DNA of 44,768 nucleotides, taken from contig CANQNY010000006.1 of NCBI GenBank assembly GCA_947625335.1, forward strand, positions 1 to 44,768. The letters run 5' to 3'. Source of the stretch: an uncultured Clostridia bacterium (GTDB lineage Bacteria; Bacillota; Clostridia; Oscillospirales; Ruminococcaceae). Positions 1-44,768 of this stretch are shown here, in pieces. The position numbers and the translations under genes were made by a program. A model generated the notes under the pieces. The model did not search any database. It saw only the letters and a list, made by a program, of their open reading frames with translations, and was not told where the DNA came from. How positions within the stretch are numbered: the stretch's first letter is position 1; every line of letters starts with the position of its first letter.

Positions 1-17
1 TCAGCTCGTGTTTGTGG

Positions 18-23
18 TATAAT
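18..23 (+). promoter_or_regulatory. Probable promoter -10 box at window edge
   Basis: A perfect TATAAT preceded by TGTGG lies at the very start of the window. A -35 box at the usual 17-nt spacing would fall just off the left edge, so only half the promoter can be checked. It would read into the small early genes that begin at 253. Confidence 0.4.
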
Positions 24-57
24 TTATTTAGTAGGGTATCTGTTCGGTTATATAGGT

Positions 58-87
58 AATTGCGTAAAATAAAAGTTTTACGCAATT
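58..87. repeat. Perfect 12-bp inverted repeat in the early leader
   Basis: AATTGCGTAAAA (58-69) and TTTTACGCAATT (76-87) are perfect inverted copies around a 6-nt spacer. No T-run follows, so it does not look like an intrinsic terminator. It lies about 35 nt downstream of the TATAAT at 18-23 and could be an operator or an mRNA hairpin. The rest of 90-252 is C-rich and noncoding. It holds one small hairpin, AGACCC (162-167) with GGGTCT (173-178). Confidence 0.5.
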
Positions 88-252
88 AGAGAACGCAGGA
101 ATGCGGGGAAAGCGGGGAACACCTCGGGCAGCCTGCACCACCCCCACCCCACTATACAGCGAGACCCCCCGCGGGTCTTCCTCTACCCCTCACCGAACTT
201 TAAAAACAAAATGGCGGTTGGTCTGACGGCAAAAACGACAGAGGAGGAAAAC

Positions 253-480
253 ATGGGACTGATAGACTGTCTGGAATTTAAACCGTGTCCGTTTTGTGGC
301 GGCACGGCTCATATAAGCTCGCATTCGGCGGGAGGGGGATATTATCTCACGGCTGTTGTTTGTGACTTTTGCGGGGCAAACACGGGAGAAATCCTGACGA
401 GGGGCGGCATTTTTGGTGATATGTTTGCCTATGCAAGGTGGCAAACGAGAAAGGGAAACGAGAGGGAGTGTGATGAATAA
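253..480 (+). CDS. Lar-like zinc-ribbon protein
   Basis: A 75-residue protein with two zinc knuckles, CPFCGG near residue 9 and CDFC near residue 35, and a C-terminal YARWQTR segment. This CPFCGG...W(N/Q)(T/R)R layout is that of the Lar restriction-alleviation family found in phages and prophages. Lar proteins modulate type I restriction in enteric hosts; that role here is inference. The start is the ATG after GAGGAGGAAA (242-251); an upstream ATG at 211 has no ribosome site. The next gene overlaps its stop by one base, so the two are probably translationally coupled. Confidence 0.75.
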   Translation: MGLIDCLEFKPCPFCGGTAHISSHSAGGGYYLTAVVCDFCGANTGEILTRGGIFGDMFAYARWQTRKGNERECDE

Positions 481-686
481 TGGAAGCAGAGGATTTGTTT
501 TTGAAAATCAAATTCAAGTGCGAGAATTGCGGACGGGAATTTGAAGAAAAGGAGATAAATTCGGAGTTTGGGTATTGCCGTCTTGACCCGTCCGGAATGA
601 TATTCAAGACCACCTGCCCGTCGTGCGGCAGTAAATGCGAGGAACGCACGCTTGTGTGTTGTATAGGCGGTTTGAGAAGCAAGTAG
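480..686 (+). CDS. Small zinc-ribbon phage protein
   Basis: A 68-residue protein with CENC near residue 14 and CPSCGSKC near residue 45, followed by another Cys pair (CC). It probably folds around one zinc ion. The ATG overlaps the previous stop (TAATG), so it is likely translated by re-initiation. It sits in a run of similar tiny Cys-rich genes and I do not recognise a specific family. A nucleic-acid-binding or anti-host role is plausible but unproven. Confidence 0.6.
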   Translation: MEAEDLFLKIKFKCENCGREFEEKEINSEFGYCRLDPSGMIFKTTCPSCGSKCEERTLVCCIGGLRSK

Positions 687-703
687 AGGAATTTGATGTT
701 CCA

Positions 704-850
704 ATGTTGGAGGAAGAAAAAATAAGGTTAAAATGCCATTGGTACGATTTTTGCATTAAAGGCTCGGAAATATACGACGAAGTTAAAAAATATCCCGAAT
801 TTGCGGATTTGGGTGCGGATTACAAGTTGTTTTTTGAGGGGAAAAAATGA
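704..850 (+). CDS. Small acidic/aromatic phage protein
   Basis: A short ORF of 48 residues beginning MLEEEKIRLKCHWYDF. A GAGGA lies about 13 nt upstream of the ATG, a rather long spacing, so the start is uncertain. Its stop overlaps an ATG (ATGA at 847) and is followed within 15 nt by the next zinc-ribbon gene. No domain is recognised. It is called because it is compact, fits the dense same-strand gene array and keeps the spacing pattern of its neighbours. Confidence 0.4.
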   Translation: MLEEEKIRLKCHWYDFCIKGSEIYDEVKKYPEFADLGADYKLFFEGKK

Positions 851-864
851 GGAGGAATGACAAG

Positions 865-1038
865 ATGGATATAACAGACCTTAAAGCTTGCCCATTTTGC
901 GGGAACGGAGTTTTGGTTATGAATAGCCGTTACAGGGGCGGCGTTAGAATTGTGTGTGTTAATTGCGACGCGCAGATTATTGACGAAAATCAAGAAAAGG
1001 CGATTGAGAGGTGGAACAGGGGGGCTGAAAGTGACTAA
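865..1038 (+). CDS. Lar-like zinc-ribbon protein
   Basis: A 57-residue protein with CPFCGNG (residues 9-15), CVNC near residue 35 and C-terminal AIERWNRG. This is the classic Lar-type pattern of two Cys pairs followed by a W-N-R tail. The chosen ATG has AGGAGGA (850-856) at good spacing; an ATG at 847 overlaps the previous stop and would place the ribosome site inside the gene. It overlaps the next ORF by 8 nt. Restriction alleviation is the family role; function here is inferred. Confidence 0.7.
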   Translation: MDITDLKACPFCGNGVLVMNSRYRGGVRIVCVNCDAQIIDENQEKAIERWNRGAESD

Positions 1039-1216
1039 CTTTGAGGAAATCAAGGCGAGAATAGGTGTTCGGCTAATGGCGACAATTGCGGCAGAGCTGG
1101 TTACAGGTTGCGAAAAGTGCCCGATACAAGAGTTTTGTGACTCGCGCAAATTTTTTGTTTGCAAAACAGCTTGGGAAAGTTGGCTCGAAAGTGAGACGGA
1201 CGAAAATGAAAGTTGA
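1031..1216 (+). CDS. Small Cys-rich phage protein
   Basis: A 61-residue ORF starting at GTG, overlapping the previous gene by 8 nt, with a G-rich stretch (GAGG...AGGGGGG) upstream. The middle holds CEKC, then FCDSR and a further Cys, a spacing (CxxCx4C...C) that could bind zinc. It occurs in the same early cassette as the Lar-like genes. Family not recognised. Confidence 0.5.
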   Translation: MTNFEEIKARIGVRLMATIAAELVTGCEKCPIQEFCDSRKFFVCKTAWESWLESETDENES

Positions 1217-1439
1217 CGGAATACTGCGATGTATATGCTGCTCCGACAGCAATAACAAAACGTTATATTACGGAATGCCGCACCTTAAAGTCACAAATGA
1301 CGGGAAATATTGGACATAGTTTTGTCCTAAATGCGGGAGGTGTGCGGTGAACCTTGCCTTGTCTGCTTATCTTGCGCTTGTTGACTGGAACGAAATGCAA
1401 AGAGGTTTGCGAAAGACGGGAAAAAGGATTAAGCGGTAA
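1206..1439 (+). pseudogene. Zinc-ribbon gene broken by an in-frame TAG
   Basis: From the ATG at 1206 the frame encodes 37 residues with a first zinc knuckle (RCICCSD) and then KYWT, where a TAG (1317-1319) stops it. In the same frame the next codons read FCPKCGRC, a perfect second zinc knuckle, and the frame stays open to 1439. The two halves together make an ordinary two-knuckle zinc ribbon, so the TAG looks like a mutation of a once intact gene. Neighbouring genes (480-686, and rtcB at 4219) end in TAG, so general TAG reassignment is unlikely. Alternatively the second part is translated alone from GTG 1347, which has GGGAGG 6 nt upstream, giving 30 residues. Confidence 0.5.
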
Positions 1440-1454
1440 TCAGGAGGAGCTAAA

Positions 1455-1862
1455 ATGAGGAGAGATAATCTTTTCCGCGGCAAACGGGCTGACAATGGCA
1501 AATGGGTAGAGGGGTATTTTATTCAAACGCTGATAGGCGGTAAGGAAGTCAGCGTGATTGTTCCTAAGGGAGCGTTTGACGGTATGCGAATATCGGATAA
1601 GATATATCAGGTTGACCCCGAAACGGTCGGACAATACATAGACCTTGAGGACAAAAACGGCGTGAAGATTTTTGAGGGAGATATTCTTTTGATAGCCCTT
1701 GATTATTGCAATAGGCTCGGGATTGTAATATTTATATGCGGAAAATATATGCTGAAGTGGTACAACAAACCTGCCGTGGAGGTTGGCGCGTATTACAGAG
1801 AGCGGTTAACTGTTATCGGCAACATACACGACAATCCCGAACTGCTGCACGTCGTGATATAA
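1455..1862 (+). CDS. YopX-family phage protein
   Basis: A 135-residue protein of the YopX family (named from Bacillus phage SPBc2), a small beta-rich protein of unknown function very common in Firmicute phage early regions. The hallmarks are FRGKRADNGKWVEG at the N-terminus, the central (Q)YIDLEDKNGVKIFEGDIL motif and the C-terminal VIGNIHDNPELL. Length matches the family (about 130-140). The start has AGGAGG (1442-1447) at good spacing. It lies directly before the methylase-like gene. Confidence 0.85.
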   Translation: MRRDNLFRGKRADNGKWVEGYFIQTLIGGKEVSVIVPKGAFDGMRISDKIYQVDPETVGQYIDLEDKNGVKIFEGDILLIALDYCNRLGIVIFICGKYMLKWYNKPAVEVGAYYRERLTVIGNIHDNPELLHVVI

Positions 1863-1875
1863 AGGAATGCAAACA

Positions 1876-2595
1876 ATGAATCTTGAGGAGATTATGAAAC
1901 CGCTGCTTAACTCGCGCCACACTTGGCAAGTTTGGGACGATTGGACATATATGACAGCAGTTGCGATTTCAAATGCCGTGGATTACAGGCAGGAACGGGA
2001 AGAACAATACAAGAAAATTGCCGCGCGGTACAACAAAACTGAACTGCGGGCTCTGGCGGGTATGTATGCCGCCACCGTAGAGGAGTTGGAGCGCGAACCG
2101 GAGCAGGATTTTCTCGGTAACTTGTATATGCAGCTGGGGCTTGGCGATCATTGGAAAGGGCAGTTTTTCACACCCTATTATGTATGTCGGGCAATGGCTG
2201 AAATGACGGTCACGGAGAACGTTTCCGAAGCGATAAAAGAGCGCGGATATATCACGATAGCCGACAGCGCGTGCGGCGGTGGAGCGACACTTATTGCGGC
2301 TTATCACGCCGCAAAGAAACAGCTTGAAAAAATCGGCAGGAATGCACAGGAATGTGTGCTTATTGTCGCACAGGACATTTCACAAATGACCGCTTGTATG
2401 TGCTATATACAGCTTTCCCTGCTTGGAATAGCGGCGGTTGTTAAGGTTGGCGATTCGCTGTTAAACCCGTTTACGGGAAATCCCCTGCTTGCACCACCCG
2501 CGCCTGACCTCTGGTTTACGCCTATGTTCTGTTTTCCGACGTGGGCAGGCAGACGGATTTGTGCAAAAATGGATTACAGCTTACAACGCAGGTGA
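1876..2595 (+). CDS. DNA methylase-like protein lacking the catalytic NPP(Y/F) motif
   Basis: A 239-residue protein resembling the N6-adenine methylase core of type I HsdM subunits. QFFTPYYVCRAMAEM (from about residue 96) matches the QxFTP SAM-site element, and DSACGGGATLIAAY (from about 128) matches motif I. The VAQDIS and GDSLLNP segments follow, but where NPPY/F should stand there is DLWFTPMF. Without motif IV it may not transfer methyl groups. It could be a decoy or binding protein, or simply a divergent phage branch. The start is the second ATG, because AAAGGA (1861-1866) abuts the first. Confidence 0.75.
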   Translation: MNLEEIMKPLLNSRHTWQVWDDWTYMTAVAISNAVDYRQEREEQYKKIAARYNKTELRALAGMYAATVEELEREPEQDFLGNLYMQLGLGDHWKGQFFTPYYVCRAMAEMTVTENVSEAIKERGYITIADSACGGGATLIAAYHAAKKQLEKIGRNAQECVLIVAQDISQMTACMCYIQLSLLGIAAVVKVGDSLLNPFTGNPLLAPPAPDLWFTPMFCFPTWAGRRICAKMDYSLQRR

Positions 2596-2610
2596 GAAAG
2601 GAGCAGTTTT

Positions 2611-2937
2611 ATGGAAATGTCGGAAGCCGAAATCAGATGCAGTTATAAATACGCGAAAAGACCCAAACAGCAAATACGGATATTGGCGCAGTTGAACGCT
2701 TGCAACCGTGAGCAAATCGAGATGATTTTATTCGGGAAAACAGAGAGGAAAATGCACATAAAGGGAGCGGGAGATGTGGTTGTGGACGTTGCGAAGCTTG
2801 CAGAGGAATACAATGCGGGTCTGAGTATTAAGCAGTTATCAGTCAAGCACGAAATACCTGTGGCAATGGTTACACGCCTGTTGCAGGATGCGAATGTGAC
2901 TATAAGAGGCAGAGGGAGGCGAACTGAAAATGCCTGA
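2611..2937 (+). CDS. Phage protein with HTH-like C-terminus
   Basis: A 108-residue protein. The N-terminal half (SYKYAKRPKQQIRILAQLN) is a basic helical segment frequent in Clostridial phage early proteins. The C-terminal half (VAKLAEEYNAGLSIKQLSVK, then a basic RGRGRRT tail) reads like a helix-turn-helix of the resolvase/Hin type. It may bind DNA. A GAAAGGAG site precedes the ATG. It overlaps the next gene by 8 nt. Exact family not recognised. Confidence 0.6.
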   Translation: MEMSEAEIRCSYKYAKRPKQQIRILAQLNACNREQIEMILFGKTERKMHIKGAGDVVVDVAKLAEEYNAGLSIKQLSVKHEIPVAMVTRLLQDANVTIRGRGRRTENA

Positions 2938-3136
2938 AATAGAGTTAAGGTTCTGCCCTTTTTGCGGGAAAAAAGCTATGTTTATACAATCTGACATAGA
3001 TAGCGAATCGTATGTTACTTGCTCGGGCTGTTTTTGCAGAACTCGCAAAATACATTATTCCGCTGAGTATGGTGCTAATGAAAGAGCAGCTGAAATCTGG
3101 AACAGGAGGGTGCAAGATGAAAAAAACAAAGATTGA
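2930..3136 (+). CDS. Lar-like zinc-ribbon protein
   Basis: A 68-residue protein with CPFCGKKA (residues 8-15), a second Cys pair CSGC near residue 32 and C-terminal AAEIWNRR. This is the Lar (restriction alleviation) signature again. It overlaps the preceding gene by 8 nt and the next by 20 nt, with AGGAGGG of the next gene inside it, typical of a tightly coupled early operon. Confidence 0.75.
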   Translation: MPEIELRFCPFCGKKAMFIQSDIDSESYVTCSGCFCRTRKIHYSAEYGANERAAEIWNRRVQDEKNKD

Positions 3137-3881
3137 GTGGTGCGATAGCACATTTAACCCCGTTACCGGCTGCTTGCACGGCTGCGAATATTGCTATGCA
3201 AGGCGAGTAGCGCAAAGGTTCGCGGGATATGACCTAAACGGCGGGGTCACGACAAATTGTCCCCTGCCGAGGGCAGAACTCACAGAGCCGCTGGCGGTCA
3301 CTTGGAAAAACGGAAAGACGGTACAAGCACCCTACCCGTTTGGATTTGAGCCAACGCTTCACCGTTACCGCCTTGAAGAAATTCAACGTTGGCAAAAGCC
3401 TCGGACAATCTTCGTATGCTCTATGGCTGACCTGTTCGGAGAATGGGTTCCCGACAAGTGGATAGAGGAAGTTTTCGCCGCCTGCGAAAAAGCTCCGCAG
3501 CATCGCTATTTGTTCCTCACAAAAAATCCTTTTCGGTATGAGCAGCTCCACCAAAAAGGGATTTTGTGCAAATCGGACAATATGTGGTACGGATATTCGG
3601 CTACAAAGGACGGTTATGATTTTTGGTTTGACAGTCAGTACAATTGTTTCGTAAGCGTTGAGCCGCTCCTCGGGTTACTTGGAATTGTCGATACAAAATG
3701 GGTGATTATCGGAGCGGAAACGGGAAACCGAAAAAACAAGATTGTACCGCAAAAAGAGTGGATTAACACAATTTGCAATATTGCAGACAATATGCACGTC
3801 CCCGTGTTTATGAAAGACAGTCTTATTCCCATCGTTGGCGAGGAAAATATGAGGAGGGAGTTTCCGTGGGGAAAGAGCTGA
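3117..3881 (+). CDS. DUF5131 / Gp37-Gp68 family phage protein
   Basis: A 254-residue protein of the phage Gp37/Gp68 (DUF5131) family. It opens with TKIEWCDSTFNPVTGCLHGC and then EYCYARR, a Cys cluster resembling a radical-SAM type CxxxCxxC, and later shows IFVCSMADLFGEWVP and FVSVEPLLG, both hallmarks of the family. Biochemistry is not established to my knowledge; iron-sulfur binding is suggested by the Cys cluster. The start is the ATG after AGGAGGG (3103-3109), within the end of the previous gene. It overlaps the next ORF by 16 nt. Confidence 0.85.
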   Translation: MKKTKIEWCDSTFNPVTGCLHGCEYCYARRVAQRFAGYDLNGGVTTNCPLPRAELTEPLAVTWKNGKTVQAPYPFGFEPTLHRYRLEEIQRWQKPRTIFVCSMADLFGEWVPDKWIEEVFAACEKAPQHRYLFLTKNPFRYEQLHQKGILCKSDNMWYGYSATKDGYDFWFDSQYNCFVSVEPLLGLLGIVDTKWVIIGAETGNRKNKIVPQKEWINTICNIADNMHVPVFMKDSLIPIVGEENMRREFPWGKS

Positions 3882-4141
3882 TTGAGTTGCCCGAGATAGG
3901 TGGAAAGGAGTTTGTGGACATCGCAATAGGCGTGGGGTATACAATCGGCGTTCTGGCGAATGCTTATAAAAAGCTGTTTAACTCACCTAATTTCACATTC
4001 GGCGAGGCGTGCGGGGTGGTCATAGGGCTGTCGCTTGACCTGCATGCCGACCACGACAACAGAGCAGATATGCTGCAAGCGGCTGAAACGCTGAAATCAT
4101 ATGCGCGAAAGGTTAACAGACCGAAGTTTATGATACAGTAA
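3866..4141 (+). CDS. Small hypothetical phage protein
   Basis: A 91-residue protein starting at GTG 3866, with GAGGAGGG (3851-3858) upstream inside the previous gene. It contains a short apolar stretch (FVDIAIGVGYTIGVLANAY) and a C-terminal acidic/His-rich SLDLHADHDNRADMLQAAE. Its overlap with the DUF5131 gene suggests translational coupling. I recognise no domain. Confidence 0.6.
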   Translation: MGKELIELPEIGGKEFVDIAIGVGYTIGVLANAYKKLFNSPNFTFGEACGVVIGLSLDLHADHDNRADMLQAAETLKSYARKVNRPKFMIQ

Positions 4142-4155
4142 GAAGGGAAAATGAT

Positions 4156-4185
4156 ATGAACAATGAGGAAAAAATCGTTGATTAA
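4156..4185 (+). other. 9-codon upstream ORF in frame with rtcB
   Basis: An ATG preceded by AGAAGGG (4141-4147) opens a 9-codon frame (MNNEEKIVD) that ends at TAA (4183-4185). The same frame continues without another stop into the RtcB start at 4219. It is either a leader peptide or the remains of a longer N-terminus or upstream gene. Evidence is limited to the ribosome site and frame. Confidence 0.3.
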
Positions 4186-4218
4186 GGCGTAAAGGTCGGC
4201 AAGATTGGGAGGAAAATT

Positions 4219-5442
4219 ATGATTGAATTACAAGGAAAATACGCAAGCGCAAAGGTGTTTACCGATACCGCTGACGAAGTTTCCATATCTCAAATTCGGG
4301 AAATGTTAAATCAAGAATTTACTTCGGGCAGGAAAATACGTATAATGCCCGATGTACACGCAGGAGCAGGCTGCACCATAGGTACGACAATTACGCTTAC
4401 AGACAAGGTTGTGCCGAATATCGTAGGGGTTGACATCGGCTGCGGTATGGAAGTATGCCGCCTATTCGAAAAAGACCTCGATTTACAGAAACTCAATGCA
4501 ATTATAAACCAAAAGCAGATAGACAGCCTTGTAAATGGGGCAAGAAATACCCGCCATAAGTTTGCAAAAGGCTTGTTGGAAGATGAACTGAAAAAACTGC
4601 ATTGTGCGAATAACGTTGACCTTAACAGGGCTTTATACAGCCTTGGAACTCTGGGCGGCGGCAATCATTTTATCGAAGTTGACAAAGACGACAACGGCAA
4701 TTTGTATCTTGTGGTACACTCGGGGTCAAGACATTTAGGCGTTGAGGTTGCAAAGTTTTATCAGGAGGCAGGTTACAAACAGCTTCTGCGCAAAGATGAA
4801 CTTGAAATAAAAAGCCTTATTTCTCGGTTAAAAGCGGCAGGCAGAGCGCGGGAGATAGAGGAAGAAATACGCAAACACAAGGCTCAATTTTCAAACAATA
4901 TACCGAAAGAGTATGCTTATGTTTCGGGAGAATTGTTTAAACAATACCTTGACGATATGAAAATTACGCAGGAATACGCCGCTTTAAACCGCTCCGCAAT
5001 TGTTGAGGATATTGTTGAAGAAATTGGGCTGACTTTTACAGACCGTTTCTGTACGATCCATAACTACATTGACACCGACAAGAAGATACTCAGAAAAGGG
5101 GCTGTATCTGCCGAGGCGGGAGAACGCTTGATAATACCCCTGAATATGCGTGACGGCAGTCTGATATGCGTCGGGAAAGGTAATGCAGAATGGAATTGTT
5201 CTGCTCCCCACGGTGCAGGCAGGCTGTTTTCACGCACAAAAGCAAGAGCGCAATTCTCGGTTGAGGAGTATCAGGAGCAAATGAAAGGCGTGTATACCAC
5301 TTCGGTGGGGGCTGACACGATTGACGAATGCCCCATGGCTTATAAACCCATGGAGGAAATAATTGCGAATATTGAAGACACCGTATCGATTACGGGGATA
5401 ATTAAACCCGTTTATAATTTCAAAAACGGTTCTGAAAAATAG
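4219..5442 (+). CDS. rtcB: RtcB-family RNA ligase
   Basis: A 407-residue RtcB homologue. RtcB joins a 3'-phosphate (or 2',3'-cyclic phosphate) RNA end to a 5'-OH end using GTP and Mn2+, in tRNA repair or splicing. The metal ligands are visible: DVHAGAGC near residue 46, VDIGCGM with Cys75, GGGNHF with His150 and VHSGSRH with His167. The guanylated histidine is His331 in SAPHGAGR. Length matches the ~400-residue bacterial form. GGGAGGAAAATT precedes the ATG. It sits alone between the early cassette and the terminase, a position suggesting a moron gene; repairing RNAs cut by host anticodon nucleases is an inference. Confidence 0.92.
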   Translation: MIELQGKYASAKVFTDTADEVSISQIREMLNQEFTSGRKIRIMPDVHAGAGCTIGTTITLTDKVVPNIVGVDIGCGMEVCRLFEKDLDLQKLNAIINQKQIDSLVNGARNTRHKFAKGLLEDELKKLHCANNVDLNRALYSLGTLGGGNHFIEVDKDDNGNLYLVVHSGSRHLGVEVAKFYQEAGYKQLLRKDELEIKSLISRLKAAGRAREIEEEIRKHKAQFSNNIPKEYAYVSGELFKQYLDDMKITQEYAALNRSAIVEDIVEEIGLTFTDRFCTIHNYIDTDKKILRKGAVSAEAGERLIIPLNMRDGSLICVGKGNAEWNCSAPHGAGRLFSRTKARAQFSVEEYQEQMKGVYTTSVGADTIDECPMAYKPMEEIIANIEDTVSITGIIKPVYNFKNGSEK

Positions 5443-5513
5443 GCTATCCCAAAAGACTTATTTATGAAAGCACCATAAAAGCGTTAAAAAAGCGTCATTT
5501 TGCGTGAAAAATC

Positions 5514-5542
5514 TTGAATTTATCTTTCGCGTGTGCTATTAT
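5514..5542 (+). promoter_or_regulatory. Promoter for the packaging/head operon
   Basis: TTGAAT (5514-5519), 17 nt, TATTAT (5537-5542), with TGTGC in front of the -10 box, the same context seen at other promoters of this window. It stands about 45 nt upstream of the terminase start in the only real gap (5443-5585) between rtcB and the structural genes. Confidence 0.55.
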
Positions 5543-5585
5543 TTGTGAAAAGAAGTATATTTTGCGCGCGCGAGGGGGCGTGAGA

Positions 5586-7355
5586 GTGGCAAGAAGGCGA
5601 ACGCTGTCGCAGTCGGGGATTACCCGCGCCGACGCGGAAATGACGAGATTTGACGATTTGCGCCGAAGCGAAGCGGAATACACGCTGAAAGAATGTCAAG
5701 AGCTTTTAAAAAACCTCGGCTCGACAAAGAAAAACGGGAAAGAATATCGGCTTGATATTGTCGATACCGTGAACGCCTATCGCCGAATGGCTATCTCCTA
5801 CGCAACGCTGAAAGACAAGGAAAAGGAAACCGAAAACTGGAAACAGATTTTGAGAGTTTTAAAGGACAGAGCCGACGAGGTGAAGTCTTGCAGTCCTCCG
5901 AGCGTGGCGTTGCTTACGCGGTCAATGAACGACGCTTACCGTTTTCTTGCATATGACGATTTCGAGTGTTTTCTGACCGCTCTGGAGCTGGGGCAAGACC
6001 TTGAAAGCAGGTTCTTTTATACGCGGCGAAACATTATCCGCGAGGACGTGAAAGAACTTCAGCGGCTTGAAATGGGAGATTATGATATGCTGGGCATATC
6101 CGCGCCGCCGCGTACATACAAGACTGCGCTCGGGACGCGGTTTCTGGCTTGGGTAATCGGCAGACACCCCGAAGAGTCATGCTTTTTCGCCTCGCATACG
6201 CTGAAAATGTGCCGTAAAGTAATGAACGATATACTGAAAATCGTGAATTCCGAGGCATACAAGCAGATTTTTCCGGGCGTGGAGGTTGAATCGTCCTCCG
6301 AGGACAATTGGATAGACTTATACCCGAAAAAGTTTGACAACGGTTACAGAACGCTGTATTTTGCGGGTATTGACTCAAGTATGGCGGGTGTGATTAACTG
6401 CTCGTGGCTGCTTTACGTTGACGACCTTATAGCATCGGTAATGGAAGCGAGCAACCCCGACCGTGTGGCAAATGCGGTGGAGAAATACACGGGCGATATC
6501 CGACAACGCCGCGCGAACGGACACGTTCGGGAGCTTATGATAGCTACTCGATTTGCGACGAAAGACCCGTTAGCCGTTATGGAAACTTCACGCGAGAATA
6601 ATCCGCGCTGCAAGTTTATAAAGCGTCCTGCCCTTAACGAGCTGGGCGAGAGCAATTTCATGTTCACGGTAAATCCCATGACGACGCAGCACTTTATGGA
6701 CATCAAGGCAAATATGTCCGATGTTGCGTTTGAGTGCGTTTTTCAGCAGAACCCGATAGACCGCGAGGGAATGATATTCGCGGACTTGAAACGGTACAAG
6801 GAACTGCCGCCCGGAGAGCCCGATTTGATATATATGGCTTGTGACGTGGCGTATTCGGGTTCGGACAACCTGTCCGCGCCAGTGGCTTATCAATACGGCG
6901 ACGATGTTTATATCCCCGATGTGGTTTTCCGAAAAGAGGGATTTACAGTAACGGTTCCGCTTGTCGGTAATTTTATAATAAAACATCAACCGAATTTAGG
7001 AGAATTCGAGGAAAACGCAGGTGGTGATGTTTATGCGGATAAAGTTAGAGATTTCATCATGGGTAGAGCAAATACGCGTATTTTCACTAAGAGGTCAAAG
7101 GCAAACAAGATGGTGCGTATAGAGCAATATGAGCCGATAATCAACAGCTTTTATTTCCTTGACCGCAGCTTATACAAACCGGGTAGCGATTATGACCGAT
7201 TTATCCGCGAGCTGGAGCGTTTTAACATCAACGGGCGAAACAAGCACGATGACGCGGCAGACAGTTTGGCAATGTTGGCGGAAATGAAACAAGCAAGGAA
7301 CAGGGGCGCGGGAGTTGCAATAATTCCCAGAAAGGGCAAAAGAAAAGTCAGATGA
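5586..7355 (+). CDS. Terminase large subunit
   Basis: A 589-residue packaging motor protein. The Walker A-like SAPPRTYKT lies near residues 171-179 and the Walker B LLYVDD near 275, matching the ATPase of TerL. The RNase H-like nuclease half has CDVAYSGSDN near 419 and HDDAADSLAML near 555, the acidic residues expected for DNA cleavage. An unusually long N-terminal part (about 165 residues, basic and helical) precedes the ATPase. No small-terminase gene lies between rtcB and this gene, so that part may carry a DNA-recognition role (inference) or terS lies elsewhere. GTG 5586 is chosen because GAGGGGG lies about 8 nt upstream. The portal ATG overlaps the stop. Confidence 0.9.
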   Translation: MARRRTLSQSGITRADAEMTRFDDLRRSEAEYTLKECQELLKNLGSTKKNGKEYRLDIVDTVNAYRRMAISYATLKDKEKETENWKQILRVLKDRADEVKSCSPPSVALLTRSMNDAYRFLAYDDFECFLTALELGQDLESRFFYTRRNIIREDVKELQRLEMGDYDMLGISAPPRTYKTALGTRFLAWVIGRHPEESCFFASHTLKMCRKVMNDILKIVNSEAYKQIFPGVEVESSSEDNWIDLYPKKFDNGYRTLYFAGIDSSMAGVINCSWLLYVDDLIASVMEASNPDRVANAVEKYTGDIRQRRANGHVRELMIATRFATKDPLAVMETSRENNPRCKFIKRPALNELGESNFMFTVNPMTTQHFMDIKANMSDVAFECVFQQNPIDREGMIFADLKRYKELPPGEPDLIYMACDVAYSGSDNLSAPVAYQYGDDVYIPDVVFRKEGFTVTVPLVGNFIIKHQPNLGEFEENAGGDVYADKVRDFIMGRANTRIFTKRSKANKMVRIEQYEPIINSFYFLDRSLYKPGSDYDRFIRELERFNINGRNKHDDAADSLAMLAEMKQARNRGAGVAIIPRKGKRKVR

Positions 7356-8734
7356 TAACGTCAGATGTGGAGAGGTTCGGAGACAATAACCGCGTTTTAA
7401 TGGGTCGGTCGCGGCTTGTGACTTCACTTAGTGCGAACGCGTCCATAGAGGATATACTGAAAGACATAAACGGACTTAAAGGCAAGCGCAAAAATCAGCT
7501 CGACGCAAAATGGCTTTGGGATTATACCCGAAACGCGCAGCCTATCCTTGAGCGCGTGGACACATCAAACGGAGCGTCCTCAAACAACAAAATCGTGGTA
7601 AACTATGCGGCGGCGATTGCAAGAAATCTGTCCGCTTACACATTCCCGAAAGGTATAAATTACCTTTCCCGCGACAACAGCGAGGAATACCGCGCTTTTG
7701 TGGAAAAGCTCAACAATATGATGTCCTTGAAATCGGGGAATACCGCCGTTCAGGAAATGAAGTGGTATCAGAGCGTTTGCGGTCACGCGTTTTTGTACGT
7801 CAATTATGACCGCGAAAAAAGGCGCGGCGTGCCGTTCATAATTCAGAACATCGAACCGTGGAAAGCGTTTGTTGTATACTCCGAGTATGATATTTACCGC
7901 CCTGTTTACGGCGGGATAGAGTATGACGACAGGATTTGTATTTTCACGAGTAATCAAGTCTATGAGGTCAACGACAAGGGCGAGAAGACCATGATACCTG
8001 CAAGCCACACGCTTGGCGCAGTTCCTATAATCGAAGTCCCGAATAACACCATGCGAATGGGAGATTTTGAAACGGCGGTTTCGCTGCTTGACGGAATAAA
8101 TTCCGTTATGAGCGATTGTGTGAATAACGTGCAGGACGTTGTAAAGTCGTATCTGGTGCTTTTGGGAGTAGACCCCGACGAGGCTGAAAAGCTGGATTAT
8201 TCCCGCGGGAGCGTTCTCGCGCTTAGATGTCCGCCCGGTACAAATCAATCGGCAAATTTCATTCACCCGTCGCTTGACGGAACGACAGTCCAACAGCTGC
8301 GGTCGAGTATGGAAACCGCGCTGAAGTTTGTAACGGGTATTCCCGACAGAGATACCGACAATTCGGCATCTTCGACGGGCGTGTCCGAGGATATAAGGAC
8401 AGGGCAGTCGGACAAGGACGCTGTTGCTAACGAAAAAACGATATTTGTTGAGGAGGCGCAAAGACAGCTCTTGACGATAATTTTCAATATTTTGAAAGCC
8501 GACAATGAGATACCTATACCCTCAGGAATGACGGCGGCAGATATTGACGTTGATATTACCAGAGCAAACCGCGACAATATCCTTACAAAGTCGCAGGCTA
8601 TGATGAACCTTAAACAGATAGGGCTTAGCAATGAGGACGTTATCTATTTCGGGAATATTACAAACGATGTGACAGGCGTTGTTGACAGAATGGTGACGGA
8701 CGAAAGCACCGACAACACCGATGATTTAATTTAA
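7352..8734 (+). CDS. Portal protein (SPP1 gp6-like)
   Basis: A 460-residue portal of the SPP1 gp6-like type, the dodecameric ring through which DNA is pumped. Typical elements are NKIVVNYAAAIARNLSAYTFPKG in the first third, a central beta-rich clip region and the C-terminal helical crown (FVEEAQRQLLTIIFNIL, then DITRANRDNILTKSQAMMNL). It overlaps the terminase stop in an ATGA junction and is followed after 12 nt by the minor head gene, the standard order. Confidence 0.88.
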   Translation: MITSDVERFGDNNRVLMGRSRLVTSLSANASIEDILKDINGLKGKRKNQLDAKWLWDYTRNAQPILERVDTSNGASSNNKIVVNYAAAIARNLSAYTFPKGINYLSRDNSEEYRAFVEKLNNMMSLKSGNTAVQEMKWYQSVCGHAFLYVNYDREKRRGVPFIIQNIEPWKAFVVYSEYDIYRPVYGGIEYDDRICIFTSNQVYEVNDKGEKTMIPASHTLGAVPIIEVPNNTMRMGDFETAVSLLDGINSVMSDCVNNVQDVVKSYLVLLGVDPDEAEKLDYSRGSVLALRCPPGTNQSANFIHPSLDGTTVQQLRSSMETALKFVTGIPDRDTDNSASSTGVSEDIRTGQSDKDAVANEKTIFVEEAQRQLLTIIFNILKADNEIPIPSGMTAADIDVDITRANRDNILTKSQAMMNLKQIGLSNEDVIYFGNITNDVTGVVDRMVTDESTDNTDDLI

Positions 8735-8746
8735 CGAGGTGTAAGT

Positions 8747-9412
8747 ATGGGGCTTTCCGAGGAGCTGAAAAAGAGCGATAAAGCGTGGTTTTCGGAAATG
8801 CTCGGTCTGTCAAAGCAGGAAATCAGGCGCAGGCTGAAAATCTGCATAAAGACAGAGGAAGACCTTATAAGGCTTTTCGGTGATATGCGAGACGCAGCGG
8901 GGAATTCACTTCGTGATTTTATGGAAAGTTATGGGGATTTTTCCGACAGATTGAACGTTATATATTCGACGGCAAGCGAAAGTGCGTTGGAAGTGAAAAC
9001 GCCTTTTTCCGCGCAGTTTGACAGAAAAGCGCGTGGCAGTTTTCTCGAAATAATGTCCGTGACCGCTAGGTGGCTTGGTGATATTACCGCCGAGGATTTA
9101 GAGAAGTTTATTGCCGAAACGTGGCTGTTTTCCACTATGAGAGCGACGAGGGCGGCGCGGTTTGTGACGAATTCTCTTTGCGAGTGCAATTCTTTTGAGC
9201 GTTTGAAACAACAAGGGTATAAATACAAGGTTTGGAACACGATATTAGACGGGCGCGAGCGTTTAACGCATTTTATCGCAAATGGTCAAAGGGTTGAGGT
9301 AGATCAACCGTTTACGGTAGGCGGGTTTTTAATGATGTTCCCGCGCGACCAGACATACGGTGCCCCGCTTAGAGAGGTAATAAATTGCAGATGCACGATA
9401 ACGGGAGCTTGA
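8747..9412 (+). CDS. Minor head protein (SPP1 gp7-like morphogenesis)
   Basis: A 221-residue head morphogenesis protein. The C-terminus has the gp7-family signature: KVWNTILDGRERLTHF, then the V(D)QPFTVGG segment and the final VINCRCTI. In SPP1 the family protein binds the portal and affects DNA ejection; a role here follows from family and position directly after the portal. The N-terminal half is helical. ACGAGGTG precedes the start. The gene overlaps the next small ORF. Confidence 0.85.
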   Translation: MGLSEELKKSDKAWFSEMLGLSKQEIRRRLKICIKTEEDLIRLFGDMRDAAGNSLRDFMESYGDFSDRLNVIYSTASESALEVKTPFSAQFDRKARGSFLEIMSVTARWLGDITAEDLEKFIAETWLFSTMRATRAARFVTNSLCECNSFERLKQQGYKYKVWNTILDGRERLTHFIANGQRVEVDQPFTVGGFLMMFPRDQTYGAPLREVINCRCTITGA

Positions 9413-9567
9413 AAGAAAGCTCCGAAACACAAGACCTTTTAAATGACCGCTGGTATTACTGCCCGAATTGCGGGAAAAAACTTGCAAAATACAAGGTTTA
9501 CAGCCACTCGGCGGCGGTGTTCATATTATGCCGCGGGTGCAAAGAAGTTATTGAAATAAAAATTTAA
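9385..9567 (+). CDS. Com-like zinc-finger protein
   Basis: A 60-residue protein with YCPNCGKKLAK and FILCRGCKEVIEI, two CxxC knuckles in the pattern of the phage Mu Com family. Mu Com activates translation of the mom DNA-modification mRNA. No mom-like gene is visible nearby, so the target is unknown. TTG 9385 lies 7 nt after GAGAGG; ATG 9391 is an alternative start. It overlaps the minor head gene by 28 nt and is the last gene before a terminator-like hairpin. Confidence 0.75.
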   Translation: MQMHDNGSLKESSETQDLLNDRWYYCPNCGKKLAKYKVYSHSAAVFILCRGCKEVIEIKI

Positions 9568-9579
9568 TACCGATATAGA
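9551..9579 (+). promoter_or_regulatory. Possible promoter before leader element 1
   Basis: TTGAAA (9551-9556), 17 nt, TATAGA (9574-9579). The -10 box overlaps the conserved TATAGAGCC motif shared with 21,809, so this may instead be part of an RNA element. A promoter here would serve the scaffold and capsid genes. Confidence 0.35.
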
Positions 9580-9586
9580 GCCTTGA

Positions 9587-9628
9587 GCCGTTCGGAGAGC
9601 GTTTTTAACGCTTTTCGGGCGGCTTTTT
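9587..9628 (+). terminator. Terminator-like hairpin, leader element 1
   Basis: A 15-bp stem with several G-U pairs (left 9587-9601, right 9609-9623, loop 9602-9608) is followed by TTTTTGC. The preceding bases TATAGAGCCTTGAGCCG are almost identical to those at 21,809-21,826. It ends the portal/minor-head block and lies in the leader of the scaffold gene. Confidence 0.7.
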
Positions 9629-9712
9629 GCTTTATATATACCACGACAGAGAAGTCGTTAAAACGCAAAGGACAGAGAAGTCTACAAACGCAGAGATTTA
9701 GGAGGTATTTTT

Positions 9713-10273
9713 ATGGCAGACGAAACAAACAAGACGGTTACGCAGCCCGAAAACGCGGAAAAACCCGCTGAAACCTCAGCAGAGCAGCAGCCGCAGGAAC
9801 TCGAAAAGATGATCTCTAAAGAGCTTTTCGACAAGAAGGTGTCGGAGATGAACAAGAAAATTTCCGAACTTAACGCGGCTCTTAAGGCAAAGATGTCCGA
9901 GGAGGAAAAGGCGGCGGCAGTCCAGGCTGAAAACGCCCAGGCGCTCGCGGACGCGAAAAACGAAATTGCGCGGCTTAAGACCACAACAGCGTTGACGGCG
10001 GCGGGGATTAAATCCGAGCTTTCCGAAAAGCTGGCGGCGGCGATTATCAGCAACGAGTCCGAGGGGATTGTAAGCGTTATCAAGGAAGTGCTTTCGGACA
10101 ATGCGGCGCAGGTTGAGGCAAAAGTCCGCAAGGAAATTCTTTCGCAGGGCTCTCCCGACAGCGTGAAAACGGGCGGAAACCCCAAAGAGCAGGCTGACAA
10201 AAACGCCGATTTCGTGAAAAGTATCGTCGCGCCGAAAGAAGTAACTCCGTTGGAAAAGACAAAATGGTTTTAA
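9713..10273 (+). CDS. Capsid scaffolding protein (DUF4355-like)
   Basis: A 186-residue, charged, strongly helical protein. It has an acidic Gln/Glu-rich N-terminus, a long coiled coil (ELFDKKVSEMNKKISELNAA onward, then ALADAKNEIARLK) and a basic C-terminal tail ending TPLEKTKWF. This composition and its position just before the capsid genes are typical of DUF4355 scaffold proteins, which guide capsid assembly and then leave. TTAGGAGGTATTTTT precedes the ATG. Confidence 0.85.
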   Translation: MADETNKTVTQPENAEKPAETSAEQQPQELEKMISKELFDKKVSEMNKKISELNAALKAKMSEEEKAAAVQAENAQALADAKNEIARLKTTTALTAAGIKSELSEKLAAAIISNESEGIVSVIKEVLSDNAAQVEAKVRKEILSQGSPDSVKTGGNPKEQADKNADFVKSIVAPKEVTPLEKTKWF

Positions 10274-10288
10274 CACAAGGAGGCAGTT

Positions 10289-10594
10289 ATGAAGTTTTCC
10301 GAAACACCGATAACGGGCGGGCGCGTTGAATTTCTTGCGTCGCCTAAGTTTATGGCAATTCAGCACAAATTCGAGGAAAAAACAGCGTCCGGCACGCCTG
10401 TTAAAATTACAGACGGTCTGGACAAAGAGCAGGTCGGGATTTGCCTTTATGACGTTGACCCCGACGTAAACCCCAACGGCGCAGTTGTCGTAATGGGAAT
10501 TGTTGACAAAACGAAACTTGCAAGCGAGAACAGCACGGGAGCGGAATATTTCCCGACGCTTATTTTCGTTAAGAGCGAAGCAGAGGAGGAATAA
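10289..10594 (+). CDS. Head decoration-like protein
   Basis: A 101-residue beta-rich protein between scaffold and major capsid. The sequence (TPVKITDGLDKEQVGICLYD, and VVVMGIVDKTKL) resembles small capsid-stabilising decoration proteins of the lambda gpD type by size and position. I have no strong motif, so the call rests on order: scaffold, decoration, capsid. Four bases separate it from the capsid gene. Confidence 0.6.
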   Translation: MKFSETPITGGRVEFLASPKFMAIQHKFEEKTASGTPVKITDGLDKEQVGICLYDVDPDVNPNGAVVVMGIVDKTKLASENSTGAEYFPTLIFVKSEAEEE

Positions 10595-10597
10595 AAT

Positions 10598-11668
10598 ATG
10601 CCGTTTACAGATTTGATTTCTGCCGATTATCTCGGCGTGGCATGGGAGGAGAGCGCACTCGCAAAAGAGGCGTATCTCGGTGAAACCCTTTTCTCCCCGA
10701 AAAAACAGACTTCGCTTGATTTGAAGTGGATAAAGGGCGCGGGAAATCTGCCCGTTACCCTTGCACCGGCTGCTTATGATGCGGAAGTTGCGCTCCGTTC
10801 GAGAATGGACGTGGCAAAGGTTGAGACCGAAATGCCGCTTTTCCGCGAGGGTATTCAGCTTACGGAAAAAGACCGCCGCGGTCTTATGGACGCTGAAAAG
10901 CTCGGCGACAGCCGCGTTCGTGAGGTTCTTTCCAAAGTTTACGACGACTCAAACAACCTTATTCGCGGCGCGAAAGTTGTTTCGGAGCGTATGGTTATGC
11001 AGCTTCTCGCCCCCGCAGACGGCAAGCCTAAAATTTCCATCAGCGGCACGGACGTAACCTATGCGTATGATTACGACCCTGCGGGAAAGTGGTATGCCTC
11101 TAACTTTACCGATGCTTCCTCGTCGCCGTGGTCTACGCCGTCATCTTCAACGCCTATTGATGACACAAACACAGTTGTGCAAAAGGCGGCTATTGAGGGT
11201 AAGAAGTTAAGATATGGGCTTATGTCGCAGAAAACGTTCAATGAACTTATGAGCTCGGCGCAGATTAAGAATGTGGCACTTTCGAGAAATGAATTTGTGT
11301 ACATGACTCCCGAACTCGCAAAATCGATTTATGAAACCCTTACGGGCATCAGACCTATCGTTTACAACGCGATTTATGCGGCGACCGAAAAGGGCAAGGC
11401 AAAGAATTTCTTCCCCGACAAGGTTGTAACATTTATTCCCGAGGGTACTCTCGGAAATATGGTTTATGCGGCAACACCCGAGGAGTTTGACTCTATTTCG
11501 GGTGCAACACCGAACAAGGTAAGAATTGTTGAAAACGGTATTGCTATTACTTCTTCGGTTACAAGCGTTCTGCCGCTTAGAACGACAATCTCGGTATCGG
11601 AAGTCGTTCTGCCCTCGTTTGAGCGCATGGACGAGGTTTACGAGCTTAAAGTTGACGCGGACGAATAA
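10598..11668 (+). CDS. Major capsid protein
   Basis: A 356-residue major capsid protein of the lambda gpE / HK97-fold class. It follows the scaffold and decoration genes and is followed by connectors. Visible features are an N-terminal SLDLKWIKGAGNLPVTL region, a long helix (EKDRRGLMDAEKLGDSRVRE) matching the spine helix, and late VVTFIPEGTLGNMVYAATPEE, common in this family. No separate protease gene is seen. Codon use is strongly biased, as expected of a highly expressed gene. Confidence 0.88.
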   Translation: MPFTDLISADYLGVAWEESALAKEAYLGETLFSPKKQTSLDLKWIKGAGNLPVTLAPAAYDAEVALRSRMDVAKVETEMPLFREGIQLTEKDRRGLMDAEKLGDSRVREVLSKVYDDSNNLIRGAKVVSERMVMQLLAPADGKPKISISGTDVTYAYDYDPAGKWYASNFTDASSSPWSTPSSSTPIDDTNTVVQKAAIEGKKLRYGLMSQKTFNELMSSAQIKNVALSRNEFVYMTPELAKSIYETLTGIRPIVYNAIYAATEKGKAKNFFPDKVVTFIPEGTLGNMVYAATPEEFDSISGATPNKVRIVENGIAITSSVTSVLPLRTTISVSEVVLPSFERMDEVYELKVDADE

Positions 11669-11689
11669 CGCGGAAAGGAGGTCGCCGCA

Positions 11690-11881
11690 ATGAAAGTTAA
11701 GGCGTTGTGCAACGTCATCTACAACAAGGAATTGTACACGCACGGAGAGGTTTTTGACGCGGACAAAATGCTCAAAAACACCGTGGTTGTTCCCGAAACA
11801 AAACAAACTCCGAAACCCGAGGCGGTGGCTAAATCCAAAACCGCCGAAACTGACACCCTTAAAACCAAAAAGGGGAGATGA
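11690..11881 (+). CDS. Small head-tail joining protein
   Basis: A 63-residue protein whose first 30 residues (MKVKALCNVIYNKELYTHGE) look like a small beta-barrel and whose tail is a Pro/Lys/Thr-rich linker (KQTPKPEAVAKSKTAETDT). Such short proteins often follow the capsid gene in Clostridial siphophages. AAAGGAGG precedes the ATG. Function is inferred from position only. Confidence 0.55.
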   Translation: MKVKALCNVIYNKELYTHGEVFDADKMLKNTVVVPETKQTPKPEAVAKSKTAETDTLKTKKGR

Positions 11882-11887
11882 GGACAA

Positions 11888-12208
11888 ATGCTTGACACGC
11901 TGGTTGAAGAGCTTAAAGAGCGCATTGCCGACACCGACCTTGAATATTGGGTTGATAAGGACGCGAAATTGCGTTATGCGCTGAAATTTGCCATAGCGGC
12001 GGTAAATAATCGCTGCGGATTCAAGCCCACCGATATCGTGCTTTACCCGATAAAGTACGAGATGAACATCATGGAGGGCGCGGTGTGGTATCTGGGAAAG
12101 CTCGGCGCGGAGGGCTACAGCTCTACATCTGAAAACGGAGTTTCCGTTACTTGGCGCGATATACCCGATTGGCTACAATCCGTCCCCGGGGGGATTAGAG
12201 TATGTTAA
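11888..12208 (+). CDS. Head-tail connector protein (gp6-like)
   Basis: A 106-residue helical protein (LVEELKERIADTDLEYWVDK, then KFAIAAVNNRCGF) with the usual C-terminal EGGY(S)...SVTWRDIPDWL segment of HK97 gp6/SPP1 gp15-type connectors. These form a ring beneath the portal. The gene overlaps the next by 7 nt. Confidence 0.7.
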   Translation: MLDTLVEELKERIADTDLEYWVDKDAKLRYALKFAIAAVNNRCGFKPTDIVLYPIKYEMNIMEGAVWYLGKLGAEGYSSTSENGVSVTWRDIPDWLQSVPGGIRVC

Positions 12209-12567
12209 GCCGCCTTATGAAACAGTTTTACTGGCAGAACTTCGAGGGGTACAAGGATAAGGTTAACAAGAACGGGTATCTGACAGGCACGGAGATAATT
12301 TATTCCGAAACGCTGTCCGCGAGGGCAAACGTCTCCGCAAACAAGGGCAGTACGGACTCGGAAGTTTTCGGCAATTTGCTCGAATATGACCGTGTGATTA
12401 TTACGCGCGATACGGAGCTTAATATGTCGGAGAATTCGATTGTATGGTTGGACGGCGCAAAACCGCCCGACCCGCACAATTACATTGTTGCCCGTAAGGC
12501 GTTAAGCAACAATTTTGCGCTTTTCGCGCTGAAAAGGGTGGAAACATCAAATGAAACTACGGGCTAA
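12202..12567 (+). CDS. Head closure/head-tail joining protein
   Basis: A 121-residue beta-rich protein. Order (gp6-like connector, this gene, HK97 gp10-like, tail terminator) fits the head-closure protein of the SPP1 gp16 type. Supporting text: TGTEIIYSETLSARANVSAN and EYDRVIITRD. It overlaps both neighbours by a few codons, as in a compact late operon. Confidence 0.65.
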   Translation: MLSRLMKQFYWQNFEGYKDKVNKNGYLTGTEIIYSETLSARANVSANKGSTDSEVFGNLLEYDRVIITRDTELNMSENSIVWLDGAKPPDPHNYIVARKALSNNFALFALKRVETSNETTG

Positions 12568-13045
12568 ACTGGGAGTAAACGGTATTGAGCAGCTGATAAA
12601 GGGGGTGGAGCAGTACAAGCAAAACCTCAAAAAGCAAGCCGCGCTTTTGGTTGACAGCATTACTGCTGCGGGCGTGGATATGTGCCGCGCCGAGGTGTTG
12701 AGGCTGAAAATCTTCGATACGGGCGAGCTTTACAGCAAAGTCAACGGGTATACCGACCTGCAAGCAGGGAAAGGGTTTATCCGCGTTGATTGTGATTATG
12801 CGGTGTTTATCGAGTTTGGAACGGGAGTTCCCGGGAAGTCTTCGGGATATGTCGGAACGGCGATATCAAAGACCGCATATCGGCATATGGGCGGGACGCA
12901 TTACGTCACGCTCCCCAACGGGCGCGTCGGTTGGTTTTACCCCGGAGACGACGGGAAAATGCATTTTACAGAGGGGCAAAGCTCCAGACCGTTTATGTAC
13001 AACACCGCGCAGCAGCTAAGAGATTACGTCAGGGGGCTGAGTTGA
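12551..13045 (+). CDS. HK97 gp10-family protein
   Basis: A 164-residue protein of the HK97 gp10 family, involved in head-tail joining/tail completion. Signatures are GIEQLIKGVEQYKQNLKKQA at the N-terminus, DTGELYSKVNG and the central VDCDYAVFIEFGTG motif. The ATG lies 17 nt before the previous stop. Confidence 0.85.
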   Translation: MKLRAKLGVNGIEQLIKGVEQYKQNLKKQAALLVDSITAAGVDMCRAEVLRLKIFDTGELYSKVNGYTDLQAGKGFIRVDCDYAVFIEFGTGVPGKSSGYVGTAISKTAYRHMGGTHYVTLPNGRVGWFYPGDDGKMHFTEGQSSRPFMYNTAQQLRDYVRGLS

Positions 13046-13046
13046 T

Positions 13047-13448
13047 ATGCTTGACTTTTACACGGAAATCTTCAGTTGGCTTACATACTCGCTCCGTGAA
13101 AAGTTCCCGAATATCTTTACAACAAAATCGGACACTGCCGCGCCGCCGAAATTCCCCGCAGCGTCTATCGTACAGAAAAACAATGCGGTGTACCAGCGGA
13201 CGCGGGATCTACAAATGGAAAACCACATAAATGTCCTTTTTGAAATTAACATCTACACAAACGATGTGAACACCAAAGAGGAGCAGGCGTGGGAAATAGC
13301 AACGGAAATAGCCGATTTAATGCAGTCGATAGGCTTTAACCGCACTGTGTGCGAGCCTGTCCCTAACCTCGTGGATATGTCTATTTATAGAATTACAATG
13401 AGGTTTACGGGCATTGTCGGCAAGGACAGAATTGTGTATCAGCAATAA
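13047..13448 (+). CDS. Tail terminator/completion-like protein
   Basis: A 133-residue alpha/beta protein between HK97 gp10 and the tail-tube gene, which is the usual place of the tail terminator. Segments such as RTRDLQMENHINVLFEINIY and EEQAWEIATEIADLMQSIGF match the family style of minor tail proteins from Clostridial phages. The start codon comes 2 nt after the previous stop. Confidence 0.65.
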   Translation: MLDFYTEIFSWLTYSLREKFPNIFTTKSDTAAPPKFPAASIVQKNNAVYQRTRDLQMENHINVLFEINIYTNDVNTKEEQAWEIATEIADLMQSIGFNRTVCEPVPNLVDMSIYRITMRFTGIVGKDRIVYQQ

Positions 13449-13463
13449 CAAGGAGGTCTAAAA

Positions 13464-13973
13464 ATGGGCACAATTAAAAGAGCATCAAGAATTGACTTGT
13501 CAACGGCGGGTGTTGCTTTGGCGTATGCGTTTGAGACAACAAAGGGCGAACGCCCGACGGATGAATACACCCATATCGTGGGCGTTTCTTCGATACCCGC
13601 GATGAACGAATCGCCTGAAATCATCGATTCAACAACACTTGACGAGTTGACGGAGCGCGTAGGCGTAGCGGGTCTGAAAGGTTTGCCGTCCGCGACAGCT
13701 TTCGGAGCAAATTACACCGAACAGCTTCAGAACCAGTGGGAAGACATAATGACTAAGTTTGCTGCCGCGAAAGCAGAAGGCAAAAGGATGTGGGTCGCGG
13801 TCGTTATACCTAATATGACAAAAGCTTTTTACTACACGGTTGAGCCTTCGCCCCTCGGACAGCCGGGAATTGATGTCGGTGCGGTAATCAGCATAGATTT
13901 GTATCTCACAAAGACAAGCGAAATCCAGTTGGAAACCGCTCCTACATCGGTTGTGGCGTGGGAAGCAGCTTAA
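13464..13973 (+). CDS. Major tail (tube) protein
   Basis: A 169-residue major tail protein. It carries the N-terminal STAGVALAYAFETTKGERP region, then VSSIPAMNESPEIIDSTTLD and ITV-type C-terminal beta strands (GAVISIDLYLTKTSEIQL), a pattern of the phage tail-tube fold. CAAGGAGG precedes the ATG. Directly upstream of the chaperone pair, as expected. Confidence 0.85.
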   Translation: MGTIKRASRIDLSTAGVALAYAFETTKGERPTDEYTHIVGVSSIPAMNESPEIIDSTTLDELTERVGVAGLKGLPSATAFGANYTEQLQNQWEDIMTKFAAAKAEGKRMWVAVVIPNMTKAFYYTVEPSPLGQPGIDVGAVISIDLYLTKTSEIQLETAPTSVVAWEAA

Positions 13974-13995
13974 TTTATACGGAGGTATACATAAT

Positions 13996-14316
13996 ATGGT
14001 AAATTTTACGTTTGAAGGCAAACAGTATTCCCTTGGGTTTAACCGCAAGTCCGCTGCGGCTCTCGAAAATGCGGGGTTTAACGCATATGAGATTGACAAT
14101 AAGGGAAACATCATGATCCCGCTTATTGTTCAGGCTTCGTTTATGATGAACCACAAGAAAATGCGTTCCGACGAGATCGACAAGATCTATGAGCAGATAG
14201 GGAACAAGGACGGGTTTATTGTCGCGCTTGTAAAGGAATACCGCAAGACCTACGAGAGCCTTATCGGAAGCGGCGATGAGGACGACGAAAATTTTATCAA
14301 GTGGGCGGAGACTTAA
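13996..14316 (+). CDS. Tail assembly chaperone G-like protein
   Basis: A 106-residue protein, MVNFTFEGKQYSLGFNRKSA at the start, acidic at the end (SGDEDDENFIKWAET). It lies between tube and tape-measure genes, the place of the gpG-type tail chaperone. ACGGAGG precedes the ATG. The slippery heptamer at 14,289-14,295 near its 3' end allows a -1 shift into the next frame, making a 247-residue G-T fusion. Confidence 0.8.
   Translation: MVNFTFEGKQYSLGFNRKSAAALENAGFNAYEIDNKGNIMIPLIVQASFMMNHKKMRSDEIDKIYEQIGNKDGFIVALVKEYRKTYESLIGSGDEDDENFIKWAET
14289..14295 (+). promoter_or_regulatory. Programmed -1 frameshift site A AAT TTT
   Basis: The heptamer A AAT TTT fits X XXY YYZ exactly and lies in the right phase (codons GAA AAT TTT). 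After a -1 slip the next codons are TAT CAA GTG GGC, open to 14,738. The second frame has no ribosome site of its own. G/GT frameshifting in tail chaperones is a conserved trait of lambda-like and many Gram-positive siphophages. Confidence 0.8.
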
Positions 14317-14738
14317 CGGAGCAGAACCGTTCACACGAAAAGGGGAAAGCGGAAACGCTCGGAGAGCTTTTCGAGCGCGTTTTCCCGATGTACCTTAATA
14401 TGGGAATGACAACGGAGGGGTTTTGGGAACAAGACCCCTCTCTTTGTAAGGCGTACAGAAAAGCGTATGAAATGCGGCGGGAGCAGGAGTTTGAAAAAAT
14501 GAACTATCAAGCGTGGCTTCAGGGTCGCTATATTTATGACGCTTTGTGCGCCGTACACCCGTTATACCACACATTTGCGAAGAAAGGTACACAAGCAGCT
14601 CCGTATTATGACGAACCTATCAAATTCTATAAAAGCGAGGAAGAAAAACGCCAGACCGAAATTGAAGAATTGCGGCAAAAGACGTATAATTATTTCCTTG
14701 CTTTAATGAAAGGAGAGCAAGAGCAGAATGGCAAATGA
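14301..14738 (+). CDS. Tail assembly chaperone T-part (reached by -1 frameshift)
   Basis: This frame encodes the C-terminal T domain of the tail chaperone. It is helical, with GELFERVFPMYLNMGMTTEGF, EQDPSLCKAYRKAYEMRRE and a Glu/Lys-rich tail. GTG 14301 is the first possible start but no Shine-Dalgarno precedes it, so expression is better explained by the -1 shift at 14,289. The fusion product would have 100 residues from the first frame and 147 from this one. Its stop overlaps the tape-measure start by 11 nt. Confidence 0.75.
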   Translation: MGGDLTEQNRSHEKGKAETLGELFERVFPMYLNMGMTTEGFWEQDPSLCKAYRKAYEMRREQEFEKMNYQAWLQGRYIYDALCAVHPLYHTFAKKGTQAAPYYDEPIKFYKSEEEKRQTEIEELRQKTYNYFLALMKGEQEQNGK

Positions 14739-15910
14739 CTTAAACATTGACAGCCTGTCGATTGAGTTTGAAGTAACTTCCACCGATGCATTGAACGCCG
14801 TGGACAAGCTGACGGAAAAGCTCAATGCCCTCAAAGCGGCGACACAGGGCGGACTTTTGGACGCGTCCTCGGTCGTAGATGGGCTTAAGCACATAGCACA
14901 AGCGGCGAAGGATATTAACTCGGTCGACGCCTCCAAATTGTCGGATATCACGGACGCAGTACAGAAAATGAATAACATTTCCGTTACGGCGAATCTGTCG
15001 GGCGTTGCTGAACAGGTGGAAAACCTCGCTGCAGCGGCGGCGAAAATCTCGGAAATGCCCGCGATAGACCAGACGAAAGTTGACAGCATATCCGCGCTTG
15101 GTACGGCACTTTCTTCACTATCGAATATTCCGCAGTTGCCCGATCTGTCAAGCACGGCGCGATCACTTTCCCAGCTCGGCACAATGGCGGCGGGCATTTC
15201 GGGAGTGGATATGCAGGGGGTTAAAGAGAAAATAGAGGGGCTTTCAGATGCGTTAAAGCCGCTTGAAAATCTTGGAAAAACGAACCTGTCAAGCTTTATT
15301 AACTCCCTTAAGAAACTGCCCGAAATCAGCACTGCGCTTAGTAACCTTGATATGGGCACGTTCTCATCGCAAATAAGTGAACTGGCTACTGCGATACACC
15401 CACTTGCAACAGAATTCAGCACTCTTGCGCAGTCCGTTGCGTCGCTCCCTGCGCCGCTTCAAAATGCCGTTGCAAGTCTTGCGGGTTATAGCGGTGCTGC
15501 GGGTCAAGCGACAAATAAGACAAATTCGCTGCTTACCAAAATAAAGAATTTGTTTAATATCGGGGCGATAATTGCCGTATTTGGGCGTATAAAAGGAATA
15601 TTGCAAAGCTCAAACGCTTATGTTGAAAACCTTAACCTGTTTTCCGTGGCTATGGGCGATGCGGCAGACGAGGCATTGAATTTTGCGAACCGCGTCAACG
15701 AACTTATGGGAATTGATGTCTCCGAATGGATAAGAAATCAGGGAACATTTAAACAAATCGCCTCGGGTTTCGGCGTTGTGGAGGATAAGGCAGTCTTGAT
15801 GTCGCAGAACCTCACTCAACTAGGTTATGATATATCCTCGTTCTTCAACATCTCCGTAGAGGAGTCAATGCTGAAACTTCAGAGCGGAATTTCCGGTGAA
15901 CTTGAACCGT
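14728..15910 (+). CDS. Tape measure protein, exon 1
   Basis: The first 394 codons of the tail tape measure, which sets tail length and helps DNA ejection. It opens with LSIEFEVTSTDALNAVDKLT and long heptad-like helices, followed by SLLTKIKNLFNIGAIIAVFG and the conserved tail-protein region (SAFFNISVEES-like, GISGELEPL). Unspliced, the frame runs 6 codons into the intron and stops at 15,927. The true exon ends at 15,910 after GAACCGT. GGAGAGCAAGAGCAG precedes the ATG. Confidence 0.88.
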
Positions 15911-16264
15911 TAAACTTAGCGGCTTGATGTGGTGACACATCTCGAACAACGTAGTGAACCGCCAAATGGCGGGTGTGCGCTTTGCGTTTAGCTATCGTAG
16001 GAAATGACGATAAAAAGCGTGCTAACAGGGAAAAACTAAGTCTGAAAACAAACGGCTTAACTTTCAGATATGTTAATCCTGTGCTTTCTGATAAGGAAGT
16101 CTAACGACCATTCCTCGGACGTGAGATTCGTCAACAGAAGTAGGGGCGGGGTGAAATTACCCGCTGGGTGAGAACCCCTTAAATCGAAGTGCTACGGCGG
16201 TAAATATTACCGTGTGATATGGTCTACTCCCCTAATAAATATCGGGAAACCGAGGGTATAAAGG
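15911..16264 (+). ncRNA. Group I self-splicing intron
   Basis: A 354-nt group I intron without a homing-endonuclease gene. All core helices can be read: P3 TGACGA (16005-16010) with TCGTCA (16128-16133); P4 ACAGG (16025-16029) with CCTGT (16078-16082); P5 TCTGAAA (16041-16047) with TTTCAGA (16062-16068); P6 CTTTC (16084-16088) with GGAAG (16095-16099); P7 GACCAT (16106-16111) with ATGGTC (16219-16224). The 3' strand of P3 lies between the two P7 strands, the group I pseudoknot. The TCTAACGACCATTCC and GATATGGTCTA texts match the R and S elements. At the 5' site, U15910 pairs G15919 as the splice wobble (P1). P10 joins TAAG (16265-16268) to CTTA (15915-15918). G16264 is the terminal G. Confidence 0.93.
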
Positions 16265-19050
16265 TAAGAAGATTGGGCTATGCGCTTGACGTTGCTACAT
16301 TGCAACAGGTGGCGTATAATCACGGGATTTATGAATCCGTGCAGAATATGACGCAGGCGCAGAAGTCGCAGATACGCTATATCGCAATTATGGAGCAGTC
16401 CGCAAACGCTATGAACGATATGGCGCGTACAATCGAAAGCCCTGCGAACCAGATGAGGATTTTCGAGCAGAGAATAGATCAGTTTAAGAGAGCAGTCGGA
16501 AACGGGTTAATGCCTATTGTAAGTGCGGCGTTGCCTTATCTTACGGCTTTTGTCCGCATACTTACCGAAACCGTGCAGGGTATAGCGGATTCCTTGGGAT
16601 TTGAGATACCGCAGTTTAACTACGGCGATATTGTAGCGGACAGCAACAAGGGAATAGCGTCAAGTTTTGACGATGCGACGGCAGCGGCGAAGACGTTCAA
16701 GGGGACGCTTTCAAGCATTGACCAGTTGAACATAATCGGCAGTCATAAAGAAAGCGGAACGGGTGACCTTACAAACCCGTATGACCTTGACCTTGATTTG
16801 CCGTCCTATGATTTCCTTGACGGTCTGTCGGAGAGCGCGGATGACGTTTACAACAAGATGAAAAAGGTGTTCAGCGGCATAGTGGGCTTTGTGAAAGAGG
16901 CTCTGCCGTATGTGGCAGCGTTCGGCGCGGCGATTGTAGGAATAAAGCTTGGTGGGCTTATAGCACAGTTGCCTAAATTGGCTTCAACTGCATTTATGGC
17001 TGTAAAAAGTTTTTCTCCTTTTCAGCTTGCGCTTGCGGCGGCGGCATCTTCGGCTGTACTCTTGTATAGCGGCATTAAAAACCTTAAAACGGGCACCGGC
17101 AACCTCGCTAACAATATAATGAAAGTTAAGGCGGGTTTTGGTATCGCAACGGGAGCAGTTGCAGGATTTGTGGCTACGGGTCACCCCATAGCGGCAATTG
17201 CGGTTGCAATCAGCGCGGTAGTTGGCGCTTTGGCGGGTTGGGATTCCGCTCAAAGGGAAATAAACAGAACCATTTCTGACAGCATTGTTTATATGGACAA
17301 TGGTGGCATTTCAATCAGAGGGTTTACTGATGGGTTCAAGAGTTATTTTTCATCAATTACCGATCACTATGATGATATTTTAGCCAACACAAAAGCGTTT
17401 GAGAGCAATGAAACCCAGTTGAGAAACGCTGCTAAAGAAGTTTCAAATCTAACCGACAAATATATGAACTTGGACTCGGAAATGACCGAGGCAGACGCGC
17501 AGGCACTCGCAGATAATATTAAAAAAATTGGCGATAGCATCAGAGATAATTTGGGAGATGCCGTGCAGGGGATAATAACAGGTTTACAGGGTACATTTGG
17601 AACTTTTGTTACTGAAATGGGCGGTAGCGTAGATGACTTAATCGGTAAATTCAACTTGCTGGAAGAACTGGGTGGATCCTCTATTAATTATCAGCAGAAA
17701 AAAGCCGAAGAAATAGTCAAAAATATAACAGGTGGTGACCTGTCGCTTGAAGAACGGCAGGAAGCATTGCAAGAACTTAATGACACAATCAAGAATATGG
17801 GCGCAAATGTAGATTTGGGTACTGACGAATCGTACTCTTTTTATAACGCACTCAAAAAAGCAACAACCGCAAAAATCGATTTTAAAAATCACGATGAACT
17901 TTTGGACAATATCAACAGTTTCAAGGAAATGGCGGCAACTGCCAAATCAAGTATTGAGGAGGCACGTCTTGCGCTTAGGAAGTCAACCGAAACCGAAATG
18001 GAACGCCTTAAGACGGCAATGTACAAGGACACGGGGCAGACCGTTGCACAAGCGTTTGACGAAATGGTTGGAGAAGGCGCATTTGATAAAATGTTTTCAG
18101 AAACCTTAGCAGCAATTGACGAAAGTGCCAAATTTGATACCGGCAGGATAGACAATGCAATGTCCCTTTTTGTGTCGTCAATAACAGATAAACTTGACCA
18201 AGCGGTTTTGGATTCTGCGGCAACAGAACAAATTGCTTTTGGCGATGCTTTAAGCGGAACGTTCACGGCATACGGGGAAACGCTTGCTGATACTATGCAA
18301 AATGGCTCGTTTTGGGAAAAAGCAACGGCGTTTCTTTCGCCTCTTGGGAGCTTGGCAGGCAACTCGTTGGTGGGTAATGTTGACGCTGTTGCAGAAGCGG
18401 AGAAAAAACACCTCGAAACAATAAAAGAGGGGTATTCCGACATATACGATGCCTTGTCTGAAACGGGTGTTAAAGTTACTGATGAATCTAAGAAAATTGC
18501 TGCAGATACAATTCAAGGCTGGGTTGATGGCACAATAGAAAATCAAGATGACTTGTTTAAAGCACTTGACTCTTTGGGCAATAAATCAATTGACACGGTG
18601 AGAGAATCGCTTGAATCAAACTCCCCGTCGAGAAAGACAATGGAAATCGGCGGAGATTTTGACGAGGGATTTAGATTAGGTATTCTTAGAGGCGAACACG
18701 ACGTATTTTCGACAATTCGAGAGTTTGGCGAAAGGGTCGCAGTATTGTTTCAAAGTTATATGCCCGATTTTGGCGTATATGCGGAGCAAGCGTCGGCAAG
18801 TTTCTCGAAAATATATCAGCCGAAAACAAGTTACTCCTACGCCGCGCAGACTGCGCCCGCTGTACAGTCGGCAGGATATGACCCGAGAGCCGTAACGGAG
18901 GCGGCGCAGCTTTGGGGGTCGGTTGACAGACCGATAGATGTAAATGTACAGCTTAATAGCGTTGTTGAGCTTGACGGCGACCAAGTGGGTCAGGCAGTCA
19001 CAAATTATCAGAATGGGCGCGTAATTGCGTCAAACGGTATGGCAAAATAA
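16265..19050 (+). CDS. Tape measure protein, exon 2
   Basis: The remaining 928 codons plus stop. Joined to exon 1 the protein reads GELEPL-RRLGYALDVATLQ, exactly the text conserved in phage tape measures, and totals 1,322 residues, enough for a tail near 200 nm at about 0.15 nm per residue. There are apolar segments (AALPYVAAFGAAIVGIKLGG, AFMAVKSFSPF..., GAVAGFVATGHPIAAIAVAI) typical of tape measures, then long coiled regions, and SNSPSRKTMEIGGDFDEGF near the end. An ATG at 16,219 inside the intron could be mistaken for the start. The middle (about 17,300-18,650) is more AT-rich than the flanks. Confidence 0.88.
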
Positions 19051-19055
19051 TTTTT

Positions 19056-19090
19056 CCCCGTCTGCAATTTTTTCTGCGGACGGGGATTTT
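19056..19090 (+). terminator. Terminator after the tape measure gene
   Basis: CCCCGTC(T)GC and GC(G)GACGGGG form a 10-bp stem with one mismatch around an ATTTTTTCT loop, followed by ATTTTT. It lies right after the tape-measure stop and would end the first late transcript. Confidence 0.75.
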
Positions 19091-19105
19091 TACGAAAATT
19101 TTCGG

Positions 19106-19134
19106 TTGACACAGCAAATAAAATGTGGTAAAAT
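19106..19134 (+). promoter_or_regulatory. Strong promoter, TTGACA-17-TAAAAT
   Basis: TTGACA (19106-19111), exactly 17 nt, TAAAAT (19129-19134). No plausible coding gene follows before the terminator at 19,224, so it probably drives a short RNA. Confidence 0.7.
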
Positions 19135-19139
19135 GATAT

Positions 19140-19262
19140 TGTCAAAGGGGCACTCCTGCCTTTGGCGGTTAAGCGGCTTTTGTAATTTCACCGATTTTTT
19201 CCTTTCGCTTTTTACCTCGCAAGCCGAACCCCCGTTCCGAAAGAGCGGGGGTTCGGTGTTTA
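19140..19262 (+). ncRNA. Candidate small RNA of about 120 nt
   Basis: A strong promoter (19106-19134) and a strong terminator (19224-19262) bracket about 120 nt without a convincing gene. The 5' part forms CAAAGG...CCTTTG around GGCACTCCTG, and then comes GCGG..AGCGGCTTTTG. A short Phe/Leu-rich frame crosses it but has no ribosome site. It could be a regulatory RNA of the prophage or an antitermination element; neither can be decided here. Confidence 0.45.
19224..19262. terminator. Strong 11-bp terminator hairpin
   Basis: CCGAACCCCCG (19224-19234) pairs perfectly with CGGGGGTTCGG (19246-19256), followed by TGTTTATTTTTAG. It ends the candidate small RNA on the plus strand and separates it from the minus-strand lipoprotein gene that ends at 19,287. 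Confidence 0.8.
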
Positions 19263-19286
19263 TTTTTAGTAAACAGGGCGGAATTT

Positions 19287-20495
19287 TTAATATCCGTTCT
19301 GAGCAACACCATATATGGCTTGCTCGTGCGTAAATCCCTCATATTCAAGCTGGTTTATCAAGCTTTCTCTTGAAAAACTAGTGTATTTTAAATATTGCTC
19401 TGCCATTTTAGCAGCTTGTTCATTCCAATTGGCATTACATTTATCCGCGCCGTAAACCGCCTGTTCGTGCGTGAATTTTTCATATTCTAACTGTTTTATT
19501 AAACCTGTATAGGAAAAAGCAGAATAATCCAAATAGTTTTTTGCCTTTTTTAGTGCTTGCTCGTTCCAATTCGCGCCGACATTATCAGCCCCATAGGTCG
19601 CCTCAGTGGTTGAAAACCCTTCGTATTCTAGCTGTCCTATTAAGCCGTTGCGCGAAAATGCTGAATAGTTTAAATAGGATTCTGCTTTTTTAAGAGCATT
19701 TCTCTCTCCAATAGTAACGGTTGATTGAGTAGAAACGGGTTGACTTTCGCTTGAAGATGTTGGCTTGTTGCTTTCGGAAGTTGTGGAGGCGGGTAAAGTA
19801 TATAATTTTTGGTCTTCGGTCAATTCCCATACATCAGTATTTTCAATTACTTCATCAAGCGCAGCGAGTACATCAGTATCAACAAAATTCATATCGTGTT
19901 TTATCTCGTCGCCGTCTTTGTATACAAGCCAAACTACGATAGGATTTCCATTATTGTCAATAATAACGGTTACAGCATTTTCACAACCGTTTATTTCAAT
20001 TTCATCTTCGGCATATGAGCCCAAATGAAGGTTAAAGAAATAATAGACAAATGCGGCTTTTTCTTGTACTGTGTTATTTGAAGAAATGTTACAAATTAGT
20101 TTAACTTGTGATTTGTTCTCGTAAAAATATGTAGACAAATACACACTAGATTTTATGTTATACTGGTCAATATCCAAACCGGTAGAGGACTGCTTAGTGC
20201 AATAACTTTCAGGTACCGTCAATACCTTTGCGACCCTTTTCACGTTTTCTTTGGGCATACGATATTCTTCGTTACCGTCTCCCCCTTTTAACGATGAAAG
20301 TTCTTGAGACATTTCCTCGTTTTCTGTTTCAAGAGAGCTAACTTTTGACAAAAGATTGTCACAACTTGAACTTAGTGAAGAATTTGTTGCCGAAAGTTCA
20401 AGATTTCTTTTATACATACCGCGGTCATAGATAAAAAGGAGAGTAATCACCAGAACCGCAATACCCGAAAATGTAATAATCAAGGCTTTTTTCAT
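19287..20495 (-). CDS. Ltp-type surface protein (superinfection exclusion candidate)
   Basis: A 402-residue protein with an N-terminal membrane anchor (ALIITFSGIAVLVITLLFIY), a short coiled coil (SSLETENEEMSQELSSL), a unique middle domain, a Thr/Ser linker and three C-terminal Ltp repeats of about 48 residues. Each repeat has A..YL.Y(S/T)(S/A)FS...LI.QLEYE.F(S/T)...A.YG. Ltp repeats (PF07553) occur in the phage TP-J34 lipoprotein Ltp, which blocks entry of other phage DNA. It lies antisense within the late region with its own AT-rich promoter, as a lysogeny-expressed moron should. The ATG is the second one, 9 nt after AAAGGAAACG. No lipobox Cys is seen, so it is anchored rather than lipidated. 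Confidence 0.8.
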   Translation of the reverse strand: MKKALIITFSGIAVLVITLLFIYDRGMYKRNLELSATNSSLSSSCDNLLSKVSSLETENEEMSQELSSLKGGDGNEEYRMPKENVKRVAKVLTVPESYCTKQSSTGLDIDQYNIKSSVYLSTYFYENKSQVKLICNISSNNTVQEKAAFVYYFFNLHLGSYAEDEIEINGCENAVTVIIDNNGNPIVVWLVYKDGDEIKHDMNFVDTDVLAALDEVIENTDVWELTEDQKLYTLPASTTSESNKPTSSSESQPVSTQSTVTIGERNALKKAESYLNYSAFSRNGLIGQLEYEGFSTTEATYGADNVGANWNEQALKKAKNYLDYSAFSYTGLIKQLEYEKFTHEQAVYGADKCNANWNEQAAKMAEQYLKYTSFSRESLINQLEYEGFTHEQAIYGVAQNGY

Positions 20496-20532
20496 TTTAT
20501 CGTTTCCTTTCAATCAAATTATAATATGATTT

Positions 20533-20561
20533 ATTTTAACATATATTTAAGTTAAATACAA
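20533..20561 (-). promoter_or_regulatory. Possible promoter of the Ltp gene
   Basis: On the minus strand TTGTAT (20561-20556), 17 nt, TAAAAT (20538-20533). A TATAAT also occurs at 20523-20518 on the minus strand, without a clear -35. Two copies of AAGTTAAA in this AT-rich gap could be a regulator site. Confidence 0.4.
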
Positions 20562-20630
20562 GTTAAAGAGAAATTTTTCGTTAAAAAATAGAATTTTTTT
20601 GTATAAAACTAACAAAAAATATGAAAAATC

Positions 20631-20659
20631 TTGCAATTTGTGTTGATAAGAAGTATAAT
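20631..20659 (+). promoter_or_regulatory. Promoter of the second lipoprotein gene
   Basis: TTGCAA (20631-20636), 17 nt, TATAAT (20654-20659), ending 28 nt before the ATG at 20,688. This gives the gene a transcription start independent of the late operon. Confidence 0.65.
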
Positions 20660-20687
20660 AATAAACAGTATAGTGGGAGGTATAATT

Positions 20688-21326
20688 ATGAAAAAAACAA
20701 TATTGATATTATGCGCGGCGGTTCTTTTGCTTTCGGGGTGTTCAGCAAACAAAGAGTTGTTTGAAAACAATAGCTCTGAATCCACTTCATCAAGTTCAAC
20801 GGCTAGTAGCGTGATTGAAACAAGTAGTTCAAGCACATCAAGAAATACAATTACTTCAAGTGACACAAGCAGTACAAATACTGATGAAAGCAGTTCAAGT
20901 ATTGCTGAAAGTAGCGATACTGAAAGTTCAAGTGAAGAACCGAGCATTGTTTTAACTGAAGATTATGTACTTAGCAATTCAACGGAAACGTTAACCACGC
21001 CTTCTGGGAACATATGGTTTGACTTAGACGGGCAGTATGTCACTTATATTGACAGATGGGAAAGTATGAACGATGATGAAATCGTTGCTGAAGCGTATCT
21101 TGATATGACCGATATTTTGGTTAATACAAAACACGGCGTGGTTAATTTTGTGTGGGCAAACAAAGAAGGTAATTTTGAGGCTCTTGGTGTTATAGCCACA
21201 AAATGGAACGGTAAAATTTTAAACTGTAGTAAAATTGTATGGTTTGGCGATAAATATAAAAGATTGAATAGCAACGAATTCGCAGATATTATGTATGAAG
21301 CGTTACAAGAAAATATAGGTAACTAA
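20688..21326 (+). CDS. Prophage-encoded lipoprotein with Ser/Thr-rich linker
   Basis: A 212-residue lipoprotein. The signal peptide is KKTILILCAAVLLLSGCSAN with the lipobox LSGC (Cys about residue 17), so the mature protein is membrane-anchored outside the cell. A Ser/Thr/Glu-rich linker of about 75 residues is followed by a compact domain of about 115 residues (NIWFDLDGQYVTYIDRW, VVNFVWANKEGNFEALGVIA) that I do not recognise. GTGGGAGG precedes the ATG. It is AT-rich, divergent from the Ltp gene and has its own promoter, pointing to a lysogenic-conversion gene. Confidence 0.75.
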   Translation: MKKTILILCAAVLLLSGCSANKELFENNSSESTSSSSTASSVIETSSSSTSRNTITSSDTSSTNTDESSSSIAESSDTESSSEEPSIVLTEDYVLSNSTETLTTPSGNIWFDLDGQYVTYIDRWESMNDDEIVAEAYLDMTDILVNTKHGVVNFVWANKEGNFEALGVIATKWNGKILNCSKIVWFGDKYKRLNSNEFADIMYEALQENIGN

Positions 21327-21374
21327 TTTTTATAAAGTTATAAATAACAATAAAATTTGAGGAGGTAAAAGGTT

Positions 21375-21689
21375 ATGGCAAAAGGGAAAAAGAAGTTTAT
21401 AGACACGCGTGACCCGATAGGTCAAATCTTTTCGGGGATAACGCTTTTCCTTACCATAGTCAGCGGCGTGGGAATGGTGTCTGCGCTTATCGCGTTGATA
21501 TGCAGAGCAGAAGACGCGGGAATAGCTTTCGGAATTCTTACAGGGGCTTTCGTGGTTTTTCTGTTTATGTATTGGGCGGTCGTTTCGGTGTCCAAAATCG
21601 TAAACAACACCACCGAAATGAACGAAACACTAAAGGAGATCCGAAATTCTCTTAAACCCACAAATAACAGCAATTCGGAAACCCAGTAA
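21375..21689 (+). CDS. Small membrane protein
   Basis: A 104-residue protein with a basic start (MAKGKKKFIDTRDPIGQIF) and two membrane helices (about residues 19-44 and 49-72), then an acidic, amphipathic tail ending in an Asn-rich stretch. GAGGAGG precedes the ATG. It follows the lipoprotein gene and is closed by a terminator, so it belongs to the same inserted cassette. Family not recognised; a membrane-acting exclusion or immunity role would be a guess. Confidence 0.65.
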   Translation: MAKGKKKFIDTRDPIGQIFSGITLFLTIVSGVGMVSALIALICRAEDAGIAFGILTGAFVVFLFMYWAVVSVSKIVNNTTEMNETLKEIRNSLKPTNNSNSETQ

Positions 21690-21696
21690 TAAGCAG

Positions 21697-21730
21697 CTCC
21701 CCTCGGCGGCATACCGAGGGGAATTTTGTT
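21697..21730 (+). terminator. Terminator after the moron cassette
   Basis: CCCCTCGG and CCGAGGGG form a perfect stem of about 9 bp around CGGCATA, followed by AATTTTGTT. Confidence 0.75.
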
Positions 21731-21762
21731 ATAAAAACGTCAAGTATTTTTTTCAAAAGCTA

Positions 21763-21791
21763 TTGACAATGTGAATTTAATGTGCTATAAT
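21763..21791 (+). promoter_or_regulatory. Perfect consensus promoter for tail-tip/lysis genes
   Basis: TTGACA (21763-21768), 17 nt, TATAAT (21786-21791): both boxes match the sigma-A consensus exactly, with TGTGC before the -10 box. Transcription would start near 21,798, just before leader element 2. Confidence 0.85.
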
Positions 21792-21820
21792 TATTATAAT
21801 TAAATATGTATAGAGCCTTT

Positions 21821-21869
21821 GAGCCGATTCGGCGGGTGCATTATGCGCCTGTCGGTCGGCTCTTTTTTT
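21821..21869 (+). terminator. Terminator-like hairpin, leader element 2
   Basis: GAGCCGA (21821-21827) pairs with TCGGCTC (21856-21862), and inside it CGGCGGGTGCA (21830-21840) pairs with TGCGCCTGTCG (21844-21854), followed by seven T. It stands only about 25 nt downstream of the expected start of a perfect promoter and before the tail genes, so readthrough must be allowed. The 5' motif TATAGAGCCTTTGAGCCG (21809-21826) repeats that of element 1. Confidence 0.75.
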
Positions 21870-21898
21870 GTTTTAGGGGGAAAAGAGGGTAACAAGTA

Positions 21899-22294
21899 AT
21901 GGCAAAAGGCACGGTTTGTTGGCTTAAAATAGACGGTGTTGTTATGCCCACGCCGTCGGATTATACGTTTGTTGAGGCAGACTTCGACTCGGACTCCTCG
22001 GCGCGTTCGGAAACGGGACTTCTCATAAGAGACAGAATAAGGCAAGGCGTTTTGTCGCCCGAATACACGTGGAACATAATTACAACGGCGCAGCTCGCGG
22101 TAATCCTTAAAGCCTGCAAGCCCGAAAAAATACAGGTTACTTGCTTTGACCCTATGGCAGCGGAGGAAGAAGTTCCGTTTATGCGCACTTTTTCGGGATA
22201 TGCACAGGCAACGCGAAAGCCGAAAGTTGTACTCCCCCGCGAAAATCCTCTTGATACGTTGTGGAAGCTTTCAATGTCGTTTATTGAATATTAA
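21899..22294 (+). CDS. Phage tail protein (DUF6711-like)
   Basis: A 131-residue protein beginning MAKGTVCWLKIDGVVMPTPS, followed by SARSETGLLIRDRIRQGV and TWNIIT. This is a small tail protein widely found between tape measure and tail-tip genes of Clostridial siphophages; it probably contributes to the distal tail. The ATG follows a G-rich AAAGAGGGTAACAAGTA leader. First gene after leader element 2. Confidence 0.7.
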   Translation: MAKGTVCWLKIDGVVMPTPSDYTFVEADFDSDSSARSETGLLIRDRIRQGVLSPEYTWNIITTAQLAVILKACKPEKIQVTCFDPMAAEEEVPFMRTFSGYAQATRKPKVVLPRENPLDTLWKLSMSFIEY

Positions 22295-22312
22295 GGGGAG
22301 GAGCGATGTTGT

Positions 22313-23980
22313 ATGTATCCCGTCAGCGACGAATACAAAGCCGCCATTTCCGAGAACGTCAGGACGTTCAGGATTGGCGGGCAGATAAAGCTGAAAAGCG
22401 GCGAAATTATTCCGATTTCGGACACTACTGTCAGCGATAAAGAAGAAATTAAGATAGATACCCGCGCTATGTCGTCCGACGACGATATGAGTTTAGGTTA
22501 TTGCGGGTCTGCCACTTTGTCTATGTACATCATAGACAACAACACGTCAAGGTCATACGGTGACGCGGAAATAACGCTTACTTGCGGCTTGCAGCTGAAA
22601 AACGGCGAGTTTGAAGATATACCTATGGGCATATTTTATGTGAATTCAAACTCGGTAAAGCGGCAAAGGAATATGTTTAAAATCACCGCTTACGACGCTA
22701 TGGTAAAACTGCAATATGCGCTTACGGAAACAATGCGAGCGCAGCTTAAAGGCAAGACTGCATATCAGGCGGCGGCGATGCTCTGTAATGGCAATATGGC
22801 GCAAACCGAGGAGGAAGTTTCGGCATACCCTAACGGAGACCTCGCGCTTGATTTTTCCTCAACGCAAATCGAAACAGCCCGCGATGCCATTATGTGGTGC
22901 GGTCATCTTATGGGGTGCTTTACTTGCATTGATCGTTTCGGCAAACTGAAATTTGAACAGTTGCAGCCGAGAAATTTCACATTTGATGAGCAGTATATCT
23001 ATATAACGCCCGATCGGACAATAACGGCAGACCAGCGTTTTAAGACGGAGTTTTCGGAAACTCGTATGCAGATATTCAAACTGGTAATGCGTGACAAGGA
23101 TAATCAGCCCGCATTTTATAAAGCCACTTCTACAGCGGAAGAACATAAGAGTTCGCTTATCTCTTACGAAACCGAACAAAACCCTTTGGTAATCGGACAG
23201 ACGACGCGTTCGGTGGCTGACGTTCTAAAAAAAATAGTACTCGAGGCTTTACACCGAATGGCAATACAGCCTTTTAAAGCGTCTGTTGCCAACGACCCCG
23301 CGCTTGAGGTGCGGGATTATATAAGATTACAAAGCGGCGGGAACATTGACATTGGCACTTTCTCCTCAATGCTTACGCACTCCGTTTGGAGATATAGAGG
23401 GAGGCAGGACTTGATAAGTTCCACGTCAATGCAAATGGTAAGTTACGACGAGGGAACGGAAATCGCGCAAATAGCTACAATAGGCGCGAATAATGCAATA
23501 AATCCGATAGCCTCCGAGGAGAAAACATACGTCCAGCCGCGCTCCCAAACCGAAAAGATGGCAGCCAACGCAGGCGGGGGCGGTGATACAGACAGGCTTG
23601 TTTCTACGACTGGAGGTGAACTTCGCTTTTATGGTAATGGGTTTGGGATAATAGACTATACCGGCAAGCAGGTATTTACATTTTTCCCCAATCAGATGCA
23701 GATGCCATTTCAAGACGGATTTACCATATATTCATCAGAGCAAACGGGCTTTGGAATAATAAATATTGATAAATACGGAATACATAATAACTATAATAGA
23801 AACACAAGCGGTTTTGAAATTGTATCCACCGAAGCATCGCTTTCAGTATTCCCTGAACCCGGTGTTGAACTTGGACATATCAGGTTCGGAGGTATTACTT
23901 TGCGTGTGAGGTGGGGGGATGATAACAAACGTCATTTATATTTTGATAGCGGACTAGGCGACGAAATTCAAATTGGTTAA
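22313..23980 (+). CDS. Tail-associated baseplate/tip protein
   Basis: A 555-residue protein. The N-terminal part (VRTFRIGGQIKLKSGEIIPI and later GDAEITLTCGLQLKNGEFED, IPMGIFYVNSNSVKRQ, KITAYDAMVKLQ) has the form of tail-tip hub proteins (gp27/Tal-like fold). From about residue 395 onwards the text becomes Gly/Asn/Ser-rich and beta-repeated (GGGGDTDRLVSTTGGELRFY), as in fibre or receptor-binding domains. GGGGAGG lies upstream. Probable hub plus short fibre; the receptor is unknown. Confidence 0.75.
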   Translation: MYPVSDEYKAAISENVRTFRIGGQIKLKSGEIIPISDTTVSDKEEIKIDTRAMSSDDDMSLGYCGSATLSMYIIDNNTSRSYGDAEITLTCGLQLKNGEFEDIPMGIFYVNSNSVKRQRNMFKITAYDAMVKLQYALTETMRAQLKGKTAYQAAAMLCNGNMAQTEEEVSAYPNGDLALDFSSTQIETARDAIMWCGHLMGCFTCIDRFGKLKFEQLQPRNFTFDEQYIYITPDRTITADQRFKTEFSETRMQIFKLVMRDKDNQPAFYKATSTAEEHKSSLISYETEQNPLVIGQTTRSVADVLKKIVLEALHRMAIQPFKASVANDPALEVRDYIRLQSGGNIDIGTFSSMLTHSVWRYRGRQDLISSTSMQMVSYDEGTEIAQIATIGANNAINPIASEEKTYVQPRSQTEKMAANAGGGGDTDRLVSTTGGELRFYGNGFGIIDYTGKQVFTFFPNQMQMPFQDGFTIYSSEQTGFGIINIDKYGIHNNYNRNTSGFEIVSTEASLSVFPEPGVELGHIRFGGITLRVRWGDDNKRHLYFDSGLGDEIQIG

Positions 23981-23994
23981 AAGGAGGAATTCAA

Positions 23995-24360
23995 GTGTTC
24001 AAAACGGTGAATTTGACGGGCGAGGAAACCGCCGTTACGGGGCTTGGCGGGCAGAACACCGCCTTGCAAAACCTTGGCTCGTCTACTATTTACGCATCGG
24101 CACAGTCTGGCATTATGCCCGAGGCGGACGGCGTATGCGCCATACCCGCAGGCGGGAGCGCGGTCATTCCTGACACGCGCGGTACGATTTACCTTTATGG
24201 TAAAGGTAAGGTACAGCTGAACGGATCCAACTGGTGCAACTCAAATTTTAAGCAGCCGCCGTCGGACGGTGGGTCTGGCGGCGGGGTACTCACAAGCATT
24301 GCAGGCGCAATTCAGGCACTTGTAGATGATGTAATTTGTATCATACCAGAGGAGGAATAA
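23995..24360 (+). CDS. Small tail-tip protein
   Basis: A 121-residue protein starting at GTG 23995 after AAGGAGG. It is beta-rich with several Gly-Gly turns (GTIYLYGKGKVQLNGSNWCN) and ends with a Gly-rich linker (PPSDGGSGGG) and a short helix. Position after the hub gene suggests a tail-tip component. No family recognised. Confidence 0.6.
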   Translation: MFKTVNLTGEETAVTGLGGQNTALQNLGSSTIYASAQSGIMPEADGVCAIPAGGSAVIPDTRGTIYLYGKGKVQLNGSNWCNSNFKQPPSDGGSGGGVLTSIAGAIQALVDDVICIIPEEE

Positions 24361-24362
24361 AA

Positions 24363-25034
24363 ATGCCTATACAAACAATTGAAATTGCTCCGCAGGAGAG
24401 CCTTGAAACTCTGCCTGCAGCATTTGCGACAGCTTTGCACAACGCTCTCGGCGAGGGTTGGACACTTGGAGAAGATAACAGCGTGACAAACGAGAGCGGG
24501 GTCGGAGTTATTTTTGAAAGCGATAATTCTAGCCGCACATATATGATAATAAAAAACAAATATGGCAAATTAACCTCTGGCAGCTCTAGACAAGGCAACG
24601 AGGCACAATGGGCAGCGGGGCGTTCTTATTTCCTTGATGTTTTAGTGACATCAAACAGCACGGTTGCGCTGGATATTCGCCCAAAGAGCAACAATCAATA
24701 TTTTACAACTGTTATTGCAAATGATAATTTAGGCTGCTGTACGGCGTTTTATGCTGTATACAGCAGTATATATGCCGTTACAGATAACGAGGCTGGCAAT
24801 TATACTTTGCCCATAGGCGCACCCTCTCCAACTGCTACCGCTAGCAATTTTTCGTTCGCAAAATGCCCTAATGTGGAAACGGGAGCAATGTTCAACGATT
24901 TGTATGTTTTAATTTCTACAGTTTCGGGCGCAACGCTCCCAAATGAAATGATAATCAACGACACAAAATATTATGCTGTTGGTTCACGGAGTACGCAAAC
25001 ACCATCGCACGCGTTTGCGGTGAAAGACGGCTAA
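24363..25034 (+). CDS. Putative tail fibre/receptor-binding protein
   Basis: A 223-residue protein, MPIQTIEIAPQESLETLPAA at the start, then beta-rich Ser/Thr/Asn-rich text (NSTVALDIRPKSNNQYFTTV, YAVYSSIYAVTDNEAGNYTL). It is the last structural gene before the lysis module, where receptor-binding proteins are usual. AGAGGAGG precedes the ATG, overlapping the end of the previous gene. Call based on position and composition. Confidence 0.55.
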   Translation: MPIQTIEIAPQESLETLPAAFATALHNALGEGWTLGEDNSVTNESGVGVIFESDNSSRTYMIIKNKYGKLTSGSSRQGNEAQWAAGRSYFLDVLVTSNSTVALDIRPKSNNQYFTTVIANDNLGCCTAFYAVYSSIYAVTDNEAGNYTLPIGAPSPTATASNFSFAKCPNVETGAMFNDLYVLISTVSGATLPNEMIINDTKYYAVGSRSTQTPSHAFAVKDG

Positions 25035-25059
25035 AGCAATGAAAGAGAGGTAAATAATA

Positions 25060-25275
25060 ATGGACAATACAGTTATTGTTGCACTTATCTCGCTTGTGGG
25101 AACGCTTTTTGGGAGTTTCGGCGGCATCGTTGTAAGCTCTAAACTTACGGCGTATAGGATTGAGCAGCTTGAAAAGCGCGTTGCAGAACACAACAATTTT
25201 GCGCGGAGAATGCCTGTTGTCGAGGAACGTATCGACCAGATCGAACATCGAATTGACAAACTGGAAAATGAGTAA
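25060..25275 (+). CDS. Hemolysin XhlA-like membrane protein
   Basis: A 71-residue protein with one N-terminal membrane helix (VIVALISLVGTLFGSFGGIVV) and a C-terminal coiled coil (YRIEQLEKRVAEHNNFARR, then RIDQIEHRIDKLENE). Size and layout recall XhlA-type proteins that accompany holins in Bacillus phages, though in XhlA the order is coiled coil then helix, so this is an inverted version. Located just before the endolysin. Confidence 0.6.
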   Translation: MDNTVIVALISLVGTLFGSFGGIVVSSKLTAYRIEQLEKRVAEHNNFARRMPVVEERIDQIEHRIDKLENE

Positions 25276-25296
25276 CTAAGAAAGGACGGTAAAATT

Positions 25297-26322
25297 ATGG
25301 CGTTTTTGACACCTGATAAAGTGAGAACAGAACACGGGCTTGTTATCAAGGAAAAAATCATTCCGTTCAGGACGCGTTGGAAAATGAACGCTTTCGACGG
25401 CAACGGGAAACTTATTGCCGCAAAAGGCGACCTTTACAAGGCTGACCGTTTGCTTTCGGGCGGTACTGGAAAAGTGCAATGGATAACAATTCACAATACC
25501 GATGACATAAACGAGGCAAAAGGTACGAACGACGCGGAACAGTATGCCCGCGCAGTTGTACAAAACCAGTCTATGGGGCTGTCGCGCGAGCATTATTACA
25601 TTGACGAAACTGATTGTTGGCAAGTGCTTGCTGAAAACGAAGTAGGCTGGCACGCGGCAGACGGGAACGGTCCGGGCAATGAAACTTCCATAGCTGTTGA
25701 AATAATTATGAACGGCAGCGGGAGCAAGGACGACGTAGGCGCGGAAGATAGGGGCGCACTTCTGGCGGCTATACTGCTGGACCGCCATAATCTGGGGATA
25801 GACAAGCTGACTACTCACAAGCATTGGTATCCCAAAAAGGAATGTCCTTATTACATATTGCCGCATTGGGACGCTTTTAAGGCGAAAGTCGAGAGATACC
25901 TTAAGCAGATAAAATCTGAAAATGACAACAAGGACACCGACACCCCCGCTGCGGGAGGAAAAACGCTGTATCGGGTACAGGTAGGCGCGTTTTCAAAAGT
26001 CGAAAATGCAATGGAGTGTGCAAAGAGCCTTAAAGCCAAGGGGTTTGATAACTTCATAGTTTATGTTGACAAGCTGTATAAGGTTCAGGTGGGAGCGTTC
26101 TCTTTCAAGTCAAACGCTGAGGCAATGAAAAAGAATGTTGTCGGAGCGGGATTTGAGGCGTTTGTTACCACAACAAGCACAAAACCCTTGAAATCTAACG
26201 AGGAAATCGCAAAAGAAGTCGCTCGCGGAGATTGGGGCAACGGTGACGAAAGACGCAAACGCCTTGAGACGGCGGGATATGACCATGACGCTGTACAGAA
26301 AATTGTAAACAATTTGATTTGA
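25297..26322 (+). CDS. Endolysin: amidase, SPOR repeat and CW_7 domain
   Basis: A 341-residue lysin. Residues about 55-205 form a zinc N-acetylmuramoyl-L-alanine amidase (Amidase_2): WITIHNTDD gives the first His, and HKHWYPKKECP gives the second His and the Cys ligand. Then come two SPOR-like halves with repeated YRVQVGAFS/YKVQVGAFS (about 229 and 264), which bind peptidoglycan glycans. The last 40 residues (EEIAKEVARGDWGNGDERRK, RLETAGYDHDAVQ) are a CW_7 (Cpl-7) wall-binding repeat. Combining SPOR and CW_7 in one lysin suggests dual wall recognition. AGAAAGGACGG precedes the ATG. Confidence 0.9.
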   Translation: MAFLTPDKVRTEHGLVIKEKIIPFRTRWKMNAFDGNGKLIAAKGDLYKADRLLSGGTGKVQWITIHNTDDINEAKGTNDAEQYARAVVQNQSMGLSREHYYIDETDCWQVLAENEVGWHAADGNGPGNETSIAVEIIMNGSGSKDDVGAEDRGALLAAILLDRHNLGIDKLTTHKHWYPKKECPYYILPHWDAFKAKVERYLKQIKSENDNKDTDTPAAGGKTLYRVQVGAFSKVENAMECAKSLKAKGFDNFIVYVDKLYKVQVGAFSFKSNAEAMKKNVVGAGFEAFVTTTSTKPLKSNEEIAKEVARGDWGNGDERRKRLETAGYDHDAVQKIVNNLI

Positions 26323-26344
26323 TTTTGCCGAAAGGAGAATGTTT

Positions 26345-26704
26345 ATGGAGTTTTTTGGAAATTTCATTTCGGAATACGGTATGCAGATACTTTACGCGAT
26401 AATCACGGCGGTTTGCGCGTGGCTTGGCGTACAAATTAAGACTCTTTGTACTAAGATTTGCAATACAAAGACCAAAAAGGAAGTTGCCGAAACCGTAGTC
26501 CGCGCGGTAGAGCAGATTTACAAAGAACTGCACGGAGAAGAAAAACTTGAAAAGGCATTATCGGCAGCGGCTGAAATGTTACGCGAAAAGGGAATAGAGG
26601 TTACCGACCTTGAACTGCGTATGCTTGTTGAGTCTGCGTTGGCAGAATTTAACAAGGCTTTCGAGAAAGATATTCCTGCCGCCGAAAGCATTGCTGTGGA
26701 ATAA
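26345..26704 (+). CDS. Phage holin (LLH family)
   Basis: A 119-residue protein with one N-terminal membrane helix (YGMQILYAIITAVCAWLGVQ) followed by a basic stretch and amphipathic helices (EVAETVVRAVEQIYKELHGE, ALSAAAEMLREKGIEVTDLE). This is the layout of LLH-type phage holins, which open the membrane to let the amidase reach the wall. The ATG at 26,345 lies 7 nt after AAAGGAG; the one at 26,339 is too close. Unusually the holin follows the endolysin. Confidence 0.8.
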   Translation: MEFFGNFISEYGMQILYAIITAVCAWLGVQIKTLCTKICNTKTKKEVAETVVRAVEQIYKELHGEEKLEKALSAAAEMLREKGIEVTDLELRMLVESALAEFNKAFEKDIPAAESIAVE

Positions 26705-26727
26705 GTCTTCCGAGAGTGAGGATAGGT

Positions 26728-26937
26728 ATGGGAAAGGTTTTGAAAATCTTTGATTTGACTGTGAGTGAGCTGCAAAGATGCCGAGAGCTTTGTAACTTTA
26801 CGCCCGATGAGCAGGAATATTTCGAGCAGAGATCGCGCCGAAAATCTAACGTTCAAATCGCGCTTGAAAGTCATTGGAGCGAGTCCAAAGTTGACAGACT
26901 GGCGCATGCTGTCAAAGAAAAAATTAAACGCATTTAA
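26728..26937 (+). CDS. Small helix-turn-helix protein at the prophage end
   Basis: A 69-residue basic protein. DLTVSELQRCRELCNFTPDE and RRKSNVQIALESHWSESKVD look like two helical units, the second similar to a helix-turn-helix recognition segment; KEKIKRI closes it. Comparable ORFs are frequent after the lysis genes of Clostridial phages. It could regulate late transcription or excision, but I have no direct evidence. The ATG is chosen over GTG 26716 because TGAGGATAGG then sits upstream. Confidence 0.6.
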   Translation: MGKVLKIFDLTVSELQRCRELCNFTPDEQEYFEQRSRRKSNVQIALESHWSESKVDRLAHAVKEKIKRI

Positions 26938-26949
26938 TAATTTCGCCGG

Positions 26950-27008
26950 CAAATCCGCGATGTTTTAAAAGGGCTTTTTAAAAGTCTTTTTGAAGTATCG
27001 CGGATTTA
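26950..27008. terminator. Large inverted repeat after the last prophage gene
   Basis: AAATCCGCGAT and ATCGCGGATTT are perfect 11-bp inverted copies separated by about 36 nt, followed by ATTTTTGTG. Within the loop, TTTTAAAAG/CTTTTTAAAAG can pair too. Probable terminator of the lysis operon. Confidence 0.6.
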
Positions 27009-27068
27009 TTTTTGTGTTAAAATGCAATATATAATGATATAGCAAACGCCAAATTTTACTATATTATT

Positions 27069-27107
27069 GGACAACCTCACATTTATGGGAGGTTGTCTTG
27101 TTTTTAT
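27069..27107 (+). terminator. Second terminator at the prophage right end
   Basis: GACAACCTC and GAGGTTGTC form a 9-bp perfect stem around ACATTTATGG and are followed by TTGTTTTTAT. It is the last phage-side element before the junction with cotJC. Confidence 0.75.
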
Positions 27108-27180
27108 AATGTGGCAAAAATGGCTTAGTAATACGGGATAATTGAAAGGTATATCTTTTTGGTTTACGGCGGTCCGGACG
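27108..27180. other. Prophage right junction (attR region) in cotJC
   Basis: The CotJC coding similarity starts abruptly at TACGGCGGTCC (27165, Tyr-Gly-Gly-Pro). Upstream the same frame reads unrelated residues and meets a stop TAA at 27,129, and no ribosome site is present. The junction core therefore lies near 27,150-27,180. The left junction is outside the window, so the crossover bases cannot be fixed. Confidence 0.65.
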
Positions 27181-27647
27181 GGGAGCTTGCAGCCTCTTTA
27201 AGATACCTCTCGCAAAGGTTTACCATGCCCGACAACCGCGGCAAGGCGCTGCTTACCGACATCGGCACGGAGGAGCTTGCGCACCTTGAGATAGTCGGGA
27301 GCATAGTAGGGCAGCTTACCGACGGCGAGGGCGCAAAAAGCTTTGATAAATACGGTGTCGGAGACTACTATGTAGACCACGCAAACGCAGTTTATCCCGC
27401 GTCTGCGGCGGGAGTGCCCTTTACGGCGGCATATCTCCAGTCAAAGGGCGACCCCATTGCCGACCTTGCGGAGAACCTCGCGGCAGAGCAGAAAGCCCGC
27501 GCTACATACGATAACATTCTGCGGCTTTCGGACGATCCCGACGTAAACGAAGTGATAAAATTCCTGCGCGAACGCGAGGTTGTTCATTTCCAGCGTTTTG
27601 GAGAACTGCTTGACTACTATCAGTCCAAAATAGAGGACTGCAAGTAA
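27159..27647 (+). pseudogene. cotJC: 3' part of cotJC, split by the prophage
   Basis: From YGGPDGELAASLRYLSQR to the end this matches CotJC, a manganese-catalase-like spore coat protein: LLTDIGTEELAHLEIVGSIV carries the metal-binding Glu/His, GVPFTAAYLQSKGDPIADL and KFLREREVVHFQRF follow. Intact CotJC has about 30 residues before YGG (the WxYEKKLQYP start), which are missing here. There is no Shine-Dalgarno; TTG 27159 is only the first possible start. The gene is in the same orientation as the prophage, so precise excision could rebuild it. cotJA and cotJB would be expected on the left side, off the window. Confidence 0.85.
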
Positions 27648-27672
27648 CTTTTATTCTCCGATAACACGAAAA

Positions 27673-27701
27673 AAAGGCTGTACCGATAAGGCACAGCCTT
27701 T
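27673..27701. terminator. Bidirectional terminator between cotJC and the ABC operon
   Basis: AAAGGCTGT (27673-27681) and ACAGCCTTT (27693-27701) form a 9-bp perfect stem. It has A/T runs on both sides, so it can end the plus-strand cotJC transcript and the minus-strand ABC transcript. Confidence 0.8.
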
Positions 27702-27706
27702 GATTT

Positions 27707-30139
27707 TTAATCAATAGTGCGAATTTGCTCGACAATAGACTGTTTTCGCAGTCCGTAAAGCGGGATAAACGACGCCAGAAGTGCCGCTATAAACGCGGGA
27801 ACAAGGGCTATAAGCACTTTCGGTATTGGTGCGGCGTAGGAGATAAATTGTCCGAACATACCCGCTACCATATCGTCCTTGCCTATCATCATCTGTGTAA
27901 GAGCCATAAGCACCTCGCACAGGATAATTGACGCTATTCCCGAAATGAACACATATTGCAGGCACTCTATCACCGTCATACGGTTCATTTGCTTGTCGGT
28001 CATGCCGACGCTTATTAAAGAGGCGATTTCCCCGCGGCGGTTGAGAATTCCCGTGGAAAGAATATTCACCATATTGACTATCGCAATAAGCGCAAACAGA
28101 ATATTCAGCGCGTTAGAGCCTATGCGTATTGCCGACAGCATAGAGTTTGTTTCTCTGTAACTGCGGAAAGAATCGTTATACCATGTGAACAAATCGCCGT
28201 TTTTGTTAAGGAAGTCCTCGGCTTTGTCGTAATTTGTCGGGTCTATAAGGTCGACAAAGGTGTCCGAAAGCATATTTCCCCCGAACATAACGTGATCGTA
28301 GTCGTATTGATACTCTCCGCTGTAATATGCGTCAACGGTTGAAATAAAGTCCCACATGTCAAACCCCGGCAAAACAAGGTTTCCGTAGGAGTGCCTGAAG
28401 GAGTCGTTTGTCCCGAGTGTGTAGGTTGCCGCAATATCAAGCGTTTTTTCGGTTGTTCCGCGGTAAATATACGAATACATGCGGTCTTCGGAATCCTCCT
28501 CGTCGTCTTCGGCAACTTCGGGTTCTTCCGTGCTTTCCCCATAGCTGTCGCCAAAGTAAAGCGAGGGATCGCCCTTCTGAAACTTATCAACGTATTCGGG
28601 GAGAATGTTCTCTTTATCCAGCGTTGCAAGTCTGTCCTGACGCGTGTAGGTGATTTTCCCGTTTTCAGCATTCAGATAATAGCAGTCCTTCATAATATAC
28701 GAGCGGTTTTCGGAAAGCTCCTCGTAGGATACGGGAGGATTGTTGTTAAACAGCTTCATATACAGCGGCTTGTTTAAGAAAAGTATAATGTATCTTGAAG
28801 GGTCTTCGCCGGGATTTTGGGATATTATGTTATAGTCGGTATTCGCTATATACGCCAGCGGCTCTTTAAACATCCCCGACTCCTCAAACCTCTTGCAAAC
28901 GTCCTCGTAAGCGGTATTTCCCGAGGTTGGCTTATAATAATAAGACACGCCGAAATTGAATTCTGCAAGCGGAGCCTGCTCTTCTAACGGACCTGTCAGA
29001 CTGTTTTCAAATTTGTCGACAATTATGGTAACCGACGCGAAAAGCGTTATCGACACCGTAAGCGACAGCACGGAGACTATAAACCGCTTTGGCTGACGGC
29101 GGTTGTTTCGTGCGGCAAGAGTACCCGTCCAGCCGAAAATTTTCCCGAAAAGCGATCTTTTCTTCACCTTTTTGACAGCGTTTGACCGCGCGCTCATTGC
29201 CTGTATCGGCGTCTTCTTTATAACTCTCATTCCCACGCCGTATGCCGAAAGCAATACCCACAAAATTCCCGTTGCCGCCGCCAGAAACGTTAAAAGCGGG
29301 TTTACATGGAGCTTTATAAGCTCCGATGCCTGCTCGGCGGTGAAAAATACACCGATAATACATTCGTTGACGATTATCTTAAACACCGCGAACGCAATGC
29401 CTATACCTGCGAGAATTCCGAGCGGAAGTCCCGCAACCGACAGAATAAGCCCCTCGAACGTGATAATCCTCACTATCTGCATAGGCGTAGCACCCACGGA
29501 CTGAAGCACTCCGAACTGCCGTTCGCGCTCCTTTGACGAGATTTCAAACGCCGTGTCGATAAGCAGTCTCAGCACCAGAATGATGAAGATAATTACAACA
29601 TACAGCAGAATTATCCACAATACCCACTGAACTCTGTCGTTGTCGTCAACCGGACGGTAATTCCCGAGCGAAGACGAACCGATATAGCCTACATCGTCGT
29701 CGGAAATTGATGCCCCATGCATTTTTACCTGCAGACCGACCTCGCCAAGAAGGTCCCGTATAGTTTCTACTGCGGTTTTGCCCGAATTTATCGGAAACGT
29801 TTTTTCAAAGAAGCAATACACCGATCCGCTTATGCGCTTTTCAAAGCTTACGATTACTTCATTTTCCTCTTTTTCGGCAGTCCCGTATTCCTTGAATTTT
29901 TCGATAAATGCGTCAATCTTTTCAGACTTCTGCGTGTCGCCCTCGACAATATAATATGAGAACGTGTAGTGATACGGCGTTTTTTTGTAGGTTACCTCAT
30001 ACATACAACCCATATATGTGGTAAACGCGGTGAATATGACCGTAAGTATCGCTATAGCAAGCGCGATGCTGCATACTGTAAGAGCCGAGTGGCGTTTTTG
30101 CGTTTTAATGTAGCGAAGAGCGAGTTTTCCCGTGAACAT
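27707..30139 (-). CDS. ABC transporter permease with two FtsX domains
   Basis: An 810-residue permease. It starts with a cytoplasmic/membrane helix (SALTVCSIALAIAILTVIFT), an outside domain to about residue 165, then an FtsX-type set of three helices with the conserved KERERQFGVLQSVGATPMQI loop. A second membrane helix (FIVSVLSLTVSITLFASVTI) precedes a large external domain (about 385-680), followed by the C-terminal FtsX helices with NRRGEIASLISVGMTDKQMN. This two-FtsX layout is typical of exporters for peptides, lantibiotics or cell-wall-active compounds. The ATG follows GGGGGTGG; it is downstream of the ATPase gene in one operon. Confidence 0.85.
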   Translation of the reverse strand: MFTGKLALRYIKTQKRHSALTVCSIALAIAILTVIFTAFTTYMGCMYEVTYKKTPYHYTFSYYIVEGDTQKSEKIDAFIEKFKEYGTAEKEENEVIVSFEKRISGSVYCFFEKTFPINSGKTAVETIRDLLGEVGLQVKMHGASISDDDVGYIGSSSLGNYRPVDDNDRVQWVLWIILLYVVIIFIILVLRLLIDTAFEISSKERERQFGVLQSVGATPMQIVRIITFEGLILSVAGLPLGILAGIGIAFAVFKIIVNECIIGVFFTAEQASELIKLHVNPLLTFLAAATGILWVLLSAYGVGMRVIKKTPIQAMSARSNAVKKVKKRSLFGKIFGWTGTLAARNNRRQPKRFIVSVLSLTVSITLFASVTIIVDKFENSLTGPLEEQAPLAEFNFGVSYYYKPTSGNTAYEDVCKRFEESGMFKEPLAYIANTDYNIISQNPGEDPSRYIILFLNKPLYMKLFNNNPPVSYEELSENRSYIMKDCYYLNAENGKITYTRQDRLATLDKENILPEYVDKFQKGDPSLYFGDSYGESTEEPEVAEDDEEDSEDRMYSYIYRGTTEKTLDIAATYTLGTNDSFRHSYGNLVLPGFDMWDFISTVDAYYSGEYQYDYDHVMFGGNMLSDTFVDLIDPTNYDKAEDFLNKNGDLFTWYNDSFRSYRETNSMLSAIRIGSNALNILFALIAIVNMVNILSTGILNRRGEIASLISVGMTDKQMNRMTVIECLQYVFISGIASIILCEVLMALTQMMIGKDDMVAGMFGQFISYAAPIPKVLIALVPAFIAALLASFIPLYGLRKQSIVEQIRTID

Positions 30140-30151
30140 CAAGCCACCCCC

Positions 30152-30829
30152 TTACGCCTGCGTATCGTTTACTATCCTGCCGTCGGACAGGGTGATTATT
30201 CTGTCGCACCGAAGAGCAATTTTCTCGTCGTGGGTGATGATAATCATGGTCTGGTTCAGCTCCTTATTGGAGCGTTTAAGCAGCTCCACAATCTCCGCGC
30301 TGTTTTTGCTGTCAAGGTTTCCCGTGGGTTCGTCCGCCAGAATAACGGCAGGGGAGTTGAACAGTGCGCGCCCGATAGAAATCCGCTGCTGCTGACCGCC
30401 GGAAAGCTGCGACGGAAGATGATTTCTCCTAGCGGTAAGGTCAAGCGACGCGAGCATTTTTTCAACGTGCGCGGGGTCGGGCTTTCTGCCGTCCATTATC
30501 ATCGGCAGCGTGATGTTTTCCTCGGCGTTCAGCACGGGAATAAGGTTGTAAAACTGGTAGATAAGACCCACCTGTCTGCGGCGGAATACCGCAAGCTTTG
30601 TGTTGCTTTGCTTGAAAACGTCCTGCCCGTCAAGAAAAACTTTTCCCGAAGTGGGACGGTCAACCGCTCCGATAATATGGAGCAGCGTGGATTTCCCCGA
30701 GCCCGACGCTCCGACAACAGCCAGCATCTGCCCCTTCGGCACGGAAAACGACACGTTGTCAAGTGCTTTTACTTCGTTTTCGCCTTTGCCGTAGGTTTTG
30801 CAGAGATTTTCGATTTTAAGCAGTTCCAT
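30152..30829 (-). CDS. ABC transporter ATP-binding protein (LolD/MacB type)
   Basis: A 225-residue ATPase. Walker A is GASGSGKST (about residues 40-48), then the Q-loop QFYNLIP, signature LSGGQQQR, Walker B VILADEPTGNLDS and switch His in IITHDE. Length and text match the LolD/MacB/BceA class of ATPases that power FtsX-type permeases. AAAGGAGG precedes the ATG. It is the first gene of the minus-strand operon, divergent from the two-component system, which probably controls it. Confidence 0.93.
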   Translation of the reverse strand: MELLKIENLCKTYGKGENEVKALDNVSFSVPKGQMLAVVGASGSGKSTLLHIIGAVDRPTSGKVFLDGQDVFKQSNTKLAVFRRRQVGLIYQFYNLIPVLNAEENITLPMIMDGRKPDPAHVEKMLASLDLTARRNHLPSQLSGGQQQRISIGRALFNSPAVILADEPTGNLDSKNSAEIVELLKRSNKELNQTMIIITHDEKIALRCDRIITLSDGRIVNDTQA

Positions 30830-30919
30830 TTGAATTCCTCCTTTTATCAATATAATACCACATAAAAATAACAATTGCATTTCTTTTTTATTACAATTCT
30901 GTAATAATTGAAAAAACTG

Positions 30920-30948
30920 TTGCGAAAACGAGAGAAATTTGCTATAAT
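30920..30948 (+). promoter_or_regulatory. Promoter of the two-component system
   Basis: TTGCGA (30920-30925), 17 nt, TATAAT (30943-30948), 38 nt upstream of the response-regulator ATG, in the divergent gap with the ABC operon. Confidence 0.7.
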
Positions 30949-30986
30949 AAAGTAAAAATAAAGCTTTCGCGAAAACGGGGGTGCTT

Positions 30987-31661
30987 ATGCGAAGTATTCT
31001 TTTGATAGAGGACGACGATCCGTTAGCTAAAAGCATTTCGGGATTTTTGTCGGGAGAGGGCTTTAAAGTAACGCACGCCCGCGGACAGACCGACGGCGTG
31101 AAGTTGTTTGAAACAGAAAATTTCGATTGCGTGCTGCTTGATATTTCTCTTGAGGACGGAAACGGGCTTGCGATATGCGCGCTTATAAAATCGCTTGGCG
31201 ATACGCCCGTTATTTTCCTCACCGCCTCCGCAGACGAGACCTGCACGGTCGCGGGGTTTGAGGTCGGCGCGGACGATTATATAGGAAAGCCTTTTCGTCC
31301 GAGAGAGCTTGTCGCGCGGATAAAAAATGCTCTCAGAAAGCACAGCGGTTCTCAAACGACGCTGAAATGCGCCGACGTCGTTATAGACACCGCGCGGGGA
31401 GTGGTTACTAAAAACGGGGAAGAGGTGTTTTTGTCTGCGCTGGAATACCGGCTGCTTATTCTGTTTTTCTCAAACAAGGGGATCTTGCTTACCCGCGAGC
31501 GCATTGCGGACGAGCTTTGGACGCTTTCGGGAGAATTTGTCGGCGACAACACATTAAACGTCTATATAAAGCGTCTTCGCGATAAGATCGAGGACGACGC
31601 CGCAGAGCCGAAAATACTCAAAACCATCCGCGGAATGGGCTATAAGGCGGTGGACGAATGA
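30987..31661 (+). CDS. OmpR-family response regulator
   Basis: A 224-residue regulator. The receiver has the acidic pair IEDDD, the phosphorylation site Asp52 in CVLLDISLEDG, VIFLTASAD and the Lys in IGKPFRP. The C-terminal winged helix shows LTRERIADELW, the VYIKRLRDKI recognition segment and TIRGMGYKA. ACGGGGG is 6 nt before the ATG. The stop overlaps the kinase start (ATGA). Together with the kinase it likely senses an antimicrobial or envelope stress and drives the divergent ABC genes. Confidence 0.93.
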   Translation: MRSILLIEDDDPLAKSISGFLSGEGFKVTHARGQTDGVKLFETENFDCVLLDISLEDGNGLAICALIKSLGDTPVIFLTASADETCTVAGFEVGADDYIGKPFRPRELVARIKNALRKHSGSQTTLKCADVVIDTARGVVTKNGEEVFLSALEYRLLILFFSNKGILLTRERIADELWTLSGEFVGDNTLNVYIKRLRDKIEDDAAEPKILKTIRGMGYKAVDE

Positions 31662-32665
31662 ACAGATTAGACAGCGATACAAAATGCCTTTTGATTGTTC
31701 AATGCGCGGTCACGGCTGCGGGATTTGCCGTTTGTATGTTTTTGAGTAAAACTGCGGCGGTGGTTTTGCTTGTCTGCGCGGTTGTTATTATTTCGGCGCA
31801 GTTTATTGTTTTGTCACACAGACGGAAAAAATTGTCCAAGCTTTGCGACGATATTGACAAAATTCTCCACGGCGTGGAAAGCGTTTCTATTGAAGAATGC
31901 AGCGAAGGGGAGATAAGCGTTTTATCGTCGGAGCTGCACAAAATGACCATAATGCTAAGAGAGCAAAATTCCGCTTTAAAACACGAAAAACAGTTCTTGA
32001 AAGAGTCGCTGGAGGATATTTCTCATCAGCTCAGAACGCCGCTTACGACTATACTTGTAATTCTTGGAATGCTGCGCCGAACGGATATGCCGCGCGAGGA
32101 ACGCGCCGAGCATATTTCGGAGATGTTCACTCTGCTTTCAAAAATGCAATGGCTTTTGGAAACGCTGCTGAGCATTTCGCGGCTTGACGCGGGAGCGGTT
32201 ACTTTAAAGCCCGAAAAGCTGTCCGCGTCGGAAATTGTCAATTCCGCGTTAGAGCCGCTTTTCATCTCTATAGAGCTTAAAAATATAACCGTCCTCACCG
32301 AGTATGCCGGGGAACCCTCGCTTACGGCTGACAGGCAGTATATGACTGAGGCAATTGAGAATATTCTGAAAAATTGTATGGAACACGACAGCAGGGACGG
32401 AGTTATAAAAATATCCGCGTTAGAAAACAACATCTACACGCAGATAACGATTTCCGATACGGGCGGCGGCATACCCGAAAACGAGCTCCCGCACATTTTT
32501 GAGAGATTTTACCGCGGCACGGGATTTTCAAGTAAAGGCTATGGGATAGGTCTGGCTTTCGCGAAGAAAACAGCCGAGGCGCATAACGGAACGCTTTCCG
32601 TGAAAAATACCGCAGACCGCAGCGGCGCGGAGTTTGAACTTAGAATTTATAAAACTAAAATATAA
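31658..32665 (+). CDS. Sensor histidine kinase
   Basis: A 335-residue kinase with two short membrane helices near the N-terminus (about 10-50) joined by a very small external loop, the intramembrane-sensing type common with BceS/VanS-like systems. The dimerisation box DISHQLRTPL carries His123. The ATPase domain shows NILKNCMEH (N box), DTGGGIP (G1), FERFYR (F box) and GYGIGLAFAKK (G2). Translationally coupled to the response regulator. Confidence 0.92.
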   Translation: MNRLDSDTKCLLIVQCAVTAAGFAVCMFLSKTAAVVLLVCAVVIISAQFIVLSHRRKKLSKLCDDIDKILHGVESVSIEECSEGEISVLSSELHKMTIMLREQNSALKHEKQFLKESLEDISHQLRTPLTTILVILGMLRRTDMPREERAEHISEMFTLLSKMQWLLETLLSISRLDAGAVTLKPEKLSASEIVNSALEPLFISIELKNITVLTEYAGEPSLTADRQYMTEAIENILKNCMEHDSRDGVIKISALENNIYTQITISDTGGGIPENELPHIFERFYRGTGFSSKGYGIGLAFAKKTAEAHNGTLSVKNTADRSGAEFELRIYKTKI

Positions 32666-32680
32666 CAATTACGCGCTGTT

Positions 32681-32863
32681 GTACAGTTTACAGTTAACAA
32701 TGTATAGTGTACAGTAGAATGTATCCGCTCCGCGGATTATTTAGATTGTCTGTAAGGATAAGCGTCGACAACATTTCCTCTTTATTACCATCTAAAAGCG
32801 TTTGCGCTAGCGAACGCACCTATTACTGTACCCTGTACCCTGTTTACTGTACCCTGTAAACTG
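32681..32863. repeat. Noncoding element with inverted-repeat ends (MITE-like)
   Basis: The 477-nt gap after the kinase (32,666-33,142) has no gene. Its left side contains GTACAGTTTACAGTTAAC and ..GTGTACAGT. The right side holds ACTGTACCCTGTACCCTG, TTTACTGTACCCTG and TAAACTG, largely the reverse complement. Between them are small hairpins (ATCCGC...GCGGAT at 32,723-32,737; GCGTTTGCGCTAGCGAACGC). This looks like a miniature inverted-repeat element or REP-like unit. Confidence 0.45.
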
Positions 32864-32979
32864 CCTACACGCCGCACGTTACCGAAGTCCGAAATGAAAT
32901 TTCTCAAATTAAATAAAATTTCAACTTAAAACGAAAACGCTCCTGCAACACCTCTCACAAATTTTTCGGAAACAGAAAA

Positions 32980-33018
32980 ATTGCACTCAAAAACCCGAAA
33001 CGGATTTTTGAGTGCAAT
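32980..33018. repeat. 14-bp perfect inverted repeat
   Basis: ATTGCACTCAAAAA (32980-32993) and TTTTTGAGTGCAAT (33005-33018) pair perfectly around 11 nt. No T-run follows on either strand beyond the stem itself. It could be a weak bidirectional terminator or a regulator site ahead of the flavodoxin gene. Confidence 0.5.
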
Positions 33019-33074
33019 TCATTCTCCGACAACGTTTTTAATCCAAAATATTTTCGGCAAGATGACTTGTATAC

Positions 33075-33103
33075 TTGACATTATGTTTTCAGTATGATAA
33101 AAT
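33075..33103 (+). promoter_or_regulatory. Promoter of the flavodoxin/ferredoxin gene
   Basis: TTGACA (33075-33080), 17 nt, TAAAAT (33098-33103), about 40 nt before the ATG at 33,143. Confidence 0.7.
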
Positions 33104-33142
33104 TGTAATAGTAAATTTTGAACTTAACGGAGGAAATTAAAA

Positions 33143-33901
33143 ATGGTAGGAGTATATTTAAGCGGGACAGGCAACACAAAACATTGCGTTGAAAAATTAG
33201 TTAAATTGTTAGATTTGTCCGCGGAATGTTTTCCGCTGGAACATTCCGATATTATTAAAATATTGAAAAAACACGATACAATCGTACTCGGCTATCCGAC
33301 GCAGTTTTCAAACGCTCCGTTTATGGTGCGTGATTTTATTAAAACCAATTCTTCTTTATGGAACGGGAAAAAGGTGTTTTGCGTAAATACCATGGGACTT
33401 TTCAGCGGCGACGGAACGGGTTGTACAGCCCGAATTTTAAGAAAATACGGCGCGGTGATACTTGGCGGCTTGCAGCTCAAAATGCCCGATTCGGTATGCG
33501 ACAGTAAGCTGTTAAAAAAGAGCATTGAAGAAAATAAATTGCTCGTAAAAGCCGCCGGCAAACGCATTGAAGAAGTTGCAAAGCAAATTCAATTAGGAAA
33601 ATATCCGCGCGAGGGATTGAGTTTTATAGCGCAGATAAAAGGTCTTTTCGGGCAAAGATTATGGTTTTATCATAAAACAACAAATTATACCGATAAATTA
33701 AAAATAAGTAATTTGTGCATTGGGTGCGGGTTATGCAGTAAAAATTGTCCTATGGGAAATATAAAAATTGAAAACAATAAGGCTACTGCAGGCAGCAAAT
33801 GTACAATGTGTTATCGCTGCGTCAGCTTGTGCCCAAAACAAGCTGTAACGCTGCTTGGAGAGCGGGTTTACGAGCAATGCAGATTTAAAAAATATATTTG
33901 A
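33143..33901 (+). CDS. EFR1-type flavodoxin/ferredoxin fusion
   Basis: A 252-residue electron-transfer protein. The N-terminal flavodoxin-like part has the phosphate-binding loop YLSGTGNTKHCVEKL, LGYPTQFSNAP and NTMGLFSGDG for FMN. The C-terminal part holds two 4Fe-4S clusters: CIGCGLCSKNCP and CTMCYRCVSLCP. This is the EFR1 family of Clostridia, thought to be a redox carrier; partner unknown. CGGAGG precedes the ATG and a clear promoter stands upstream, so it is probably a single-gene unit. Confidence 0.88.
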   Translation: MVGVYLSGTGNTKHCVEKLVKLLDLSAECFPLEHSDIIKILKKHDTIVLGYPTQFSNAPFMVRDFIKTNSSLWNGKKVFCVNTMGLFSGDGTGCTARILRKYGAVILGGLQLKMPDSVCDSKLLKKSIEENKLLVKAAGKRIEEVAKQIQLGKYPREGLSFIAQIKGLFGQRLWFYHKTTNYTDKLKISNLCIGCGLCSKNCPMGNIKIENNKATAGSKCTMCYRCVSLCPKQAVTLLGERVYEQCRFKKYI

Positions 33902-34001
33902 AAGTTGCGCGTTTTGTAACGCCTATTTCGGGGAAATATTTCAAGGGTATTTCAGATTCGCAAATCAATGACTATCTGGATTATTACAGTAGGCAAAACA
34001 T

Positions 34002-34151
34002 ATGACAGAAAGTACAGTAAGCGAGTCCATTACAAAGTTATTTAATAATCCTGAAATGGGGTTTATCTACCACAAAAGGGAAAGCCTTGAAAACGAAATT
34101 GAACGGTATCTTTTTGTAGCGGACAGCGAGAGGACGAAACGGGAGATTTAG
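34002..34151 (+). pseudogene. 49-codon ORF and upstream fragment, gene remnants
   Basis: Within the otherwise empty 33,902-34,285 gap, one frame reads ARFVTPISGKYFKGISDSQI onward to TGA at 34,003, with an ATGA overlap to a second frame, MTESTVSESITKLFNNPEMG, that ends in TAG at 34,149. Both look protein-like but are short, without ribosome sites or domains I know. They may be remnants of a deleted gene pair. Confidence 0.3.
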
Positions 34152-34238
34152 CGCGGATTTTGCCCTCGCTCGTCAATTTCCTGTGTATCTTCATCAGCTC
34201 CGCGACGACTTCCGATAATCATCGTTGTGCAAGTTAAA

Positions 34239-34265
34239 GCACGTCCTCAAAAATTGAGAACGTGC
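34239..34265 (-). terminator. Terminator of the minus-strand hydrolase operon
   Basis: On the minus strand GCACGTTCTCA pairs with TGAGGACGTGC (one G-U pair), followed by TTTAACTT. It lies about 20 nt after the stop of the alpha/beta hydrolase. Confidence 0.65.
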
Positions 34266-34285
34266 CGAAATAATATCAATGGAAT

Positions 34286-35278
34286 TTATCCCAGATATTT
34301 TTTGAAAAACTCCTCCAACTTGTCAAACGGAATTGCATTTTTCCCGCCGCCGTCATAGAGGTCGGTGTGAACGGCGTTCGGAATAATCAGAAGTTCCTTG
34401 TTGTCCGTGTATTTGCTGTCTGTAGTCATTGCCGCATATGCGTCTTTTCCAAAATAGCAGGAATGCGCCTTTTCGCCGTGCATTATCAGCACTGCGCTGC
34501 GAATTTCGTTGCTGTAAGTGTTTATCGGCTGGTTCATAAACGACATACAGCCCGTTACGTTCCAACCGCCGTTTGAATTGAGCGAACGCGGGTGATAGCC
34601 TCTCTTTGTCTTGTAATAATCGTGATAATCTTTCACGAAAAACGGCGCGTCTTCAGGGAGCGGGTCAACCACGCCGCCGCCAAGCGCATATTCGCCCGTC
34701 TTGAAATCCTTGATACGCTGTGCATTGAGGGCGACTTTTTTCTGATAACGCTGTTCCTCGCTGTCATCTGCGTCAAAATATCCGTTCGCATTAACGCGCG
34801 CCATATCGTACATTGTGGACGCAACAGTCGCTTTAATTCTCGTGTCAAGCGCGGCGGTGTTTACTGCAAGACCGCCCCAGCCGCAGATGCCTATAATTCC
34901 GATTTTTTCGGGGTCAACATTGTCCTGCACCGAGAGGAAATCTACCGCAGCCATAAAATCCTCGGTGTTAATATCGGGTGACGCCATATAGCGAGGTGTG
35001 CCGCCGCTTTCTCCCGTGAATGACGGATCAAATGCAATCGTCAGAAATCCGCGCTCCGCCATTGTCTGGGCGTAAAGTCCCGAACATTGCTCCTTGACTG
35101 CGCCGAACGGTCCGCAGACTGCAATTGCCGCAAGTTTGCTCTCCGCATTTTTCGGCGTGTACATATCCGCGGCAAGCGTAATGCCGTAACGATTGCGGAA
35201 CGTCACCTTCTTATGCTCCACCTTTTCGCTTTTCGGGAATGTCTTATCCCATTCGTTTGTCAGTTTAAGTTCGTTCAT
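34286..35278 (-). CDS. Alpha/beta hydrolase (dienelactone hydrolase-like)
   Basis: A 330-residue hydrolase. The nucleophile elbow is GICGWGG, giving Cys where most relatives have Ser, as in dienelactone hydrolases; the oxyanion region is AVCGPFGAVKEQ; the acid and His are likely in VLIMHGEKAHS and NAVHTDLYD. Related proteins (YcjY-like) are of unknown substrate. The ATG chosen lies after AAAGGCAGG; an upstream ATG near 35,329 would run through that site and into the previous gene. It is the third gene of a minus-strand operon behind a LysR-controlled promoter. Confidence 0.8.
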   Translation of the reverse strand: MNELKLTNEWDKTFPKSEKVEHKKVTFRNRYGITLAADMYTPKNAESKLAAIAVCGPFGAVKEQCSGLYAQTMAERGFLTIAFDPSFTGESGGTPRYMASPDINTEDFMAAVDFLSVQDNVDPEKIGIIGICGWGGLAVNTAALDTRIKATVASTMYDMARVNANGYFDADDSEEQRYQKKVALNAQRIKDFKTGEYALGGGVVDPLPEDAPFFVKDYHDYYKTKRGYHPRSLNSNGGWNVTGCMSFMNQPINTYSNEIRSAVLIMHGEKAHSCYFGKDAYAAMTTDSKYTDNKELLIIPNAVHTDLYDGGGKNAIPFDKLEEFFKKYLG

Positions 35279-35303
35279 TGTAATAACCTGCCTTTCTGAA
35301 TTT

Positions 35304-36440
35304 TTAATACCAATCGTGTTTTTCATCACGATTTAATTTTGCTATTTTTTCCATTTCGCTGTCGGACAATTTAAATCCGAAAATATCGAGATTTTCCCTG
35401 ATGTGGTCGGGATTGCTCGAACCGGGGATAACAACCACGCCCCTTTGCAAATTCCAGCGCAGAATGACTTGCGCGGCGGTAACTCCGTGAGCGTTTGCAA
35501 TTTCGTTCAGCGTTTTATCGCCGAGCATTTCTGCCGTGTGACCGCGCCCGCCGAACGGATACCAACCTTGCACAACAATGCCGAGATTTTGAATATACGG
35601 CACTACCGCCTGTTCCTGATAATACGGGTGAATTTCATTTTGCACAAGTGCGGGGGTTATATTCACCTGCGGCAGAAATTCCTCAAGCTCTTCAATATAA
35701 AAATTCGACAGACCTAGCGAGTGTATTTTCCCGTCCTTTACGAATTTTTCCATTGCAAGATACGCTTTAACGTCATTTTCGCCGGGGTGGTGCAACAGCA
35801 TCATATCAATATAGCCGATGTCAAGTTTATTGAGCGCGTCTTGTATCGCCTTTTCGGGATTTCGGAACTGTTCGCCGGGATAGATTTTCGTAATAACGAA
35901 AATTTCCTCGCGCGGCACGTCGCTGTCCCGTATTGCGCGCCCGACTGCCGCCTCGTTGCCGTACATATACGCCGTGTCGATAAGCCGCCCGCCGCTTTCG
36001 AGCAATGCCGTCACCGAATTGTAACATTCTTCGTTGGAAAGGCTGTATGTGCCTAAACCCATTATCGGCATTTCATACCCGCTGTTCAGCATAACCGTTT
36101 TCCTTTCAAAGTTAAATTCACCGATGTTTGCGGTTTCGCTCGGAGTTGGAATGCTTTCGGTGCTTTTGTCCGAACTACTTCCCGTTGTTGCAGAGGAAGA
36201 TGTTTCGGGAATTGTTGAACTGCTTTCCGTTTTGGAAGTCGCTGAAGATGATGATACTGCTGAACTTTGCGATAATTCGGAATTAACGCTTTCGCTTGAA
36301 TTTGGTTCACTTGAAATAATTTCTGTGGAAGTTGATGTTGTACTTGCGCTGTTTGCGGTTTCGCTTTCCGAATTATTGCTGCAAGCGACCAATCCGAAAG
36401 CAAGCGTCAGCAATAATAAACTTGAGATAATGCGTTTCAT
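35304..36440 (-). CDS. Aldo/keto reductase with lipoprotein signal
   Basis: A 378-residue protein. The N-terminus is a lipoprotein signal, IISSLLLLTLAFGLVACSNN with lipobox LVAC (Cys20), then a Ser/Thr/Glu linker of about 75 residues. From about residue 100 there is a full aldo/keto reductase: GYEMPIMGLGTY, the tetrad Asp and Tyr in DTAYMYGNEAAVG, Lys in VITKIYP and His in LLHHPGE, then LGLSNF, QNEIHPYY and the NADP-binding VVIPGSSNPDHIREN. Such enzymes are normally cytosolic because they use NADPH; an exported, membrane-anchored form is unusual. It overlaps neither neighbour; the acetyltransferase ends 2 nt upstream. Confidence 0.85.
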   Translation of the reverse strand: MKRIISSLLLLTLAFGLVACSNNSESETANSASTTSTSTEIISSEPNSSESVNSELSQSSAVSSSSATSKTESSSTIPETSSSATTGSSSDKSTESIPTPSETANIGEFNFERKTVMLNSGYEMPIMGLGTYSLSNEECYNSVTALLESGGRLIDTAYMYGNEAAVGRAIRDSDVPREEIFVITKIYPGEQFRNPEKAIQDALNKLDIGYIDMMLLHHPGENDVKAYLAMEKFVKDGKIHSLGLSNFYIEELEEFLPQVNITPALVQNEIHPYYQEQAVVPYIQNLGIVVQGWYPFGGRGHTAEMLGDKTLNEIANAHGVTAAQVILRWNLQRGVVVIPGSSNPDHIRENLDIFGFKLSDSEMEKIAKLNRDEKHDWY

Positions 36441-36441
36441 T

Positions 36442-37014
36442 TTATCCCTCCGTTTCTATACGTTTGATAACCCTTGCAGGAACGCCGCCGACAATTGTAT
36501 ACGGTTCTACGTCCTTTGTAACGACTGCTCCCGCGGCAACAACTGCCCATTCTCCCACGGTAACACCCGACAAAATTGTTGCATTTGAGCCTATCCACAC
36601 ATGGTCGCAAATCCTTATCGGCGAGTAGTGATTTTTACGCTCCTGTTTTGGGTCAAGGTCGTGATTTATAGTCGCCAGCACAACATTATGACCGATAAGA
36701 ACGTCGTTCCCGATATAAATTCCGCCTTGATCCTGAAAGTGACAGCAGGAATTTATAAACACATTTTTCCCGATGTGGATATTCCGTCCGAAGTCCGTGT
36801 AAAACGGCAAAAACATTCTAAAGCCCTCGCCGACTTCCTCGCCGACTATCTCGGACATAAGCGCGGGTATCTCCGCGTCCGTGTGATAGCGGGAATTAAG
36901 TTTTGCAAGTGCCTTTTGCGTTTCCTGACAAACCGCCCAAATTCGACGGTTCATTTCGTTTTCGTCAACTGTTGGGAGTTGCCCCGAAAAATACGCGAGA
37001 ATTTCTTCAACCAT
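36442..37014 (-). CDS. Maltose/galactoside-type O-acetyltransferase
   Basis: A 190-residue left-handed beta-helix acetyltransferase using acetyl-CoA. The N-terminal helical cap is followed by hexapeptide repeats (GKNVFINSCCHFQDQGGIYI, GNDVLIGHNVVL) with the catalytic His in ATINHD, then VWIGSNATILSGVTVGEWAV and VGGVPARVI. Substrate (a sugar in LacA/Maa) is not defined by sequence. First gene of the minus-strand operon. Confidence 0.9.
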   Translation of the reverse strand: MVEEILAYFSGQLPTVDENEMNRRIWAVCQETQKALAKLNSRYHTDAEIPALMSEIVGEEVGEGFRMFLPFYTDFGRNIHIGKNVFINSCCHFQDQGGIYIGNDVLIGHNVVLATINHDLDPKQERKNHYSPIRICDHVWIGSNATILSGVTVGEWAVVAAGAVVTKDVEPYTIVGGVPARVIKRIETEG

Positions 37015-37037
37015 TTAATTCTCCCCTTTCTGATTTC

Positions 37038-37066
37038 ATTATAGCATAGAATATTTGAAATAGCAA
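37038..37066 (-). promoter_or_regulatory. Promoter of the acetyltransferase operon with LysR-type palindrome
   Basis: On the minus strand TTGCTA (37066-37061), 17 nt, TATAAT (37043-37038). The palindrome ATTTG-N6-CAAAT (37053-37068) covers its -35 box. A T-N11-A type site in the gap between a LysR gene and its divergent target is the usual binding place of the regulator. Confidence 0.65.
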
Positions 37067-37093
37067 ATACATATTTTATTTGTTTTGATATAC

Positions 37094-37122
37094 TTGAAAA
37101 GTATGACAAACTGTGCTATAAT
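37094..37122 (+). promoter_or_regulatory. Promoter of the LysR gene
   Basis: TTGAAA (37094-37099), 17 nt, TATAAT (37117-37122), preceded by TGTGC, 18 nt upstream of the ATG. Confidence 0.7.
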
Positions 37123-37140
37123 ATCTTTGGGGGTGTATTT

Positions 37141-38037
37141 ATGGACATCAGAACATTAAAATATTTTCTTGCCGTAGCACAGGAGGAGAACATCACAAAA
37201 GCCGCGGAAATTCTGCATATGTCACAGCCGCCGCTCTCCCGTCAGCTCCACGACTTAGAGGAAGAACTCGGCGTAAAACTGTTTGAGCGCACAAACAGAA
37301 AGGTTATTTTGACAAACGAGGGCGCGTTGCTTCGACAGCGGGCGGAGGAAATTCTGGAGCTTGTGGAAAAAACAAAAGCCGACGTCAGCCCGAAAACGGA
37401 CAACATAAGCGGTGATATTTACATCGGCAGCGGCGAAACAGAGGGAATTCGCACGCTTGCAAAGGTGATTTATAATGTCAGGAAAAAATATCCAGATATT
37501 CGTTTTCATTTTTACAGCGGTCACGCGGAGGACGTTTCAGACAGGCTTGACAGAGGACTTCTGGACTTTGGCGTTTGCATTGAACCTGCGAATATGTCAA
37601 AGTATGATTTGATAAAGTTACCGACAACCGACCGCTGGGGCGTTCTTGTGCGGCGTGACGACCCGCTTGCAGGTAAGACAGCGATTACACCAAAAGACCT
37701 TTTGAAACGGCAGATTATCGCGACAAATCAGGCAATGGCGGAGGGCGAATTTTCGGGTTGGTCAGGCGGATTGTATCAAAAATACGACATTGCCGCAACG
37801 TATAATTTGTTGTACAATGCCGCAATTCTCGTTGAGGAGGGCGTGGGAATTGCGCTGTGCATTGAAAATGTTATCCGTGATTATGACGAAAATCCGCTCT
37901 GTTTCCGCCCGCTTGACCCGCCGATGAACGTCGGGCTTGACATCATCTGGAAAAAGCATTATGTGTTTTCCAAAGCGGCGGAAGTGTTTTTAGAGGAACT
38001 CAGAAATTATATACCAAAGGATTTGCACTCAAAATAA
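37141..38037 (+). CDS. LysR-family transcriptional regulator
   Basis: A 298-residue regulator. The winged HTH is MDIRTLKYFLAVAQEENITK, AAEILHMSQPPLSRQLHDLE, KLFERTNRKVILTNEG. The effector domain starts near residue 90 (GDIYIGSGETEGIRTLAKVI). GGGGG precedes the ATG. It is divergent from the acetyltransferase, aldo/keto reductase and hydrolase operon with a palindrome between them, so it most likely regulates that operon; the inducer is unknown. Confidence 0.92.
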   Translation: MDIRTLKYFLAVAQEENITKAAEILHMSQPPLSRQLHDLEEELGVKLFERTNRKVILTNEGALLRQRAEEILELVEKTKADVSPKTDNISGDIYIGSGETEGIRTLAKVIYNVRKKYPDIRFHFYSGHAEDVSDRLDRGLLDFGVCIEPANMSKYDLIKLPTTDRWGVLVRRDDPLAGKTAITPKDLLKRQIIATNQAMAEGEFSGWSGGLYQKYDIAATYNLLYNAAILVEEGVGIALCIENVIRDYDENPLCFRPLDPPMNVGLDIIWKKHYVFSKAAEVFLEELRNYIPKDLHSK

Positions 38038-38098
38038 ATATAACGAAATCATACCGATTTCTGTATCCCTTCTGATTTTGCGGTCGCTATGCGCTACC

Positions 38099-38251
38099 CT
38101 AACAGTTGCCCTCGGCGATTTTCTCATATGCCCGAAAAAGCTCTTTCACTCGGAGGAGCTTTTTCTGTTCGATGTCGGAGTTTTTGCCTTGCGCCTGTTT
38201 TTCGCGAACGGCACTTTGAAGTTCGTCGGCTTTGGAATAGATTTGCTCCAT
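38099..38251 (-). pseudogene. 50-codon ORF, possible gene remnant
   Basis: On the minus strand MEQIYSKADELQSAVREKQA continues to KKLLRVKELFRAYEKIAEGNC-type helical text before TAG. The frame is open upstream past the ATG for some codons and there is no ribosome site. It overlaps the LysR terminator. It looks like the tail of a lost helical protein, perhaps a mobilisation gene; weak evidence. Confidence 0.3.
38134..38166 (+). terminator. Terminator downstream of the LysR gene
   Basis: GAAAAAGCTC (38134-38143) and GAGCTTTTTC (38156-38165) are a perfect 10-bp stem ending in a T-run. It is about 100 nt after the LysR stop. Confidence 0.6.
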
Positions 38252-38277
38252 AGCAAAACTTGTTTTTTGAAATAGAA

Positions 38278-38305
38278 AAAGCGGAGAGCTGCAACTCTCC
38301 GCTTT
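38278..38305 (-). terminator. Second minus-strand terminator below citrate synthase
   Basis: AAAGCGGAGAG (38278-38288) and CTCTCCGCTTT (38295-38305) form a perfect 11-bp stem. On the minus strand it is followed by TTCTATTTC, so it would act as a back-up terminator for transcripts coming from the citrate synthase side. Confidence 0.6.
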
Positions 38306-38369
38306 AGCGATTTAATCATGAAATGCAACGCTATTCCCCAAAATGCAAATTATTCAGTTGTCAAAGAAA

Positions 38370-38400
38370 AAGGACGCTCGTCTGTCGAAAAGCGTCCTAA
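38370..38400 (-). terminator. Terminator downstream of citrate synthase
   Basis: AGGACGCT and AGCGTCCT form an 8-bp stem with a 12-nt loop; on the minus strand the stem is followed by TTTTTCTTT. It would end the citrate synthase transcript after passing the structured region 38,411-38,512. Confidence 0.65.
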
Positions 38401-38410
38401 TTTGTTGTTT

Positions 38411-38512
38411 GGGGTGGGCATGTTATCCTTTCGGGTAACTCTGCGTTTTCAAGCGGCATTACATTTCCTTTTGTAATGCGGGTTAGCGACCATATCCCTT
38501 AGATGTCCCCCC
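38411..38512. ncRNA. Structured RNA-like region after citrate synthase
   Basis: A closing helix GGGGTGGGCAT (38411-38421) with ATGTCCCCCC (38503-38512) encloses at least two hairpins: GTTATCC-TTTC-GGGTAAC (38422-38439) and GCATTACA with TGTAATGC around position 38,467. The minus-strand version has a GAAA tetraloop; two non-Watson-Crick positions pair as G-U only on the plus strand. Strand and family are therefore undecided. It begins about 22 nt from the citrate synthase stop. Confidence 0.4.
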
Positions 38513-38534
38513 GAAAGGCAGCTCGAAATATTTT

Positions 38535-39878
38535 TTACACATTTTCGCTGAATTCGCGTTTTTTCATAACGCTCTTGTAAGCGGGGCGGATAATCTTGCT
38601 TGCGGTGGTAAGTTCCTCTATCCTGTGCGCGCTCCAGCCGACAATTCTCGCAATAGCGAAAATAGCCGTAAAAAGCTCTATCGGTATTCCCAGCATATCA
38701 TACACAAATCCGCTGTAAAAATCGACATTCGGACTTACGCCCTTCATTATCTTGCGCTTTTTCGCAATGAGTTTCGGCGCGGCGTCCTCGATATTCTTGT
38801 AAAGCTGTAAATCGTTGTCGCGGTGCTTTGCCACGGCAAGCTTTTCGACGTAAGACCTGAAAATTCTCTCGCGCGGGTCGGACAGCGAATATACCGCGTG
38901 TCCCATGCCGTAAATAAGACCCTTACGGTCAAAAGCCTCTCCGTCAAGCAGTTTTGCGAGATAATCGCTTACTGCGTCGTAATCGGTAATATCCGAGACG
39001 TGTTCGCGGATATCCTGCATCATCTCCATGACCTTGATATTCGCGCCGCCGTGTTTAGGACCTTTAAGCGACGACATCGCCGCCGCAATGGTGGAATATG
39101 TATCCGAGCCAGACGAGGTTACAACGCGCGTCGTAAAGGTCGAGTTGTTGCCGCCGCCGTGTTCCATATGCAGCAGCAAAGCCACGTCCAGCACCTTCGC
39201 TTCAAGCGCGGTGTAACTCTTATCCGGGCGCAGCATCATAAGCAAATTCTCCGCAGTAGAAAGCGCGGGATCGGGACGGTGAATATACATGCTCTCGTCG
39301 TTTTCATAGTGGTTGTACGCGTGATAAGCGTAAGCCGCCAGCATCGGAAACCGCGCGATAAGCATAATGCACTGATAAAGGCTGTCCGCAAGGTCCCCCG
39401 AAAGAGCCGTGCTGTCATACGACGCGAGAGTAAGTATACTTCTCGTCATAGAATTCATAATATCCTTGCTGGGTGCTTTCATAATGACGTCTCTGGTGAA
39501 ATTCGTCGGCAGGCAGCGGCATTCTCCGAGAATTCCGGAAAATTCCGCCGATTCTTCCTCCGTCGGCATTTCTCCGAACAGCAGAAGATACGCCGTTCTC
39601 TCAAAGCCGAACCCGTAATCTCCGCACATTGCCACAAGGTCCTTGACATTGTACCCCCTGTACCAAAGCTCGCCCTCGCAGGGAGACTCCACCCCGTCGA
39701 CCGTTTTGAACGAGACCATCTGGGAAATTGTGGTAAGCCCCGTAAGCACCCCTTTGCCGTTGATATCGCGAAGTCCGCGGTTTACGCCGTAAAGGCTGTA
39801 AAGCTCGTCGGAAATCGTATCGTTTTTGCGGCACAAATCCTGTTTTTTCTCGGCATAATCTCTGATAATGTTTGTCAT
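38535..39878 (-). CDS. Citrate synthase
   Basis: A 447-residue citrate/2-methylcitrate synthase that condenses oxaloacetate and acetyl-CoA. Catalytic residues are visible: His in LLHMEHGGGNNSTF, His in IYGMGHAVYSLSDPR and Asp in SPNVDFYSGFVY. The N-terminus has GLTTISQMVSFKTVDGVE and GELWYRGYNVKDL. The length is slightly above the usual 370-430 because of an N-terminal extension seen in Clostridia. GGAGGACGACAAT precedes the ATG. It is a single-gene unit with a leader hairpin and its own terminators, probably feeding glutamate synthesis via 2-oxoglutarate. Confidence 0.92.
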   Translation of the reverse strand: MTNIIRDYAEKKQDLCRKNDTISDELYSLYGVNRGLRDINGKGVLTGLTTISQMVSFKTVDGVESPCEGELWYRGYNVKDLVAMCGDYGFGFERTAYLLLFGEMPTEEESAEFSGILGECRCLPTNFTRDVIMKAPSKDIMNSMTRSILTLASYDSTALSGDLADSLYQCIMLIARFPMLAAYAYHAYNHYENDESMYIHRPDPALSTAENLLMMLRPDKSYTALEAKVLDVALLLHMEHGGGNNSTFTTRVVTSSGSDTYSTIAAAMSSLKGPKHGGANIKVMEMMQDIREHVSDITDYDAVSDYLAKLLDGEAFDRKGLIYGMGHAVYSLSDPRERIFRSYVEKLAVAKHRDNDLQLYKNIEDAAPKLIAKKRKIMKGVSPNVDFYSGFVYDMLGIPIELFTAIFAIARIVGWSAHRIEELTTASKIIRPAYKSVMKKREFSENV

Positions 39879-39919
39879 ATTGTCGTCCTCCGTATTGGAA
39901 ATTTTAGGCAAAATTTAAA

Positions 39920-39963
39920 CAATACCGCACAAAGAACACGAAACCGTGCTTTATGCGGCATTG
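39920..39963 (-). promoter_or_regulatory. Leader hairpin (possible attenuator) of citrate synthase
   Basis: On the minus strand CAATGCCGCATAAAG pairs along 15 bp (two G-U pairs) with CTTTGTGCGGTATTG, with an inner GCACG/CGTGT helix, followed by TTTAAATTTTG. It stands between the promoter (40,001-40,029) and the start codon. The G-U pairs form only on the minus strand, which supports an RNA function in this leader. Confidence 0.55.
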
Positions 39964-40000
39964 CCTTAAGACGGCAGTCAAATATTTTCCCTAATAATTT

Positions 40001-40029
40001 ATTATAGCACATTTGAGTTATAAAATCAA
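40001..40029 (-). promoter_or_regulatory. Promoter of citrate synthase
   Basis: On the minus strand TTGATT (40029-40024), 17 nt, TATAAT (40006-40001), preceded by TGTGC. Transcription would start near 39,994, giving a leader of about 115 nt that contains the hairpin at 39,920-39,963. Confidence 0.65.
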
Positions 40030-40070
40030 GCGAATTATAAAATTTTTCACAAATTCATCACAAAACAGCA

Positions 40071-40099
40071 TTGACAAACGCGAAAAAAGAAATTATACT
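40071..40099 (+). promoter_or_regulatory. Promoter of the P-type ATPase
   Basis: TTGACA (40071-40076), 17 nt, TATACT (40094-40099), 31 nt before the ATG at 40,130. Confidence 0.75.
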
Positions 40100-40129
40100 G
40101 TACTTATATAACGAATTTTCGGAGGGAAT

Positions 40130-42436
40130 ATGAACGACGAAGAATACCCGGGGCTTTCGCGGGAGCAAGCCGACACGAAAGCAAAGCAGGGACTTTCAAA
40201 CAACGGTTTTGAAATAAAGACCAAAAGCGTTAAAGAGATATTTTTCGAGAATATTTTCACTTTTTTCAATCTTTTAAACCTCTTGTTGGCTGTTCCCATT
40301 TTTTTGACGGGAAAATTCAAAAACGCGCTGTTTCTCGCGGTCGCGGTGCTTAACAGCGCGATCGGTATAATACAGGCTCTGCGGGCAAAACGCGCTCTGG
40401 ACAAGCTGACGCTTATCTCGTCGCCGCACGCGCGCGTTATGCGCGACGGAAAAGAGACGACAATTTCCGTGGGAGAGGTTGTCGAGGACGATTTAATGAT
40501 ACTTTCGGCGGGTTCGCAGGTCTGCGCCGACGCAGTTATTTTAAGCGGAGAATGCGAGGCTGACGAGAGCCTTTTAAGCGGCGAGTCCGAACCCGTATTC
40601 AAGGAAAAAAGCGGCGAGCTGCACTCAGGGAGTTTTATCGTGTCGGGGAGCGTCAAAGCGAAGGTTGTCCGCGTGGGAGCGCAGTCCTCGGCTGGAAAAA
40701 TCACAAGCGGCGCGAAATACCTCAAAAAAAGCAATTCCGAGATAATAAATTCGATAAATAAGATAATAAAGATCATCTCGGTATGTATTCTGCCTATCGG
40801 CATAATTTTGTTTGTTAAAGCGATATTTGTGATAGAACAGCCTATCTCCGAGGGTGTGACAAGCTCGGTGGCGGCTCTTATCGGAATGATACCCGAGGGG
40901 CTGGTTTTGCTTACGCAGATTGCTCTGGCGCTTAGTGCGATAAGGCTCTCAAAGCGCAGTATGCTCTGCCGCGATTTGTGCTGTGTAGAGGCTCTGGCGC
41001 AGGTTGACGTGCTTTGCCTTGACAAAACGGGAACTCTTACCGAGGGCAAAATGGAAATTGCCGACGTCCGGGCTTTGGACGCGGATATTGATGTAAATCA
41101 AGCCCTTTGCGCGTTTGCAAAAGCTTTTCCCGAGGAAAATTTCACCTTGCACGCAATCAAGGAACATTTTTCCTGCAACTCCCCGTATACAGCGCAAAAA
41201 ACGGTCTCTTTCTCCTCGGCGAGAAAATGGAGCGCGGCGCAGTTCGACGTGCTCGGAACGCTGGTTCTTGGGGCGGCGGACAGAGTCCTCGGCGAAAATG
41301 ACGAGGAAGTTGTCAAAGAATGTAAAAAGCTGTCGGAGAGCGGTCTTAGAGTATTGGTTCTGGCAAGGTCTCCCCTGCCGATAATCGGAAATGAATTGCC
41401 GAAACAGCTTAAACCCGCGGCGATTATCACGCTTTCGGACGTAATAAGAAGTTCCGCGCGAGAAACGCTGTCCTTTTTCCAAAAACAGGGAGTTGCCGTT
41501 AAAATAATTTCCGGCGACGACCCTGCCTGCGCCGCACATTCTGCAATCCTTGCGGGTTTGGCGGGAGAATGCGTCGATATGACGGGGGTGTCCGAGGAAG
41601 AAATTCCCGAAATCGCGGAAAAATATACAATTTTCGGGAGAACTTCCCCGCAGCAGAAAGTGGCGATTATAAAGGCTCTCAAAGCCGCGGGTCACAAGGT
41701 GGCAATGACGGGAGACGGCGTAAACGACATTTTAGCTCTCAGGGAGGCGGACTGCTCGGCGGCAATGCAGTCGGGGAGCGACGCCGCAAGAGCCGTTGCC
41801 CAGCTTGTGCTTACAAACAGCGATTTTTCCTCTATGCCGACAGCGGTCGCCGAGGGACGGCGTTGTATAAACAACATTCGGCGGTCGGCGGCGCTGTTTC
41901 TTACAAAAACCGTATTTTCGGCGGTAGTGGCGGTCGTGTTCCTGTTTTTGCCGATGAATTACCCGCTTATTCCCATCCAGATAACCCTTATCGGCGCGCT
42001 TGCTATCGGAATTCCGTCGTTTTTGCTGACGTTAGAGCCGAATTTTGAGCGCGTAAAGGGCGATTTCCTGAAAACCGTGCTGAAAAGATCCGCTCCCGCG
42101 GGAATTTCCGCTGCTTTGGGAGTTATCGCGGTGTCCGTGCTGAAAGCGGTAACGGGCTTTGAAAACCTCTCCGCCGTGACAGTCACAGCGGTCGCATGCT
42201 TTGGCGCGCTTTTTGAAGTCTGTCAGCCGATAACCGTCCGCAGAGGCGTAATGCTTGCCGTGCTTTACGCGGCGTTTGCGGGGGCGGCGATACTGTTTCC
42301 CGTGTTTTTCGGGATAACTGCCGCCTCGGCGGGAGAATGGGCGATAACGGCGGCGATTGCTGCGGCGGTGGTGGTTTTTCAGCGCGTTTTTTACGGGTTT
42401 TCGCACAATTCGGAAAATCGTTCCCGAACATCTTAA
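40130..42436 (+). CDS. P-type cation-transporting ATPase
   Basis: A 768-residue P-type ATPase. The actuator domain has DESLLSGESEP; the phosphorylated Asp298 is in CLDKTGTLTEGK; the hinge is MTGDGVNDILALREADCS (about residue 526). The M4 helix carries GMIPEGLVLLTQIALA, with Pro-Glu-Gly in the ion site. The N-terminus lacks a heavy-metal-binding domain, so it belongs with the Ca2+/Mg2+-like group; exact ion not decidable. The nucleotide domain is short. GGAGGG precedes the ATG. Confidence 0.88.
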   Translation: MNDEEYPGLSREQADTKAKQGLSNNGFEIKTKSVKEIFFENIFTFFNLLNLLLAVPIFLTGKFKNALFLAVAVLNSAIGIIQALRAKRALDKLTLISSPHARVMRDGKETTISVGEVVEDDLMILSAGSQVCADAVILSGECEADESLLSGESEPVFKEKSGELHSGSFIVSGSVKAKVVRVGAQSSAGKITSGAKYLKKSNSEIINSINKIIKIISVCILPIGIILFVKAIFVIEQPISEGVTSSVAALIGMIPEGLVLLTQIALALSAIRLSKRSMLCRDLCCVEALAQVDVLCLDKTGTLTEGKMEIADVRALDADIDVNQALCAFAKAFPEENFTLHAIKEHFSCNSPYTAQKTVSFSSARKWSAAQFDVLGTLVLGAADRVLGENDEEVVKECKKLSESGLRVLVLARSPLPIIGNELPKQLKPAAIITLSDVIRSSARETLSFFQKQGVAVKIISGDDPACAAHSAILAGLAGECVDMTGVSEEEIPEIAEKYTIFGRTSPQQKVAIIKALKAAGHKVAMTGDGVNDILALREADCSAAMQSGSDAARAVAQLVLTNSDFSSMPTAVAEGRRCINNIRRSAALFLTKTVFSAVVAVVFLFLPMNYPLIPIQITLIGALAIGIPSFLLTLEPNFERVKGDFLKTVLKRSAPAGISAALGVIAVSVLKAVTGFENLSAVTVTAVACFGALFEVCQPITVRRGVMLAVLYAAFAGAAILFPVFFGITAASAGEWAITAAIAAAVVVFQRVFYGFSHNSENRSRTS

Positions 42437-42444
42437 AATTCCTC

Positions 42445-42473
42445 TTGAAAAATCACGGGAAATGTGGTATCAT
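42445..42473 (+). promoter_or_regulatory. Promoter of the replication gene pair
   Basis: TTGAAA (42445-42450), 17 nt, TATCAT (42468-42473), 36 nt upstream of the DnaD-like gene. Confidence 0.6.
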
Positions 42474-42509
42474 AAAAATATATAGTTTTTGTAAAATAAT
42501 GGTGATGTA

Positions 42510-43520
42510 ATGGGATTTTGTTTGAATGTGGGAGAATGGAACAGCGTTTTTGCCGTGCCGGCAAGCGTTGTGGACAAATATATAAAACTTGCGGGTGAAA
42601 AGCCGCTGAAACTCCTGCTATACCTTTTAAGGCACGGTGGAGAGACGTTTTCCGAGGACAAGCTGAAAACGGAACTCGGTTTTTCCGACGCGGGAGAACT
42701 TGAAGACGCGGCGAAATTCTGGATACAGCGCGGAATAATAGACTGCCGCGACGATAACGATAACGTTCTGACGGCGCGGCGCGACGAACAGACTGCGCCT
42801 GCCCGAAAAGTCCCCGAACAGCTTACTCTTGACAGTTCCGAGCCTTCCCCCGCTAAACCCGATCCTGCGCCCGCAAAGGCTAAACGTTCGCCGACGGCGG
42901 TCTCCTCGGGCGAGATTGCAAGGCGCATAAAAGAGGACGGCGATATCCGCAGTTTGTTTAACGAGGTGGAGAAAATTTACGGCAGACCTCTGCGCCAAAG
43001 CGAAAATGTGATGGTGATCTCGCTGGTGGACTACTACGGGCTGCCCGCGGCGGTGGCTTTGCTGCTTATAAGCTGCTGCAACAAGCTCGGCAAGACAAAT
43101 TCGAGTTACATATACGCTGCAGCGCAGGACTGGAGCGACAACGGGATAAATTCGGTGGAGCTTGCGGACGCTAAAATTCGTTCTATAGAAAAAATCAATA
43201 CCACGGAACAGAAAATCCGAAAAGAATTTGACATTCAAAATTCGTTTACTCAAAAGCAGAGAGAGCTTATCAAAATCTGGACGGAACAATGGAATTTCAG
43301 CGAGGAAATGATAATTCTTGCCTGCGGGAAAACTATAGACCAGCTTGGCAAGTGGAATGTAAATTACACCAACAGGATACTCGAAAACTGGAAATCAGAC
43401 AACATTTCCACCGTCGAGGCTGCAAACAGCGACAAACAGCCCTCCAAAAAGGACGAAAATTCTTCGTTTGATGTAGACGACGTTATGAACAGAATTTTCC
43501 AAAAACGCTACGGCGGCTGA
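42510..43520 (+). CDS. DnaD-domain replication initiation protein
   Basis: A 336-residue protein. The N-terminal winged-helix part (PASVVDKYIKLAGEKPLKLL, GETFSEDKLKTELGF) is followed by a Pro/Ala/Lys linker (about 100-130). Two DnaD-type helical modules come next: IRSLFNEVEKIYGRPLRQSE with YYGLPAAVALLLISC, and TQKQRELIKIWTEQWNFSEE with TIDQLGKWNVNYTNRIL. Such proteins help load the replicative helicase at origins. It is 13 nt from the DnaI-like gene, the known DnaD/DnaI pairing in Clostridia. Confidence 0.87.
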   Translation: MGFCLNVGEWNSVFAVPASVVDKYIKLAGEKPLKLLLYLLRHGGETFSEDKLKTELGFSDAGELEDAAKFWIQRGIIDCRDDNDNVLTARRDEQTAPARKVPEQLTLDSSEPSPAKPDPAPAKAKRSPTAVSSGEIARRIKEDGDIRSLFNEVEKIYGRPLRQSENVMVISLVDYYGLPAAVALLLISCCNKLGKTNSSYIYAAAQDWSDNGINSVELADAKIRSIEKINTTEQKIRKEFDIQNSFTQKQRELIKIWTEQWNFSEEMIILACGKTIDQLGKWNVNYTNRILENWKSDNISTVEAANSDKQPSKKDENSSFDVDDVMNRIFQKRYGG

Positions 43521-43533
43521 AAGAAGGTAATTT

Positions 43534-44517
43534 ATGTCATTCGATAATAGAATTTTCGAGGCGGCTCAGGAGCGGCTTGCAAAGCGCAGGAGCGACAACA
43601 AGCACGTTGAGGACCTCAGACGGATAGAAATTCACGGGAAGATCCCCGAATACTGCGAGCTTGAACGCAGCCTTGCGGACACGATGTCGGATATATTCTC
43701 CGCGATAGCGAATAAAACGGAGAATTTGGAGGAAATTATCCGCAAAGCTATGAGCGATAATATGGAAATTCAGAAAAAAATGGGCGATAAGCTGGAGAGG
43801 CGCGGTTATCCGCGGGATTATCTCGACCCGGTGTACAGCTGCCGAAAATGCCGCGACAAAGGGACGGCTGACGGGAAATGGTGCGAGTGTTTCAGCAGGC
43901 TTTTGAACACCGTTGCCGCGGAGGAGCTTAACGCACATTCTCCGCTGAAACTGTCTACGTTTGAAAGCTTTGATGTGAATTACTATTCCGATAAGGAAAC
44001 TGTTTCCAGATCAAGCGGGAAAACACAGCGCGAAGTTATGAAAAACAACTATCGGGAATGTGTGAATTTTGCCGAGGATTTCAACGGCAAGGGCATGGGA
44101 CTGCTTATGGTCGGGGGTACGGGGCTTGGGAAAACGCATCTCTCGCTTGCGGCGGCAAACCGCGTGATAGAGCGCGGGTTCTGCGTTATCTACGACTCTG
44201 CGCCCGAAATTCTGCGGCGAATAGACAAAGAGCAATTTGGCAGAGCCGACGGCGATACAATGCAGCTTATTATGGACTGCGATTTGCTTATCCTCGACGA
44301 TCTCGGCTCGGAACCCCCAAAAAACGAGCGTTATATCTCCACGCTGTACGAAATTATAAACGCCCGTCAAAGCCGCCTGCTGCCTATGATCGTAAATACC
44401 AATCTAAAAGGCGACGAGATACGGGAGCGTTATTCCGAAAGGATTTGTTCAAGGCTGCTTAGTATGGAAGTATTGCTGTTCTACGGGAATGATTACCGTT
44501 TGAACAACACATTATAA
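43534..44517 (+). CDS. Helicase loader (DnaI/DnaC-like ATPase)
   Basis: A 327-residue AAA+ protein. The N-terminal half has a Cys cluster (YSCRKCRDKGTADGKWCEC), a zinc site as in DnaI. The ATPase part has Walker A VGGTGLGKTHLS, Walker B LLILDDLGSEPP, sensor 1 IVNTNL and the arginine-finger region ERICSRL. It loads the DnaB-type helicase onto single-stranded DNA together with the DnaD-like protein upstream. GAAAGAAGG precedes the ATG. Confidence 0.9.
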   Translation: MSFDNRIFEAAQERLAKRRSDNKHVEDLRRIEIHGKIPEYCELERSLADTMSDIFSAIANKTENLEEIIRKAMSDNMEIQKKMGDKLERRGYPRDYLDPVYSCRKCRDKGTADGKWCECFSRLLNTVAAEELNAHSPLKLSTFESFDVNYYSDKETVSRSSGKTQREVMKNNYRECVNFAEDFNGKGMGLLMVGGTGLGKTHLSLAAANRVIERGFCVIYDSAPEILRRIDKEQFGRADGDTMQLIMDCDLLILDDLGSEPPKNERYISTLYEIINARQSRLLPMIVNTNLKGDEIRERYSERICSRLLSMEVLLFYGNDYRLNNTL

Positions 44518-44539
44518 AGAATTCAAGGAGGATAAAACT

Positions 44540-44768
44540 ATGGCGAAACTTAAAATCGGTATGCTGACAAGCGGCGGCGACTGCCCCGGACTTAATGCGA
44601 CCATACGGGGAGTGGCAAAGGCGACCTATGAAACTTTCGGTACTGATAACGTTGATATAATCGGTATCCACGACGGGTATCACGGACTTATACACGGCGT
44701 TTACAAGGAAATGGCGCCGAGCGACTTTTCGGGTATCCTCACAACGGGCGGTACCATTCTCGGCACAA
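44540..44768 (+). CDS. pfkA: 6-phosphofructokinase, 5' part
   Basis: The first 76 codons of a phosphofructokinase, cut by the window end. KIGMLTSGGDCPGLNATIRG carries the nucleotide-binding GGD; IIGIHDGYHGLIHG and TTGGTILGT follow. GGDCPGLNA, rather than GGDAPGMNA, is common in the clade that includes pyrophosphate-dependent enzymes, so the phosphate donor cannot be decided from this piece. AAGGAGG (44525-44531) precedes the ATG, 22 nt after the helicase loader. Confidence 0.88.
   Translation, partial: MAKLKIGMLTSGGDCPGLNATIRGVAKATYETFGTDNVDIIGIHDGYHGLIHGVYKEMAPSDFSGILTTGGTILGT

Follow-up and report, generated by a model that had tools for sequence, protein, structure and literature searches.

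A probable IA-type group I intron with a likely relic of a homing endonuclease in a phage tape-measure gene

Why is the tape-measure gene of a phage in an uncultured Clostridia bacterium read as two open reading frames (ORFs), and what is the DNA between its halves? The window, meaning the whole stretch of 44,768 nt that we analyzed, is contig C6 of an assembly of 2.24 Mb. Its ORF list splits the gene into 14728-15927 (399 aa) and 16219-19050 (943 aa), the pair of false gene calls that the original prediction had expected. The first ORF overshoots the exon-intron break by a few codons and the second begins at an ATG internal to the intron. Taking out 354 nt joins exon 1 (14728-15910, plus strand, 1183 nt, its last base being codon position 1) to exon 2 (16265-19050, plus strand, 2786 nt) in one frame of 3969 nt that reads E-P-L/R-R-L-G at the junction (here and below the slash marks the insertion point), so the predicted repair of the frame holds. 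The tape-measure assignment was upheld by exon 2, which matches PHROG 1535 (tail length tape measure protein) at 5.6e-29; exon 1 alone has no PHROG match at 0.001. The neighbours of the gene, in the usual order, code for terminase, portal, major head protein, major tail protein and endolysin. Tail length is set by the tape measure, and a tape-measure gene split by an unrecognized intron leads to misleading annotation and tail predictions.

The limits of the intron were read from phages with an empty site. The last 194 aa of exon 1 matched 15 phage records by tblastn (six with at least 80% query cover), and exon 2 matched 32. In at least six records, all faecal phages (MT835537, MT836094, MT838887, MT837864, MT835849 and MT838081) and counted among the 20 exon 2 matches listed, exactly three nucleotides, a single codon, lie between the exon 1 match, which runs to the last whole codon, and the exon 2 match, which starts from the first whole codon. 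This alignment with intron-less tape measures, together with the P1 wobble, P10 and the terminal G described below, confirms boundaries at exactly 15911 and 16264. Two separate genes, or a frameshift or assembly error with no intron at all, would also give the two ORFs that gene finders would list, but we regard this as wholly improbable, as G037, a different assembly, has an insert of the same kind in the same codon, and so do L027 and G757.

The intron (15911-16264, plus strand, 354 nt, without an endonuclease ORF) is delimited by the empty sites, a covariance model, covariation in P1 and P3, and matches to its 3' end. All its elements lie on the plus strand. P1 (15907-15922) pairs exon CCGU and U15911 with the internal guide sequence (15907-15911/15918-15922), and its U15910.G15919 wobble is the mark of the 5' splice site. 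P10 joins CUUA (15915-15918) to UAAG (16265-16268), and the terminal intron base is G16264. A P2 hairpin with a GUGA loop (15926-15941) shows three double compensatory changes relative to G037. It is followed by the 5' strand of P3 (15950-15955, partner 16191-16196) and by two extra hairpins between P3 and P4 (15959-16022, composed of 15959-15972 and 15975-16022), which covary in alignment A6 and against G037. The P4-P5 domain (16025-16082) contains P4 (16025-16030/16077-16082) and the P5 stem (16042-16047/16062-16067), with P6 at 16084-16088/16095-16099. The 5' strand of P7 (16106-16111) pairs with 16219-16224 in a pseudoknot with P3. Extra helices P7.1 and P7.2 between P7 and P3 are a feature of subgroup IA, and they are present in the window intron as hairpins at 16118-16132 and 16146-16177 (region 16118-16177). 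The 3' strand of P3 (16191-16196) and the P8 hairpin (16198-16212) precede a conserved J8/7-P7-P9 block (16216-16264) that has the terminal G as its end and includes a 28-nt pattern (16216-16243) found in 44 viral contigs.

The predicted core, paired from P3 to P7, was borne out by covariation. P3 is paired at 66 of 66 positions in 11 introns, with all four Watson-Crick types occurring at its second pair; swapping strands between introns left 68% paired, and none of 100000 shuffles reached the observed value. These are the 11 of 12 introns in which both strands were found, L012 being dropped with its 5' anchor absent. P7 is GACCA/UGGUC in three of the 12 and GACUA/UAGUC in nine. P1 with the exon is paired at 36 of 36 positions in nine introns, the last pair being U.G in all nine, compared to 65% paired after swapping; L012 and L015 were unassigned in this count, and G037 was left out as its P1 is identical to that of the window. 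The strands of P1 and P3 were paired by hand because P3 is misplaced in part of the rows when whole introns are aligned with MAFFT; hand-picking favours pairing, and the swap control used the same strands.

Covariance model R1 was made from seven introns without the window, G037 or the 3' block. It matches the window at 15950-16215 with 74.1 bits (E 3.4e-20), and the runner-up in the window has an E of 0.087. Over the 42 pairs of its alignment 90.1% of cells are paired compared to 66.6% in shuffles, double changes occur at 29 pairs, and for all five measures the observed value was reached in 0 of 500 shuffles. Among 23 sources, 17 have R1 matches at E ≤0.1, including L179, which contains the G020 intron that is itself in the model. 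The six with no match at E 0.1 are L009 and L180 (empty sites), L007, L008 and L183, together with L058, which is a miss, as this terminase stretch does have the 3' block. At 91 positions chosen for comparison of the window with G037, 73 are identical (one unpaired in both), nine are double compensatory changes, one is mismatched in the window and paired in G037, four are broken and four gapped; three of the four broken positions lie in P8, where the stem is replaced and the alignment slips. A plain fold of the intron, with a program blind to pseudoknots, was just slightly better than shuffles (z of -2.56, 2 of 100 being as good). Local matches of the 3' block to the 44 viral contigs stop exactly at 16264 in 29 and at most 3 nt away in 39.

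An Rfam covariance search had been put forward as a check, with a missing hit counting as refutation. RF00028 scores 12.5 bits over 16025-16110, below its gathering score. No match exceeded that score in the window, in L022 and L027, in the EH93P1 and Romulus terminase introns, or in a stretch of T4 that covers all of the nrdB intron and some of the td intron. It exceeded the cut-off in two of 14 control genomes and the model itself therefore works. Introns of this phage family were missed by the gathering threshold in every stretch tried. Since T4 nrdB, annotated as group IA, is passed over in the same way as the window, Rfam is unfit as a refutation. According to one study, models trained on current alignments may miss phage introns, and most Bastillevirinae introns were IA-like and aligned well to RF00028 once found (PMC11878797). 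An RF00028 search of our own genome pointed to three other weak places, the window intron not being among them. The host assembly has a sub-threshold RF00028 match of 22.5 bits at G000:C3:53370-53521 (L183), which R1 does not match.

We are highly confident, from the anatomy of the locus, in reading it as an IA-type phage group I intron in a late tape-measure gene that is predicted to splice to one product, to have arrived by homing and to have since lost its endonuclease. The transcript would fold around the P3-P9 core, and a bound guanosine would attack after U15910. The freed exon would then attack after G16264, giving a joined message and one tape-measure protein of 1322 residues. This anatomy is the basis on which we deduce splicing, when it takes place, and the loss of mobility. 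A decayed intron, dead for splicing, would leave the gene in two pieces, and the endonuclease is indeed already lost. Yet the intron has kept an intact core, P1, P10 and terminal G, the nine double changes relative to G037 keep pairing, and both exons are open (394 and 927 aa, respectively), making such a dead intron very unlikely.

The intron has a longer counterpart. G037, of the same genus by tool grouping, has the same intron in the same codon, with the same P1 and P10, at a length of 1083 nt. An IMG/VR contig is identical to G037 over 7536 nt and may share its sample. What G037 has in addition is an ORF of 257 aa, placed in the P5 loop, that matches PHROG 314 (homing endonuclease) at 2.1e-16 and PHROG 5123 ('homing endonuclease with GIY-YIG motif') at 3.1e-7. 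By tblastn the enzyme matches the crAss001 endonuclease and I-TevI-type genes; Pfam gave one below-cut-off match only, to another family. No match to the enzyme was found in our own assembly at 0.001, and among 200 relatives the enzyme matched, apart from itself, G153 alone, weakly and in part.

The last 16 codons of the G037 ORF begin in the P5 loop, cross P4 and P6, and reach a stop immediately ahead of P7. Read from the alignment, the window retains these 16 codons (16054-16104, plus strand, GLTFRYVNPVLSDKEV and a stop), with 14 of 16 residues the same as the C terminus of the G037 enzyme, and little upstream of them. The label endonuclease-free stands, with one amendment. No ORF of at least 70 aa lies inside the intron, and an encoded homing endonuclease, a trait of mobile group I introns, is absent; however, loop and core retain what would be the C-terminal codons of the lost enzyme.

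The window intron is best read as a deletion derivative of an endonuclease-bearing form. The 16 codons are most likely the protein's own, because the first repeat of the G037 enzyme likewise finishes with the motif GL-x-[FW]-x-Y and a like motif ends the enzyme of G757, whose intron at the same site carries a distinct enzyme in the same loop, GIY-YIG-like by eye. The two repeats of the G037 enzyme align at a score of 66, reached in none of 5000 shuffles. The enzyme terminates in GLTFRYV, similar to the close of its own first repeat (GLHWNY) and to that of the G757 enzyme (GFVWRYYNQP), a resemblance seen by eye, as the repeat alignment ends just short of the motif. Conversely, the endonuclease-free form might be ancestral and G037 have gained its enzyme later, and compact members of the family are common, nine loci having P4 to P7 within 330 nt. 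We consider this doubtful, given that the window loop GGC TTA ACT TTC AGA TAT reads as the end of an endonuclease repeat, and that the different G757 enzyme has a like protein motif in different codons. Gain of an endonuclease by an intron already having such a loop is less likely. Under loss by deletion, which we prefer, an endonuclease would have driven homing of the intron into the conserved GE-x-EPL motif, and a later deletion inside the P5 loop would have removed the endonuclease, leaving its last 16 codons and an intact ribozyme. The window copy would then be capable of splicing and no longer of homing by itself.

To see how tape-measure genes are occupied, loci were taken from whole-genome searches together with L009, L027 and L006, with repeats removed; six matches were without a locus. 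An exon 2 start within 3 residues is found in 38 loci. The 60 upstream codons, which take in two insertion sites, are open in 33 of them and interrupted in five: the window, G037 and G757 at site B (the window site), G020 at site A, and L027 at both. L027 had been chosen for its intron and L009 as a phage match; without both, four of 36 loci are interrupted, the window included, and the 36 comprise several loci that are closely related among themselves. Site A is empty in the window, where it falls at 15831/15832 on the plus strand, after ...GGTTATGAT and 79 nt upstream of the window intron. In G020, a phage of the same genus, site A holds a 299-nt group I intron without an ORF (L123:1121-1419), one of the seven introns in R1. 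L027:4335-5103 (minus strand, IMGVR_UViG_3300000405_000230) has two group I introns without a long ORF and a 79-nt exon between them, and its exon 2 has 28% identity to that of the window.

Intron DNA is 85-88% identical between the window and G037 while their exons are 65% identical. In exon 2, G020 shares 76% of residues with the window and G037 55%, yet G020 is without the site B intron and has another at site A. Homing, or repeated loss, would give such a pattern. By reading, the G757 break falls one nt further into this leucine codon; the U at the splice site is base 1 of TTA in the window and base 2 of CTA in G757, and the position of this U may choose the splice phase. The window codon is a recurrent landing place, being occupied also in the more distant L027 and G757, with the upstream site occupied in two phages. 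On balance we slightly favour a broader view, in which D/[IL]-x-SF and GE-x-E-x-L/, adjacent sites within a conserved part of one tape-measure class, would be a standing intron landing ground, both among phages whose hosts are Clostridia-like and outside this group. There, introns would arrive with GIY-YIG enzymes, shed them through P5-loop deletions and persist as immobile splicing relics, with every stage of the homing cycle in one gene. Empty, endonuclease-bearing and endonuclease-stripped alleles at one codon make the gain and loss cycle of homing introns directly testable.

We also searched for further relatives. Against 200 relatives the whole intron DNA gave four matches: our own genome, G037, and short weak ones in G013 (58 nt) and G061 (42 nt). 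The 28-nt 3' pattern, allowing up to 3 mismatches, was found only in the window genome among 396 genomes of the family, a list that includes neither G037 nor G020. In GTDB contigs the exon-intron junction pattern marked 61 stretches, with the intron in one (L105) and the other 60 without a blastn match. Short peptide patterns confirmed no exon relatives in viral contigs.

The 44 viral contigs with the 3' block have 30 distinct downstream exons of at least 40 aa, the remaining 14 being repeats or shorter. We scanned 20 of the 30 against PHROG, leaving out 10 whose first residues resemble those of one scanned. Three are tape measures (L014, L015 and L027), three DNA polymerases and four terminases; one is a major head protein and another weakly so, one is Sak4-like, five belong to families of unknown function, and two have no match. 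L014 and L015 fall in another tape-measure family (PHROG 6900), which makes theirs a third tape-measure site. Introns stand before NANK(MG) in this other class in L014, L015, L031 and L041, the last two by eye over 12 nt only. L015, L031 and L041 have more than one model match each and L014 has one; the second match in L015 is split and lies downstream.

Tape-measure introns as such are already known, and the window intron adds a member. The view that few occur in tape measures was too strong: besides the three of 20 exons above, the tape-measure gene of phage ICP1 has three spliced introns, their endonuclease content varying between isolates (PMC10448857). Splicing was demonstrated there by RNA-seq and RT-PCR, and the middle intron is empty in one isolate (PMC10448857, PMC9040626). 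ICP1 is like the window gene in having tape-measure introns of varying endonuclease content but differs in its HNH-3 enzymes and in an annotated first half that ends ...LSKNQVMA, outside the GE-x-EPL motif. In ICP1, R1 scores only 15.7 bits on the stretch with the tape-measure gene and 18.9 bits next to the terminase.

Other phage introns resemble that of the window while residing in different genes. The introns of Staphylococcus (Romulus), Enterococcus (EH93P1) and Lactobacillus (Lb338-1) phages are 88-94% identical over 52-58 nt at the 3' end, and their host gene is the terminase rather than the tape measure. R1 matches the Enterococcus (L056) and Romulus (L057) terminase loci at 31.7 and 29.1 bits, respectively, but not that of Lb338-1 (L058). 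The T4 td and nrdB introns, group IA by their record notes, also lie in other genes. The td intron codes for the GIY-YIG enzyme I-TevI, and endonuclease decay in phage introns is already known since nrdB carries a deleted, defective I-TevIII. On the T4 stretch R1 gave just a weak partial match of 18.9 bits, antisense to the genes. Among the papers listed by text searches none was recognized as a description of sites A and B, which is weak evidence of absence.

As to a free-standing endonuclease for collaborative homing, none of the 30 window proteins scanned, which are part of the window ORFs, matches an endonuclease-named PHROG at 0.001. Directly upstream of the terminase, the phage encodes an RtcB-type RNA ligase at 4219-5442 (PHROG 1075, tRNA splicing ligase, 2.9e-135). 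On the minus strand at 27707-30142, among plus-strand genes, is an 811-aa protein that matches only PHROGs of unknown function (best 1.9e-32).
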